From Thelephora terrestris (Eukaryota; Basidiomycota; Agaricomycetes; Thelephorales; Thelephoraceae), in contig WIUZ02000002.1 in assembly GCA_015956445.1 (NCBI GenBank), forward strand, positions 2,418,001-2,482,000: a stretch of DNA of 64,000 nucleotides, given 5' to 3'. The notes under the pieces are model-generated. The model did no database searches and was not told the DNA's origin. It saw only the letters and a program-made list of their open reading frames with translations. Below, piece after piece: positions 1 through 64,000 of this stretch; position 1 is the stretch's first letter, and each line of letters starts with the position of its first letter. The position numbers and the translations under genes were made by a program.

Positions 1-300
1 CGAATGAGCTTGTGGGGTACCTCCACTCCGGGTCGCGCAGGTATCGGTCAAACAAATGTTGTGACTCTTGGACTGTATCAGATTCGTACGACTGGAGGGA
101 ATCAGGGCTGTTGGGTGGTAGATCACTGTATGTAGCGGCTGGGGTCCAAGCCTGCTGGAACAAAGAAACAGAAGGTTATGAGGAACATCTTCTGGTCACG
201 ATGAAGCCTGTTCCGACTCATTTTCCCACGAGTAAAATTTGCGTGGGTCCTCTGGCACGGTGATCGAAATTCTGATATAGGCAAGGTAGGAAACATAACT
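1..300 (-). pseudogene. Fragment of a repeated gene family, copy 1
   Basis: Read on the minus strand, about 30-180 resembles the pieces at 1702-1971 and 8961-9523. The shared order is a motif around WYPP, then a DPVQEL-like stretch, then a LEW-like end. A second stretch at 255-300 resembles 9385-9420. No long open frame joins these pieces and the left end runs off the window. I do not recognise the family. It looks like a decayed, partial member. Confidence 0.4.
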
Positions 301-1420
301 TGTGTAAGTTGAAAGAGCAGAGTACGCCTTTTCGGGCGTTAAACTACTCTTACAGCACGCAGACACCTACATAATACATCTCTCTAAACAACTAGAATAC
401 CACGCACGTGCCGGGGCTAGACCCTACGGCCACTGCGCTCCAGAGAACCTTCTGCCACCGAAATCCGCTCGATAGAGAATTCGGGTTGCCACGAGGCCTG
501 TGAAGCGCGAACCATCCGCGTCAGAAACACATCCTCCAGTGACACGTCTCCCCAGCCACAACTAGGGTGGACAGCATCGTGACCGTTCGCCTTCTCTCTC
601 TGACATGATTACATGAGACGGAAGAGGGTTCGGACCGAAATGTTCCAGGAACTCACCGCTATAAACTTCCTTATGGACTTCGCCACTTCGGATGCCAATT
701 TGGCCCTTGTAACTGGTTGACGATTTGCGGCGGAGGTCACCGTGTGGACCTGCGATGCATGTGAGATCGACGAGAGTAATCCCAATTTCGTGACTCTTGC
801 CTTTGATTTCCAGGGTGAACACCCAACGAACTGAGAAGAAGATCAGGGCTATTGGCGCACATTGAGCAAGCGTCTTACGTGTAATCTGAGGAGAATCTGA
901 AGGCGGCCACCGTCTCCGAACGAAAATGTATCGTGCCGGCCTTCGAAACCTGTCCAGCTGCCTTCCAATGCATCGGAAAGGCGCACTCCCTCCTCGCCGT
1001 TGACGACGAACTCGATGACCTTGGAACCCGTGGGCTGCTCCTGGCGTCGGGCGGATTCGTATGGCTCTTGGGGGACCGGATCACGAGTAATTGGCGGTCG
1101 GCGAGTGTGCGCCTGCTCCTGTACTTCTGTCGGTGTTTCGCCCCCACTTAGGTAATCTAACTGAGCTCTCTGCGATGAGATCTCTTGATAAGACGAACAG
1201 TCGTACTAGAATGCGTCTCGTTAGCGCTTCAAGGGACGTGCAGTGCCTCGAGACGTAACAACCTGGGGTCGGCCCGAGAGAGTCCCTGTAATGCCTGGGC
1301 CGCTAGCAACAAGCAAAGCATGCTCCTGTGATGTTTGTCTCAGTGGTGCGAGTAAATAGGTAGTCGCCGCACTCACCGCTGGGATCGTGTACCAGGTATT
1401 TGGCACGGCATAAGTATCGG
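301..1420. other. No supportable gene
   Basis: Short open frames occur on both strands, but none shows a recognisable domain, convincing splice sites or a paralogue elsewhere in the window. I see nothing annotatable here. Confidence 0.5.
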
Positions 1421-1624
1421 CATCAGGAAATTTACAAATGTGCTGATCATGCTGAAACCAGCACGTTAAGCGGGTTTTAGCACGTAAAGCATGTCAAGCA
1501 TGCTGTAAATACAGCACAAGCGGGTTTTTCCAAGCACGTCAAGCACATTTTAGCACTGATTTTATTACATTTTCAGCACAATTAAGCATACAGCACGATC
1601 AGCACATAAGTAAATTTCCCGATG
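1421..1624. repeat. MITE-like inverted-repeat element, about 204 bp
   Basis: The ends 1421-1454 and 1591-1624 are inverted copies differing at about 4 of 34 positions. They begin CATCRGGAAATTTAC and are followed by ATGTGCTGATC. The interior is full of AGCACG/CAAGCAC motifs in both orientations. This is the architecture of a small non-autonomous DNA transposon. I could not fix a target-site duplication, so the class is unknown. Confidence 0.65.
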
Positions 1625-1701
1625 GGCGGGGTTGTACAAAGCGGTTGTGTATTGAGTGGGGAGTGCACCAGGAGAATGATACGAAAGTGGTTGGTAAGGT
1701 G

Positions 1702-1971
1702 TCATTGCACATGGATATTGGGTGAATAATCAACGTAATCCCTGAATGAAGTCGGCTTCACGCGGCTGGAGAAGACTGGGGCCGTCGTGCGCGGGGCATC
1801 TCCACTCCAGGTCGAGTAGGTATTGGTTGCAGAGTCGACATAGCTCCTGGACGGGGTCGATTGTACGCGACTGAAGCGAATCAGAACCATCGGGCGGGGA
1901 ATACCAATGCATGTAGGAGTTGCAGTCCATGACCACCGAAACAGTGGAACAGAAAGCTGAGGGGAGAACAT
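1702..1971 (-). pseudogene. Fragment of a repeated gene family, copy 2
   Basis: The minus strand at 1730-1936 is open for about 68 codons, with a MHWYSPPDG motif, then DPVQELC and YLLDLEW. The same order of motifs recurs at 1-300 and at 9060-9200. No start, stop or exon structure can be defended. It is most likely a truncated member of an unrecognised family that was scattered locally by duplication. Confidence 0.4.
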
Positions 1972-2029
1972 GGTCTTGAATATCGAGCTTTCTTATACTA
2001 TTACTAGAGCGGGGTCGATGATAGCGTCA

Positions 2030-2259
2030 CAAACTTCGAGCGCTGAAGAAAAGTACCCATTATATGATATCGCTCGCGCTCACTGCCAACGCCAATCCCA
2101 TATCTGAGTCCGGTGGCGTGGAACATGCACTGTACGTATACAAAACTTCGAGCGCTGGGGAAAAGTACCCAATTACATGCCAATATTGCTCGTGCTTGGC
2201 ACCGCCAACGTCTCATATCTGGGTCCGGTGGCGTGGAACCTACCGTATCAATGTACACA
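2030..2259. repeat. Imperfect tandem duplication, two units of about 112 bp
   Basis: The unit starting AAACTTCGAGCGCTG at about 2031 recurs at about 2143. Both units go on through AAAAGTACCCA, then GCTCGYGCT, and end at GGTGGCGTGGAAC. They differ by scattered substitutions and small indels, so the duplication is not recent. No coding function is evident. Confidence 0.7.
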
Positions 2260-3034
2260 CCGTCCTTCGTTGATTGGCGCTCGTGCACAGCCCAGTAGAG
2301 ACTATCTGTTACGATTTTTTTGAGACCGTCGAAAACAAATGGGATTCAATGAAAATACATGTGACCTGGTTATTTGGGTAACCTCAGCAAAGGTGACTAC
2401 TGCAAATTGAAACAGTCCAATTTCTTGCTACGAAGAACGGAAACATAGTAAAAAGTTTGGGGTATCACCCGCCGTGTGTTTTGTAGCGATCTATACAACC
2501 CCCACACAGAATATATGCAATGCAAGGCAACAGTGGACGGCAGGGGAGGGAAACTTGGGCCTTCCGAGAAAGGAAACCACGCGTGGGTGAAATACCTATA
2601 GCTAAACCTGACCGATTTTAAAAGAGAACCCCCCCCCCCCAAAAAAAAAAATCAAAAATCAAAATCAAACAGAGTCAATATCTCGCGAGTTTTTCCCTCT
2701 TCTTTGGTGTGTATACGTAGTAGGTTTTGAGAATGTGGACATGGTGGACATCAAGGAAGATGATAGTGGGAGTCCCTTGAAGAAGTTTGCGGAGGTAATA
2801 GGGAAATCCAATCTTGGGTAGAGTTGGCCACGCGATTTGGGCGATGAAATGGCAACATAAACGGTGTATTGTATACTGGTTTGGAACGAACGTTCAACAT
2901 AGGGTGACTCTACGCTGGGTACGATCGGCTGCTGCGGCTAGCCTGATCCAAAACTCCGTCTCCGGTACGGTTGGCGAGCAGGGTCAGGCCTATTTTGATG
3001 GCAGGTATCACGGGGTCCTGGGACCCAGTGACAG
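2260..3034. other. Intergenic; homopolymer run
   Basis: No supportable gene. A poly(C) run followed directly by poly(A) lies at about 2630-2651. The rest has only short frames without recognisable content. It ends at the proposed left boundary of the helicase/DUF6589 element. Confidence 0.5.
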
Positions 3035-3053
3035 AGGATCCTAGTAGTCTTGA

Positions 3054-3201
3054 TACAAGCCGTTTGGGAGCAATCTCTCTGCGAGACTCTGCGGCCTCAT
3101 GAAGTAATCGGTCGGAGTTGAATTATTTGATTCGATCATTGAAAATCGGCATTTCGGATCTCATGTGGGGCTGCAGAGAGTTGCTCCCAAACGTCTTGTG
3201 A
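3054..3201. repeat. Inverted repeat (potential hairpin) at the left end, upstream of the helicase
   Basis: CGTTTGGGAGCAA at 3061 is followed by TCTCTCTGC. The complementary arm ends at 3193, with CACAAG-like extensions outside both arms. Arms are about 28-30 nt and nearly perfect, separated by about 90 nt. It lies inside the proposed left terminus and 140 bp before the helicase start. It could be a subterminal transposase-binding or hairpin structure. Confidence 0.65.
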
Positions 3202-3339
3202 ACTCTGTATAGGGGATGGGAGATCACAGTCACACTGGGTGATGTGTTACTGATGGACGAAACCACAGTAACGGCGCTTATGTATTTATTATTTATCTTT
3301 GTTTGTACACTATTACTGGTATCCCCATTTGCACTTTGA

Positions 3340-5923
3340 ATGAGTCGGAACCGGGATCCGGCCATGCACCCAAATCCATTTACAATCCTGGAGGAAGCGC
3401 GCAAATCAAGGAAGGAATACAACTCACACGCAACCAGGGAGGCTCTCACCAACGCCGTAAAACTTGCATTCAATCAAAATACACCCCGCGATTTTCAGCT
3501 TGACATGGCAGAGGCTTTAATCCTCGGCCTTGATGCTACAGTCGTTGCAGGAATGGGGTCTGGCAAGACACTCCCATGGGCTATGCCACTGCTCCTAGGT
3601 GAATATAGCAGCCACAGCTGCATAGTCATCTCACCACTTAAGGCCTTGCAAGCGGATCATGTGAGTTCTCAAAAAATCCGGTGAATGCCCCAACATGTCA
3701 ACTTGTACTAGGCAAAGTTCTTCTCAGCACTCGGACTCGCTGCAACTGCCGTCAACAGTGATACATGGAATGACCCAGTGGTGAAACGTGTAAGCAAGAC
3801 CACCCAATAACATTGTCCCACTAACAATGTTCACAGAACGTCATTGAGAGCAAGTACAGAATCCTCCTTGTGTCACCGGAAATGTGTTTCCGGAGTCCAG
3901 AGTTCTCAGAGCTCTTGCGGAACCCTACATGGGCCAAACAATTTATGTATGTCGTCATTGATGAATGCCATTGTGTCACACAGTGGGGCAAGACATTTCG
4001 GACGACGTACTCAAGCACAGACAAATTACGCTCATTTGTCGCGCCCAGTATCCCATTCCTCATAACATCAGCCACTCTTCCCCCTGCATCTTTCACCGAG
4101 ATTTGTCAACTGCTTGAAATTTCGACCAGCAGTGCATTCCACCTAAATCTAGGGAATGACCGGTCAAATCTCATGCCAATCCTCTGGCCGATGAAAGGTG
4201 CTGCGAAGGACCTCAATTCCCTAAATTTCATTGTCTCTGGGAAAGGCGACTTACCACGGGTTGTTGTGTATGTGAACAAAAAGGACCTTGCACGGATCGG
4301 GTGCGAACACCTTCGAGCCAAAGTTGCACCTGACCAGAGGGACCAAATCGACTTCCTTCATGCGAGTCGTTCAAAGTGGCCACAGAAAAGGATCCTTGAA
4401 CTCTTCCAGAAGGGAGATATAAACATCCTCTTCGCAACTGAGGTTGTGGGGATGGTATGTGAACTGATTGAACTTGTGTGTATAATTAATGACATGTTAC
4501 ACAGGGTACGGATCTCAAAAATGTCACCTTAGTTGTCCAATTCATGGTCCCTGACACACTGTCTGTCTGGATGCAGAGGGCTGGCCGCGCTGGGAGGTCG
4601 GGGTCACCATCTGCTGCAGTCCTCCTCTACGAACCCTCGGTAATTCAAAAGGTGAAGGGTAAATTGGCCGATGAGAGTGATGGTGAAGACGAAGACGGCG
4701 GGGATCTTGAGGAGCGGCTACATGAGGGCGATGATTTCCGGAAGAAGAACGTTGAGAGCAGCCTTCGATCATATGTGTTGACGGAGCAGTGCCGGCGCGT
4801 CGTGACTGATGCATACTTTGGCACACCAGCACGGAATATAGAAGGTATGATCAGTTTCAAGAAAAGTATGCTAACGAGATACTCAACGATGGTGAATTTT
4901 GCAGCGTACACCATCCCATGCTGTGATAACTGCATGAGGGGAGAGAATCCAGATAGCGAGTTCTCTGAAGTGACAGATTTCCTCGAGTTCATGTTTCCCT
5001 CCCTTGAAATCAACGAGCCAACACCTCTGGACACCACGACCAACCCCACCAGCATTGCTAAAGCCATTGGTCCACGGCGCAAGGAACGACGAGCGGCATG
5101 TCGTGACTTCCTAACCAAGTGGCGTGAAGCCTGCTGGCTTAAAAACCATGGCGACGAAGTCTGGGGCCCAGAGGTCCTTCTCTCAGACAAATCTCTCACG
5201 AAACTGGTGGCAACTGCATCCCTACAAACAAAAGAAGATATCAGAGATGAGGTTGAGGGATGGTGGTTCTGGGAAAGGTACGCTCAAGAAGTCCTCGATG
5301 GGCTGAAGGCAATTGATGCACGTTTTGAAGCAGCAAAGGCAGCGAAGGAGGCAGACCGTTTGGAGCTGCAACGAACCGAGAGAGAGAGGCGCGCAGCCAT
5401 CGCATCTGCAGAGAGGCAGCGTGCGTTGGACGAGAAAGAAAGTAAGAGGCTCTTGAAGGAGGAGGTAAAACGTCAGAAGGAAGAGGTAAAGCGCCAGAAG
5501 GACGAGGCAAAGCGTCAAAAGGAAGAGTTGAGACGGCAAAAGAAGGAGCAAAAGGAGGAGGCAAAACGTCACAAGGAGGAGCTGAAACGGAAGAGAGAAG
5601 AGTTGAAACGGGAGAGGGAGGAGTTGAAACAACAGAGCGAGTGTCTGAGGGAGGCAGAGGTAGAGTGCCAACACAACGACAAACGACAGCGCACAGGTTA
5701 CTCTTCGTTCATCCCTATCCCCTCAACTGCACTCCCGGCCACTCTCCTACAACCCAATCCCCCCATCCGCCCCCGGCCACGTCCAACTGGGCGTCTACCT
5801 CCCAACGCCAGCAATGAAAACCTCAATCCTTCCTCAGAACCCATCAGAACCCATCCCATTTCCCCTTTATTTCTACCGCTTACAGGGTCCTACTCCCCCG
5901 AGATGCAAGCGCAGTTTATGTAA
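3340..5923 (+). CDS. RecQ-family ATP-dependent DNA helicase
   Basis: Four exons (3340-3660, 3712-3789, 3837-4454, 4505-5923) give an uninterrupted protein of about 811 residues. The introns are 47-51 nt with GT..AG ends. Helicase motifs appear in order: Walker A GMGSGKT (71-77), Ia SPLKALQADH (near 98), DECH box followed by CVTQWG (175-184), SAT (211-213), FATEVVGMGTD (near 334) and motif VI QRAGRAGR (363-370). A RecQ zinc-binding pattern follows: CRR near 435 and CCDNC at 478-482. The last third holds a very charged coiled coil of KRQKEE-type heptads (roughly 608-735) and a Pro-rich tail. I see no HRDC domain. Such proteins unwind DNA 3'-5'. The gene converges on the DUF6589 gene 223 bp away. 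All key residues are present, so it is probably active. Confidence 0.9.
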
Positions 5924-6146
5924 CCACCACATAGTGTCCCTTATCCCGGCTATCTGACATTTCCAGTAACAACCAATACCCAAGCTGGCACTGGTGGAAC
6001 GGAACGCGCAGGCTTCTCCACAGCAGCAAATCCAAGCAAAGATTCGCCCGGTATGTTAACCTTCTAATGTGAGTGGCTTTTGTAAAATTCGCATCCACAA
6101 GTTGGTTGACACCCCCAAGAATCTACTAGATCTACATATAATTCTT
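5924..6146. other. Spacer between convergent genes
   Basis: 223 bp between the helicase stop and the DUF6589 stop. No open frame with support is seen. It must hold both 3' ends. Confidence 0.6.
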
Positions 6147-8701
6147 CTAATCAAGCGTGTCATCGTTATCGCCCTCCCACATCTCCTTGTCTGAAACATC
6201 TCGCTTTCGACGCGCCTGCCAATTGGGTATCGGCTTCCCGGAATTGACAGCCTTCGAACCCTCGTGAATATAATCTGTGTACTTCAAGTTTTCGCTCAGC
6301 TTCCGCCCCGGCACCCGGCGATGTAATTTTGCTGCTGTATAGGTCCTTTCAAGACGCTTGATGTCATCCTGGTAGTCCGGGTGAGTATGTTTTTGATACC
6401 GCGAGTAGGAGTTCCATTCGTGCTCGAAATGGTCCTTGAGTTTGCGGAATGATGGAATCGCTGCAGATATCTTCGCAATATACCCCCCAGTGATACCAGG
6501 TCCAAACGAAGCGAAGGTGTGCTGCGGATTCTTTAGTTGCTGGTACGAGTCATGCCGCTCCTGCGCCAAATCAATCGGGCAGAACCCATTTTGGTGCCCT
6601 GTAAAGTTAACCAGCCAACAATACCTGCGCACATAATCCCTGGATCCACTGTTTTAGCCGTCGACAAAATGATGGACGAACGCGCATACCTCACTTCTTC
6701 GGTCCACTCGCGATGGAGTCCTTGCAGGAGCTCAAGGACTTCGACAACATACTTGTTGTTGCCGCCACCAATGAACCGGAACAATAATCGAGGCAACATG
6801 TCCTCCATCCTCCCCACATCTCCTACTTTGATCGCCTCATCCAACTCGAAGTAATCCAAGAGGTCCCGATTGAAGCGAATTGTGATGGACAAGAGTTCGT
6901 CGGCGTCGGCGTCCTCATCGGCTTCCGAGTTTCCGAGTTTTACCGTGGCGCCTGTCGAGCCGTATGATTCCCAGATCTCGACCGCAAGGTCATGCAGCTC
7001 AGCTGGCTGCTTCCTCTGCAATTCCTCCAGGTTTTCTACCCCAGCCACCTGTTTCCATACGTCTCGAAAGCGCGCCGCTCCAACGACGAACAAGGCTCCC
7101 TCGAAGGTGTGATGGAATGTGCCTTGTGTCGACGTTGAGTGTAACCCTTTTCTTTGCAGGATGTCAAACGCGTGCGAAAACCCGAGGGCAGCTTTCGGAC
7201 CATAATATTGTGCATGCAATGAGTTTGCGAAGGCCATCTGTAGGTGGAACCAGCCAAACATGGGGACCATCCACGCCATTCGTTCGAAAGTGTTCCAATC
7301 GTGCAAACGTAGGTTTTGCAACCCACGCAACCTTGACACAGTGAGCTGATCTCCAACCCAGACTACAACGCGTTCCTGCCCGACTCGTTTCAGTTCTTCG
7401 GTGCTGCTGAACCCAATACACTTCAACATTGCTGCAACAATTTCGTCGTTTCCCTCGTAAGTTGACTCGTCGATATGGGCCGTTGGAAGCATATATTGAG
7501 TTGTCTTGTGCGCGTCACCCCATTGCAGCTGATTTACAGGAGGCGGAGGTTGCAATATTTCGCTGTCACGGTACTTGTAGTGGCTGAGGTCGAACTCTGG
7601 CGCCTCAAGAAGGAACCGGAGGATCCAATGAATAAATCGAGGTTTCGTCCGTAGATTTGCATCGGAGTTGACTGTGAGTACCGTTCCTCCATCAATTGGT
7701 CGTTCCCTTCCTGCTCTACAACTCTCCCGAAACGTGGCGGCGTCGAGCGTCATCCCCACAGTTTGAGGGAATGTATAGAGAGTGGTTGCCGTCCCATTGT
7801 CGAAATGGCTCTGTCGGGTAGCAGACGGTTCATAAACGCGGAACGGGATGTTCACGTTGTCATGGGAGAGGATGAAGAGCCTCGTTTGAACGTCCAGTGT
7901 GTACTTCTGTTGTGCTGATTGCACGAGGTGGTCGATTCCTGTGAACGCCCACTTCTGGCTCGTTGTCACTCCAAGGCTGGAAAGTGTGTCGAATGCCCTT
8001 GTAGCTAACCCGCATCCTTTTAGGTATAGAGAAAGGAATTTCTGGAAGATATTCGCTCTCCGGTTCCGGCAGAATGCCAGCTGGGAGATCACAAAGGAGA
8101 CGATCTGCATGCCTAATGTAAGGTGTTTCTTCTTCATAGCTCCACTGTTTCTCACCTTCTGAGGGTTGTGTGGATGCTTATTCCTCGATTTCCCCTTTCT
8201 GGTTGTGGAAGAATCAAGGATCTCCCACAGCGTCCCAGCCGCTGGCTTGATCCTGTTGAGCATCTCCTGCTGCGTGATACTGAGCAACATCTCCTCCCCA
8301 AGATCGTCGTCCACCGCGGTAAGCTCAGAGACCACAGAGTCCATCTCGGTATCGACTGCTGCTTTGATGATTGACAGCGCGTGACTCTTCAAGACCGAAC
8401 TTGCTCGGCGGGATCTTTTTTGCAATCGCTCAAGGATCTGCGGTAATTCGCAGGAGTTCACCAGGGCGCTTCGTTCCCTCTTTCCTTTCATGTGAACCAG
8501 CAAATTCTCGTTCCCCCAGCACACTGCATCAAGGAATATCGGGAGATCAAGGCCGACGGTTTCGATGTGGTCGAGGATGGATCCGACCCGAATCGCGATG
8601 GCTTTTGAGTCCCCAGCTGCTACCCGAAACCTTGCTGTATGCTCCCTTATCTTGTGACCCACTTCCGGTTGGTTTTCTGTGGTTTCTTCTATGTCATCCA
8701 T
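6147..8701 (-). CDS. DUF6589 domain-containing protein, possible transposase
   Basis: Two exons (8701-6690 and 6624-6147) around a 65-nt intron give 829 residues with no internal stop. The ATG at 8701 starts MDDIEE; the frame is open further upstream, but without another ATG I would prefer. I recognise the fungal DUF6589 family from the SHDNVNIPFR block (about residue 280), the VVWVGDQLTVSRLRGL block (about 450), the GWFHLQMAFANSLH block after it, and the C-terminal WLVNFTG...PIDLAQE block restored by the intron. The family has no established function. The two acidic blocks (DN, GDQ) could be part of an RNase H-like acidic triad, but that is my inference. It is convergent with the helicase and shares a TIR-like boundary with it. 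Base composition is like its neighbours. Confidence 0.85.
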
Positions 8702-8788
8702 TGTGTGCTGGCAAAGACGATCGATCCCATCAAAAAAGAATTCGAGCGATGATAAATAAAATGTTTTGGTAATATTTTGTGCGATCAA

Positions 8789-8806
8789 TGGGGGGTTAGG
8801 GTTAAC
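8789..8806. other. Telomere-like motif upstream of the DUF6589 gene
   Basis: The plus strand reads a G run, then TTAGGG, then TTAACC, about 90 bp upstream of the DUF6589 start. This is only about one and a half copies of the usual fungal telomere unit TTAGGG, so chance is quite possible. Confidence 0.4.
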
Positions 8807-8854
8807 CTTTTATGGACCTCGTGACTGTGACGTTGCCCTCCCTATACATAGTTC

Positions 8855-8927
8855 ACCAGACGTTCTAGGACTGATCGATGCAGCACCGGCAAGCATTTAA
8901 AACTCAGATTGTCCTAGATCGTCTGGT
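8855..8927. repeat. Inverted repeat at the right end, upstream of the DUF6589 gene
   Basis: ACCAGACGTTCTAGGAC (8855-8871) and its complement at 8911-8927 match at 16 of 17 positions, with a 39-nt loop. It mirrors the inverted repeat upstream of the helicase and lies just inside the proposed right terminus. Confidence 0.65.
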
Positions 8928-8960
8928 TCGAGACTAGGATCCTAGAGGATCACGCTGGAC

Positions 8961-9523
8961 TTAAGTTGAACAAGCCGCGATCACCCGTATGTTTTTGTCC
9001 CGCTCATCTGAAATTCTTGGACCCGTCCATGTGAAGGTTCTTTTTCTCGCCCAACAGAGGCTATTTTCTCCATTCCATGTCGAGTAGGTTTTGGAGATTT
9101 GGTGTGGCTCTTGGACAGGGTCGAATGTGTGTGACTGGAGAATCATGACCATTGGGCGGAGGGTACCAATTTTTGCAGGGGTTGGGGTCCATGACCACTC
9201 GAACAATGCAACGGAATGGCTGAACTTGGGCTGAACTCTCTCTTAATTATATCAGACGCTCTCCGTATGGGTGTGGGTCTTTCCCATTTTGTGGCTGTAT
9301 TGTACTTTGGAGTCGAGTTAGGCCGCATTGCCTCAGCCACCGTTTGGCCGGGAAGCGAAAGAATTCCAAACGAGGAGTGGGCCTGAAAATCCTGATATGG
9401 CGGGTCGGAAACGTTCTCTAAATAATCCCAAGATTCCACAGATGTCCACATGCTTGGGTTCGTGTCACCCAAGCGTTGGCATAAGAGCCAACGCAACATC
9501 TTACTCAAAGCATACATCAGCAC
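8961..9523 (-). pseudogene. Fragment of a repeated gene family, copy 3
   Basis: Minus-strand frames carry the same motif order as copies 1 and 2 (a WTPTP...G start, DPVQEP, then TYSTWNGE). Further upstream is a stretch including SDPPYQDFQ that resembles 255-300. The frames are broken, so this is not a working gene. It begins about 15 bp outside the proposed right end of the helicase/DUF6589 element, so that element may have landed in or beside this family member. Confidence 0.4.
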
Positions 9524-9644
9524 GACTGTTTCAGTAGCCAGGAAAGGTCCAGGAAATGTTCCCTAGCCCTGCATGGTACATGTTTGCGGCCGGTGAGAGT
9601 TCGGAGTAGACTGTCAGCGCTACGCTCCTTGCTCAGTGCACATG

Positions 9645-9830
9645 CACTGTGGGAAGTGAGGGTACTGATGAAAAAGACCTCCGTTCAAGCGTCGCGGGTA
9701 CTGATCAAATCAGTGCGTTCGCGCACTGGCGATCAATGGCTCTACGGAAGTGACAAAACTGAACTAATAAGTACCCGAAAAAGTGCGCAGGACACTGATC
9801 GTAATGTGGCGCAGGCAGTTATTCCAGAGA
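9645..9830. repeat. Left terminus and subterminal repeats of the CACTA candidate
   Basis: CACTGTGGGAA is followed by repeated GGTACTGAT motifs at about 9661 and 9698, and by GCACTGGCGATC near 9733. The same motifs recur inverted near the right end. Clustered short repeats of this kind are where CACTA transposases bind. Confidence 0.5.
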
Positions 9831-10340
9831 CAAATCATTGTCCCGGTGTCATGCCCTTCGGCACTTATCATTCAGTGTTAAATACACTTAGCCTGGGCAC
9901 TTCCATAAGGGCCAGAGACGTTCCGTTAATATTACAGTAGATAATACAAATAGACTAAAGAATGATCCTCAGTCGTCGTCGAGATCAGAGACGATAACAT
10001 CGCTCTCGTCTTCGTGCTTGTCAGGAACATGGTATTTTTAAACTTTTTATAACACGATCTTTCTTCGAACTCTTCTTATCACTTCTTATGTTTTGAATGC
10101 TTCACATTCCTTATCCTTCACACCAATCATTCAAAACACACAAACGCGCATACATTCACGGCAATACGAAACAACCTGGCTATACAAATGCTTCTACAAC
10201 GTCCTCAAAAGTCGACTCTATCTACGGCAGGCCTGAAGGTCACCAAGCGTCCATCTCGGAGATCGTAGTGCTGGCCCCTCCTCGCTAGGACCTCCCCGAA
10301 CATGGCGTCACCATCTTCGGCACTCAGCTGAACGACTAGT

Positions 10341-11944
10341 TCAAGCCGATAGGAAGAGATACCTTCGAGCGGACCGATCAGCCTCCCAGATGTCACCGAA
10401 CTCTGGAACACCTGGTCCCACATCGCCATCACCGGGTGACTGCTCGACAGCACTATCGACGTAGTCGGCAAGCGACCCTCCGTCTCCCTCGTCGGACCCC
10501 TGGGTGGGATCCTGGATTGCGAGTCGACGCTGGTGGCGAAGCTGGATCTCCGACTCGACCTGTCGGTAGGGACGGTTGATCCGATAGCGGAACTCTCGTC
10601 CCCTATCTCGACCAGACTGGTCACCATCTGACTCAACTGGACGCGGGTATGGGTAAGCCGATGGAGCCATGCGATGAGCAGGACGGCGTCGAGAGCGTTT
10701 GCAACGTTGCCCCTTAGTCACCGGACGTACCTCGGCGACCCTCGGAGCATCTTCAGCTCGGTCAACCTCCATGACCTCATCCTCGATCTTCACCAACTGA
10801 TGGATCGGCTGCAAGACACAGCGCCCACAGTTCTCCTTGTCGGAAGCTGCCAACGTAGAAGCCGGAGCCAGAGTCGGAACGGGAACCGCGTTCTCGATCG
10901 GAGGCGTTGCATAGGACGACGGGTTAGGAGACGGGAGTACCACCTCGTCGGCGTACTCCAACTCGAACGGAACATCGGCTGTCCCCTGACCAACCAATTT
11001 GGGACCTTCCTTACAGTTACAGGTCTTGTCCTGCAAGGACTCGACCTGCGCTGTCAACACGGCCACTACGTTCTCGAGTTCTTCGGTCTAGGAAATGTCA
11101 GCTTCCATCATTTTAAACAATGATGAAAGCGGCATTACCTTTTCATCCCTCCTGGCCAACGCTCCCTTGATATTGTTATCCCTAACCTTCAACCCGGCGA
11201 TCAACTCCTGATGGTTGGCGACCATTGCCTCCAACGCCTCGTTCGTTCCTTGTTGGAAGGCTGCCAAGGTCTCTTTCATCTGAAGACCCTCCGCTGATAG
11301 ACGAAGGACGTCTGCCTTCGCTTCCTTTACCTCCCGCTCCAATCGTTCAACCTAGGCAGTCTGATTAGTCGAGAGTCATACTCGAATATTCAGACAGAAA
11401 ACCTACCCGGCTTTCTCCCTCCCGAACGAGCGACCACAAGAGGCTAGTGGAAACGGTAGCATGGCGGACGGCCCGAGGAACGGTCGCTCCGTGTTCCAAC
11501 AAGTCTTGATCATAGATTCCCCTTTGCAGGGTGTACCAGAGCTCCTTCTTGATCGGATGCTCCAACTCCCCGAACCTACCCCTCATTCGGAAGGCTACCT
11601 TCTCGGCGATGATCGTACGGACCCAGAGCTCATCGTCCCAGGTCAACCCCATCAAATGAGGCATTGTCTCCCTGAGACGTTCGGCGTCCACTTCCGTGAC
11701 GACCTCCAAGATCTAGAAGCCGTTAGCTGGACATCAACGCCCAAAAGAACGTAACCTCTACCTAGAGGAAGGCGTTAGTGCTAGCACACAAAGCTCTAAG
11801 TCGCCCCCATACCTGGTCATCCGTGGTATAGGGAGTCCCTGCTGCACAAGCGTAGGACTTGCGGGCGGCGGCACGGCGGTCAATGCGAGAGATGGTGGAG
11901 ATGCCGTTCGCGACTTTGTAGGTATGGTTGTTGGGGAAGGACAT
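10341..11944 (-). CDS. Unrecognised protein with coiled coil, four exons
   Basis: Start ATG at 11942-11944 (MSFPNNHTYKVANG). Removing three introns with GTATGG, GTAGGT and GTAATG donors and TAG acceptors leaves one open frame of roughly 480 residues, ending at 10341. Exon 2 (about 11709-11410) holds a compact part with GLTWDDELWVRTIIAEK. Exon 3 is a clear coiled coil (VERLEREVKEAKADVLRL and on). Exon 4 has a CNCKEGPK motif, a Ser/Pro-rich acidic part and an Arg-rich stretch. I recognise no family. The gene is intact and shares its orientation with the next unrecognised gene (13239-14080). Both lie inside the CACTA candidate, so they may be cargo. A gag-like role cannot be excluded. Confidence 0.6.
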
Positions 11945-13238
11945 GTTTTGGTAAGATGATGGGGAAGTTGCTGGTGTTGCTAATCAAGGATGGCTCCAAG
12001 AAGACGTCCTTCTTATAGCCTAGATCGGTGATCCTTCACGTGACCTACCTTGACGAACCTCATTGGTCCGGGTCACATCAACTTCCGCCCCTGTACCATC
12101 ATCGATTGGCTTACTACATCAAGCTGACACCTCGGCCCGCGGGACGGCCTTGGAAGAACTTCGTTCCGGAACGCCTAGAACGCGCGCGCACTAAAAATAG
12201 GTCTCAAGACCCTGATGACCCCGTTATGACATCACGAACCCCTTTTACGACCCCTCATGACTTTACGATTACGATCAACCCTGGACCCTGATCACACACG
12301 TGGACAGTCACATCACAGTCTCCTAACCGGAGGAAGGACTCGCCGCTATTCGGAAGCATCGCCTTAGGATCCTTCTGGTTAGCCCAGCGCATGTGGAGTA
12401 GCCGTTAGCGTGAAACGCCGGCGAATCTGTAATCCCTTATGTCCCATGAGTCTAGGCCCTCGCTCCTCATGTTCGGACGCATGATAAGGTTGCCACTAGT
12501 CCGTGATGCTGTTACCGCCTACAGACAACAAGGGATGCTGCATGGTCTCTATCTTTGGCCTCTCCAAAGGAAGCATCCAAGAAGATTCTCACCTAGCCCT
12601 TGGGTGTGATCCCCAGGTACGAACTTTCATGACCCCATGCCCCTCTTTCTTTTAGGACTAGTGTTATCTTTACCCCTATGTTTCATGCGGACATTCGTTA
12701 TCTTTTATGCAATCCTTCACACGCTAGTAAGGCCCTTTGTCCTTTATTCTCCCACGCGTCATATTTGTTCGCTTCCCTTACTTAGCGTTCTCACACTCCT
12801 TATCTCCCTTTGTCTGGACTTGATAAGGGTATATTAGGGTATTGACGTCATGGCCACTCCTTTAGTATAAGTAGCAACTGTGGCTGTATCGTGGTACCTT
12901 AGTTTTGTTACCTCAGGAAATCCTCTGCCCTTCTCAGCCCAGTTGCAGTTAAGGCCAAGTCAGAGTTTCTTGTTTGATCCAAGACATCCCCCATCTGCTC
13001 TCCCTCCCGCTCTGCGCGTCAACTGCGCCTCGTAACTATAGACTCTCCGCAGTCATATTAGAACACCTCGAGCGTCCAGTTGATCAACTGGTGGAGTCAT
13101 CAATCCTGTTGTAGGGATCAACCCTTGTTTGTTAAACCGAACGAAGTACGGTTTAGGTTGGGTTTCTCTTTAGGATTTCGACCTGACTTGCAGTGACCTC
13201 GGACAACCTACCGGAAGAATAGAGACGTGATCGTTCTC
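11945..13238. other. Long spacer with an LTR-like stretch
   Basis: No supportable gene. From about 12292 (TGATCACACACG) to about 13060 (ATTAGAACA) the sequence has a TATA-like AGTATAAGTAGC near 12866 and pyrimidine-rich stretches, as a solo LTR might. I found no second copy, no matching target duplication and no primer-binding site I trust, so this remains a guess. Confidence 0.25.
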
Positions 13239-14080
13239 TCACAAGCTAGTTGGACTAGTGAGTACTCTGCGGAGTCGGCTCAGTGAACTGGTAGTTGTTG
13301 GGGTAGAGTGGCCCTGACAGTGCTCATCGCCGTTGCCTTCCGTGTCGTTGAGATCAAGGCTCGGGGGATCCACGCTGCCGCGACCGGTGTCGGCGGGAGT
13401 TGCTTTGCTAGCGGCCCTCTTGGCTCGGAGGTTTGCACGATGGTTAGCCATGTATTGTTGCATGAGCATGCGAACAGGCCAGGCGTTGCGATACTTCGCA
13501 ACGAACGGATACTTCTCTGCAACCTGGTGGCAGACAGGTGAGTTGCGAGATGACCTGGGGATATCCGACATACGAAGGCAACCACTTTCACGACCTCCGC
13601 CGTTTCCTGGTTCGTGAGTGACAAGTCCATGTTGAAGTTGGATGCATTCACGCCCTTGTGTATGTAATCCTGCCGTCATAGGTTAGTGTGATTTTGCAAA
13701 CAGAACCACCCTGATCTGCTTACAATCAAGTTGTTGTACGTGTCTTTGTCGATGGTGACCTTCCCTTCATGTTGCATTTCTTCGAATATGTTGAAATCGC
13801 GGGAGCGGCGACCGGCCGGCTTCGGGATCAGCTCATCTTGGACGCTTTTGGCTTGACTAGTAGCCTTCATGCTTCGAATGATAGATTTGGCTTTATCTGA
13901 AAATCTGGTCAGCGGATTCTCTTGGTCAGGGCAACCACAGTTCCACGTACCATACTTCCTGCCTTGCTCGGTGTACATCCCCTGTAAGGTTGTAAGATGC
14001 TTAGCAAGGTCCTTTTTGCCGAGCTTAGACAGCTCTTGGGGGGTAAGGCCGATGGGAGATGGGTTGGCGTTAGAAGACAT
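13239..14080 (-). CDS. Unrecognised protein, four exons
   Basis: Start ATG at 14078-14080 (MSSNANPSPIGLTPQELSKL). Three introns (GTACGT, GTAAGC and GTATGT donors; TTCAG, GGCAG and CCACCAG acceptors) join pieces that are each open only between these sites. The joined reading is MYTEQGRKY-DKAKSIIRSM, NNLI-DYIHKGVNAS and VVKVVAF-VAEKYPFVAKY. The last exon ends in an Arg/Lys-rich, then Ser/Thr-rich tail. The protein is about 220 residues, mostly helical in character. I do not know the family. The consistent splicing argues for a real gene. It lies in the same orientation as the gene at 10341-11944, inside the CACTA candidate. Confidence 0.55.
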
Positions 14081-14229
14081 TGGTGGGGGAAGTGAGAGGG
14101 AAGAGCGAAAGAGCGAGGGGGGGAAGCCCCTAGGTGACCTGAAATATATCGGGCGTATGCCCCCTATGCGGAAAAACCCGAAGCCATGACGTTGAGCAAC
14201 CCCCGACTGAGTGTTGAGCGTAGGCATCA

Positions 14230-16330
14230 CTTACATCGTGGAGGGTCTCCTCGGCGTGGTCGAGCTGCTAGCGTCAGAGGGAACATCGCTCTCGGGAGCT
14301 TGCCTTGAACTCATCGTTGTCGGGCCGTTCACGGTCGACTTCGCCTGGCCGTTCGTCGAGTCTGCCGTGGACCGAGAACCCCAAAAGAGCTTCGCAAATC
14401 TGATCTTGTCGATGTTCCAGTCCTGTGGGTCCTGGCCAATTGGCTTACTGTCCCTTTGCTACTCGTTGGCTGTGGTCGTGGTGGCCTTTGAACCCGAGGG
14501 GGGTGTAGGGTCGGTCTTGGAAACACCGTCCGACCTTCTTCTAGCGTTCTCGTCGACGAGTCCGTCACTGACAGGGAAGATTACAAAGTCAGTGTCAGGT
14601 TTATCCTGAGAAGGTGTCTGTGTGAAGAGATCCTCATCCACACCCAAGGGAGAAGCGGTAGGCAGGACGATCTGCGAAGTGGCTCCTCTACGCGAATGCA
14701 CCGTGGCATTGACCTGCTGCTGCGAAGGGGGAGAAGGGTACATGGATAGATCGGTTGACGTTTCGTACAACAGTACTGGCTGAGGCTGGTGAGACCCACT
14801 GTAGTCCCGGTGCGATCTGCTGTGCAAGGTGGAAGTTGGAAGGACCCCGACCGAGTTGGCATGCCCATCCGTTCGAGAGGATTGACTCCTTGCCATCCAT
14901 TGGTTGTCAGAAGCGGCAGTGGCAGCCTTCGTCTGTCTCTGATAGGCTAACCTCTTTTGCTGATGCTGCTCCATCGCTGCGTGCTCCAAGTCTCCAAGGG
15001 TGCGGTTGAAAGCGCCGCGCTGGGTCGCAGCCAACAGTGATTCATCACAGTCGTGATGCTGGCACGTTTCTTGGCAAGCATGGGAGATAAAAGTTCCCTG
15101 GCCTCGGCAGAGATAGAGTCGGGGAACGAGAGGGGAGTGTTCACAATGTATTTGTACAGGAGGTTGATGTTGTCTCCGTCGGGATTAGCAGGGTCGTCGT
15201 CGAACAAATGGTAGCCGGCAAGCATCGCGTACAGGATAACGCCGCAACTCCAAATATAAGGCGATAATAGAAAGTATCGGTGTCGTTCGCGGAAGCCATG
15301 GGCGTCCTCGATCCTGCGGACGCCGGCACTGCATAATTGTTCCTCGCGCAGTGTCGATGAAGGGAGGAGAAGAGACAGACGGCGTCACGAGCTGACGCGC
15401 TCTTCTCTATCATCTCGTGGATGAACCGTCGGATCGACCGATCTGCCTGCACGTATTGTATTTTCATAACGTTCGTCATGTAGTGACAGACCAGCTCGGA
15501 GTCGCGATCCTGAATCATGGCTATAATCGAATTCATCTGATTGTTCTCTTCAGTATACGGCGGCTTGTCCAGTACGTATTCTTGAGTGTATGTGGGCGAG
15601 AATGAACTCTGGATTGTCGGCGCGAGAACGACTGCCGATGAATCGTTGACGGCGCTGGCGCTATTGCTCAAAATGGGTGCCTCAGTGAATGTCGGGGACT
15701 CGGAAGACGAGATGGAAGTGTTTGGCCCTGTTGAGAAATGAGGGCCACGGCCGACCCAACATACATCCCGTTGGAAATCACTAGCTCGGGGGTGGCGTAA
15801 CACGGAGACCCACAGCTTGTCTGCATCAGTTTGTCCGCCTTGTGCTTGAACTGATTGGCGAAATGAAAGTTGGTGATCATGATGTTCCGGTGGCAATAAA
15901 GGAGGTTCTCGAGCTTCAGGTCGCGATGTCTGGGGCGCCCGGGCGCGGAAGGAACGGCTGAGAGGGGAGTCGACGAATCCAGGTTTGCTGGGGGAGGATG
16001 CACGTTCACTGCGGGAGAGGTCAGGCTGTTGATCGTGCTCATCGACGCGTTGAGCAGGGCGTCTCGTGGCGAGGAAGTGTCTTCTAATTTATCGGCTGTT
16101 ATTCCACGGGAACTTGCCATCGTGACCTTGGGGAGGTAGTTCCTCCGACCTTTCTTCGATGACGCCGCACTGGCACTCAAGCTGTTGACCGGACTCAACA
16201 ACTGGGGCGACCTCCCTCCTTCATTTGCCAACCCAGAGTAGAACTCTATGATAGGCTCATTGCCCTCCCCGACTGGGCTCCGAAAGCTGGTGCGGTTGTT
16301 GCTGCGAGGATTGCACAGTGCGGGACGCCC
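14230..16330 (-). pseudogene. Broken KIN4-like serine/threonine kinase
   Basis: Recognisable pieces run in order on the minus strand: a Ser-rich N-terminal part ([13 protein letters not shown], about 16250), [10 protein letters not shown] (about 15925), the activation segment [13 protein letters not shown] and GMYVGSAV (to 15746), then IWSCGVILYAMLAGY (from 15257), DDDPANPDGDNINLLYKYIV, DLEHAAMEQHQQKRLAYQRQ, and a C-terminal piece WNIDKIRFAKLFWGSR near 14400. These fit the fungal CAMK/KIN4-like family. The whole N-lobe, with the ATP-binding loop and lysine, is missing before HRD. The DFG motif reads NFH. A 488-bp insertion splits the C-lobe and several frame changes follow. It cannot encode an active kinase. 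It is probably a captured or rearranged copy of a host gene. Confidence 0.75.
15258..15745 (-). other. 488-bp foreign segment inside the kinase pseudogene
   Basis: The kinase reading stops after GMYVGSAV and resumes at IWSCGV. Between them the minus strand is open for about 150 codons with QEYVLDKPPYTEENNQMNS and FIHEMIEKSASARDAVCLF. The second part has the look of a helical cyclin-box-like protein, but I cannot confirm that. It is probably another gene fragment joined here. Confidence 0.5.
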
Positions 16331-17090
16331 CTTTTCACAACGATTGGGGTTGTGAGGTTGATGATGCGGGTTGGACAGAAACCGGATGCGATGTTCCTCA
16401 GGAGGAACCCCCGGGAGTTGGGACTTGTGGGCTGTAGTTGGTGTCCATAGGCGGGAGAGCGGAGGAGGAAGAACCTGGGAAAGGGGAAGACATGGAGGTG
16501 GGATAGTGGAGCAGTCGACAACCGAAGGGGTGACAAGGAGCTTCGGGGGAAGCGCCAGCGAGGAAGGAGAGACACGCGGAAAACAGCGAAGCTCGCAGAC
16601 AACACTTTCTGTTGTTTTGTACTGGACAGCAGCGAGGAGGCAAAGAGGGTCGTTGGACGGGAAGAGGAGGAAGAGACGGTCGGCTGCGTCGAGCAAGAAA
16701 GTTTGGTCGTGGAGTTCCTAAGTCCTTGATGTCTTGTACGACAGCACTTGCTGTGGCTAATGAAACTTGGGGCCTGACCGGCCTGAGCGAGACTGTACAA
16801 GGCGTGGGAGGATGTGTGCGGATAGGAAGGGCCGGCGATGTGGGAGAGAGCAGCGCGGTGACTTCGATTGTGGGCTGAGCGGTCTGTGAAGAAGAGGTAT
16901 TGAGATGGACGGCCAGGCCCGAGCACCGAGGTCCCTACGCTGCCTATGAAGATCGAGGTGTTCGGCGGCCTGGGCGACGAGCCAGCAGCCCCACAGGAGA
17001 TGGAAACCAATGACGAACGAATACCCGTCGTGAACGTCCCGAGTCGTGACAAGAGGAAGAACCTTCTGCCCAACAAGACCGGTCCGGCAA
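16331..17090. other. Junction region between two gene fragments
   Basis: A long minus-strand frame crosses here, but its composition changes after 17098 and matches neither the GAR domain nor the kinase. It may include promoter or intron remnants of the captured kinase. No gene is supported. Confidence 0.35.
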
Positions 17091-17097
17091 GCATCGG

Positions 17098-18165
17098 TGC
17101 AGTCTTCAGTGGGGGGTCAACACGTTCGATCAGAAGGGCGTGGGGGATCGAGTTAACGACACGAGCGACCTCCATGTCCAGAGGGTCCTTCGAACTCGTG
17201 GGGACGTAGATGTGTGGGTTTTGTCCATCCACACCAGGGGTATGGGCTCCTGCCCGCGAGCCGGGCCGTGAATGCGTTGCGGGTGATCGCGGAGACATAC
17301 CGTCCCGGAAGCTCGATGGAGGGAGTGTGTGCATCCCGAGTTTCGGTGTCTTCCTCGCATCTTGATAGCCTGTTTGGCTCGATAAACGGGCCTTTATCGT
17401 GGTGTCTTGAAGGAAGGGATTGTGAGAAGGGTTAAAATCTGAGTAGTTGGACATAGCAGACGCAGATCGCGATGGGGACGAGAACTTCAAGCTGGGAATG
17501 GGGATCATAGAGCGGCTGGGAGGGCGTGGGTGCGGCGAAAGGGCGTCTGCAGGCGTCTCCCGACCAGAAGTGGAGGAAGCGCTCATCGATCCCGAAAAGG
17601 TAGGAGACATGACGGGTCCATCCCCATCAGAGAATGATCTCCATTGGATAGAGGGGGCAGGAATATTACTTGGCGTCTTCAGGCGTGCACGGGGTGGGGT
17701 GATTTTTGCAGGGGCGTTCGGATGTGAGCGTGATGGTGGTCGTATCGGGGGCCCAGGGGTATAGCCAGTGCGTGAGGATGAGCGGACACGTGAGGGAGGT
17801 CTTGTGAATATTGATGACTGAGTGACGGATGGGATGGAGGATTGGATTATGGGAGACCATGGGCGAGAAGAAGACATGGATGCTCGTGAGACGCTCCGCC
17901 GATGAGGCGAAGTTTCCTGGTTGCCAGTACCGTTGCAAGTATTCTTCGGTGTAGAAAGAGACTCGTCCTGGACTATCCTCGTCGATGCATTCCACTTCGG
18001 CTTGCCCCGAAGGGTATCCGTAGCACTAGGCGTCGATCTCCCTGGCGTCAAACTCTGCGTGTGTTTATGACTTGGTCTGTCTGGAGTTGACGGTTCCTCG
18101 CTCTCGCCACGGGGAATCGGGGAAGATCTCGCCCCTTGTCCTTCGTGAGGATAAATGCCTGTCAA
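17098..18165 (-). pseudogene. N-terminal fragment of a GAR-domain (Gas2-related) protein
   Basis: A continuous frame encodes a Ser/Pro/Arg-rich disordered region (many PPSR and SRPGSRAG motifs). It is followed by KDPLDMEVARVVNSIPHALL and ERVDPPLK, the start of the Gas2-related microtubule-binding domain of basidiomycete proteins. The frame then leaves the domain: the expected central and C-terminal GAR motifs are absent. There is no ATG at the left boundary. It is a truncated copy of a host cytoskeleton gene in the same orientation as the kinase fragment. Confidence 0.6.
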
Positions 18166-18653
18166 AGGACGCCGTTAGGTAGTGGGTGCAGCGACCAGGG
18201 GAGTTACGCACGTATTTGGTGTCGAATGGATGCGGTATTACCATGCTCGCCTGACCATATGGAATATCCGCGCGGTCCCTCATCTTGCCCTCGTCTTGCG
18301 AGATATGGACCTCACCCTTGACCACATCGAGTTAAACAACGGCCTACATGAAAGGGCTATCGGGATTACATACCATTGGCACCCACGTGTTCGTAAAAGC
18401 CGGTCTTGGTAGAGGTTTTGGATTCACAGATGTCTTGAAGATCCATTGGCCGGCAGAATGGAGGGTGTGGAGTGGGAAGTAGTAATTGTCGACAGTTGGA
18501 TCGGAGGAAGATGGTGGTTGGGTGAAATGAAGGGAGGAGGGAACCGATCAAAGACGAAATACGCTAAGTCCACTCGCATTTGGCTCGCTCCCAAAATCCA
18601 ACTTCATCTCTACCCCACGTCCTCAGTCCGCTGTGCCTAACCAGTGGCCCCGC

Positions 18654-21600
18654 ATGCCTCGTGTGCTCAAAGGGAAGTCCAAGCAAAAGTCCAAGCAATA
18701 CCGGGCTCCATGTGGATGTGGATGCGGGTCGATGTCCCCCGCAACTATTGCTGCCCATGGGAAAGTCGTCACCAAGAAGGCGAACATCAATTCTCTAGCC
18801 ATCGCCCGCTCCATCGCCCGCCTCACCGGCTCCTCGACGTCCCGTTTGGTTCCCACAAAACACCACTCTCGCCGAACAGCGAACCATTTTGACCCGCCTG
18901 TTGAAGATCACATCGCTGGGGACCATGCCGATGAAGATGCAATGGACACGGACCTCCTGCAAGCAAGTGGATGTAGCAATCCTTCTCCCCCTCTCACCCA
19001 TGTGTGGGCCAGTCGTGCAAGTCGACGCGAGCGTGAAGATGAGGACCTGGTCTCTGAACCAGGTTCGCCTGAGCTATCGGAGGAAGAAAGCGAGGCCGGG
19101 AACGAGAGAGATCCACACCCCAATGAACCCGAGTTCCTGAGCGATGATGAAGAACCTCAAGTCCACGCTGAAATCTCGGCAACAGAGCAGCTTACTGCTG
19201 GTTTCCAAGTTCGTGCCACAATAGCCGGTATGTCTTGCTCAACGGTCATCTCCCACTGTGGGAACTGACGCTACTCGCGCGTCACCCTGATTTTCTGCTC
19301 AGCTCAGGAGCATTTGGACCCAGATGACCTCAATGCCATCTGTGCTTTCAACTACCACATCACGAAATCGACGACCAGAGATGCGTTCAACAGCCTACGA
19401 CACGCCTTCCCCACCCAACTACAAAACATCCCATCGCTGTATGAAACCCAGCGGCGGGTTGCCGAGCTCTCCGGCTTGAAGCCAGAGTATTCAGATTGCT
19501 GCATAAGAAGCTGCTGTTGCTTCACAGGCTCATACAAAAACCTGGACAGTTGCCCGTTCCCCGATTGTAAAGAGCCTCGTTATGACGAATCTGGAAAACC
19601 CCGGATGCAATTCCAACATCTCCCTGTAGGCCCTCGCCTTCAAGCAATGTTCCTCAACAAGGACGCCATCGAGTTGCTGGACTATCGAACCACCCGCACG
19701 CCAGGCGAACGGACCAACTCGGTATCTGACATATTTGATGGGAAGCTCTACCGTGAGCTCTGCGGAAAGTTCGTTCGGGTGGACGGCCAGACATTCGACC
19801 ACAAGTACTTTGAAGACAAACACGATATTGCTTCGGTCTATCTCTTGATGGCTTCCCCATTTTTAACAAGAGGAACCTCTCTGCATGGCCGGTAATTTTG
19901 ATCAACTTCAGCCTTCCTCCCGACATCCGAACCCACCTCGTCCACTTGTTGTGTTACGGAGTTATCCCGTCACCAAAAGCTGTCAAAGACATGGACTCAT
20001 TCCTCTATCCACTCTACTGTGAGCTCGAAAAGCTCGCACGAGGCATCACGAGCTTGGATCTTCGTTCGAGGGACCTGTTCCTCCTTCGTGCATTCCTCAT
20101 CCTCATCTTCGGAGACATGCCAGCCATCGCAAAGGTCATGCGGATGAAAGGCCACAATGGTTTTTGCCCCTGTCGCTTCTGCGAAATCTGCGGAGTTCGT
20201 TACCCTACAGGAAGTGTTTATTACGTCCCGCTTGCACGATTCGATGGAGAAGCATCTTACGACGCCAAAGCCCTGAAAAAACGGACCCACCAACGGTTTC
20301 TTGACCAGGCAGAAGAAGTGATCATGGCCCAGACGAATGCTGAAGAGGACAGGCTCTCCATGGAATATGGGATCAAGGGGGTCCCGCTCCTCTCGCTCAT
20401 CGGCACGGTCACACTTCCACTTTCCTTTCCACTCGACTTCATGCACCTCATCTTCGAAAATCTCGTTCCAAATCTCGTGGCACACTACACTGGAAATTTC
20501 AAAGGTCTCGACGATGGCACCGAGGATTACATCATTCCGGCCCACATATGGTCTGAGATCTGTGAAATTGGCTTTTCATCAGGCAACACTATCCCCTCGC
20601 AGTTCGGAGCAAGAGTGCCACATCTTGAGAAGCAACGTTCGTACATGACAGCCGAGGCGTGGTCTTTCTGGGTATCGTTCATCGCCCCGATCGTTCTCCG
20701 CAACCGCTTTACGAAACTTCGATATTACACACACTTCATGAAACTCGTTCACTTGATCCACCTTTGTCTTGCCTATGATATGAAGGCAAGTGACATTGAA
20801 GCAATCCGGGTCGGTTTCCAGGAGTGGGTCGTGGAATATGAAAAGTTCGTGCAGTCCATTCTGATCACATGTGTTTTCAACAACCAACATTGCCCATCCT
20901 TACCACAGAATCTTCTATCAATGTGACCCAGAGAGGATTTCAACATGCCCAGTCACACTCCACTCCTTGCTCCACGTCGCTGATGGGATTGAGGCTGCTG
21001 GCCCAGTTTGGACATATTGGTCGTTCGTCATGGAACGATTCTGTGGGTTCCTCAAACGTGATGGTGTTCGGAGCCGGCGGAAACCCTATGCAAGCCTTGA
21101 CAACCGTGTCCGACATGTCGCTCAACTCCATAATACGAAGATCCGGTACAATTTGGTTGATCTCTTGTCACTGACAGGGCCTACTAGAGAGGGCGGAGAA
21201 GTGTTCCCAGAGCGTGCGTACCAGTCATTCCTAGCTTCTCCCATTTACAGTAACACTGCTTGATAGACCCTCAACGGGTATTCATGCAACCTCGGCGGAT
21301 GTTGAAGCTGGATGAAAATGTTCGTGCAAAACTTACGATGGCGCTCATCACAAGGTTTTCTCCGCTCAAGGGTCCCAAAATCCCTTCCTTTGTTGCCAAG
21401 AAGTATGTTCCCACCGGAGATGTCCTCCAATGGGGATGGGTTAAGATTTCAGAAGGTGGGGACAAGATGTGTTGTCATGCGATGATCAAGCCAGAATCAC
21501 TTGGCCGTGATTGCACATACATTCGGGTGTGGTTCACCAAAATCAATGTTTAAATTTTGCCACCTAATGTAATTACTTTCTTACAGTACGAGGCAACCGT

Positions 21601-21931
21601 TGACCGCAATGCAAGAGCCAAAAACAAGCAACCAAACATGGTTCTCAAGACATTTTTTGGAGAACTCCAGCGGGTCATCAGGATTGACATACCTGCTACA
21701 CCACAGCTCAACCTGGCAGAACCGCAGGCATTGTTCTTTGCAATCATCAAGCAATGCAATGCTACACAGTCCAAGGATGGGTTTTGGGAGTATACTGCAC
21801 TTGGTGGGCTTGAGGCTATCGACATTGAACTTGTTCAGTGCGTCGTCGGCCGGCTGTTTGACCGCGGGAAATGGGTCATTATTGATAGGAGTGGAGAACG
21901 TGCACATGTGGACATTGGCGATGGTGAGTGA
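18654..21931 (+). CDS. Tnp2-type CACTA (EnSpm) transposase, probably damaged
   Basis: ATG at 18654 (MPRVLKGKSKQ) opens a Cys-rich and acidic N-terminal exon to 19228. Exon 2 (from about 19303) has EHLDPDDLNAICAFN, a Cys-rich part CCIRSCCC...CPFPDC, and the substrate block FVRVDGQTFDHKYF. After an intron near 19880 follows the typical core: PVILINFSLPPDIRTHL, FGDMPAIAKVMRMKGHNGFCPCRFC, and PLSFPLDFMHLIFENL with its conserved acidic residue. After an intron at about 20842-20893 come GIEAAGPVWTYWSFVMERFCG and DNRVRHVAQLH. Near 21258 the frame shifts; the C-terminal part (DPQRVFMQPRRMLKL to 21931) reads in another frame with one more intron (about 21528-21586). A very short missed intron or sequencing slip is an alternative. 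It catalyses cut-and-paste transposition in its family. Confidence 0.75.
19254..19279 (+). repeat. Terminus-like sequence inside the first transposase intron
   Basis: Bases 19254-19279, starting CACTGTGGGAACTGACG, equal the reverse complement of the right end of the CACTA candidate (24880-24855) over 26 bases. They sit within the 74-nt intron between the donor GTATGT at 19229 and the acceptor CTCAG. The preceding bases (TCC) do not match the ATG after the right end. Confidence 0.75.
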
Positions 21932-22280
21932 GAAAGGTCTTGAATTTAGGCATAGAAACATGTATTTTAAATATCTGGGGCTGACCCAATCAAAAGTTTG
22001 AGGGCACACGGTCCGTTCCCGCTGTCTCGCAAGTTCTTATATGGCCTTGGCCCAAAACTCCTCCAAGAACCTCCCAGGAACAACATCCCCGAAATTCATC
22101 GCGTTTGTATGTCTTACCGTACGAATTCCCGCCAAGTCACGGTGGTGCATCAACACGGAGACTGCATCAGAATTCTTCCATCGAACATGGTTCAGTCACC
22201 TAGCGGCGGTGCGGAGAAGGGGATTAAGTACCTTGAACACGTAATCTGCGGCGGTGGCCCAGTTGTCGTAGTCCTCATCC
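21932..22280. other. Downstream of the transposase; possible last exon
   Basis: A GTGAGT donor at about 21924 and an AAAAG at about 21998 could splice to a short basic tail, but I could not make a frame continue convincingly. Otherwise no gene is seen. Confidence 0.3.
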
Positions 22281-23150
22281 TTAGGCGAAAGTCAGGGTGC
22301 AATCGAAAGAACATATTGAGAGGCATACAGATGGTGCGTTGTGAACGACACAGCCTAGATCATAATCCTTGTTGTCTGATCCATATTTATCCAAGTCCTC
22401 TTCGCCATCCTCCCCGATTTCATCATCGAGCTGTCCCGGTGAATCCGGAACGATGAGTGGTCCGTCCTCATCTGCACCGAGATCGCGTGGTCCTTGGCCA
22501 GCCCAACTCATCCTCCGGGCCCGTTCTGGCGATTTTCGCATAGTGTGATACCGAACAAAGACGCATCGATTGAAGTCCTCGGGGATGTCCACATCGTTCA
22601 TCGATTTTGAGGGAAATTCCGCAACTCGGTTGCGTGGAAGGGGGGCCTGACCCCACAGCCCCTTTTGAATGTGGGGTGAAGATCTCGTGCGTTGTGTGAC
22701 TGAGTGAGATACGGCGACCCCTGAATCATCGGTAACCACGTCGGCTCTGACAGTGGTGTCCTCATCCAAGTACGCGACCATTTCAAAGTCCCTGGTCACG
22801 TCAAAACCGGTCACGAGGACTGGGCGAACGTCTTCTGAATATCCCTTGTGAAGACCCAGCGCAACCCACGAGTCGTAGTGGCGCTTGGTGTATTCTTCGA
22901 ACGGCGCTTGGATCGTTGCATCCACCCTGTATGTCTCATAATTGGTTACTAATGCTGCGCCACTGCGATTCTCCTTGAGCTCGAATGAGAAACCTGAACC
23001 AGCGCCTCGGGAGCTAGATGGGACGAGGTTGAGAACAGCGAAGGATGATGCAAGGGAGTGATCGTACGATGTTATGGATGTGGCGTCACCGCAGTGGTCG
23101 GTGGAGACCTGTTTGACGCTGTTCGTATACAAAACACGCGGTAAGTACAC
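22281..23150 (-). pseudogene. Partial paralogue of the gene at 41300-42545
   Basis: A 289-codon minus-strand frame carries the signature of an Agaricomycete-type family whose function I do not know: ALVTNYETYRVDATIQ, FEEYTKRHYDSWV, VRPVLVTGFDVTRDFEMVAY and NRCVFVRYHTMRK. These align in order with the gene at 41300-42545. The N-terminal DVGYIRRGGFHLLFS block of that paralogue is missing here; the sequence upstream belongs to the alpha/beta-hydrolase fragment. It is therefore a 5'-truncated copy fused behind another fragment, within the CACTA candidate. Confidence 0.6.
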
Positions 23151-23164
23151 TGTAGCACGTCGAG

Positions 23165-24300
23165 GACATCAAAGTACGTACACATCTTCGCGTACTCGTG
23201 AACCTTATCGAAGACATCGAGCACGACGTTCGTGTTATACATTAACCCATGGTCGGCACCCTTCACTACCTCAACCTTACACCTTTCTGTGCCCATGGTC
23301 TGTTCCAACCACCTCATGGCACTCACAGCGATCCGCTCATCCTTATCCCCGTACCACACGGCAACCGTGTGAGGGTATTCCTGATACGAGAATCCCACGG
23401 AACGCGCTCGTGATTTAGGATCAGGAGAAGGTCGTTGTGCGTGCCTTTGGCAGATTCAGCACACGAGGCTGCGATCAGAGCGCCGGCCAGCGATGCATCG
23501 TATGATGAACCAGTAGAGGTCTGACTGGTCGGTGTCGTGGGGAGAGAGGGAATGGGCGGCGAAGGTGGGTAGTAAGAATACGGTGACCTGCTGTTTGTTG
23601 TGCCCAGCAAAATCGAACGCACTCCCTCAAGTCACTTGAAGGAGCTCAGCCGGGGTTCAGCAGGCGACGGCGTCCGCAATTTCCAATTCTCGATCCCAAA
23701 GTCAAGCTTTGTGGAAGTTGGGGGGATGAGAGTGGGGGTTTTGGCACGGTTTTCGGCCTCCGCGAGGAATTTTTGCCCTTCCCCCGGAGAGAACCCATGG
23801 ACCGGAGAGCTTTGAGCGTCCTAGGAGCAACCCGGTGAGGATACCGATTCGCAAAGGCCAACGCGTAAGGAGAACCAGCTGAATGGGCCATGACGCTACA
23901 CTGATCAATGCCGAGTTGGTCGAGAACCTCGTTGACGACCAAAGCCCATTCAGGAATACCGCGAGCAGACTTTTGGCGCGGTCTTTGCGTCCTCCCTAGT
24001 CCTCATCTGTGTAATTTTCGGTCAGGAAACTTCCATATCGAAGGAGTGACAGTCATACCTGTCAATACACCGATCCAGCGACGTCTTCCTGGGAACGGAC
24101 TTTGCAGGGGTCATGGGGTCGCCACAACCCATCTGATGTTTGGACGAACGTGTTGAGTGGACCGGCGAGGCCAGCTCCGTACCAGGATTGGAAACCGTAG
24201 AGTAATTGCAGCTTGAGATGGACGAAGAGGCGATGACGAGTCCGATCGACCCCGTCTGTCGAGACGAGGGAACAAACTTGAAGCACGAACGGTCTGTGGG
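23165..24300 (-). pseudogene. Broken alpha/beta-hydrolase
   Basis: Pieces in order: a YGFQSWYGAGLAGPL region (about 24190), VVNEVLDQLGIDQCSVMAHSAGSP (about 23930) with the nucleophile elbow HSAGS, and WYGDKDERIAVSAMRWLE with KGADHGLMYN (about 23350-23230), holding the acid and histidine region of the fold. Around 23398 the frame shifts by one between ERVPW and GFSYQEY, which should be contiguous; one G appears to be missing. The hydrolase is thus inactive as read. The family cuts ester or amide bonds. It is followed at once by the fragment at 22281-23150, and both lie between the transposase and the right CACTA end. Confidence 0.65.
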
Positions 24301-24679
24301 CTGTTTGACCACGGAAAATGGTAACTTGGATGCGTGCAGGAGGATAGATTCTGGCAGAGGCCGGGTGGAGGACCGAGACAAAGGCTCAGAGCTCGATGGG
24401 AGGAAACGAAGGAGGTTAAAGACCCGAGAGTCCAGCGGGAGGCGGGCGCGAGCCGAGAAGCAAGAGGGTTCTCGTTCCCGCGCCCTGGATTCCACCCTAT
24501 GACAGGAAACGCCCACAGGATTCGAAGCGGCGATATTGTGATGACAGCACCGAGGAACACTCACCCACACGCCGTGTCCTCCACCTCAACACAGAGGTAT
24601 TCTTCACTTGCGTGATGCTAGCCGAGCGTGCGAGGACGGGCATCCGAACTGAAGTGTTGTGGATGAAGTTCCGGACAAA

Positions 24680-24880
24680 ACAAGCTTAAGTACGATATCG
24701 ATTACATGTGTGAGTGCCCTCGGGTTACTTGGTACTGAACAGGGTACTGATCGTCCCGAGAAAATCCCCTTGCCCTTCAGTACCCTCGCCAGTGCTCGAA
24801 AAATCATATGCCCAATTTTTTGATAAGTACCGCCGGCATATGATGGTCACTTGCCGCGAGTAGCGTCAGTTCCCACAGTG
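24680..24880. repeat. Right terminus and subterminal repeats of the CACTA candidate
   Basis: GGTACTGA occurs twice in direct orientation (about 24731 and 24743) and TCAGTACC once inverted (about 24778). CGCCAGTGCTCG at about 24788 is the inverse of the GCACTGGCGA motif at the left end. The end itself is TCCCACAGTG (24871-24880), then ATG. Confidence 0.55.
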
Positions 24881-24883
24881 ATG

Positions 24884-25868
24884 GTGTTACAACATGTCCC
24901 TTCGCCCCCTTGACTTCTCTGGGCTAGAAAAGGACCTTGACATCCGCAATAAAGGACAAACCCCAAAATGACCGAATTTTTCCGCACTGGTGAATCGGCG
25001 AGGTGACGACTCGTCCGGACCGAGATCGAGATCCGGCCTCTCCATCAGCGCTACGTTCCCGTCGGGATTGGGATTTAGCCATTGTAAGTACCATTCTACG
25101 GTGGTCTGGGTGCTCTACTAACTCTCACGGGTCCTGCCAGAAAACAACAAGTCCGTATCCACGTAACGAAGTTTCACGAAAGAATCCGGTGAGATGAAAA
25201 ACTCAAATTACTTCCATTGGTTCCTTCCGTTGGGTCGGACCACCTGGAGAACTTTCGCGGCCTCAGCTACCGGACACGGGCGTTCAGGGGACTCGGATAC
25301 AGCCCCAGAAACAGCTTCTGGGGGTCCATGCGCGGCGCGTGTCTTGTTTTAGAGAGACAAGGGCTCCGGTGATCCGCGAAGGAGTTGACCGTGGCGTTTT
25401 GAGCTCGAATCACTCGTTCGAGGAAGCGTTAGTAAGGTCAATGAAGGGGCCAACGGAGAAATCGACATTGTGATTTGGAGAGTAGATGCGTTGTAGATTT
25501 AGGGACGCTAGGTCGGAGGTTTTGATCCTGAGAATGATACTGGCCAGGGATGAAAGGTTTTCAGCTCCAAAAGCCAGCAATATTTCGTGAAGCCGTGGCA
25601 AACCCTCTGGAACCGTTTGAACCCCAGTCCCAAGCTCTCAATCCCGCATGCAGAAAAGATGACCCAAGGTCCGCGGGCACAAGAATGAGGCAGAGGATTG
25701 GACAAAGGTTAAGCATTGTCCAGCCTTTCCGCGAAGAAAACCAAGGCCTGCTGGTGGTACAGTAACCTGAAGACGGACAGGACGCTGACGGACGATCGCG
25801 AACCTTTCCTCTTCCCGACGCTTCCCAATCGGGTAACCCCTCTCCAGCGATGACATGACGCTTACCTG
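24884..25868. other. Upstream region of the CCDC174-like gene
   Basis: Minus-strand frames at 25410-25601 (LPRLHEILLAFGAENLSSL, then an ordered hydrophobic stretch) suggest the tail of a leucine-rich protein, but there is no confirmed start or domain. On the plus strand nothing is supported. The promoter of the next gene must lie here. Confidence 0.35.
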
Positions 25869-27450
25869 ATGGCACCTAGATCAACCAACAAGGCGAAGGC
25901 CGCAGGGATTGGAGCCAGCTCTTTCCTCGACCTGAAGGCCGAACTCGCCTCTAAGGAGAGGGAAATAGCCGAGAACAAGGCTGCGGGTAAGAGGACCGCT
26001 TCCAACGGACAGAAACCTGGCAAGGTGAGCATGTACCTCGTCGTTTGTGTTCTGCGAACGGCCACGCTTACGCTCTTCTCCCCCCATTGGTTGGTCCCAA
26101 TAGAAATCTACCGTATGGAGTCGGCCAAACAAGGGCGTCAACGCGCGAGCGGCGAAGGACATCGAGCTGGAAGCCATCGCACGACCAACGATCGAGACCT
26201 CGTACGCAATTTTGGAACGAAAATCGAGGATATACGAACAACTCGACAAGGGAAAGGACGCTGGGCTATCGGAAAAGCAGTTCGGGTCACTACTCGTCGA
26301 TGTGGGTATCGGAAATTTCCTTGTGGCCTCCTCCTCGCTAACCAATCTCGCTCTGCCAGTTTGATCGGAAGTCGGTGGATGATCAATCCTCGGACGAAGA
26401 CCTGGATGAGAGCTTGACGGTGCCTACGCAACCAACGGCAACGGATGAAGTACGCAATTCAGCAGTCTGCTCTCATGAGGCGTTCCGGTGTTGACTTTTC
26501 CCCAGGACGATGAACTCATCGACTTCATCGATGAGCTAGGGAGGTCGAAACCCATGCGCCGGTCTAAAGTTCCACAGCTCTTGGGGGTACGTTCTCAGGT
26601 CTCTCACTTGTTAGGGATTTGACTAAGACTTCCACAGGGAGAGAGGGTCATGTTCTTTTACGACGACGATGGGAAGCTTGCCGCGGGTCCCGAATCTCAA
26701 ATACCACCACACCTTCTCCCTGAAGACCCAGATGAGTAAGTGACGATCGCAGCTTTCTCTTCAGCTCAGTTTACCAATCATCCTTTCCTCACCGCAGCCC
26801 CGACGTAATCTGTGCGCTGTTCTCAACCGTGCTCACACCTCACGCCAAGCTAACTCCTTCCGATTACAGACAACCCCGTAAATCACTTCCCGGTATACGA
26901 GCCTGACGCAGCTCGTGTCTTCGAGATCGCAAAAGAATTCGCCGAGGAGAGCAACCCGCTCAACATCCACTACGACGCATCGAAAGAAGTTCGGGCAAAG
27001 GGAGCAGGCTTCTACCAGTTCTCGGCCGACGAAGAAACCCGACGACGGCAGATGGAGGAATTCAAAACCGCCCGAGAGGAGACTGGGAAGACTCGAGCCG
27101 AGTTCGGTGCCGTTGATTTGAGGCCGGGGGAAGTGGAAGGGTTGGTTGCCGACGGAGCGAGTGGAAGTAGTGGAGGTGGTATGAGTAAGAGTGCGGCTTT
27201 AGAGAAGCGGAAGAGAGATTTGGAGGAGAGAAGAAAGTTGGTGGATGCCAAACGGAGGAAGAAGGCTGGGGGCCCGCCTGTTGTCGAACCCTCTCCGAAT
27301 TCTTCTCCGGCAATTACGGAGAGCCAGGCTACGACTCAGGCAGCCGTACAGTCTCTCAAACCGGCGCCTGTCGAACCCGTCGTCCCGAATCCCGCAGATG
27401 ACTTCCTTGCCCAGTTGGAAAGAGACATAATGTCGGGCAAGGCTAGGTGA
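25869..27450 (+). CDS. CCDC174: CCDC174-like protein (DUF4078 family)
   Basis: Seven exons join in frame to about 405 residues: 25869-26024, 26104-26301, 26360-26449, 26506-26586, 26638-26735, a 14-nt micro-exon 26798-26811, and 26870-27450. All have GT..AG introns. The N-terminus has a Lys-rich coil (FLDLKAELASKEREIAENKA), then YEQLDKGKDAGLSEKQFGSL and LLVDF. The middle has GERVMFFYDDDGKL. The micro-exon restores DPDVIYNPVNHFPVYEPD. The family signature KGAGFYQFSADEETRRRQME and a basic nuclear tail follow. CCDC174 proteins are nuclear and linked to the splicing/exon-junction machinery in animals; the fungal role is inferred. It is the clearest ordinary host gene here and seems undamaged. Confidence 0.88.
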
Positions 27451-28094
27451 TCTGGCGGGTCTTCTGGGTTATGTGGTCATGAGCCTAGAAGAATGTCGAG
27501 AGTCCCTTAAGGAAACAACGTTCTGGGTGGTGGATGTCCCCCAAGCAATGCATGTCGAACTGTGGCACTCCAATCTATTCGCTCAGAAGGCGGCCAAACT
27601 TCAAGCAGATATCATCTCAACATCGTTTGATTTCGCCGGCGTATGCTGTTGAAGAGTCCTCCGATACCTGGGAACAATGGACAGTCGCACAACGTTCATG
27701 GGGAAGGATAATTGTTTCAACAGATGGATTGAAAATGGCAGCATGACTGGACCAGTGGCCCGAACGATCCAAGTCGAGGTTGGCGAAAACGAGGCCCTCT
27801 TCGTTCTCATACGCAATTCGCTGCAAGGATGGGAGGGAAGAGGGATAGAGAACACGATTCTCTGATCTCCCTTGCAACAGTTGGTTCCTCAGTGCTAAGC
27901 GAAGCAATAGACACGGGGATAAAGTTGTACCTACTACACACAAACTTGGGTGCAAAAACGGATCGGACTCAAAGGGCACCTCAACGCTCGATGGGGCCGT
28001 CAGGTCTCAACGGTGACAACGGGACTTGGAGTGACGATCTACGCGAAGGAGACAGAAAAGGTGCCGACAGAAGCGATTTATCGAACGAGCCCCC
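27451..28094. other. Intergenic, no gene seen
   Basis: Only short frames without recognisable content. It lies between the CCDC174-like gene and the convergent seven-TM gene A. Confidence 0.5.
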
Positions 28095-29388
28095 CTAGAT
28101 CTTGTCGTGATGCAAGTCCACCGTTGTCACAACCTCAATGGCAAGCGCTCCTGTATTGTTCCTACTTGTGACCGTCGAAGTCGCAGAGTGTCCGCTAGGA
28201 GGTGTCCAACCACCGCACGTAGACTCTCCCTGACTCCGATATCGGATCGGACTGGCGTCCCCGGAGACCGTGTCGTTCGCCAATGCCCTGCGATTGGTAA
28301 CTTGTAGAACGATGAGAAGCGGAGCGATGACCTGTTCGTCACCACGATTAGCCAACGACGCCCCAAGGTTACAATGGGTCTATAGAATGTAAAGCAGTAC
28401 GAACCTGAGCTTGGGCAAGGAGTGGGAAGAAAAAATACTGAGAGGGGTCGTCGGCAGCCCAAGTTCCAATAAACAGCAGAAAGGTTACACCGTAAATGGC
28501 AGAAGACTCGCTAATAACGGTGATAACGGCCTTATACAGTGCGCTGAGCCTGAACGGAGCGTTCATAGCTTTTTGAATGTCCCTGCTTAGTAGGACAAGT
28601 CGGGCGATGATCGTGAGCGTGAGGGAGACGTTGAGCGAAACCGAGAGCGAGTACGGAACGCCGATGTTGATGGTTGTGGAGCGCCAGATAAAACAGCTCG
28701 GTTGCGTGATCTGGTAGTAGACGAGCATGATACCCGTCACTGTATCGACGAGATTAGCCAGGTTTCTCGTAGGAAGTCGGGAACGTACCAAAAGAGGCGA
28801 GGTATAGTAGGCAGGGGAAGGCCATGACCCAACGGCGCATCGGGAAAATGATGTGGCAGCGATAGAGCTAGAGTAAGAGCATGCATTAGACCTAATTGAC
28901 TTACTTGGGCGTAGACTTTACCAAAAGGCCGTCGGCTAGCCAGTTGTTCATGAGGAACGTTAGAGTGGAAACTATTCCAGCCGTCTCGGAGAAGGCAAGG
29001 TACTGGTATCTGAGGGGCCCGGGATACGAGTCATTGGGAAATCCTCGGTTGTCGATGTAGGAGGTGGATAGTATCTCGAGATTTATCGCGGTGAATACTG
29101 TCACAAACACGAACACGACCCCAGTGTGGGCCACGAGCAGCCACCGGAGGCTCCCCGTTGTGTGCTTGGCAGGGCCGAGCAACGCGCACATACATTTGAA
29201 GAACAGAATGATGTTGATCCCTAGAAAAATGAAGTGAATGAACAGGCGAGTAAGGGTGAACGGACGGGTGTCAACGTACCATAGAATATCGGGCAGGTAA
29301 GCAATCCGGCAAAATTGGCCTTCTCTTGGGAGAGCATCTTCGACACATTAGGAACGTCGGACCAGCGCTTTTTCGAAGAGCCAGACAT
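28095..29388 (-). CDS. Seven-TM fungal membrane protein A
   Basis: Start MSGSSKKRWSDVPN at 29388. Exons give FAGLLTCPIFYG, a TM pair RWLLVAHTGVVFVFVTVF, the loop SYIDNRGFPN with GPLRYQY, then LTFLMNNWLADGLLV, and a later exon with TNIG-VPYSLSVSLNVSLTLT, IARLVLLSRDIQKAMNAPF and AVITVISESSAIYGVTFLLF. The last exon ends in VVTTVDLHHDKI. The pattern of about seven hydrophobic helices with a conserved YIDNR loop and MNNWLADGLL fits a family common in mushroom genomes but without known function; a receptor-like role is only a guess. Two paralogues lie in the window (32882-34215 and 59225-63737). No frame break was noticed. Confidence 0.7.
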
Positions 29389-30477
29389 GGTTCAGATCCG
29401 GGAGTTCGGTGGAGGGAAGATGGATAGCGGGGGGTCGGCTCAGAATTGAACACAACGAGTAGGTTATAAACATCTGGGAGTTGAATTGAAAGGCAAAGCG
29501 TGATTGATGACTGGCAAGGGACAACAAGGGAACCCTCTCGTCCGGAATCATCAGAGTCTGCAGGGTCTGCCGTAATTTCTTCAGGGTCCATTGTGCCGTG
29601 ATCACCTCTTCGGTGTTAACTGCGACGTGCTTACTTCGCCAAACACCGGCAAAAGATGTAGGCGTTGATCACTTCGCCTTATTTCTACCGTGCTCCTTCG
29701 TTAGAGACTCGGGCCGAAGGGTATACAGTCCATTTGCTTTTCCATTCCTAAAATCTACAGTGAGCAGATCATGACCCGACATTTATGGTTAGTGGTGAGA
29801 ACGCACGTCCCAATGCCCATCTGTAGGATCCATGATGGACTGTGGCTGAAACCGTCTCAAATTGTACGGCAGGTTGGGATCCACCACGGCGGCCCCCTCT
29901 CTCATCCTTCGGGAGGGCCATTGTTTCGGACTCTTGCTCCATATTGAGCATGCATCCTACCCGTGTTCCATTCCCCTGGTTCTGGTCGACCGAGACTGAG
30001 AACTGAGGCCGCTCTGCCACCGGCGTTGGACCAATTTTCGAGGACCACCACGAAGGTTACTCGTCGACGGGTGGTACCAAATGTGGTCGATTATGAGAGC
30101 GGGCGCTCGGGCGACAAGAGATTGATGGGCTGCGGACCCCGAGGGCCCGAATATTCCAAAGCGGGGAGATGGTCATGCCAGGAAGCGGGAGAGAGTGTTT
30201 CAAGAAAGATCTGGATGCCCCCTCGAATTTACTCGATAGTGGTGCTTGTTTCATCAATTACGCGATTTTTTCCCCAACTCTTCGGAGTTTGGGCTCAAAA
30301 AGCCATAGGCGCCCAAATTTTCTGGAGGATGCCCAAAAAATTCTGGATCTGAAATTTGAATCCTGCCCGGGTATCAACAGGTATCAACCAGACCATATTT
30401 TTTCGGACGCTACGTAGGACAAACCTCACCACTTTCAATTCCAGGGCTCTTCAAACAATCATTCCGTATCCATCACA
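29389..30477. other. Spacer, duplicated at 34216-35130
   Basis: No gene seen. Stretches such as TACGGCAGGTTGGGATCCACC (about 29861) recur in the other copy of the unit (about 34760). This shows the spacer was duplicated along with its genes. Confidence 0.5.
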
Positions 30478-32045
30478 ATGTCGCAAGCGCACCCTGGTAG
30501 CGACCTCAACATCGAACAGCTGGTACACGCGCTGGGTCGAGTCTTGGCTCCGAGTTCCTCGCGCAGAAGGTACCGATGCCTACGATGTCGCCATCATTTT
30601 GATTTAGATCATTGTCTAGAAGTTTACTCGAGTTGGGACCATCGAAGGTCTGATTCTACATATTTGCCATGGTTCCATCGTTTAACGCTCGCTGGGCCAC
30701 AGATTTTCGCTATCGAACGGACCTCTCTGAGACCTTGCAAGCGGTCAGGGCAATCAGGAACATGAACATCCCCGTCAACAAGCTCCCGCCAGAACTCCTG
30801 TCCAGGATTCTCGAACATCGGGACTGCGAGGAGGACCTCTCCGCATCCACACACGTCTGTCAATATTGGCGTTCTACCCTTACATCCAGTCCATCTCTCT
30901 GGAGCCATCTCGTGGTTGAGTCCAAGCGCGACGTCGGCCGTGCACTCACGTACCTCAAACGATCCAAGTCAGCGGCCATTCATGTCTGGATAACCATAGA
31001 TGTTGTGCAAGACCTCGACGTGCTCCAACGTTTCACTCCACACATCTCACGAACGAGGTCATTCTCCATCCAAGGTTACATAAATGTCCACCTAGCCTCT
31101 TCACTTCTCTTGTGCAGCCCTGTTCCGTTGCTGGAGCACCTGGAAATACGTGCTCATGGGGGTCCTGTGCGCAACATCGACAACTTCCCCCTTCCCAGCT
31201 TAACCGAACTTGAGCTGTGTCTCTTGGAGCATAGTGGTTCAATTCGCATCAGTTCACTATTCCTACTGTTTTCCAACTGCCCCCGACTTCAGAAAATACG
31301 TGTTCGCATTTTTGATGGGGTACTGCAGGATCTTTCCCCGCACCACGTCACCTCGCTTGAGTCAGTGGTGGATTTGTCTTACGCCAGCAATGTCGTTGAA
31401 GGAATTCTCCCCTGCCTGAAGCTTCCGCGGCTCAAACGGCTTAGGGTGAGTTGAAACTCACAAGCGGAACAGGCGAAAAAACTGGCCGGTTTTTTGCCTA
31501 ATGCCGGCCATGGTCTCCTAGCCGGAGTCACCGCCATGTCGTACTTTCCCGAAGCATATGCACACTCGGTCAGATTTACCGGGAAAAGTATCGACGTAAC
31601 ACTCGACGGGGCCCGCATCCAGGGAAGTCCCGCCCCCCTTGGTTGGCTTTCGGACGAAGAGTGTATCCCGTTTGCACAAATTCAAGCCCTGGAAGTTGGA
31701 GGTTGTTACATCCCCGCAGATTTCCCCATCAACCTCTTCAACAAAGTGACAACGTTTCAGGTGTCTGTGTGGGGTAAACAGCTTATCAAGGAGTATCTGC
31801 AGTTGTTTTTCCCGAGCCCGGAGGCAGGGATTCCTTGTCCGTCCCTCCGAGAGCTCCGGTACTCTTGCTGGTCAGACCCTACGCCACACATAAGACAACT
31901 CATAAGTCTACTCGAGGAACGGGAGCGGGTTGGACATCGACTAGAGCTGCTGTCTATAACAGTCACAGAGAGAGTAGATCAAAACCTTGAAGAGGAACTG
32001 AGGGAGCGTGTGGGAGAGCTTTGCATCGTGGTGTCGGAAGAATGA
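30478..32045 (+). pseudogene. F-box/LRR-type protein, copy 1, inactivated
   Basis: A possible first exon starts MSQAHPGSDLNIEQLVHALG at 30478. The main exon has the F-box NKLPPELLSRILEHRDCEED and VCQYWRSTLTSSPSLW, followed by leucine-rich segments (PLLEHLEIRAH, LPSLTELEL, CPRLQKIRV, LKRLRVS). A TGA at 31452-31454 interrupts the frame where copy 2 has a Cys codon (TGC). After it the same frame continues KLAGFLPNAGHGLLAG to 32045. Compared with copy 2 it lacks about 26 residues after NIDNF. A one-base difference near 30720 changes the frame before the F-box. F-box proteins recruit targets to SCF ubiquitin ligases; this copy probably cannot. Confidence 0.7.
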
Positions 32046-32881
32046 GCATGAATTTATCGTGGCTGCTGTTCACCGCGATCTCAACGGACCTCCCGTTTTG
32101 TAATTAAATATCATACACTTACGGCCTCAGCCACTTGTAAACCTGTTGTACGATAACGAATAAAACTACACAAACAAATCTGACTCGAGCCGGACCAGCA
32201 ACCAACAGTTGATCACGTTGCGAAGTGCAAATCAAGTGTTTGGGACTGATCACAAGTTTAGGTTTAAGGCTTGTGGTTGTCAAGCAAAATTTCCCCATGA
32301 CATGGCACGGGCGCTACAACGCCGGTCGATAAAAGCCCCGAGACGAAAACCCTGGGCTGTTTTAGCGCATGATAAGCATATTGTGTAGTGGATCAGGATC
32401 TGAGATAAAAGCCGTCACATTTGCAGAGGCAGGAAGATTTGCCACCAACCGGCTTAGTAGCGGACGTGGTTCTCTGGTCCCCCATTTTGTTTAGATGCAT
32501 AAACTCTTTTCGGTTTTCCAATTTCGATCTCTCCTTTCTCCTTTTGCTTATCGTACCAAGCGAGAAAGGTCGTCAGTATACCATGACGCTCCATTCGCAA
32601 AAGTAAATTCGAAAATGGCTTCGGTTCGGAATTGCAAGGCATTCAGAATGCCGCTGCTATACATTTAAACAAATTTGTCTGTCCAAGTCTATGAGCCCGG
32701 GGGATAATATACAAAGGGCCTACCGAGGCGAACTGCGAGAGATCGTTTCGCACAAAAGAAGGACCTGAGGAGCAATAGACAGAGAGAGAAAACGAAGGTG
32801 ATGCTTGTATTCATGAACGTGGGGGGAAAATTGACCGGGGCGTGAAAGATGGAAAGGAAGGATCTCAGCCAATGCGGGCTG
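32046..32881. other. Intergenic, no gene seen
   Basis: AT-richer sequence with the 3' ends of two converging genes. No open frame worth reporting. It is the boundary between the two duplicated units. Confidence 0.5.
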
Positions 32882-34215
32882 TCAAGTTTTGAGCAATCCT
32901 CTAGATCTTGTGTGAGCCAGGTCCACCATCATCACAACCTCACCACCGAGCTCTTCGGGAGTCATTCCATCTATATCCTTCGAGCCGGCTGAAAACCTGT
33001 GAAGAGGGGTTCTGCTCCCACCCGTTGACCCCCCTTGGTTCGAAGGAACCGAAGCAATATCCCTAGAGACCATGTTGTTGTTCAACACTGTCCGGTTGGC
33101 GACCCGTAAAACAATGAGGAACGGAGCGATGACCTGTTTAATACCTCGAGTAGATAAAAATGCCCCAAGATTGCGGAAAATGTAGGGAGAGTACGAACCT
33201 GGGTCTGGGCAAGGACCGGAAAGAAGTAATACTCAGCGGGATTGTCGGCAGCCCACGTTCCAACAAACAGCAGAAAGGTCACAGCATAGAGGGCAGAAGA
33301 TTCGCTAATGACGGCGATGACGGCCTTGTACAATCCGCCGAGCCGGAACGGGGCATTCATAGCTTTTTGAATTTCCCTGCTCAGTAGAACAAGTCGGGCG
33401 ATGATCATGACCGTGAGGAGGATGTCGAGCGCAACCGAAATCGAATATGGAACGCCGATGCTGATGGGTGTAGAGCGCCAGATAGAGCGACTCGGGTGCG
33501 AAATCTGGTTGTAGATGAGCACGGTACCCGTCGCTGGTTCAGTGACGTCAGACGAAACCGTTGGCTAAAGCTTGCTTAAGAACTGGGCACGTACCGAAAG
33601 TTGCGAGGTATAGCAAACAAGGGAAGGCGATAGCCCAGGGGTTCATGGCATAAATAACATAGCAACGGTAGAGCTGGGGGGGCAGCCTGCATTAGACGCT
33701 GGAAGAGCGGACTTTGCGCGGATTTACCAAAAGACCATCGGCTAGCCAGTTGTTCAAGAGGAACATCACAGTGGAAACGATGCCCGTAGCCTGGTTGTAG
33801 ATGGTGTATTGGTAACCGAGAGGCCCAGGAGGTATCCCGTTGACACCGGGAAATCTCCGGTTATCGATGTAGGAGATGAATACGATGTTGAGGTTCGCTG
33901 CAGTGTATATCGTTGCAAACAAGAACATGGCCACGGTGTGGGCTGCGAGTAGCCACCTGAAACCACCCCTTGTGCGATTGACGGGGTTGAACAACGCGCC
34001 GATGCATTGAAAGAACAGGATGATAACGATTCCTAGGATGATGGATCGAACAGGTGTGGTTAGTGAGAATTCACGGACGCATAGCTTGATATACCGTATA
34101 ATATCGCGCTCGAAAGATTTCCAAAGAGCTTAGCCTTCTCGTAAAGATTTCCCTGGGGGCGACCCTCCAGAGAGTTTGTATCGCGGTCCCAGAGCCTCTG
34201 CGGAGAGCCGGACAT
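32882..34215 (-). CDS. Seven-TM fungal membrane protein B
   Basis: Start MSGSPQRLWDRDTN at 34215. It has the same exon plan as copy A: GFRWLLAAHTVAMFLFATIY, YIDNRRFPGVNG with GPLGYQY, VMFLLNNWLADGLLV, then IGVPYSISVALDILLTVMI, IARLVLLSREIQKAMNAPF, ISESSALYAVTFLLF, and a longer cytoplasmic tail with EELGGEVVMMVDLA. The tail differs from that of A (extra residues before and after VVMMVDL). All splice joints I tried keep the frame. Function is unknown. It forms a duplicated block with the F-box gene that follows on the opposite strand. Confidence 0.7.
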
Positions 34216-35130
34216 GGCTCAGACCTGACGAGTTAAGGGTCGGGATTTCAGGGGAGGGTAGCTGGAGGGAAGGGGATCGGAGAAAGAAAACAGGAGACAA
34301 GGAATTGGAGATGAAGGGAGCGAGAGGTTATAAGCACTTGAGAGCCCATTTGGAAGGAATTGCGTGAGACGGCAAAGGGGTAACAAGCGTTTTCTCGGCC
34401 GGTGTCTCGCTACCTTCAGTGTTCATTGGGATGGCATCACTCCGCGACGTCGTGGGCCATCAGCACCAAACACGAGCGCGGCGAGGAAATAGCGAGAATA
34501 TGAGTGTGCGCGGGTTTCCTTAGAGCTCATTTCTTTCTTTCTGTTCCGATTTTTGATTGGGTGAGACCCGGAACCCGGGGGAGGCACTTTGGGGCGGTTT
34601 GTCCGGTCATTCCGCTTCCAGTCTCTAGGGTCTTCAGTAAAACAAAATCACGAATCGACACCCATGTTCAGCGTTCGGGACGTTCGTCCCTGACGCTAAC
34701 CTCGCGTCCCAAGGTCTCTTGCTGACGGCATGACGAGTTAGGCTTGATACAAAAAGTACGGCAGGTTGGGATCCACCGGGTGACTGTGCTCCCGTTTCCC
34801 CCTCTAGATAGGGTATTTTTGCGAGCCACTGATTGATAATTTGTCCCGTCGAAGTCCTTTTTTCTGCCGTAGATCTGTCAGGGTCGAGAACTCAGTCGCT
34901 GATGTGGGGGCTGGTTTGCGGGAGCACAGAGGTTAGGCATGGGCGGATAGCTCCGAACTTGGACATGGGCGGTTGTGAGAGCACGCGCTCGAACGACAAA
35001 ACGTGGGCGGCCAGGGGAAGCTCGAACAACGTTTGCCATGCCTCGTCTCGGTGAAGTGTAGGTAGGATCAGTTGCGTGGCAAACGCCGGATTGAGTTCGA
35101 TCAAGCAAAACACTCTTATCCCGTGTCACC
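34216..35130. other. Spacer of the second duplicated unit
   Basis: No gene supported. It is partly alignable with 29389-30477. It contains the divergent promoters of seven-TM gene B and F-box gene 2. Confidence 0.5.
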
Positions 35131-36762
35131 ATGTCACAAGCACACCCTGGGACCGACCTTGGTATCGAACAGTTGGTGCACGCGCTGGGTCGAGGGTTGG
35201 ATCAGCTCAGAAGGTAGAGACATCTACACTGTCGCGTCATCGTTTTGACTCAGCTCCTCGTTCAGCAGCCTGCACGGATTAGGAACATCGAAGGTCCGAT
35301 TCCGCAGATTTCGACATGATCTTGTCATATAACGCCTATTGGCTCACAGCTTCCTGCCATCGAGCGGGACCTCTCTAAGTGTTTGCAAGCGATCAAGGAA
35401 ATCAGGAACATGCACACCCCCATCAACAAGCTCCCGCCAGAGGTCCTGTCGAAGATTCTCGAGCATCGGCGCCACGAGGAAGATCTCGTCGCGGCCACAC
35501 ACGTCTGTCAGTATTGGCGTTCTACCCTGACGTCCAGCCCACCTCTCTGGACCTACATCCAAGCTGGGTTCAACCGTGACGTCGACCGTGTGCTCACGTA
35601 CCTCGAACGATCCAAGTCAGCAATCATCGATGTCAGAATAACCTCGAATGCTCTCGACGTAGTCAAGCATTTTACCCCACATATCTCACGAACCAGGTCG
35701 CTCTTCATCCAAGGTTCCCTCCGTATCTATACCGCTTCCTCATGTCTCCTGTGCCTCCCCGCTCCGCTTTTGGAACACTTAGAAATGCACGCTCACGAGA
35801 GCCCTATGCGCAGCATCGAGAATTTCCTCGGCCTACAAGCATCGTCACTTCGCTCTCTCACCCTCGATGGGGTCTTCCCGATGCCCGAATCTCCTTTCCC
35901 GCTCCCCAGCTTAGTCGAGCTTGACCTAGATCTGGGGAGGAATGCAGGTCTATTTCGCATAAGTTCGCTCTTCCGAATTTTCTCCGACTGTCCTAGACTC
36001 CAGAAGGTTCGCGTCAGCATCTCTAGTGAGATACTACAAGACCTTCCCCTGTACCAGGTCACATCGCTGGAGTCGCTGGAGGAATTGGCCTACACCTGTC
36101 GTACTGCCGTCGGAATCATCCCCCACTTGCAGCTCCCGCGCCTTAAACAACTTCTGGTGTCCTGCCCTTTGCAACAAGGACAGACAAACAAACTGGCCGA
36201 TTTCTTGCCCCATGGGGGTCACCTTCTCCTGGCCGGAGCGACCAGAATGTCGTATTCCTACGATATGCTTTCACACACGATAAAATTAACCGGGAAAGGG
36301 TTCAACATATCACTGACTGGGATCGAGCCTTTTGGGGAAAGACCCGCTCCCATCGATTGGTTTTCCGAGGGGACATGCATCCCACTCGGACAAATAGAAG
36401 ATCTGGAGGTGGAAGGCTGTCACCTCCTCAAGCATCCCCCCATCAATCTCTTCAACACCTTAACAACACTTCGGGTGACCCTGTGGACTGAACTGTGCAT
36501 TGAGAGGCATCTAGAGTTGTTGTACCCGCACCCGGAGGCAGGGATTCCTTGCCCATCCCTCCGAGAAATCGACTGTACTTTTTGGAGGCCCCCCGAGCCA
36601 TTCGTGTGGCCACTCTTGGACATAGCCAGGGAGAGGTGGCGCGTTGGACATCAGCTTGAGCTGGTTTGTATATCAACTAGGGAAGAATTGGATCGGGGTC
36701 TCGAGGACGAGTTGAGGGAGCAGGTAAAAGAGCTTCGCTTCAGAAAGTACGCCGTGAAATAG
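35131..36762 (+). CDS. F-box/LRR-type protein, copy 2
   Basis: The main exon is open from before 35383 to 36762; the first in-frame ATG is at 35410 (MHTPINKLPPEVL). The F-box NKLPPEVLSKILEHRRHEED is followed by VCQYWRSTLTSSPPLW and then LRR-like blocks (LERSKSAIIDVRI, PLLEHLEMHAH, ASSLRSLTLDGVF, LPSLVELDLDL, CPRLQKVRV, LPRLKQLLVSCPL), ending KELRFRKYAVK. A candidate first exon MSQAHPGTDLGIEQLVHALG at 35131 matches copy 1, but its GT donor is in phase 2 while the next acceptor needs phase 0, so the 5' end is unsettled. About 450 residues. Such proteins are presumed SCF adaptors; the LRR part would bind the substrate. No stop interrupts it, unlike copy 1. Confidence 0.75.
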
Positions 36763-37779
36763 AGTCCTATGTGTGCGCATATGTTGTGCATTATTGTACA
36801 AAAATTCACATGAGCAACCTTGTTCTGTAGACGTTCCCGCCGCAGACGTAGGGTCTGCAATGTCAGAGCGGGATCCCAGTATATTTTGGAAGGCTGAGGA
36901 GTTAAGATACATGATAAGTGCTGTGGAAGGGCTGGGTATTTTGAGGGTAGCCGTAAAGTTTTGCTGATGAAGGGCAACGACACATTCGAACGCAGCTGAG
37001 GGACGAACGACAAAAATCGCCATGTTTAAACCGGTTAACCTTCCACAACTATGTTTTGCCGACAATAGTCTCCGCGATGCATGCATGGAAGTTTCTGGCC
37101 GTCTTGGTGATCCGGGGCAGCCATTTATACTGCGACGCGCGACAGTGACCATACAGTAGGAACCGTGTATAGCTCACCCCATGTTATGCCTTAGCCAAAG
37201 ACGTGTGTGAATGACACGACCCTGGCCAGTAGTTGAGCGTTAACCATGAAGGAAATTTTGAGAATATGCACTCCGATGTCAGGAATATGTAGGATCTTTC
37301 GGTACATCAGAGCACGGTGAGGCTCGCCAGTAACATTGCAGGGGGACGCTGGGAGCCCAAACGAAGCTGCGGTGGTAGTGAATGGAGGGCTATTGCGGAG
37401 TGTGAAGAAGGGGTGCGCGGCGTCGTTTCGTAGACTGCTGGCACGCCATCCTGTCCGACGGGCGGTCAACGATCTGAGCGAGAATAGAACTTATTTTGTA
37501 AGATGGCCTTTTTGCTTCGAGCGGTAACTCAGGGGGGTGATCTCTGCTGTTTCCCTCGGACTGCATGACCCTGGAACCCACTGCAGGGAGTCGGTCGAAA
37601 AGAGCGGTTTAAGGATGAGGCGACGCGCCGAAATAAAAGCAACGTGATTTGCAGCGATCACCGTGACCGTCCGACGGTAAACAAGGAATCACATGTATGT
37701 CATCTCCCCCTGATCTTTATCCGGGGAATTCAGTGCGTTTAAGCTCCCGCTCACATCTCTCCCACTAACCAATACTACC
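36763..37779. other. Intergenic, promoter side of the dehydrogenase
   Basis: No supported gene. Some minus-strand frames exist without recognisable content. The stretch just before 37780 is pyrimidine-rich and ends in a CTACCATG start context. Confidence 0.5.
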
Positions 37780-39948
37780 ATGTCTACCAAAGTCTTCACC
37801 CGTCAGGACGTCGAGTCCGTGAGTCACTTCTTCCTCTGTTGCTACGCAGGTATTCACCATAACTGACATCTGGTTCTATAGCACAATCAGGCCGGTGACC
37901 TCGTATGTGTCATTTGAGATCGGTCGCGCTCGAGGAAAAAACTTACACAGAGCGGCTCGATAGTGGGTCATCATTGACAGCAAGGTCTATGACTTGACCA
38001 AGTTTAAGGATATGCACCCCGGAGGTGTTGGCGTCCTACTTCACTCCGACGTCGGTACGCATCAGTCGCCGACACGGCGTTCCGGTGCCACCTGACCCAT
38101 TGATTCCGCATAGCTGGACTGGATGCAACCGAAGCTTTTTACGGCCTCCACAAGGGGGAAGTCCTTGATCGACCTCAGTACAAGCGGCTGGTCATCGGCA
38201 CCGTGAAGGATGAGGAGCCCTTGGTCGCTCCCCCTGGCCCTGGCGACATTTCGCTGGTTCCGTATGCTGAACCTACCTGGCTAACACCTGGCTACTACAG
38301 CCCCTACTTCAAGGAGGTACGGAGACTCCAATTGTCATCAGAACGGACGGAATTGACCCGTTCTAGACCCACCGCACGTATCAGAAGGCTATTCGTCAAT
38401 TCATTGATGAGGTTATCACTCCGGACGCTGCTTTTAATGGCTCAAGAGGGAAGAGACCTAGCACAGAGGTAAACGAAAAGATGGCGTATGTACAAACAGC
38501 ATTACCCTACGCGCCACAACCTTTGACAAACCTCGTAAACAGCGAACTCAACCTGTTTGCCATGTCTCTTGGTCCAGGGAAGCATTTGAAGGGTCTCAAA
38601 CTCATGAACGGTCTCGTCACTCCAGAAGAGGTTTGCTTTACTGTTCCTCATCGCTTAGTGCCTGGGGATCTGACACGAAAAACTCTAGTTTGACCCCTTT
38701 CACGAGTTAATCACATCTCAGGAGCTTGTCCGTTGCGGGGACCGTGGTTACGGTGACGGTATAGACTCTCCTAGATCCAAACCTTCTCGGGGCTGAACAT
38801 TATCCTCAGGTATCATAGGTGGCCTGGTAATCGGGTTACCACCAGTTATTAACTTTGGATCGGAGGAACTGAAACAGAAAGTGCTCCCTGAAGTTTTTTC
38901 CGGGAAGAAGTTCATTTGTCTCGCCATCTCGGAGGCCCATGCGGGGTCGGACGTGTTTGGTCTCCAGACTTCCGCGGAGAAGACCGAGGACGGGAAACAC
39001 TGGATTATCAATGGAACCAAGAAGTGGATCACCGGTGGCATGTACGCTGACTAGTGGGTGTATTCAATGCGGGACTCTTTCGGAGGTTTTGACTTCCCGC
39101 GTGCAGCTTCTCCACAGGTTGCAAAACCGAGGATGGGTTTACAGTCATTTTGATTCCTCGAGTTGAGGGCGTCGAGACCAAACCGATCAAGACTAGCTAC
39201 TCGCCATCCGCGGGCACCGCTTATGTCACTTTCGATAACGTGAAAGTCCCTGTTGAAAACACTCTTGGGCCCGAGGGTGGAGGGATCTTCGTCATACTCT
39301 CGTGAGCCTTGACTTTTCTCGCGTCGAATAATACTGAGGCTCGAGCGTGATAGGAACTTCAATCACGAGCGATGGGTCATGTGCTGTAGCTCCGCACGTT
39401 CACAGCGATATATTATTGAGCGTTGTCTCAAGTGGATTAACCAACGTAAGGCTTTCGGGAAGCCTTTGGCGAACCAGCCGGTCGTCCGAGCCAAGATAGC
39501 CGCTATGATCTCAAGAGCGGAGGCTATCCAGGCCTGGCTGGAGAACATCACGTACCAAATGTGTAATATGGTACCTATCTCCCTGTCTCCTGTGCGAAGG
39601 AGAAAGGATACTGAAGCGCGCCCTCTATAGTCGTATAAACAACAGGCCAGCAAGCTCGCTGGTCAGATTGCTTTGCTGAAGGCCTACTCGACGAAGTCCG
39701 CTCAGCAAACGGCTCAAGATGCCGTTCAGATTTTCGGTGGGCGTGGCATTACACAATCAGGTATGGGTGCTGAGATCGAGCACGTAAGTCATCTCCCCGA
39801 TTCGCATCCCCCAGTTCGGTGCTGAACGGCATCACAGTATTACAGGACCGTCACCTTCGACTCGCTGTTGGGCGGGAGCGAGGATGTACTTGCTGATCTT
39901 GGTGTTCGACAAGCTATCAAAGCGATGCCGAAGAACTCTAAGTTGTAG
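37780..39948 (+). CDS. Cytochrome b5 / acyl-CoA dehydrogenase fusion
   Basis: ATG at 37780 (MSTKVFTRQDVES). Many small exons, including a 21-nt one (HNQAGDL), join in frame. Residues 1 to about 90 are a cytochrome b5 domain: WVIIDSKVYDLTKF, the haem histidines in MHPGG and in FYGLHKGEV. Then an acyl-CoA dehydrogenase: QKAIRQFIDEVITPDA, the FAD-contact stretch CLAISEAHAGSD, WIINGTKKWITGG, PVENTLGPEGGG, ERCLKWINQRKAFGKPL, FGGRGITQ and GGSEDVLADLGVRQA. It ends KNSKL-stop at 39946-39948. A GTGGGT intron at about 39053 explains an apparent stop after MYAD. It should oxidise acyl-CoA with FAD, with the b5 domain as electron partner. The exact substrate is unknown. It looks intact. Confidence 0.87.
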
Positions 39949-40109
39949 GGGGTTGTTGGTTTGTTTGCCTTGCATTCGCATATCTTATCTGCATATTCTA
40001 CGCGTAACAACATATCTGTACAGAGTCCCTTTAAAGACTTTGGGCGATCTCGCTGTGATAGTGAGGCTTGCCCAAAGAGCCCAGAAGATGATTTCGTCCT
40101 ATTTCCTCG

Positions 40110-40900
40110 AGCTTCAGGCCGTTGTAGACGAGCGTAGGCTGCCACGAGCCGCGTGAAACCCGATCCAGTGAAGCGATACCGATGTGATGTAGTTCTATAC
40201 CTCCGGGCCCAACTCTAAACTTTTCATAGGCCGGGTCGATGGAGACAGATTTTTTAATCTAAGGGCATAGTGTTCACATCAAGAAGAGTCCCAAAGACCG
40301 GGGCACAGACCTCGATAAACTTGTGCAACAACTTGGCAATATCTGTCACCAACTTCGCGCGTGAGATGCTCTTCGGTTTCTCCTGATAATTGACGATTCT
40401 TATCTAGAAGGTAGTTCAATCAATCCGTGGATTTTTGAGCCATGATCCTCACTTGTGCTCCCCATCCATCGTATCCTGGCCACTGGAAAAGATGACAATT
40501 CGATGAGCGATGACTCTAAGATTCTTGCGAAAGATCAAAGACCTCGATTCGTAGGTTTAGAGTCTGACCCAGCTCGGTAAAAACTGCACTATCCCTGTCC
40601 ACCAGAAGGTCGCACCGTCCAGCAAGTGCAAGTTCCGCGGGCAAGTGTCTACCGCCGGCCGTCGCAAAATAGATTTTCTGAGGGGCCCCATCATTTGGAA
40701 TTGAGGTTCCCTGGACGTATAAACGCTGTGGAATGAGAGATCCGTCATCCCGAATCGCAGTTTCATGGGAGTAGGGACGCTAGGGAATGCAGGTGTCAGA
40801 GGGAGGTTTTGTTTAAACTCTAAGAGCACGTAGCTCGAGGCATGCACATACCGTCTGAGTACTTGAGCCGATGTTTTCTATGAGCCTCTCATAGACTTTA
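40110..40900 (-). CDS. Unrecognised Agaricomycete-type protein, family X copy 1, incomplete
   Basis: Minus-strand blocks: VPQRLYVQGTS-like start, PQKI-FATAGGRHLPAELALAGRCDLLVDRDSAVFTELGQ (about 40680-40560), an intron, then a block at 40500-40430 and a C-terminal part up to about 40110. Matching parts occur at 43640-44400 and 55190-56100. The reading switches frames several times, some of it explained by introns. I do not know the function. The gene is next to and convergent with the dehydrogenase. Its 3' part was duplicated together with the dehydrogenase 3' end (see 43350). Confidence 0.45.
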
Positions 40901-41299
40901 TCCTGTCCGCAAACAGTCAGTTGCACAGTGGAATATTACGCAGTATCCACCACGTACGAAGACAGCTTCTGCGGCGTTATTTGAAGGCGAATCACCGTGT
41001 ACGAGGCCAGATTGTGATGTGTCTCCCGAAGGCGAATGATGGTAAACGGCGTCCTGTCGGCAATGAGACCCTATCAGCCTTCCCACTACAAGAATCGGTG
41101 TGAAAGCTTCGGGAAACGGAAAAGATGCGAAACTGACCTCCGTCACCGTCTACCTCGATGTCTGGCCGGCGTTCAGAAAGAATTCCTGACATCTCGGATG
41201 TGAGTGTCCCCTGTCACGAATGAGTGTGTGTTATCTGTAAGATAGCCTTGGGCCATACTTCTCGCATCTGGTAAATGTCACGGTGGTGGATCAACACAG

Positions 41300-42545
41300 C
41301 TTCCGCTTTGGAGTTCTACCAAAGAGGACATTAGATGTTGCCGAGAATGTCAGCAGAAGAAACTCACTTCAAAGACATATTTCGCGATGACATCAAAATC
41401 GTCTCTTTCCTCCTGAACGAGAAGTGAGAACTTGAAACGAGTTTCGAGTACGACGTACATTGTGGATCGGTTCAAGATTTGAGTCATCATAAGGAACCAA
41501 GCTGTAGTAGTCCGTGGCAGAGCCCCCGCCCCCCTCAAACCCGGTGTTGGAATCCGAGGTCGATTGAACCATGAGCTCTGGAAGTGTCTCGTCGTAGTTT
41601 TTTCCGGGGCCAAGATCGTGTGGACCAGCTGACGCCTTCATGACCTCGGGAATCCAAAGTGCCCTCCAGCGCATGGTATAATATCGGACGAATACGCATT
41701 GGTTGAACTGTTCCGGAATCTTCACTATCTTGGGATTGAGCTCTTCTGGAGTCTCCTCCGTATTGGGGTAAGGCCTTTGTGGACCGCCCTCTATATTAGG
41801 TTTGAAAATTTCCGGTCCAAGCCCTTCGGGGAGTGGTGGTAGATTTTGGAGGTGAGGCCCACAGTTTGTATGGATCAATCCTCGAGTTTCCCACTTTCCC
41901 CAGGCAGACCCGGAAGCAGAGGCTATGAGAGGGGCTGGAATCGTAAACTTGGATGAAAGGGATGCGCCATTGCTCGAGTATGCCATCATCGAAAACTCCC
42001 TCGTCATGTCAACGCCGGTGACGAGGACCGGCTTGATGTCGTTGCCAAGTCGCTTTTTCCGTGAAAAGGTTACCCAGGAGTTATAGTGACGTTTCGTGTA
42101 TTCTTCATAGTCGGCTTCGCATTCAACGTCTGCGCGAAAAGTGTGGCATTTGGTGACAAGGGCCGCCCCTTGTTCCTTGGTGAGCTCAAACGAGAAGCTG
42201 ACGGCGGGTTCTGCGGATCTAAGACCATGATTAAGAAGGCGGAAGAAATGAAGTTCAATGAACCTAACGGAGTTGCGGAAGCCGAGGCGCCTACATCTAC
42301 TCCAGACTTCTCGACGACACTCTCGGTAATGCAACCGGGCGATAGAGGCTGACGAAGCGTGAAGGGACCAACATCCAATGGTTCGAATGATTGTGGAACG
42401 TCTTGGCCCAGCTGACATGAATCTAATGGACGGGTTGCGGAGAACAACAAGTGGAAGCCACCGCGGCGGATATATCCCACATCTCCAAGTTTGATGCGCT
42501 CGTAATTGTGATTCGGTTCGGGCTCCCTGAGATGTCCATCATCTT
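41300..42545 (-). CDS. Unrecognised Agaricomycete-type protein, family Y
   Basis: Blocks in order: NYERIKLGDVGYIRRGGFHLLFS (about 42515-42450), LGQDVPQSFEPLDVGPFTLRQP, SFSFELTKEQGAALVTKCHTFRADVE (about 42210), YEEYTKRHYNSWVTFSRKKR, NDIKPVLVTGVDMTREFSMMAY, FNQCVFVRYYTMRWRALWIPEVMKASAGPHDLGPG, and after an intron ERDDFDVIAKYVFE (about 41390). The first exon lies further up and is not resolved. The family is common in mushroom genomes; I know of no function. A truncated paralogue is at 22281-23150. Frames are consistent with splicing, so the gene may be intact. Position next to kinases recurs in this cluster. Confidence 0.6.
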
Positions 42546-43349
42546 AGAGGACGAGAGACACCGATGTTGAGGAAGGGGTATACCATAATGCATGTCCGTG
42601 ACGAAAAACGCCCATCTGCCTAGGGCCCACTCATTAGTGTCTTTAAAGGACAGCTCTAGTAGACAAGAGCACTCACTCCCGATATATCTCCCATCCCGGC
42701 CGGCTTGGAAACATGGTGAGACCTGAGAGGTAGAATGAGAGACGAAGAGCGAGCGAGGATCAGAGCAGTAGCAGGCGTCTCATCGGCTTTTGTTGCCCAG
42801 AACTATGATGTTACGTTAGTCGGTTCTGAGGTCTGGGGTTGTCCACTAACCTTTTAGTTGCTGTCACGGGAGGCATTCATCAAGCACAGCCAAAATTTGG
42901 TAATCGTAGGTGGCCTTGGCCATGGATGAATGGCAATTGTGTGGGATTGGGTAGTGGGTGACCTGTATTCCGTCCATCAAGGGGTGTTGTGTAGTTGGAA
43001 TGGAGGCCAGCTGCCTCACCGGCGCGGAAGTTCAGGCCTCAGGCCAACGAGGGTCGGCGCACTCTTGGTCTCGAATATTTAAGAGGATTTATTTACCCTG
43101 GGTCAAGTTTCGCGCCCAATGGCCTCAGGGCACCGCCCGTCGCATGGCGGATTCTCGACAGAAAGAAGAAATTTCCTGTGAGGGTCTAGTTCGTCGCGTA
43201 AGCTCCCTAGGAAACTGATAATTCGAGCGCTTGGGATCCAGAGCATCCCCCGAGCCACTCCCCACTCTGAATTTGAGTGAAATCTCGATGAGTAATATAT
43301 TGATATGTCAACGGTGAGTGTGCTTGCGCGTCACACTTCCAACGGGGAA
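42546..43349. other. Intergenic, no gene seen
   Basis: Short frames only. Holds the upstream region of the family Y gene and ends at the duplicated dehydrogenase scrap. Confidence 0.5.
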
Positions 43350-43495
43350 AACTTTCATATCTGTGCTGAACGGTGTCACAGTATTACAAGACCGTCGCCT
43401 TCGACTGAGTGTTGGGTGGAGCGGGATGTACTTGCTGATCTTGGTGTTCGACAAGCTATCAGAGCGAAGCCGAAGAAGTCTAAGCTTCAAGGGGT
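43350..43495 (+). pseudogene. Duplicated 3' fragment of the acyl-CoA dehydrogenase
   Basis: From about 43360 the plus strand matches 39822-39948 closely: AGTATTACA, then the FDSLLGGSEDV region with indels and a stop (FD-stop), then CTTGGTGTTCGACAAGCTATC. Only the last exon and the downstream sequence are present, so it cannot be functional. The similarity goes on past the stop codon into the neighbouring minus-strand gene, so a block of more than 600 bp was copied. Confidence 0.8.
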
Positions 43496-43639
43496 TGTTG
43501 GTTTCTTTGCGTTGCATCCGCATATCTTATTTGCATATTCTACGCGTAACAACATATCTGTACAGAGTTCCTTTGAAGAATTTGGGCGATCTCGCTATGA
43601 TAGTGATGCTTGCCCAAAGAGCCCAGAAGCTGATTTCGA

Positions 43640-44400
43640 CCTATATTTCCTCGAGCTCCAGGCCGTTGTAGACGAGCACAGGCTGCCACGAGCCGCGCGT
43701 AACCTGTTCCAGTGAAGCGATACCGATGTGACGTAGTTCGATACCTCCGGGTCCAACTCTAAACGTCTCATGGACGGGGTAGATTTCGACAGATTCTTTC
43801 GCCTGAAGGCATAGTCTGCACATCACGAAGAGCCCAAAGACCAGGGACACTGACCTCGATAAACTTGACTAGCTGCTTAGCGATCTCTGTCACCAACTTT
43901 GCGCGTGAGATACTCCTCGGTTTCTCCTGATAGCTGACGACTCTTATCTAGAAGGTATTTCAATTAATTCGTGGATTTTTGAGCCATGATGCTCACTTGT
44001 GCTCCCCATCCATCGTACCCTGGCCACTGTAGAAAATGACGATTAGATGAGCGATGACTCTAGGAATCTTGTGAGAGATCGAGGACCTCGATTCGTAGGT
44101 TTATGGTCTGATTTTGCTCGGTGAACACTGCGCTATCCCCGTCCACCAAAAGGTCGCACCGTCCAGCAAGTGCAAGTTCCGCGGGGAAACATGGACCATC
44201 GTCCATTGCAAATAGGATCTTCTGGGGGACCTCGCCATCACGAATCGAGGTTCCCTGGCAGTAGAGGCGCTGAGGGACACGGATACCAAGGAGCTTCTGC
44301 AAACAAACCCTCAGACTCGAAGAGTACCTGGCTCGTGGTTGTGAACACACCTCCTGCGGGTTCGAGGCGTGTTCCTCGAGAATTTTCACAAAGCGTTGAT
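43640..44400 (-). pseudogene. Family X copy 2
   Basis: Same blocks as 40110-40900: VPQRLYCQGTSIRDGEVPQK, FAMDDGPCFPAELALAGRCDLLVDGDSAVFTEQNQT and LRIEVLDLS, with a C-terminal region at 43640-43740 almost identical at DNA level to 40110-40215. The N-terminal part (about 44345-44700) has been scrambled by local repeats, so the gene is probably broken. Function unknown. Confidence 0.5.
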
Positions 44401-44700
44401 CAAGGCGCTCCTATCAGCAAAAGATCAGCCGCAAAGGGGATGTCGCGCGGTGACAACCACACACAAAGAAGTCGTCGGTACGCATCCCGTGGTCGGGCAC
44501 GCACCTCCTGAGGGTTCGGGGCGTGTCTCTCGATAATCCTCGCCAAGCGTTGATAAATGCGCTCCGCGGTCGGGCAAACACCTCTTGAGGCTTTAAGGCG
44601 TGTCTCTCGATATTTTCCACGGAGGGTTGGTAAATGCGCTCCTGTCAGCAAAAGATCAGCCGCAAAGGGAATGTCGCGCGGTGACAACCATGCACAGATA
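44345..44700. repeat. Local repeats, two unit types
   Basis: A unit with CACCTCCTGAGGGTTCGGGG and GCGTGTCTCTCGATA, ending TTGATAAATGCGCTCC, occurs three times (about 44345, 44500 and 44575) with changes. A second unit, CAGCAAAAGATCAGCCGCAA then GTCGCGCGGTGACAACCA, occurs at about 44416 and 44647. They lie across the N-terminal part of family X copy 2 and look like duplicated exon pieces. Confidence 0.7.
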
Positions 44701-44952
44701 AGTTTTCATGACCGGCACCATCCTCCTGGATCTCGTTTTCCCTTTCTGCGATGCCATCAAGACGTGTGGTCTCCTGGTATAGAGTACTCAGGAATGGAGG
44801 GGCTCGAAAAGTACCGAGAGGCGACAACGTACGGAGCCTCGATAGAAATCTGGGGTGCGCATGTTGGAACCGGATTGTCCAGCAACCTTGGCCAACTCAA
44901 CAGTTGTGTGTGGGTCCTGCGCGATGTTACAAGGATCATCAAGAGTGTGGGA

Positions 44953-45336
44953 TTAGATCGTGTTCACCTGACGTACTATGACACTGATTCTAGAATCGAT
45001 CGGGGGAGTTTGCGAGTCCGGTTTTGTTACCTCGCGCCCCACGCTGTCTACGTGTTGCTTGCGCTCTTGACGACTTGTGAGGTGATCTAGACCAGGAGAT
45101 GCGGCGGCTCCCTCGGTCATCCCAACGTCAGACTTTGGGTTCAGATCGTCAGAAAGACTGTTCGTTGAATGTGAGTCGCCACCGTGAGGATTCATCTCTT
45201 TATCCAACTCGGGAAATGGGGGCAATGGTGAATCCGAGGACTCCTCTAAACGCTGACGGACATCCTCGATGCATGGACGTTCGTTTGGTTGGAACTTCAA
45301 ACATTTTTCCAATGTCTCCCATAGCATCAGCAACAT
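44953..45336 (-). pseudogene. C-terminal tail of a TKL-like kinase
   Basis: The frame begins abruptly at LWETLEKCLKFQPNERPCIE and runs through VRQRLEESS, an acidic linker, GLDHLTSRQERKQHVDSV and a stop. This matches the end of the kinase at 56281-58553 (LWEMLEKCWIFQPNNRP, GLDHLASRP, DPEVT). Everything upstream of LW is replaced by mobile-element sequence. The missing front part may be the kinase piece at 52640-54650 (same strand). Confidence 0.6.
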
Positions 45337-45399
45337 GCCTAACGAATGTTTTTTGCCTTTTCACTTTTTTCAACTTATCTGTACTTGTCGAGAGTTGAT

Positions 45400-46576
45400 C
45401 CCCAGTGAAAAGTTTCGGAAATCGGTGGCAACTCCGGGCGATTTTGGCGATTGAATTGGGTTCGAATTGCCCTCAATCGCCATGAGTTGTGAAACTGGAC
45501 ATTTCCTCTACTGGGGACAACTGGCGGCAACTAAATCAAGATTCTGTCGTTCACAGCTTCTCCGAACGACTGATGGCAACTCAGGACGATCCTGGGTGAT
45601 TCTGGTGAGAAGGTATATATATACGATTCAGGGCGATTCCCAACGGTTCATGACGATTGCAGGTACATCTACCACATGTCCTGATGCTACAGCTATAACT
45701 CCCCTTCCCAAGTTGGCCAGAGAGGGGACACCTTCCAGCTCGGCTCGAGTGAGCTCTGATTTACGCCTACTCAAAAATGATCCGCATTCGCGATCTAAAG
45801 CACATATTGTGACCGTGAGCCTAGGATCAGAAAGGATATGAAAAAGATCTTCGATTCCCGGGACCAACCACAGGCCACCTCCAGTGATCCTTCGTGCAGA
45901 GTCCCCAATATGTGTAGTCCCTTCTCAGCAGGTTCTAGAAATTTGTGCAGAACGGGTTCAACAACCTAGGGGGCCTGAGATTGTTCACCAGAATCAACTC
46001 GAGAAATGAGCGTAAAAATAGAAAGTTCTTGGATTGATGCTTGCCTCACCTTTTCGTGGTGAACCACGTTCTGATCCGAGTCAGTCAGAAACGGACGTTA
46101 TCGAACATGTGTGGTGTCCTCTTACTTGTGCTGCAGGCGACGGTGAACCAAGGAGAAACACCGACAACATGGGCCCTCCCCCGTCTGTTCTCTCCACCTG
46201 TGGGTTTGATGCAGGATTCCGGCATACCAAGATATGAGTAGAGGTTGTGGCTTGCGAATCACCTTCATGAGGAGCCTAGGATAGTTGATATGGACGTCTA
46301 AGGAGTGGGGGTTGGGAGTAAAATAGGGACAGAGTACTTGCAGCGGCGATGGCGACGGTTGGGGTAGAAGGGGACTTGGGGATGAGACGGTTCAATTTAA
46401 TCGTGTGGGGCAGAGTTTTAGAAGCCTGGCTTTATTGAAAAAAAATTGTTCAACTTGTTCAACGCTACAGCTCGACGACATGAAGCCCAGTTCCAGTTGC
46501 CTCCAGTTGCCCCGAGTCGATCTAATTGCCACTAACCGCTGTGCGTCGCCATCAATCGACAGACTTTTCGCTGGGG
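45400..46576. mobile_element. Non-autonomous TIR element, 1.18 kb
   Basis: The left end reads CCCCAGTGAAAAGTTT and the inverted right end CCCCAGCGAAAAGTCT. TTGAT flanks both sides (45395-45399 and 46577-46581) as a 5-bp target duplication. The ends are rich in GGCAACT and GGCGAT motifs in inverted orientation. No transposase frame is inside. I cannot name its superfamily. Confidence 0.55.
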
Positions 46577-46679
46577 TTGATCGGTGCTCACTCTTTTACG
46601 AGAGACCCTTATTTTAGCGATCAAAAACATCGAATATAGAAGGTGTCAAATACAGGAACCGAGAGGCACAGAAGTCAAA

Positions 46680-49600
46680 CTAGAATGCTATTTCGAATGC
46701 ATGATGATCAATATACTTGTTGACATAGAAGGACTGGAAGACGTCCAGCGTTTGGGTGTAGTTAATCTCCCTGTACACCCGGGAGTTTGAGGGAAACCGG
46801 GGGAGCAAATGGGCACCACGAATGATAGAGTCTAGGTGGATGATAGCCATGCTCCGACGGCGGCGACCAATGGTGTACTCGGGTTCAACAACCCATAACC
46901 CGGTGGAACTATCGGGGCTGGTTCCAACTGTAGTATACCAGTGCACGAGGGCACATGGGTACTCCACACCGGCATACGAGAACCTAAAAAAGAGGTAAAC
47001 ACGAGCTACAAGAAGGCCTTGCATTCCAGGTGCATCTGATTCTCCGCTGTCGACGAAGACACAGTCTCTTCGTGGCCCGCTGACATCTCCCCTCGTCCAC
47101 CATGGTGTAGAGCGGATGACCTCCCTATACATTCCTCCTGGCCCAGACGGGTTGCTGGGGGCACGGAAGGTGGCAGTTGCGGAGTGGAATACAGAAACTC
47201 TCAAATCCCATACCATCGGGCAATACTCGAGAGGGAGGTCAATTGGATCAATGTCGGAATCAGGATGGACCTGATAAAACAGGAAGTGTTGTACAAGGGC
47301 GGGTAGGTCGTGTTGGCCAATCTTGACTCCAAGGGCTGTGAAGGTCGGCGGGTATTTGCGAGTGGGAGCTAATTGGATGGCTGTAAGAATGCAGTAGATA
47401 ATGGACAAATAATACTGACCTTTTTCTTGTGCGAGCCGTACTTCATTCATCAGAGCCTCAGTTTCAACTGGTCCGGCATCGTCATCTTCGTTGTCACGAT
47501 CTCCATCAGCGTTATCGTTGTGGCCGTCGTCATCATCGTTGTGGTTGTCGTCATCACCACTGTCACAGGTGTCGTTGTCGTTGATGTTGTTGTTGTGATC
47601 ATTGTGGAGGGAGTTGAGGATTGCAGCAACGAGGGTTGAATTGGTGAGCATTCCCCGGGCATTGAAGTCAGCCCTAGCGGCCGTGAGCTTGTCCAGCCTC
47701 TCGTTCACTTTGAGGATTTGCGAGAGGGCCTTGTAGCGGTTTGAACGGCGCCACGGGCGTTTGACTGCCGTGATATGCTTTGACTCTGTTATGGATGAGC
47801 AGAGACCATTGGGTGAACCAAAATTCTTGATGTTATTGTAGTAGTGGACCATCGAGTGTTGACGGGGAAGCGAGAACCCAGAGAGGCCATCATCCCGGAC
47901 AGTCCCAGAAAAGACAAGGCGATGTTGGTGAAAGCGTTGAAGGGCAGCCTTGAGCTCGTTGAGTGCATCTTCAGTGATGACATTTTGACGGGCAATGTAA
48001 CAAAATTCGAGAAATGCAGCAAAAGTCCTGATGATATCACGAGGGACAAACCCCTCGATAGCGTTCAGATAAACCTAAGTGAGAGCGTTAGCACATAATT
48101 TAGTTTGGCGCTGACTGTGGCATACCTTCATCAGAGCCTTTGAGTCGTCCCCAGTCCATTGACTGAAATTCCTCCCCTGTTTGAATCGACGCAGGCCAGG
48201 AAATGGAGGTGCAAGGGCAATTCTGCTGAGGAATGAGCACATGTCATGGATGATGAGTTAACCACTTACCGGCGGTCAATTTCATCAAGCACTCGTTGCA
48301 TGCCGGCGGTACTATGGCAGTATTCAAGGTATTTTGACACCCAATTGACGAGGTGGTCCATAAACACTCCCTTGATGACTTGATGGAGTAGGTCGGACGT
48401 GATGAGCTCATGTATGTCTGCTCTGGGGAAATGCATTGTGTATGGCTAAAAAAAACTCAGCTAGTGTCGTACGACATGCTAGGAATATTCTACCTTTGGA
48501 TCAGGAGCAATGCCGTAAACTGCTCGCAAGACGTCTTCGGTGTGCATGCTAACTAGGACAGCCGTGTGGTCTGCAGTCCGCAACCGACAGGGAGCGTCAA
48601 GGGAGTCTGGAAAGCCGTGGCACCTTCGAGGATTCAGAGGACATTCTCAGAGAACGAGGAAGCAGTACTTACGTAGGACACCAATTCATCAAAATCCATG
48701 CTATTATTGACTGCTCCGGATAATCAGATATATGTGGGCCAAGGCCGTACAGTACCCGACGAAGGTATTGATCAGCACACCGGACAAGATCCGGGTTTGT
48801 TGTCATGAACGGCTTAAGGGGGAGGAGGATATTTGCAATCGAGTCGTGGGTTAGCAGCCGTTTGAATAGGCGGAACTCCTCTGTGTCAGTGTCTTTCCTG
48901 GCACCTGATGCGAATGTGAGCATCGGTTCAAAGAAACGTAAGAGTGTTACCTTTCGGGATGGGAAGGAAGCCAATCACCACAAGAGCGTTCTTGTGGGCT
49001 CTTCTCATGTGATTTTGAATGTTTCCAATCGAAAGATAGAGGGGGTAGTATTCGTTTTGACCGGTCGCAACAGAAACAGTTGTTTTGTCCGATCCAAGAA
49101 TGATCGGCACAAACATTGAGCCATGTGTGGAGGGGTCCTGAGCTATTGTATCCTGTCCTGCGGTGAGCAACAGTGGTGTGTCTGTGAAATATGACATTAC
49201 CGATTGGCGCCATGTCCAGTCACCTGACATCATGTTGGAATACTGGCGTTGAGAACCGTTGAACTCTTGATAGGCGGAGTAGTCAATATGGCCGTCAAAC
49301 TCTGGGTTGCCAAGAATACCCTTGATAACATCACGAGGGTTGCGGAACCAGACTTCGTACTCCTCGGTCTTCCATTCTGGAGTGTGTGTGGTTTCACATG
49401 ACGGACCGTCGTAACTCAGAGAGAAGCTTTCCCAAGGAACACTTCCAAGTGGTATCGAGTCAACTTTGCGCAGCAGATCCATGTAGTCACGTATTGGTGG
49501 TGCGGCGCCATGAGGGACCAAGCTCGCAGCCCATAGTTCAAGCAACCGGTCTGCTTTCTTCCTTGACAGTTCTGCTTCAGTGAAGATGAAGTCGGCAAGT

Positions 49601-49980
49601 TCGAAGCTGACACGCGAGTCGAACGGGGTCCAATCGGTTTCTGACCGGGTCGTTGGTGAAATTGGGGGTTCCTCTGAGGCGATGAATTCCCCATGCTCGT
49701 TACATCGCTTCGCTATTTCAACATGAGGGCTTAGTGAGTCACAGAAAAATCCTGGAGAAATTGCACCCGCACCGGTGAGAGTAGGGTGGTACGTCCGCCG
49801 AAGTTCGGTGACTGGGATGTCAAGTCCCGGGTGGTATTGATGGATAGCACGAAAATGACGCTTCAGACCGCTTCTGTTTCGGAACCTGCGGTTGCACTCA
49901 GTACACGGAATCATTGGCGATGGTGATGTTTGGATCGAGAAGGGGGGTATTTGTAGGGACTGGCGGGTAAACTTTGACAT
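46680..49980 (-). CDS. Plavaka-type (CACTA-like) transposase
   Basis: Start about 49980 (MSKFTRQSLQ). A C2H2 zinc finger comes first (CTECNRRF and H..H near 49890). Then come NEHGEFIASEEPP, FDSRVSFELADFIFTEAELS, KVDSIPLGSVPWESFSLSY, YEVWFRNPRDVIKGILGNPEF, MSGDWTWRQS and the core GSMFVPIILGSDKTTVSVATGQ with YYPLYLSIGNIQNHMRRAHK. After introns: DIHELITSDLLHQVIKGVFM, RQHSMVHYYNNIKNFGSPNG, ITESKHITAVKRPWRR, and an Asp/Asn low-complexity stretch (about 47600-47480). It ends at 46680. These are the signature blocks of basidiomycete Plavaka transposases. I saw no frame break that splicing does not explain. It is divergent from the companion gene at 50523. Confidence 0.85.
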
Positions 49981-50239
49981 ACCTGTGCATTCGAGAGTGT
50001 CTGGATGAGTGGGGATGGTGAAAGATGGCCCGGGGATGGCGATAGATGGCCCGGGGAACATGTGGTTCCATCCAAACGGTGATTGAATGATGAGGTGGCT
50101 CACCACCAGCGCTGGGCCCCAGTGATGGCATATGCAGGTTGCTTGACGTCGGAAGCGTAGGCGAGTTAGAGAAGGAGCAGTAGTCTGAGGGAGTTGGTGG
50201 ACAAATTGCCTCAGAGCGACAAGATGACGTGGCAGCACG

Positions 50240-50522
50240 AAGTGAAGCCAGACACATGTCGGTCACAGCGTGATGGACATAGCGAAGCAAGACACATGTT
50301 GGTCACGGCGTGACAACAAACGTGGACTTGGTGATTTTGTCCGTCTCAGTCGTCTTCGAGGACCCCCGGGGTCCGCTGAAAGTGCTTCGGCTCTACCTAC
50401 CCCTTGGTTTTTTCTATATATACTCACAACGGTATGTCAGCTATCCTTAACAGACCCTTTTTTCTTCTATCTATTTCCCTCACTGTCGCACTCTCACAAT
50501 CGTTTTACTCTACTCGCTCGCC
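50240..50522. promoter_or_regulatory. Bidirectional promoter region of the Plavaka pair
   Basis: The region between the two divergent genes has a TATA-like TATATATACTCAC at about 50415 and long pyrimidine tracts before the plus-strand start at 50523. It probably drives the companion gene and may serve both. Confidence 0.4.
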
Positions 50523-52298
50523 ATGCCAAATACCCGCACCAAGAACAAGTCCAAGCACCCTGCTGCACCGGTCATGACTCCAAGGCAGCTTGTGTCAGCC
50601 GGAATCTCTAAACCCCGACCACGGAAACAGCCAACAAAGGATCAACGAATTGCGGCACTTGAGGACGAGCTTCGCGCCATGCAAGAGCAGCTACAGACGG
50701 TACCTACACTTACTTATCTTTTCTGTCGCCCCTCCAATTTACCCCTTTCCACAGGAACACCTCGCCAGTATTGGAGGTAGTCCTGGGATAACCTCGGCAT
50801 CTCCAGATCATGACGGCGACACAGAGCCAGCCACAGATGATGACGAAGACTATGCCCCTGCCAACAGCCGCAAGAGAACCTCCCGCAAACCAGCCGGTGC
50901 GGGGGTCAGGTACGTGATCCTCTCACTCAATCAATTACACGTCTTAAACCTCCACCAACAGGATCAAGCGGTGTCGAGCCATAGACCCGTTCGAGCCTGA
51001 AAGGGTTCACTCCGGCGCAACCGGGCTCGTCGATGGCTGGAGGTCAAAGCTCACGTCTTTGAGCACCAGCTCGCCTACCATGGTTTCTCCATACACATCT
51101 TTCACGGAAGAATCCCAACCGTCTCCAAGCCCCGCATCACGCGTGCCGTTGGTGACGCCATTGACTATTATGGCCGTATGTAGAGTAATCTCTTTTGTCT
51201 TATCTCACGCTGATGTCTCGCCCAGATGGAGGATCCGCGCCCTGTTTATCTACTCCCAAGATTCATCAACCGGCAGAAGACTTATCCAGGCATCAAGGAT
51301 CTTCCCTCGCACATCCGCATGGACTTCCGCAATCGGTTCATTCGGGTCATCATCCGAGACATCTTCAATTCCGAACGTCCATGGACCAATCCCGACCTGG
51401 AAACACTCCAGCGCGTGTATGACAAAGTTTACCCTGCATATGTTGCTCGTCTCCGAACCAACGACGCTGTGTTTCACCCGGTAGGTTTCCACCCCATCGA
51501 CATATCCTGGTCAACTAATCGTTATATCAGACGATTACATCGATCGGTGTCATTCGCAACCGCATCGGTACCGCGGCAGTCTTCGCCGTCCAACGTCATC
51601 TAGCCAACGTATTTCGCCAGAAACGACTGCAAACGATTGTCGCTCGGGCAAAGTTCGTTGCTGACCAATTCAAATCCGACGATGACCATCCGATCATATG
51701 GCGGCAATATGTTGTTGGTGACATAGCAAACCATCACGAAATTGGGGGATACAAAACTGTATGCACTCATTCTCTCCGCTGGCATTGATTTCTCAGACTT
51801 TTTTCAGACACGCCGCGGTGTCTTCCAGTCCGAACCTATTTTAGAAACATTGCTCGTCTACTATTCTTCGTGTGGAATCATGGATGCCACACCCGTCAAA
51901 GACCCAGGAGAGGGCAGCCGCCCCATCGGAGCTCTTGCCATGGTTGCTGCTGCGGTACGTTGCATTGACCTCACAAGTTAGTATCCTCCTTATCTGCAGG
52001 CCAGGTCGAGCGTGCGTATCGGCTGCACTTGTCCGGTGACTATGTCGGACCAACTGAAAGCTTCAATACCGAGTTCTGTGGACCCCGCACGGAGTTATTT
52101 ATGGCTTATATCTCCAAAGACCTAGCAGAAAAGCATTGGGATGGAATTTACAGGGCGCTCGCAGTTGTCTCGAAAAGGGTTGATCAAGAGGTCAATGATC
52201 AGGTGGGAGCTTCCTGCGCTGCACACGAGCATGTCCCCCTCCCCATGTCGGATCCTCCTTCACCGCCCCCGATGAGAGCCATGAGCCAGGAGGTATGA
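50523..52298 (+). CDS. Plavaka companion gene, possibly DUF6532-like
   Basis: ATG at 50523 (MPNTRTKNKSKHPAAPVMTP) opens a basic exon with a short coiled coil (ALEDELRAMQEQLQT). Further exons: an acidic/basic linker (EPATDDDEDYAP, SRKRTSRK), then FEHQLAYHGFSIHIFHGRIP, MEDPRPVYLLPRFINRQKTYPG, IRMDFRNRFIRVIIRDIF, then TITSIGVIRNRIGTAAVFAV, FQSEPILETLLVYY, IGALAMVAAA and YVGPTESFNTEFCGP, to a stop at 52298. Near 51010-51050 two frames overlap, so either an intron was missed or there is a frameshift. The arrangement of the C-terminal half recalls DUF6532 proteins, but I am not sure. Divergent pairing with the transposase suggests it belongs to the element. Confidence 0.6.
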
Positions 52299-52439
52299 TC
52301 AGTATATCGAACCGACCGCGATCTCAACATCCCGGTTGATACCCAACTATCTTATCACTCAGTTCACAGAACCTGATCCGTAGCTTATACCCCTGACTTG
52401 ACATCGCTAATTCAAAGCCCCGCCCACCTTCCGCTCACT

Positions 52440-52556
52440 TGTCATCGCTAATACAACACCTTCTTTACTTCTATTCGGACTCAATGATGCAATTCTTCTG
52501 TCACATCGTCGCTAATACACACCTTCTTTACTTCTATTTGGACTCAGTCACGCAAT
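52440..52556. repeat. Short tandem duplication
   Basis: TCGCTAATACAACACCTTC at about 52445 and its near copy at about 52508 both go on to TTTACTTCTATT then GGACTCA. The period is about 63 bp with two units. It lies between the companion gene and the kinase piece, perhaps near the right boundary of the Plavaka element. Confidence 0.7.
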
Positions 52557-52639
52557 ATGATTTACAAATTTAAAAAAGTCGGCCACAAATTCTATAAGTC
52601 AAGACATAGCTTCTAGAAGTATGTCCTTTTCTCTGTTTT

Positions 52640-54650
52640 TTACCTTGTTCTCAAAAAAGGCCGATTAAACCGCTGAAACAGTGACAGGTGATTTTCCTGA
52701 TGTAGCCATAGACAGTTTGTGAACCTCTCCCCTCGAGGGGGGTCTTCGCCCGCCAATATCCTCTGGGTAACAATGAAGATCGATTCTCCTTGAAACAGCA
52801 CTTTTTCAGTGATAGTTTCATAAATGACCATTCCAAGAGCGTAGCAGTCCGAGGATTTTGTTGGGCGGCTCTTCTTTAACCTAAACCGCCCCGGATCGAG
52901 TAGCTCTGGACTCATCCATCGAGCTGAACCACCCTGTGTGCACGAGCTCGGGGATGAGGGGTTTGAGGGGTCGTAGATGATCTTAAGTAGGCCAAAGTCT
53001 GCTAGGCGAGCATGGCCAGTGTTGTCAATCAGTACATTAGCCTTGATCATCAGTTCAGCGGGGTCGAGGAGAGACCTTTAGCCGTTGCAGACGCACCCCC
53101 TTAAGATCACCATGTATCATACCCTGGCTATGGAGGTAGACCAATCCGGTAGCGACGTCTTCCAGCTAGACAAGTGATTGAGATGTAAAACTTAGGGTAT
53201 CGGGTCCCGCAAGATTCTGGATAAAGAAAACCCACCAATTTGAGACGATTTGCACCCCGGTTTTTCTCCAAGAACTCTCTCATGCTTCCATTCATCCAGT
53301 CTGAGATCATTGCAAACTTGGTCTCGGTCATTGTTACTCCTATTAGCGCAAGAACGTTGGGATGATGGAGGGTTCTCCAAGTTACAACCTCCTTGCAGAA
53401 CCTCTGCACGGGGCAGCTTCAGTGCTCAGGCATACGGAGAAGCGCAACTAAAAACTCACACCGACTACCTTCTGTAGGTCGCTATTCAAGTATCTCCTGA
53501 TGACCTTCACGGCAACATCTCGGCCGCAATGTTCCCCCTTCCACACGTCTGCGTATCCACCGCTGTATGACGCGTCACTGGTTTGGTCGTAGCAGATAGG
53601 GATCTTCAAGCTTGTCGGGAGAAGCGCATGGCGGCCACACGTTTTGTAGAGTGGCCGGAGGCATTGTTTTCGGACTGATGGTGGCAGATCAGGCCTATCT
53701 AGTGCCTGTTTGACGGAATGCCCAAACGTCGATTTCAGTAAATAGACCTGCAATGATGGTTAAATTTATGACGCGCCTCGTCTACCGCATCAATGAAGGT
53801 CTGTGCGTCATCCCCGGTAAGGGAACGAATCGTTCCACTGGAGTTCTTGCATGTACAGATTGTCTCAACGAGGGAGGCGAGTTGGTCTGGTGGAAAAGTG
53901 CGTCCAATCAAACGTCTCATTGCTAAAGTGCGGAAAAGAAGAATTGGGTAAGTAACGTTCAATGTTTGGCGCAAAGCCGGTCAAGACGAGGGCAGATCAT
54001 ACCACTCTGGGATGCAGAATTCGTGGTGGGGTCACAAGAACCAGTGGGCGGTTTTGGGGCAACAGATTCGTCTGGCACGGCAGTGCTTTCTTTGGGGGGT
54101 GAGCTCGTGGGGGCATTGAGAGCGCTGAGTATCTCTTGAATCTCTGGCTTGTGCCCCTCAATCTTATCCTTGTCGTATTGCAGGTGTGGCACGGTTGACC
54201 CCCTCCTAATAGTCAGCGCGATCTCGCCAAAAACCCTGGAATTACAGAAATGTGAAGAAGTCCGAAGCCTAATGTCAACAAACGCACCTTCCCAGATCCT
54301 CCAGTGGGCCAATCGGCACAGATCCGTCAAGATTCTTCACCACCTCGCATACATCAAAACAGTAGTCAAAAAGTTGCATAGAATATTCATCGGCGGTCAA
54401 CTTGTCCTTCTGAAGCCATCAACGAGAGTTCGCAGTTAAACGCAGAACAAAAGCACCAACCCGGACCAGAGTTAGGATATCACTGATAACGGTTTGTATG
54501 ACCTGCTGCGTGCCAGGAGGAGCATCCGCTGCTTTCCCCTCCAGAATTGTGATCTTGTCGCCCAGGAGTGACTCCTTGATCTCTGATATGCGTGTTGCCA
54601 TCCTCTCTGGTTTGGCGAGAGATGCGCCTGCCAGTGGCGCCTAATAGCCA
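52640..54650 (-). pseudogene. TKL-like protein kinase, 3'-truncated
   Basis: N-terminal helical part with MATRISEIKESLLGDKITIL and LTLVRVGAFVLRL (from 54601). Then a helical region (FGEIALTIRRGSTVPHLQYD), LDRPDLPPSVRKQCLRPLYKTCGRHALLP, the Gly-loop YSGGYADVWKG, VAVKVI, FCKEVVTWRTLHHPNVLALIGV, HGDLKG, a short intron before ANVLIDN, ADFGLLK and ARWMSPELLD. After RGERFTNCLW the expected helix is poorly conserved, and soon after NRP the frame ends in unrelated sequence at 52640. The C-terminal tail seen in the paralogue at 56281 is missing. The tail at 44953-45336 fits as its lost end, about 7.3 kb away with the Plavaka region between. Confidence 0.6.
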
Positions 54651-55189
54651 ACAATCACTCTCACATCCTCGGCGCCTGCGTTTTGCCAGTTAATTGGGTG
54701 AACTAGTAAAAGCTGTAGTGATCAGAGTCCTGGGATGTAAGAACATGTCTCTCTTCCAAATTCAAGTCCCTTGCTGGCGTAGCACATGGAAAAACTTGCC
54801 CTTGTATAGACACCGTCACACGTGATGCCATTGAAGGCCTCTATCGATGATGACGGCGATGCTCACACAGAGACATGAGCAGATGCAGTCGGAGTCGATA
54901 TTTGCCCTCCATTGGTGTGTTAATGCTAACTGAGCAGCCGTCGAAACAGAATAATCACTCCCGCCTTGCTTCCCGTTGTTCTGACGGTCCCCTTCGTAAT
55001 AGTACGTGCTACCCAATTGACACCCCCTCGGCTTCCTAGTGTGGGCCTCGCAAGGGGCGACAGGCTACGTGCCATTCGCGGACATGTCAAAGGCAATAAT
55101 TATTTGTTCCGGGCCCTAATTAACCGTACACGAACACCTAACTTTTCCACGATCGCCGAAAAAAAACAGAAGGGGAGGGGATAGACATG
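54651..55189. other. Intergenic, no gene seen
   Basis: No supported frame. Holds the upstream region of the truncated kinase and the downstream side of family X copy 3. Confidence 0.45.
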
Positions 55190-56100
55190 AGTGCAAGTCA
55201 CGGACCGCTGTAAATAAACACAGGCTGCCACGAATCAAGTCCCACTTGCTCCAATGAATCGATGTGTATGTGTCCAAGTTCGATGCCTCCCGGTCCAACT
55301 TCGTACATCTTATCGGCAGGGTTAACAGGGGTGGATTGCATCTCCTGAAAACTTAGTTTGCATGTGTCGCAGAGCTTTGAGTGACAGGGCACAGACCTCG
55401 ATAAACTTGCGCAGAAACATGGCAATCGCTATTACCAACTTCGCGCGTGTGACATTCCACGAATTTGTCTCAAGGGTACGATTTCTCATCTAGAAAGTTG
55501 TTCGATTAACCCACGGATTTCGAAGATGTGGTGCTCACTTTAGCGCCCCATCCATCGTACCCCGGCCACTGTAAACAGCCGAATCAGATGAGTGATGACG
55601 CGGGAACCAAAAAGATTAAATACCTCGATTTGTATGTGGGTAGTAGAGCTCTGCTCCGAGGTGAGAAATATGTCATCCGCATTCATCAACAGGTTGCGTT
55701 GTCCGGCGAGCGCGAATTTTGCTGGGAAGGGAGCGCCATCTGCCATCACAAACATGATCTTCTGAGGGGATCTACCATTTTGAATCGCAGGTCCTCGGCA
55801 ATAGAGGCGCTGGGGAATGCAGGTCCAAGCGGGCAATCCCTGGGAGCAAGGAGTCAGAAAATCAGAGGATCCCGGAGTTTCAACTCCGCGCAAAGCCATG
55901 CCCTCTTACCGGTATCGTAATGTTCTCTATGAAGCGAAGATATGCGAGTTCCTGCCGACGAACAGTCAGCACCCTGATGGCAACATCACTGCGCAGTTAG
56001 AACTACACACGGCTAAGATCGACTCTTCTCCAATGCTATCCTCCAGGCACTCATATTGTGTTTCTGCCATGCTGCCCAGGGTTAGGGCCCCCTAGGATAG
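55190..56100 (-). CDS. Unrecognised Agaricomycete-type protein, family X copy 3
   Basis: Blocks: IPQRLYCRGPAIQNGRSPQK, FVMADGAPFPAKFALAGQRNLLMNADDIFLTSEQS, IQIEVFNLFGSR (about 55830-55610), then after introns a part at 55420-55190 with NPADKMYEVGPGGIELGHIHIDSLEQVGLDSWQPVFIY. The last block is the counterpart of 40110-40215 and 43640-43740. This copy has the fewest visible breaks of the three. Function unknown. It follows the kinase at 56281-58553 in the same orientation, as copy 2 follows its kinase tail. Confidence 0.5.
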
Positions 56101-56280
56101 AAGTATTCAGGAATGCAGCCGCCGAAGGGATATGCGACATCGTACAGATCCTTGGGTGCTTGAACCCTGGTGGGGGTCTGGAGTCTGGATATTGAAACCG
56201 GATGTTCCGGCGTCTTCGACCGCTTCAACAGCCGTGAGCAGGTTCTGTGCAACGTTACAATGTTTACAAAGGGTGCGAGA

Positions 56281-58553
56281 TTAAATTACAATCACCTGAC
56301 TGACACCAGCATTTGTCCAAGGGGTTTGCGGGCTCAGGTTTGTCACCTCCGGGTCCACGCTGTTGACATGTGCCGTGTGAACTGGACGACTGGCGAGGTG
56401 ATCTAGTCCAGAAGATTTGGCAGCCCTCCTAGCCACCGGCACGTCAACCTTGACGTTCGAAGCACTGGAAAGACTGTCTGTTGAATCGGAGTAGCCACCG
56501 TGATAATCCTTTTCATTATCCGACTCAGGCCAAAATTGCACCGGTAAACCTGAGGACCTCTTCAAACGCTGAAGGACCTCCTCGATGCGTGGACGGTTGT
56601 TCGGTTGAAAGATCCAACACTTTTCCAACATCTCCCACAGACTGTCCGTGAATCTCTCCCCTCGAAGAGGGTGTTCACCAGCCATTATCCTCAGAGCGAT
56701 AGTGCAGCTCGCTTCTTGATGAAAAGGCACTTTTTCGGTGACAGTTTCATAAATCACCATCCCAAGAGCATAGCAGTCCGAAGATTCTGTTGGGCGGCTT
56801 TTCTTCAACTTAAACCACCTTGGGTCGATTAGCTCTGGACTCATCCATCGAGTTGAACCGCCCGGTGTGCACGAGCTTGAGGATGAGGGGTTTGCGGGGT
56901 CGGAGATGATCTTGAGCAGGCCGAAGTCTGCAAGGCGGTCATGGCGAGTGTCGTCGATAAGTACATTCGCCTTGATCATTGTTTCAGTGAAATTAATGAG
57001 AGACTTAAAAAATTGTAAGCTCACCCCCTTGAGATCTCCATGAATCATTCCCTGACTATGGAGGTAGATCAATCCGTTGGCAACGTCTTCCAACCTAAGT
57101 GATTGAGACGTCAAACTCAGAGTACCAGAGGCGGCGAGACTCCGAATGAAAAGAACTCACCAGTTCGAAACGGTTTGCGCCTGGGTTTTCTTTCACGAAG
57201 TCTCTGATGTTCCTATTCGCCATCCAATCCGAGATCATTGCGAACTTGGTCTCGGTCATTGTCACTCCTATCAGCCCAAGAACATTGGGGTGGTGGAGAG
57301 TTCTCCACGTTACAACCTCCTTGCAGAACCCCTACGCCGTGCATTGTCAATACTCAAGTACAAGGAGAGAATACCTTATTGAGAACTCACGCCGATCACC
57401 TTCTGTAAATCACTAGTTGAGTAACTCCTTAAAACCTTCACGGCAACATCTCGGCCGAGATATCTCCCCTTCCACACGTCCGCATATCCACCGTTGTATA
57501 ACGCATCGCTGGTTTTGTCGTAGTCGATACTGATTCTCAAGTTCTTCGGAAGCAGTGCGTGGCGGCCACACGTTCGGTAAAGTGGTCGGAGGCATTGCTT
57601 CCGGGTTAATGGCGAAAGATCGGTCCTGGCTAGTGCCTGGTCAACGGAATGGATTTCAACGAAAGATTTGCAATGGTGTGCAGATGTATAACGTGCCTCG
57701 TCTATCACATCAACAAAAGTCTGCGCTTCGACCCTAGGAAGGCGGCGGATGGTTTCACTGGCATCCTTACATGCAAAGATCGCCTTGATGAGGGAAGGGA
57801 GTTGATCCGAGGCAAAATTGCGCTCTATTAAACACTTTATTGCTTGAGCGTTTGAGAAGAATGACCAGGTAGCAGGGAGCGGTTAATACGTGATCGGAGA
57901 TGGCGAGGTCAGCGCTTACCATTCTCGGACACAGAGGTCGTTGCGGCATTGTGAGAGTCGATGGGCAGTGGTCGAGGATCACCTTCGCCTCCGGTAGGGG
58001 ATGAACTCGTCGGCAAATTCAGAGTGTCGAGTATCTCTCGAATTTTGAGCCTGTGCCCCGCGATCATTTTCTTGTCATATTCCATGCGCGGGGAATTCGC
58101 CCCCCTTCTAAGGGTCCGTGCGACCTCGCTTAGAACTCTGGATGTACAAATCAGGGAAGCGGGTGAAGTCCCAATGACAACAAGGTGAACACACCTTCCC
58201 AAATCCTCAAGCCCTTTGCGCACGTGTTCGTTGAAATCCTCCACATTCCCCAGTACCTCACACACGCCAAAACAGCCGTCAGAAAGTTGCACAGGATCGT
58301 TGTCAGTGATCCTCTTGTCCTGGCCGAGTCACCGATGAGAGTTTATAGGTAGGCGCAGAAGAAGAGCGCTGACCCGGACCAAGGCTAAGATACCACTAAC
58401 GATCTTGAAGAGCTGCCATGTGCTGTGGTGACTTTCAGCTGCTTTCCTATCCAGGATGTTGATCTTATCGTCCAAGAGCGACACCCGTTGGTTCTCGCGT
58501 CTCGCCATTCTGGCTGGTTTTTTGTGAGGTGGCAAGACCGCGAGGCCTGTCAT
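56281..58553 (-). CDS. TKL-like protein kinase with helical N-terminal region
   Basis: Start at 58553 (MTGLAVLPPHKKPARMARRE) or 58508. An N-terminal helical region follows (ILALVRVSALLLRL, SEVARTLRRGANSPRMEYD, then a Ser/Thr/Pro linker), then LARTDLSPLTRKQCLRPLYRTCGRHALLP. The kinase domain has the Gly-loop YNGGYADVWKGRYLG, VAVKVL with the lysine, HPNVLGLIGV, HGDLKG with an intron before ANVLIDD, ADFGLLK, TRWMSPELID, SDCYALGMVIYETVTEKVPF and LWEMLEKCWIFQPNNRP. It ends in an acidic tail with GLDHLASRP and a stop at 56281. Introns are short with GT..AG ends and I saw no break, so it may be active. The N-terminal helices could work as an interaction or oligomerisation domain, but that is inference. 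Confidence 0.75.
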
Positions 58554-59224
58554 GTCGTCCGAACGAATTTGGACATCACAATTCAGTGAATTTACCAGTT
58601 CAGTCGGAAAATAATTGAACTGGCCTGAAATTTTCAGTGGGTGCGGGCTGCTGAACATGCGCGCTTGGCTGAAAGGCGACACAAATCGACTGAATCTCAG
58701 TCGATTTTGGCATCTGGAATTCAGTAGGTATGGTTTTTACAGATCGGTCGTACGTAAATCAGGGCCGCCCAAACTTTTTCTTGAAAGCCCCCAGAATGGA
58801 CCTTCCAGACCCCCCCTGCCTAGAGTCTAGAGTCCTACCCGGGCAGCCGGCTTGCTGAGAATGTTTTGGGCGGTTTTTTGACACGCAGTGAGAAGTCCGT
58901 TGGTGTGTGGCACCAATGGAGGTGTTTGCCCGTACGTTCAGCAAACGCTCCAGCCGCCCTGCGGCCAGTGATTGCATCTCTTGTCGCGTCATTTGCGGTG
59001 ATAATTCCCGGCCCAACATGCCGTCTATCGTCATTTGGAAGTCCCTATACTTGTAAATTGCGGCCGGTCAGCAGCATATCGCCTATGAATTCTCGAGGTC
59101 GGGGGCACTGCTTATCGTCACTGACGCAACCTGTTCTCCCGCGTCAAAATATCTTGCCTCAAGTTTCCACGTCGCTTTCCTTCTTTCATAGGTATCACAC
59201 CGTTCGGCTTCTAGGGTTTCATGA
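58554..59224. other. Intergenic, no gene seen
   Basis: Contains an ATTCAGT/ACTGAAT-rich stretch (about 58580-58730) in both orientations, but no defensible gene. Confidence 0.45.
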
Positions 59225-59936
59225 TCAACCTTTACCACACTCTCCTCGGTTGACTATAGTCTCGATCGCAACACCAAGCTCGAAAGAGGTTCGAGCGCGT
59301 TTGTCCCTCGTACTCATGGAATACCCATCGGGAAGGGTCCCATTGCTACCCGCCGACTTTCCGTGACTTCTAAAGTGAATCGAATGATCGTTCCCGGAGA
59401 CGGTAGTCCTGCCCTTCACCACGTTCTGGTTGGCGACTCGTAGGGTGATGAGAAACGGGGCAATCGCCTGTTCATCACCGTGATTAACAAACGGCGTCTC
59501 GCCATCGCAGTGCACCAACGCAGTACTGACCTGAACCTGAACAAGGAATGGGAAGAAGGCATTGATCGCTGAATTCTTGGCAGCCCACAGGCTGAGGAAC
59601 ACCAGAAACGTCACGGTGTAAAGGGCGTAAGACTCGACGATCATCACGATAACGGCAGTGTACGTTCTGGTGGCACCGGTCGAACCCCCCATAGCGCAGT
59701 AGTCCTTACTCAAAAAGTAATACCCTGGTTGACTTACTCAAGGTGTGGGGGAATAAAACTCACTTGACCAGGGTAAAACCCCTTCGGCCTGTGCTATGGT
59801 GGGGTATTACCCTTCAAGGGGCCACTGGGTAGCTGGGTGGGTTTCTGCTTTAGGAAATACCTATTTAGGAAGAATTTGATGGATATCCAAAAATTGTAAT
59901 ATGCAAAATTGGCAATATCCGAAAATAGGAATTTCC

Positions 59937-60050
59937 CAAAATGGTAATTTCCTAAAATGGTAATTTCCTAAAATGGTAATTTCCTAAAATGGTAATTTCC
60001 TAAAATGGTAATTTCCTAAAATGGTAATTTCCTAAATGGTAATTTTTGAA
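59937..60050. repeat. Tandem 16-bp repeats, left arm
   Basis: The unit AAAATGGTAATTTCCT is repeated about six times, with shortened units at the right. It is mirrored in the right arm at about 62545-62640, with fewer units there. Confidence 0.85.
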
Positions 60051-60270
60051 ATATGTTTTTTTGACATATGTTTTTTGATATGTTTTTTGACATGTTTTTG
60101 ACATGTTTTTTGACATATGTTTTTTTTGACATATTTTTTCAAATATGTTTTTTTTTCAAATGTTTTTTTTTTCAAATATGTTTTTTTTCCAATTATGTTT
60201 TTTTTTCCAATTATGTTTTTTTATGTGTTTTTTTTTCAAATATGTTTCTGTTTGTAGTCATTACCAAATG
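60050..60270. repeat. T-rich GACATATG/TTTTTTT repeats, left arm
   Basis: Alternating poly(T) runs with GACATATG or CAAATATG spacers. Mirrored as A-rich sequence at about 62325-62545. Open frames here (Phe-rich) are composition artefacts. Confidence 0.8.
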
Positions 60271-60383
60271 TAGTCTTTGTGATGTGACTTAACCAAACCC
60301 AACCTAACCCAATCCTAATCCTAATCTAAAAACCCTACCCAAGCCTTATCTTATATAATCTGATCTACCTAGCTTAAACCTAA

Positions 60384-60560
60384 GCCTAACCTAACCTAAC
60401 CTAACCTAACCTAACCTAACCTAACCTAACCTAACCTAACCTAACCTAACCTAACCTAACCTAACCTAACCTAGGCCTAACCTAACCTAAACCTAACCTA
60501 ACCTAAACCTAACCTAACCTAAACCTAACCTAACTTGACCTAAACCTAATCTAACCTAAC
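60384..60560. repeat. CCTAA pentamer array, left arm
   Basis: About 18 uninterrupted CCTAA units, then units with inserted bases (CCTAAA, CCTAGG). The strand complement TTAGG is one G short of the usual fungal telomere unit. It decays inward into a CTTATCT/CCTAAC-rich region up to about 61000. Confidence 0.9.
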
Positions 60561-62019
60561 CTAACCCAGTTTTATTTTATCTTATCCTAACATAGTCCAC
60601 CTAACATGGTCCACCCAAGCTGGCATTATCTTATCTGACCTTATCTAATCTTATCTAATCTCATCCAATCCACCTAATCTAACCTAACCCAACGTGAAGT
60701 AGTCTACTCAATTTGGCCTAACGTAGACTACCTAACCTAACCCAATATAACCCCGCCCAAGCTTATCTTATCTAATCTTACTTTATCTTATCTAATCTTC
60801 CTAACCTAACCTTGACCAACCCAAACCTAACCCAACGTAAACCAGCTAGCTTAACGTAGCCCAACATAGCTCACCTAACCCAACCTAACCTGGACTGATT
60901 CAACCCAACCTAACATCAACCTCACCTAATCTTACCTACCAACCTTATCTTATCTCAAAAAGAACCTAACCTATACTGGCCAAACCTAGTCTCACCTAGT
61001 ATACTGGTACATTACTTGGGCTGTGGGAACACAACACCAACTGTACCCCCACATTTTCTACATCCAACTGTTGCTCAGAAATACCTACTCTGCTGGATCT
61101 ACACATGGGTGGATCTACAAGCCCACAGACCCACACCTGTGGACCCATAACTCAGTGGATTGTGTCACACAAGACTGCTCACAAACTGCCCTCACCCCAG
61201 CTTCACTGCAAGAGGCCAACTGGACATCATTCATGCTCATCTGGTTTGCTGGACCCATAAGCTAGATAGATGTATATTAGTCATTTGTAGGTCTACACTT
61301 AAAGTTCATGGGTCCAGCAAACCAGATGAGCATGAATGATGTCCAGTTGGCCTCTTGCAGTGAAGCTGGGGTGAGGGCAGTTTGTGAGCAGTCTTGTGTG
61401 ACACAATCCACTGAGTTATGGGTCCACAGGTGTGGGTCTGTGGGCTTGTAGATCCACCCATGTGTAGATCCAGCAGAGTAGGTATTTCTGAGCAACAGTT
61501 GGATGTAGAAAATGTGGGGGTACAGTTGGTGTTGTGTTCCCACAGCCCAAGTAATGTACCAGTATACTAGGTGAGACTAGGTTTGGCCAGTATAGGTTAG
61601 GTTCTTTTTGAGATAAGATAAGGTTGGTAGGTAAGATTAGGTGAGGTTGATGTTAGGTTGGGTTGAATCAGTCCAGGTTAGGTTGGGTTAGGTGAGCTAT
61701 GTTGGGCTACGTTAAGCTAGCTGGTTTACGTTGGGTTAGGTTTGGGTTGGTCAAGGTTAGGTTAGGAAGATTAGATAAGATAAAGTAAGATTAGATAAGA
61801 TAAGCTTGGGCGGGGTTATATTGGGTTAGGTTAGGTAGTCTACGTTAGGCCAAATTGAGTAGACTACTTCACGTTGGGTTAGGTTAGATTAGGTGGATTG
61901 GATGAGATTAGATAAGATTAGATAAGGTCAGATAAGATAATGCCAGCTTGGGTGGACCATGTTAGGTGGACTATGTTAGGATAAGATAAAATAAAACTGG
62001 GTTAGGTTAGGTTAGATTA

Positions 62020-62215
62020 GGTTTAGGTCAAGTTAGGTTAGGTTTAGGTTAGGTTAGGTTTAGGTTAGGTTAGGTTTAGGTTAGGTTAGGCCTAGGTTAG
62101 GTTAGGTTAGGTTAGGTTAGGTTAGGTTAGGTTAGGTTAGGTTAGGTTAGGTTAGGTTAGGTTAGGTTAGGTTAGGTTAGGTTAGGTTAGGTTAGGTTTA
62201 AGCTAGGTAGATCAG
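62020..62215. repeat. TTAGG pentamer array, right arm
   Basis: Mirror image of the left-arm array, with about 20 or more TTAGG units after imperfect ones. The difference in unit number between arms fits replication slippage after the palindrome formed. Confidence 0.9.
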
Positions 62216-63737
62216 ATTATATAAGATAAGGCTTGGGTAGGGTTTTTAGATTAGGATTAGGATTGGGTTAGGTTGGGTTTGGTTAAGTCACATCACAAAG
62301 ACTACATTTGGTAATGACTACAAACAGAAACATATTTGAAAAAAAAAACACATAAAAAAACATATTTGGAAAAAAAAACATAATTGGAAAAAAAAAACAT
62401 ATTTGAAAAAAAAAAAAAACATATTTGAAAAAAAAAAACATTTGAAAAAAAAAACATATTTGAAAAATATGTCAAAAAAAACATATGTCAAAAAACATGT
62501 CAAAAAACATATCAAAAAACATATGTCAAAAAAACATATTTCAAAAATTACCATTTTAGGAAATTACCATTTTAGGAAATTACCATTTTAGGAAATTACC
62601 ATTTTGGGAAATTACCATTTTGGGAAATTCCTATTTTCGGATATTGCCAATTTTGCATATTACCATTTTTGGATATCCATCAAATTCTTCCTAAAAAGGT
62701 ATTTCCTAAAGCAGAAACCCACCCAGCTACCCAGTGGCCCCTTGAAGGGTAATACCCCACCATAGCACAGGCTGAAGGGGTTTTACCCTGGTCAAGTGAG
62801 TTTTATTCCCCCACACCTTGAGTAAGTCAACCAGGGTATTACTTTTTGAGTAAGGACTACTGCATAGCGTTTCTGATATTCCTGCTTTGCAGAATAAGTC
62901 TCGTGATGATCATGATCGTGAGGAGGACGTTGAGCAAGGCGGTGATCGAATAGTACGAAATGCCGTAGTTGGATATAACCGTGTAGCTCGACAGAGCGCT
63001 GACCCGCAGTGAGCTCTGATAGATAAATGCAATGCCCGTCGCTATTTCAAAAACGTCAGCCAAGAATTTCGCTTTTGGCTTGTGTGGAGGAGTCGAGCAC
63101 GCACCCAACGAAGCAAGAAACACCAAGCCTGGTGATGCGATGGCCCAATAGTTCATGGCATAGATAACGGAACAGCGATAGAGCTAGATGAGCCACCTGC
63201 GTCGGTTATCTGAGCAACCGCATCGAACACAGGACTTACTAAAAGGCCATCGCCTAACCAGTTGTTCATAAGGGTCATAACGCCGGGGACGACACTGATT
63301 CCCTCGTGGAGAATGTGAAACTGATATCCGACAGGCCCAGGAGGTATAATGTCGCTGCCGGGGAACTCTCGATTATCGATCCAGGAAATGGATTGAAGGT
63401 CGAGGAAGACCCCAGTGTATATCGTCACGAACGAGAAGGTGACCATGGTGTGAACCAAAAGTCCCCACTTGATGCCCCACGTCGCGCGGTTGGCGGGATC
63501 GAACAGCGCATTCATACATTGGAAGAAGAGAGAGATGACGACTCCTGGGATGGTTGGGTTGAACGGTTGACGTGAGGGCAGGAGACAGGTGTACTAGTAT
63601 GTGTATGTTTGCCTACCATAGAGTATCGCGCCGATGAGAACCCCGGCGAAAAAGCACTTCTCATCAAAGTGCAAAAAGTATGGGATCTGCGGGGCGTTGG
63701 GATTATCGGACCAGGGCTTACCCCACGAGTCAGACAT

Positions 63738-64000
63738 TGCTCGATGACTCGGCGGGAGGGACAGGTGGGGGGAAATGATTGTAGGCGTTCAGTAGTAGGG
63801 AGAAGTTGAGGCCTAGGGGTCAATGAGTTCCCAGTTATATGAAAACATTGGGCGCTTGAGATGGGAAATTTGAAGCACTGAGATTTGCATGTTGCGTGCA
63901 GCACCGGGAAGACTCGTTTCTCCGGATCATACATCTTGCTCTGAGCAGCGATCGATCCGGCAATCTCCGTGTTCCGAGTGACATTGACCATGTTTCAACG
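63738..64000. other. Upstream region of seven-TM gene C
   Basis: Promoter-side sequence of the interrupted gene. A minus-strand frame runs through but overlaps the known exon and has no recognisable content. The window ends here. Confidence 0.4.

Follow-up and report, generated by a model that had tools for sequence, protein, structure and literature searches.

Academ DNA transposons are marked by a helicase in AcademH and by an XPG nuclease, the other hallmark of the group, in AcademX. AcademH was reportedly first described by Kojima in 2020, and a 2017 study by Muszewska is said to be the source of an Academ profile. In the passages of one paper that treat these lineages, AcademH is the Academ lineage with a helicase and generates duplications of 9 or 10 bp, and AcademX carries a nuclease instead of the helicase and duplicates 3-4 bp (PMC10045372). 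AcademH is recorded at low copy number in Basidiomycota, Ascomycota, and Mucoromycota in the relevant part of a second paper (PMC10799480), and a passage on Marasmius oreades reports widespread putative nonautonomous Academ elements (PMC8290104). A RecQ helicase is also carried by KolobokH, a lineage of fungal DNA transposons, as stated in the section concerned (PMC9587614). Large transposons of Agaricomycetes further include the KDZ group (Kyakuja, Dileera, Zisupton), of which two Kyakuja families are described, in the part of the source that covers them, as having 7-bp duplications and CA..TG termini and no TIRs (PMC12730594).

The locus analyzed here lies in a window of 64,000 nucleotides (C12:2418001-2482000) from the 40.6-Mb genome of Thelephora terrestris. 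It resembles AcademH, as characterized in the passages cited above, in carrying a helicase within the element (here RecQ-family, 3340-5923), in having Basidiomycota among the hosts, and in a duplication of 9 or 10 bp (here 9 bp, exact at six of seven copies and with one mismatch at the seventh, the copies on C3 and C6 lacking a clean one). Judged by helicase, duplication length, and host range against the partial descriptions of AcademH in papers that cite it, the element is most likely a new AcademH family, and none of the traits compared sets it apart from that lineage. It is probably of a kind already described rather than of a new kind; the earlier note had called it undescribed, a view that does not stand beside the helicase transposons with 9-10-bp duplications that those same passages have put in print as AcademH.

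Borders and dispersed copies

The element is a real transposon that begins with TAGTCT and ends with AGACTA. It occupies 3045..8936 (5,892 bp), with borders common to it, the copies on C5, and diverged copies, and its inverted ends are identical at the outermost six of six positions, at 12 of 15, and at 22 of 31 with one gap, beside an earlier count by eye of about 21 of 31, also with one gap. The left and right copies of the target-site duplication (3036..3044 and 8937..8945, both GGATCCTAG) were defined from the flanks of copies. AGGATCCTAG is found on both sides of the element and has three matches in the whole window, the third being a reverse complement that overlaps the right copy, against a mean of 0.12 in 100 shuffles. 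The 10-bp repeat that the earlier note had placed at both sides is thus present, but the duplication itself is 9 bp and the tenth base belongs to the element, as its terminal A; likewise, the borders proposed at 3046 and 8935 were right to one base, and the copies place them at 3045 and 8936.

A genome search with the window region recovered two internally deleted copies on C5 that have 98.5-99.4% identity and begin and end at the same bases as the window element. Diverged copies that retain both ends lie on C12, on C56, and, twice, on C4; the matches on C6 and C3 are shorter. C45 carries another full-length element, again with both genes, and the internally deleted copies span 0.2-1.24 kb. 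When seven copies in the same genome were tested, six were flanked by an exact 9-bp duplication and the remaining one by a duplication matching at eight of nine positions, so that mismatches numbered 0, 0, 1, 0, 0, 0, and 0 at length 9, against 4 to 8 at length 8 and 6 to 9 at length 10. Displaced positions of the same flanks, used as a control, gave exact 9-mers in 8 of 45,920 cases. The duplications read GGGACAGTC at the C12:1.73M copy, GTTCTAGCG at C4:718k, GACCTACGG/GACCTATGG at C4:97k, ATGATCTGC at C56, and ATTTTTATA at the full-length C45 element, and a 206-bp copy that recurs at a second place, flank included, has GCCTCGAGG. No clean duplication was visible in the printed flanks of the C3 and C6 copies.

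The two 1.24-kb copies on C5 (L035:940-2182 and L036:1124-2367; C5:1146939-1153866) point in opposite directions and are separated by about 4.4 kb. The 9-bp flanks of either copy disagree with each other at four of nine positions, but each copy's left flank is identical to the right flank of its partner (GAACACAGG, TCATACATG). The simplest reading is that two normal insertions were probably followed by inversion of the intervening 4.4 kb through recombination between the copies. A full copy with near-identical deleted relatives is a sign of recent activity, and the element has probably been active recently. A U6 snRNA gene (L036:953-1068) and a tRNA gene (L035:2372-2451) stand about 55 bp and about 190 bp, respectively, from the C5 copies. 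A preference for insertion near Pol III genes was considered and rejected, since the C5 pair adjoins such genes but the 10 other sources gave no Rfam match and the window holds no tRNA.

Genome-wide, the end pattern matched 45 times, against 4 for the reversed control. Nineteen of these matches correspond to the opening 17 bases of a 79-bp dispersed repeat (L057:57-135 and at least about 30 further places), which begins TAGTCTGGAATCCAGCC and resembles the element ends in its first bases; the surrounding sequence, out to about 1.1 kb, held no AGACTA end flanked by a 9-bp duplication. Another 17-mer is carried by six of the 45, and the two of these six that were inspected are 94% alike from before the match onward, so those stretches do not start there. 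A 9-bp duplication was present in two of ten end-pattern stretches examined, both being the 206-bp copy with its shared flank.

The helicase and DUF6589 genes

The two intact convergent genes described in the earlier note were confirmed, with the helicase on the forward strand, the DUF6589 gene on the reverse strand, and both open. The RecQ-family helicase (3340..5923, +) is modeled with five exons (3340-3660, 3712-3789, 3837-4454, 4505-4844, and 4905-5923) encoding 791 aa; if the fourth intron is kept unspliced the frame stays open and the product has 811 aa. Its Pfam matches are DEAD and Helicase_C, and its best PDB sequence matches are RecQ and the Bloom syndrome helicase. At window positions 5435-5651, imperfect repeats with mostly 21-bp spacing encode part of the charged tail of the helicase.

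The second gene (6147..8701, -; exons 8701-6690 and 6624-6147) encodes a DUF6589 protein (PF20231) of 829 aa in our model, a predicted DDE transposase. The NCBI version of this protein (P0001, 817 aa, 97% identical) was used for an AlphaFold2 model, which was then subjected to fold comparison, and conservation was also examined. Among the matches listed, the predicted fold is closest to the DDE transposases P element, Hermes, Transib, and RAG1. A comparison of the DUF6589 profile with PDB sequences, at E up to 1, did not list P element or hAT transposases. Membership in MULE was rejected, as a Pfam scan of the two transposase ORFs at E up to 0.1 returned DUF6589 only and not PF10551. The predicted structure suggests that DUF6589 likely functions as a transposase, which would give a likely function to a Pfam family whose role is listed as unknown and which occurs in many mushroom genomes, and would place that family structurally beside the P element and hAT transposases.

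By our own grouping of 15 matches, DUF6589 occurs at seven loci in this genome, and a protein search revealed one further short piece on C8. Three loci also have a helicase of this type: the window, C45, and C59, where the copy (L045:3251-4297 and L044:2282-2839) is broken and about 3.3 kb interrupts its DUF6589 gene; two full-length copies that hold both genes were found. The stretches examined at the DUF6589 loci on C59, C34, C16, C12:1.76M, and C5:3k yielded no TA..TA ends accompanied by a 9-bp duplication.

The gene pair also occurs in other mushrooms. DUF6589 and helicase genes bear consecutive locus tags in Agrocybe chaxingu (NLJ89_g10340/g10341), Trametes cubensis (ONZ51_g5810/g5811), and Paxillus involutus (PAXINDRAFT_12088/12087), and short contigs of 5.3 kb (Agrocybe pediades), 6.3 kb (the Agrocybe chaxingu pair), and 7.7 kb (matched on record size only, without an organism label) apparently hold both genes. 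When 100 of 169 DUF6589 matches, comprising every organism-labeled one but P0113 (which has no contig) and a number without such a label, were set against the best 105 of 2416 helicase matches, of which 120 were listed, at least 23 of the 100 DUF6589 entries shared a contig with a helicase match, on 21 contigs and in 18 named species and one unlabeled organism (matched on record size only), where sharing was judged from printed record size and organism rather than from coordinates and, on a megabase contig, does not amount to adjacency. Two of the 23 cases come from this genome, and one (P0169) carries no DUF6589 label. An alignment search for animal or XPG-bearing DUF6589 proteins scored 8000 candidates; among the 86 matches listed, all those with a named organism are fungal, and XPG families are absent from their Pfam annotation. 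The earlier note, which had proposed a transposon combining a RecQ helicase with a DUF6589 protein, had named two observations that would speak against it, similarity between copies running past the borders and a gene pair found adjacent only here. Neither appeared, since matches between copies start and stop at the predicted borders within one base and the pair is found elsewhere, and the proposal is supported.

Proposed mechanism and affinities

Taken as a whole, the evidence is best explained by a cut-and-paste DNA transposon of the AcademH kind with DUF6589 as its DDE-type transposase, an explanation that, with all its steps jointly, we hold with considerable confidence. DUF6589 would resemble the P element, hAT, Transib, and RAG1 in having a helical domain set into its RNase H-like core, and would bind the TAGTCT ends together with adjoining palindromic hairpin arms. 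The protein would then excise the element and join it to the target with a 9-nt stagger, which would produce the 9-bp duplications. The RecQ helicase may assist at the ends or in gap repair, and the internally deleted copies (0.2-1.24 kb) would be mobilized in trans.

That the locus is not mobile, and consists of two host genes between chance repeats, has a negligible probability. Only two full-length two-gene copies and the broken C59 pair were found, as such a reading would have it, but the same ends, 9-bp duplications, and internal deletions recur at other sites on several contigs, and these dispersed copies refute it. A new superfamily related to P- and hAT-type transposases, which would have acquired RecQ and the 9-bp stagger independently and not belong to Academ, is improbable. 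It would fit the literature searched, where DUF6589 is named nowhere, the modeled fold, to which P element and Hermes are closest among the matches listed, and the genome, where none of five XPG_I matches lies near a DUF6589 locus; nonetheless, a helicase and 9-10-bp duplications already mark fungal AcademH in the published passages introduced above, which makes a second lineage with the same traits less likely. The likeness to P element and hAT (Hermes) transposases lies in the predicted RNase H-like core, into which helices are inserted ahead of the final acidic residue. P element and hAT duplications are 8 bp, a length at which the seven copies show the 4 to 8 mismatches given above, and we know of no helicase in these transposons.

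Kolobok elements insert at TTAA, whereas the duplications here are varied 9-bp sequences and not TTAA, so that KolobokH, a fungal Kolobok lineage also encoding a RecQ helicase and in that respect a match for the present element (PMC9587614, in the section concerned), is very unlikely to be the lineage to which it belongs. The element shares with KDZ transposons a large size and an occurrence in Agaricomycetes, but differs from the Kyakuja families, as portrayed in the passage cited at the outset, in its 9-bp duplication and its TAGTCT..AGACTA ends. Assignment to AcademX is likewise rejected, with a duplication of 9 bp here and no XPG domain in the five ORFs scanned.

Hairpin ends and the insertion site

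Both ends of the element contain a hairpin. The left end (3045..3215, +) consists of TAGTCTTGAT, a hairpin with 17-nt arms (3055-3071 and 3183-3199; 16 of 17 positions paired, loop of 111 nt, fold z -6.0 against 200 dinucleotide shuffles), and GAACTCTGTATAGGGG. The right end (8839..8936, -), read inward, consists of TAGTCTCGA, a hairpin with 17-nt arms (16 of 17 paired, loop of 39 nt, fold z -6.4), and GAACTATGTATAGGGA. The common plan is TAGTCTNG, one or two bases, a 17-nt arm, a loop, the complementary arm, and a motif close to GAACTNTGTATAGGG, with loops across copies of 96-111 nt at left ends and 35-46 nt at right ends and with arm sequences that differ between left and right. The arms change together between copies, such that Watson-Crick pairing across the 12 distinct ends amounts to 85%, whereas shuffling entire 3' arms gives a mean of 65%. 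Pairing as good as that observed arose in 0 of 2000 pooled shuffles, a test that gains from the difference between left and right arms, and in 8 of 5040 shuffles of left ends alone and 2 of 120 of right ends alone; all shuffles leave the kinship of the copies in. The sample comprised 16 ends reduced to 12 distinct rows, with the C3 and C6 copies left out for want of the inner motif; one register was applied to each side, except at the C56 right end, where it was chosen manually. In single-strand folding, six of seven hairpins have z-scores of -3.8 to -8.9 against dinucleotide shuffles; the C56 right-end hairpin has z -1.7, with 12 of 200 shuffles as good.

Conserved hairpin ends beside a RecQ helicase make it possible to test why certain DNA transposons carry a helicase at all. 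One rather unlikely answer is that each end is opened by RecQ, the strand then forming the conserved hairpin with its 17-nt arms, and that this hairpin is what the DUF6589 transposase reads. If true, DDE transposition would here take a helicase-assisted, structure-guided form, which would explain why the lineage retains its helicase. Correction of quasi-palindromes is a known mutational process, and it is a reasonable possibility, which we nonetheless rate below even, that the arms match through replication slippage correcting imperfect palindromes, the structure itself being unused. The pairing of the left end of one C5 copy (C5a) and of the C56 right end at only 11 of 17 positions in the fixed register is in keeping with such correction; against it, otherwise strongly diverged copies preserve layout, arm length, and position at their two ends, and left and right arms differ in sequence.

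The left half of the target site (3030..3044) may preserve a trace of an older event. With one duplication removed, the window site, composed of the left flank and the right flank (8937-8960), reads GTGACAGAGGATC-CTA-GAGGATCACG. Related element-free sites on C15 and C45 read GTGACAGAGGATCAC and share a short left-flank stretch; the window target site is 10 bp longer than both, and the paralogous C15 site is identical to it at 78 of 93 positions. The 10 extra bases can be taken as a repeat of the target and an intervening CTA. CTA is also the last three bases of such an element, here standing between two target copies, and in this one case, judged from paralogous sites, the extra bases may be an older excision footprint later hit by the present element. 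A small tandem duplication is the alternative source of these bases. Other transposase genes, Transposase_21 and Plavaka, are present in the window at 19814-20926 and 48928-50262, and a Plavaka fragment lies beside the C45 element (L043:839-1321).
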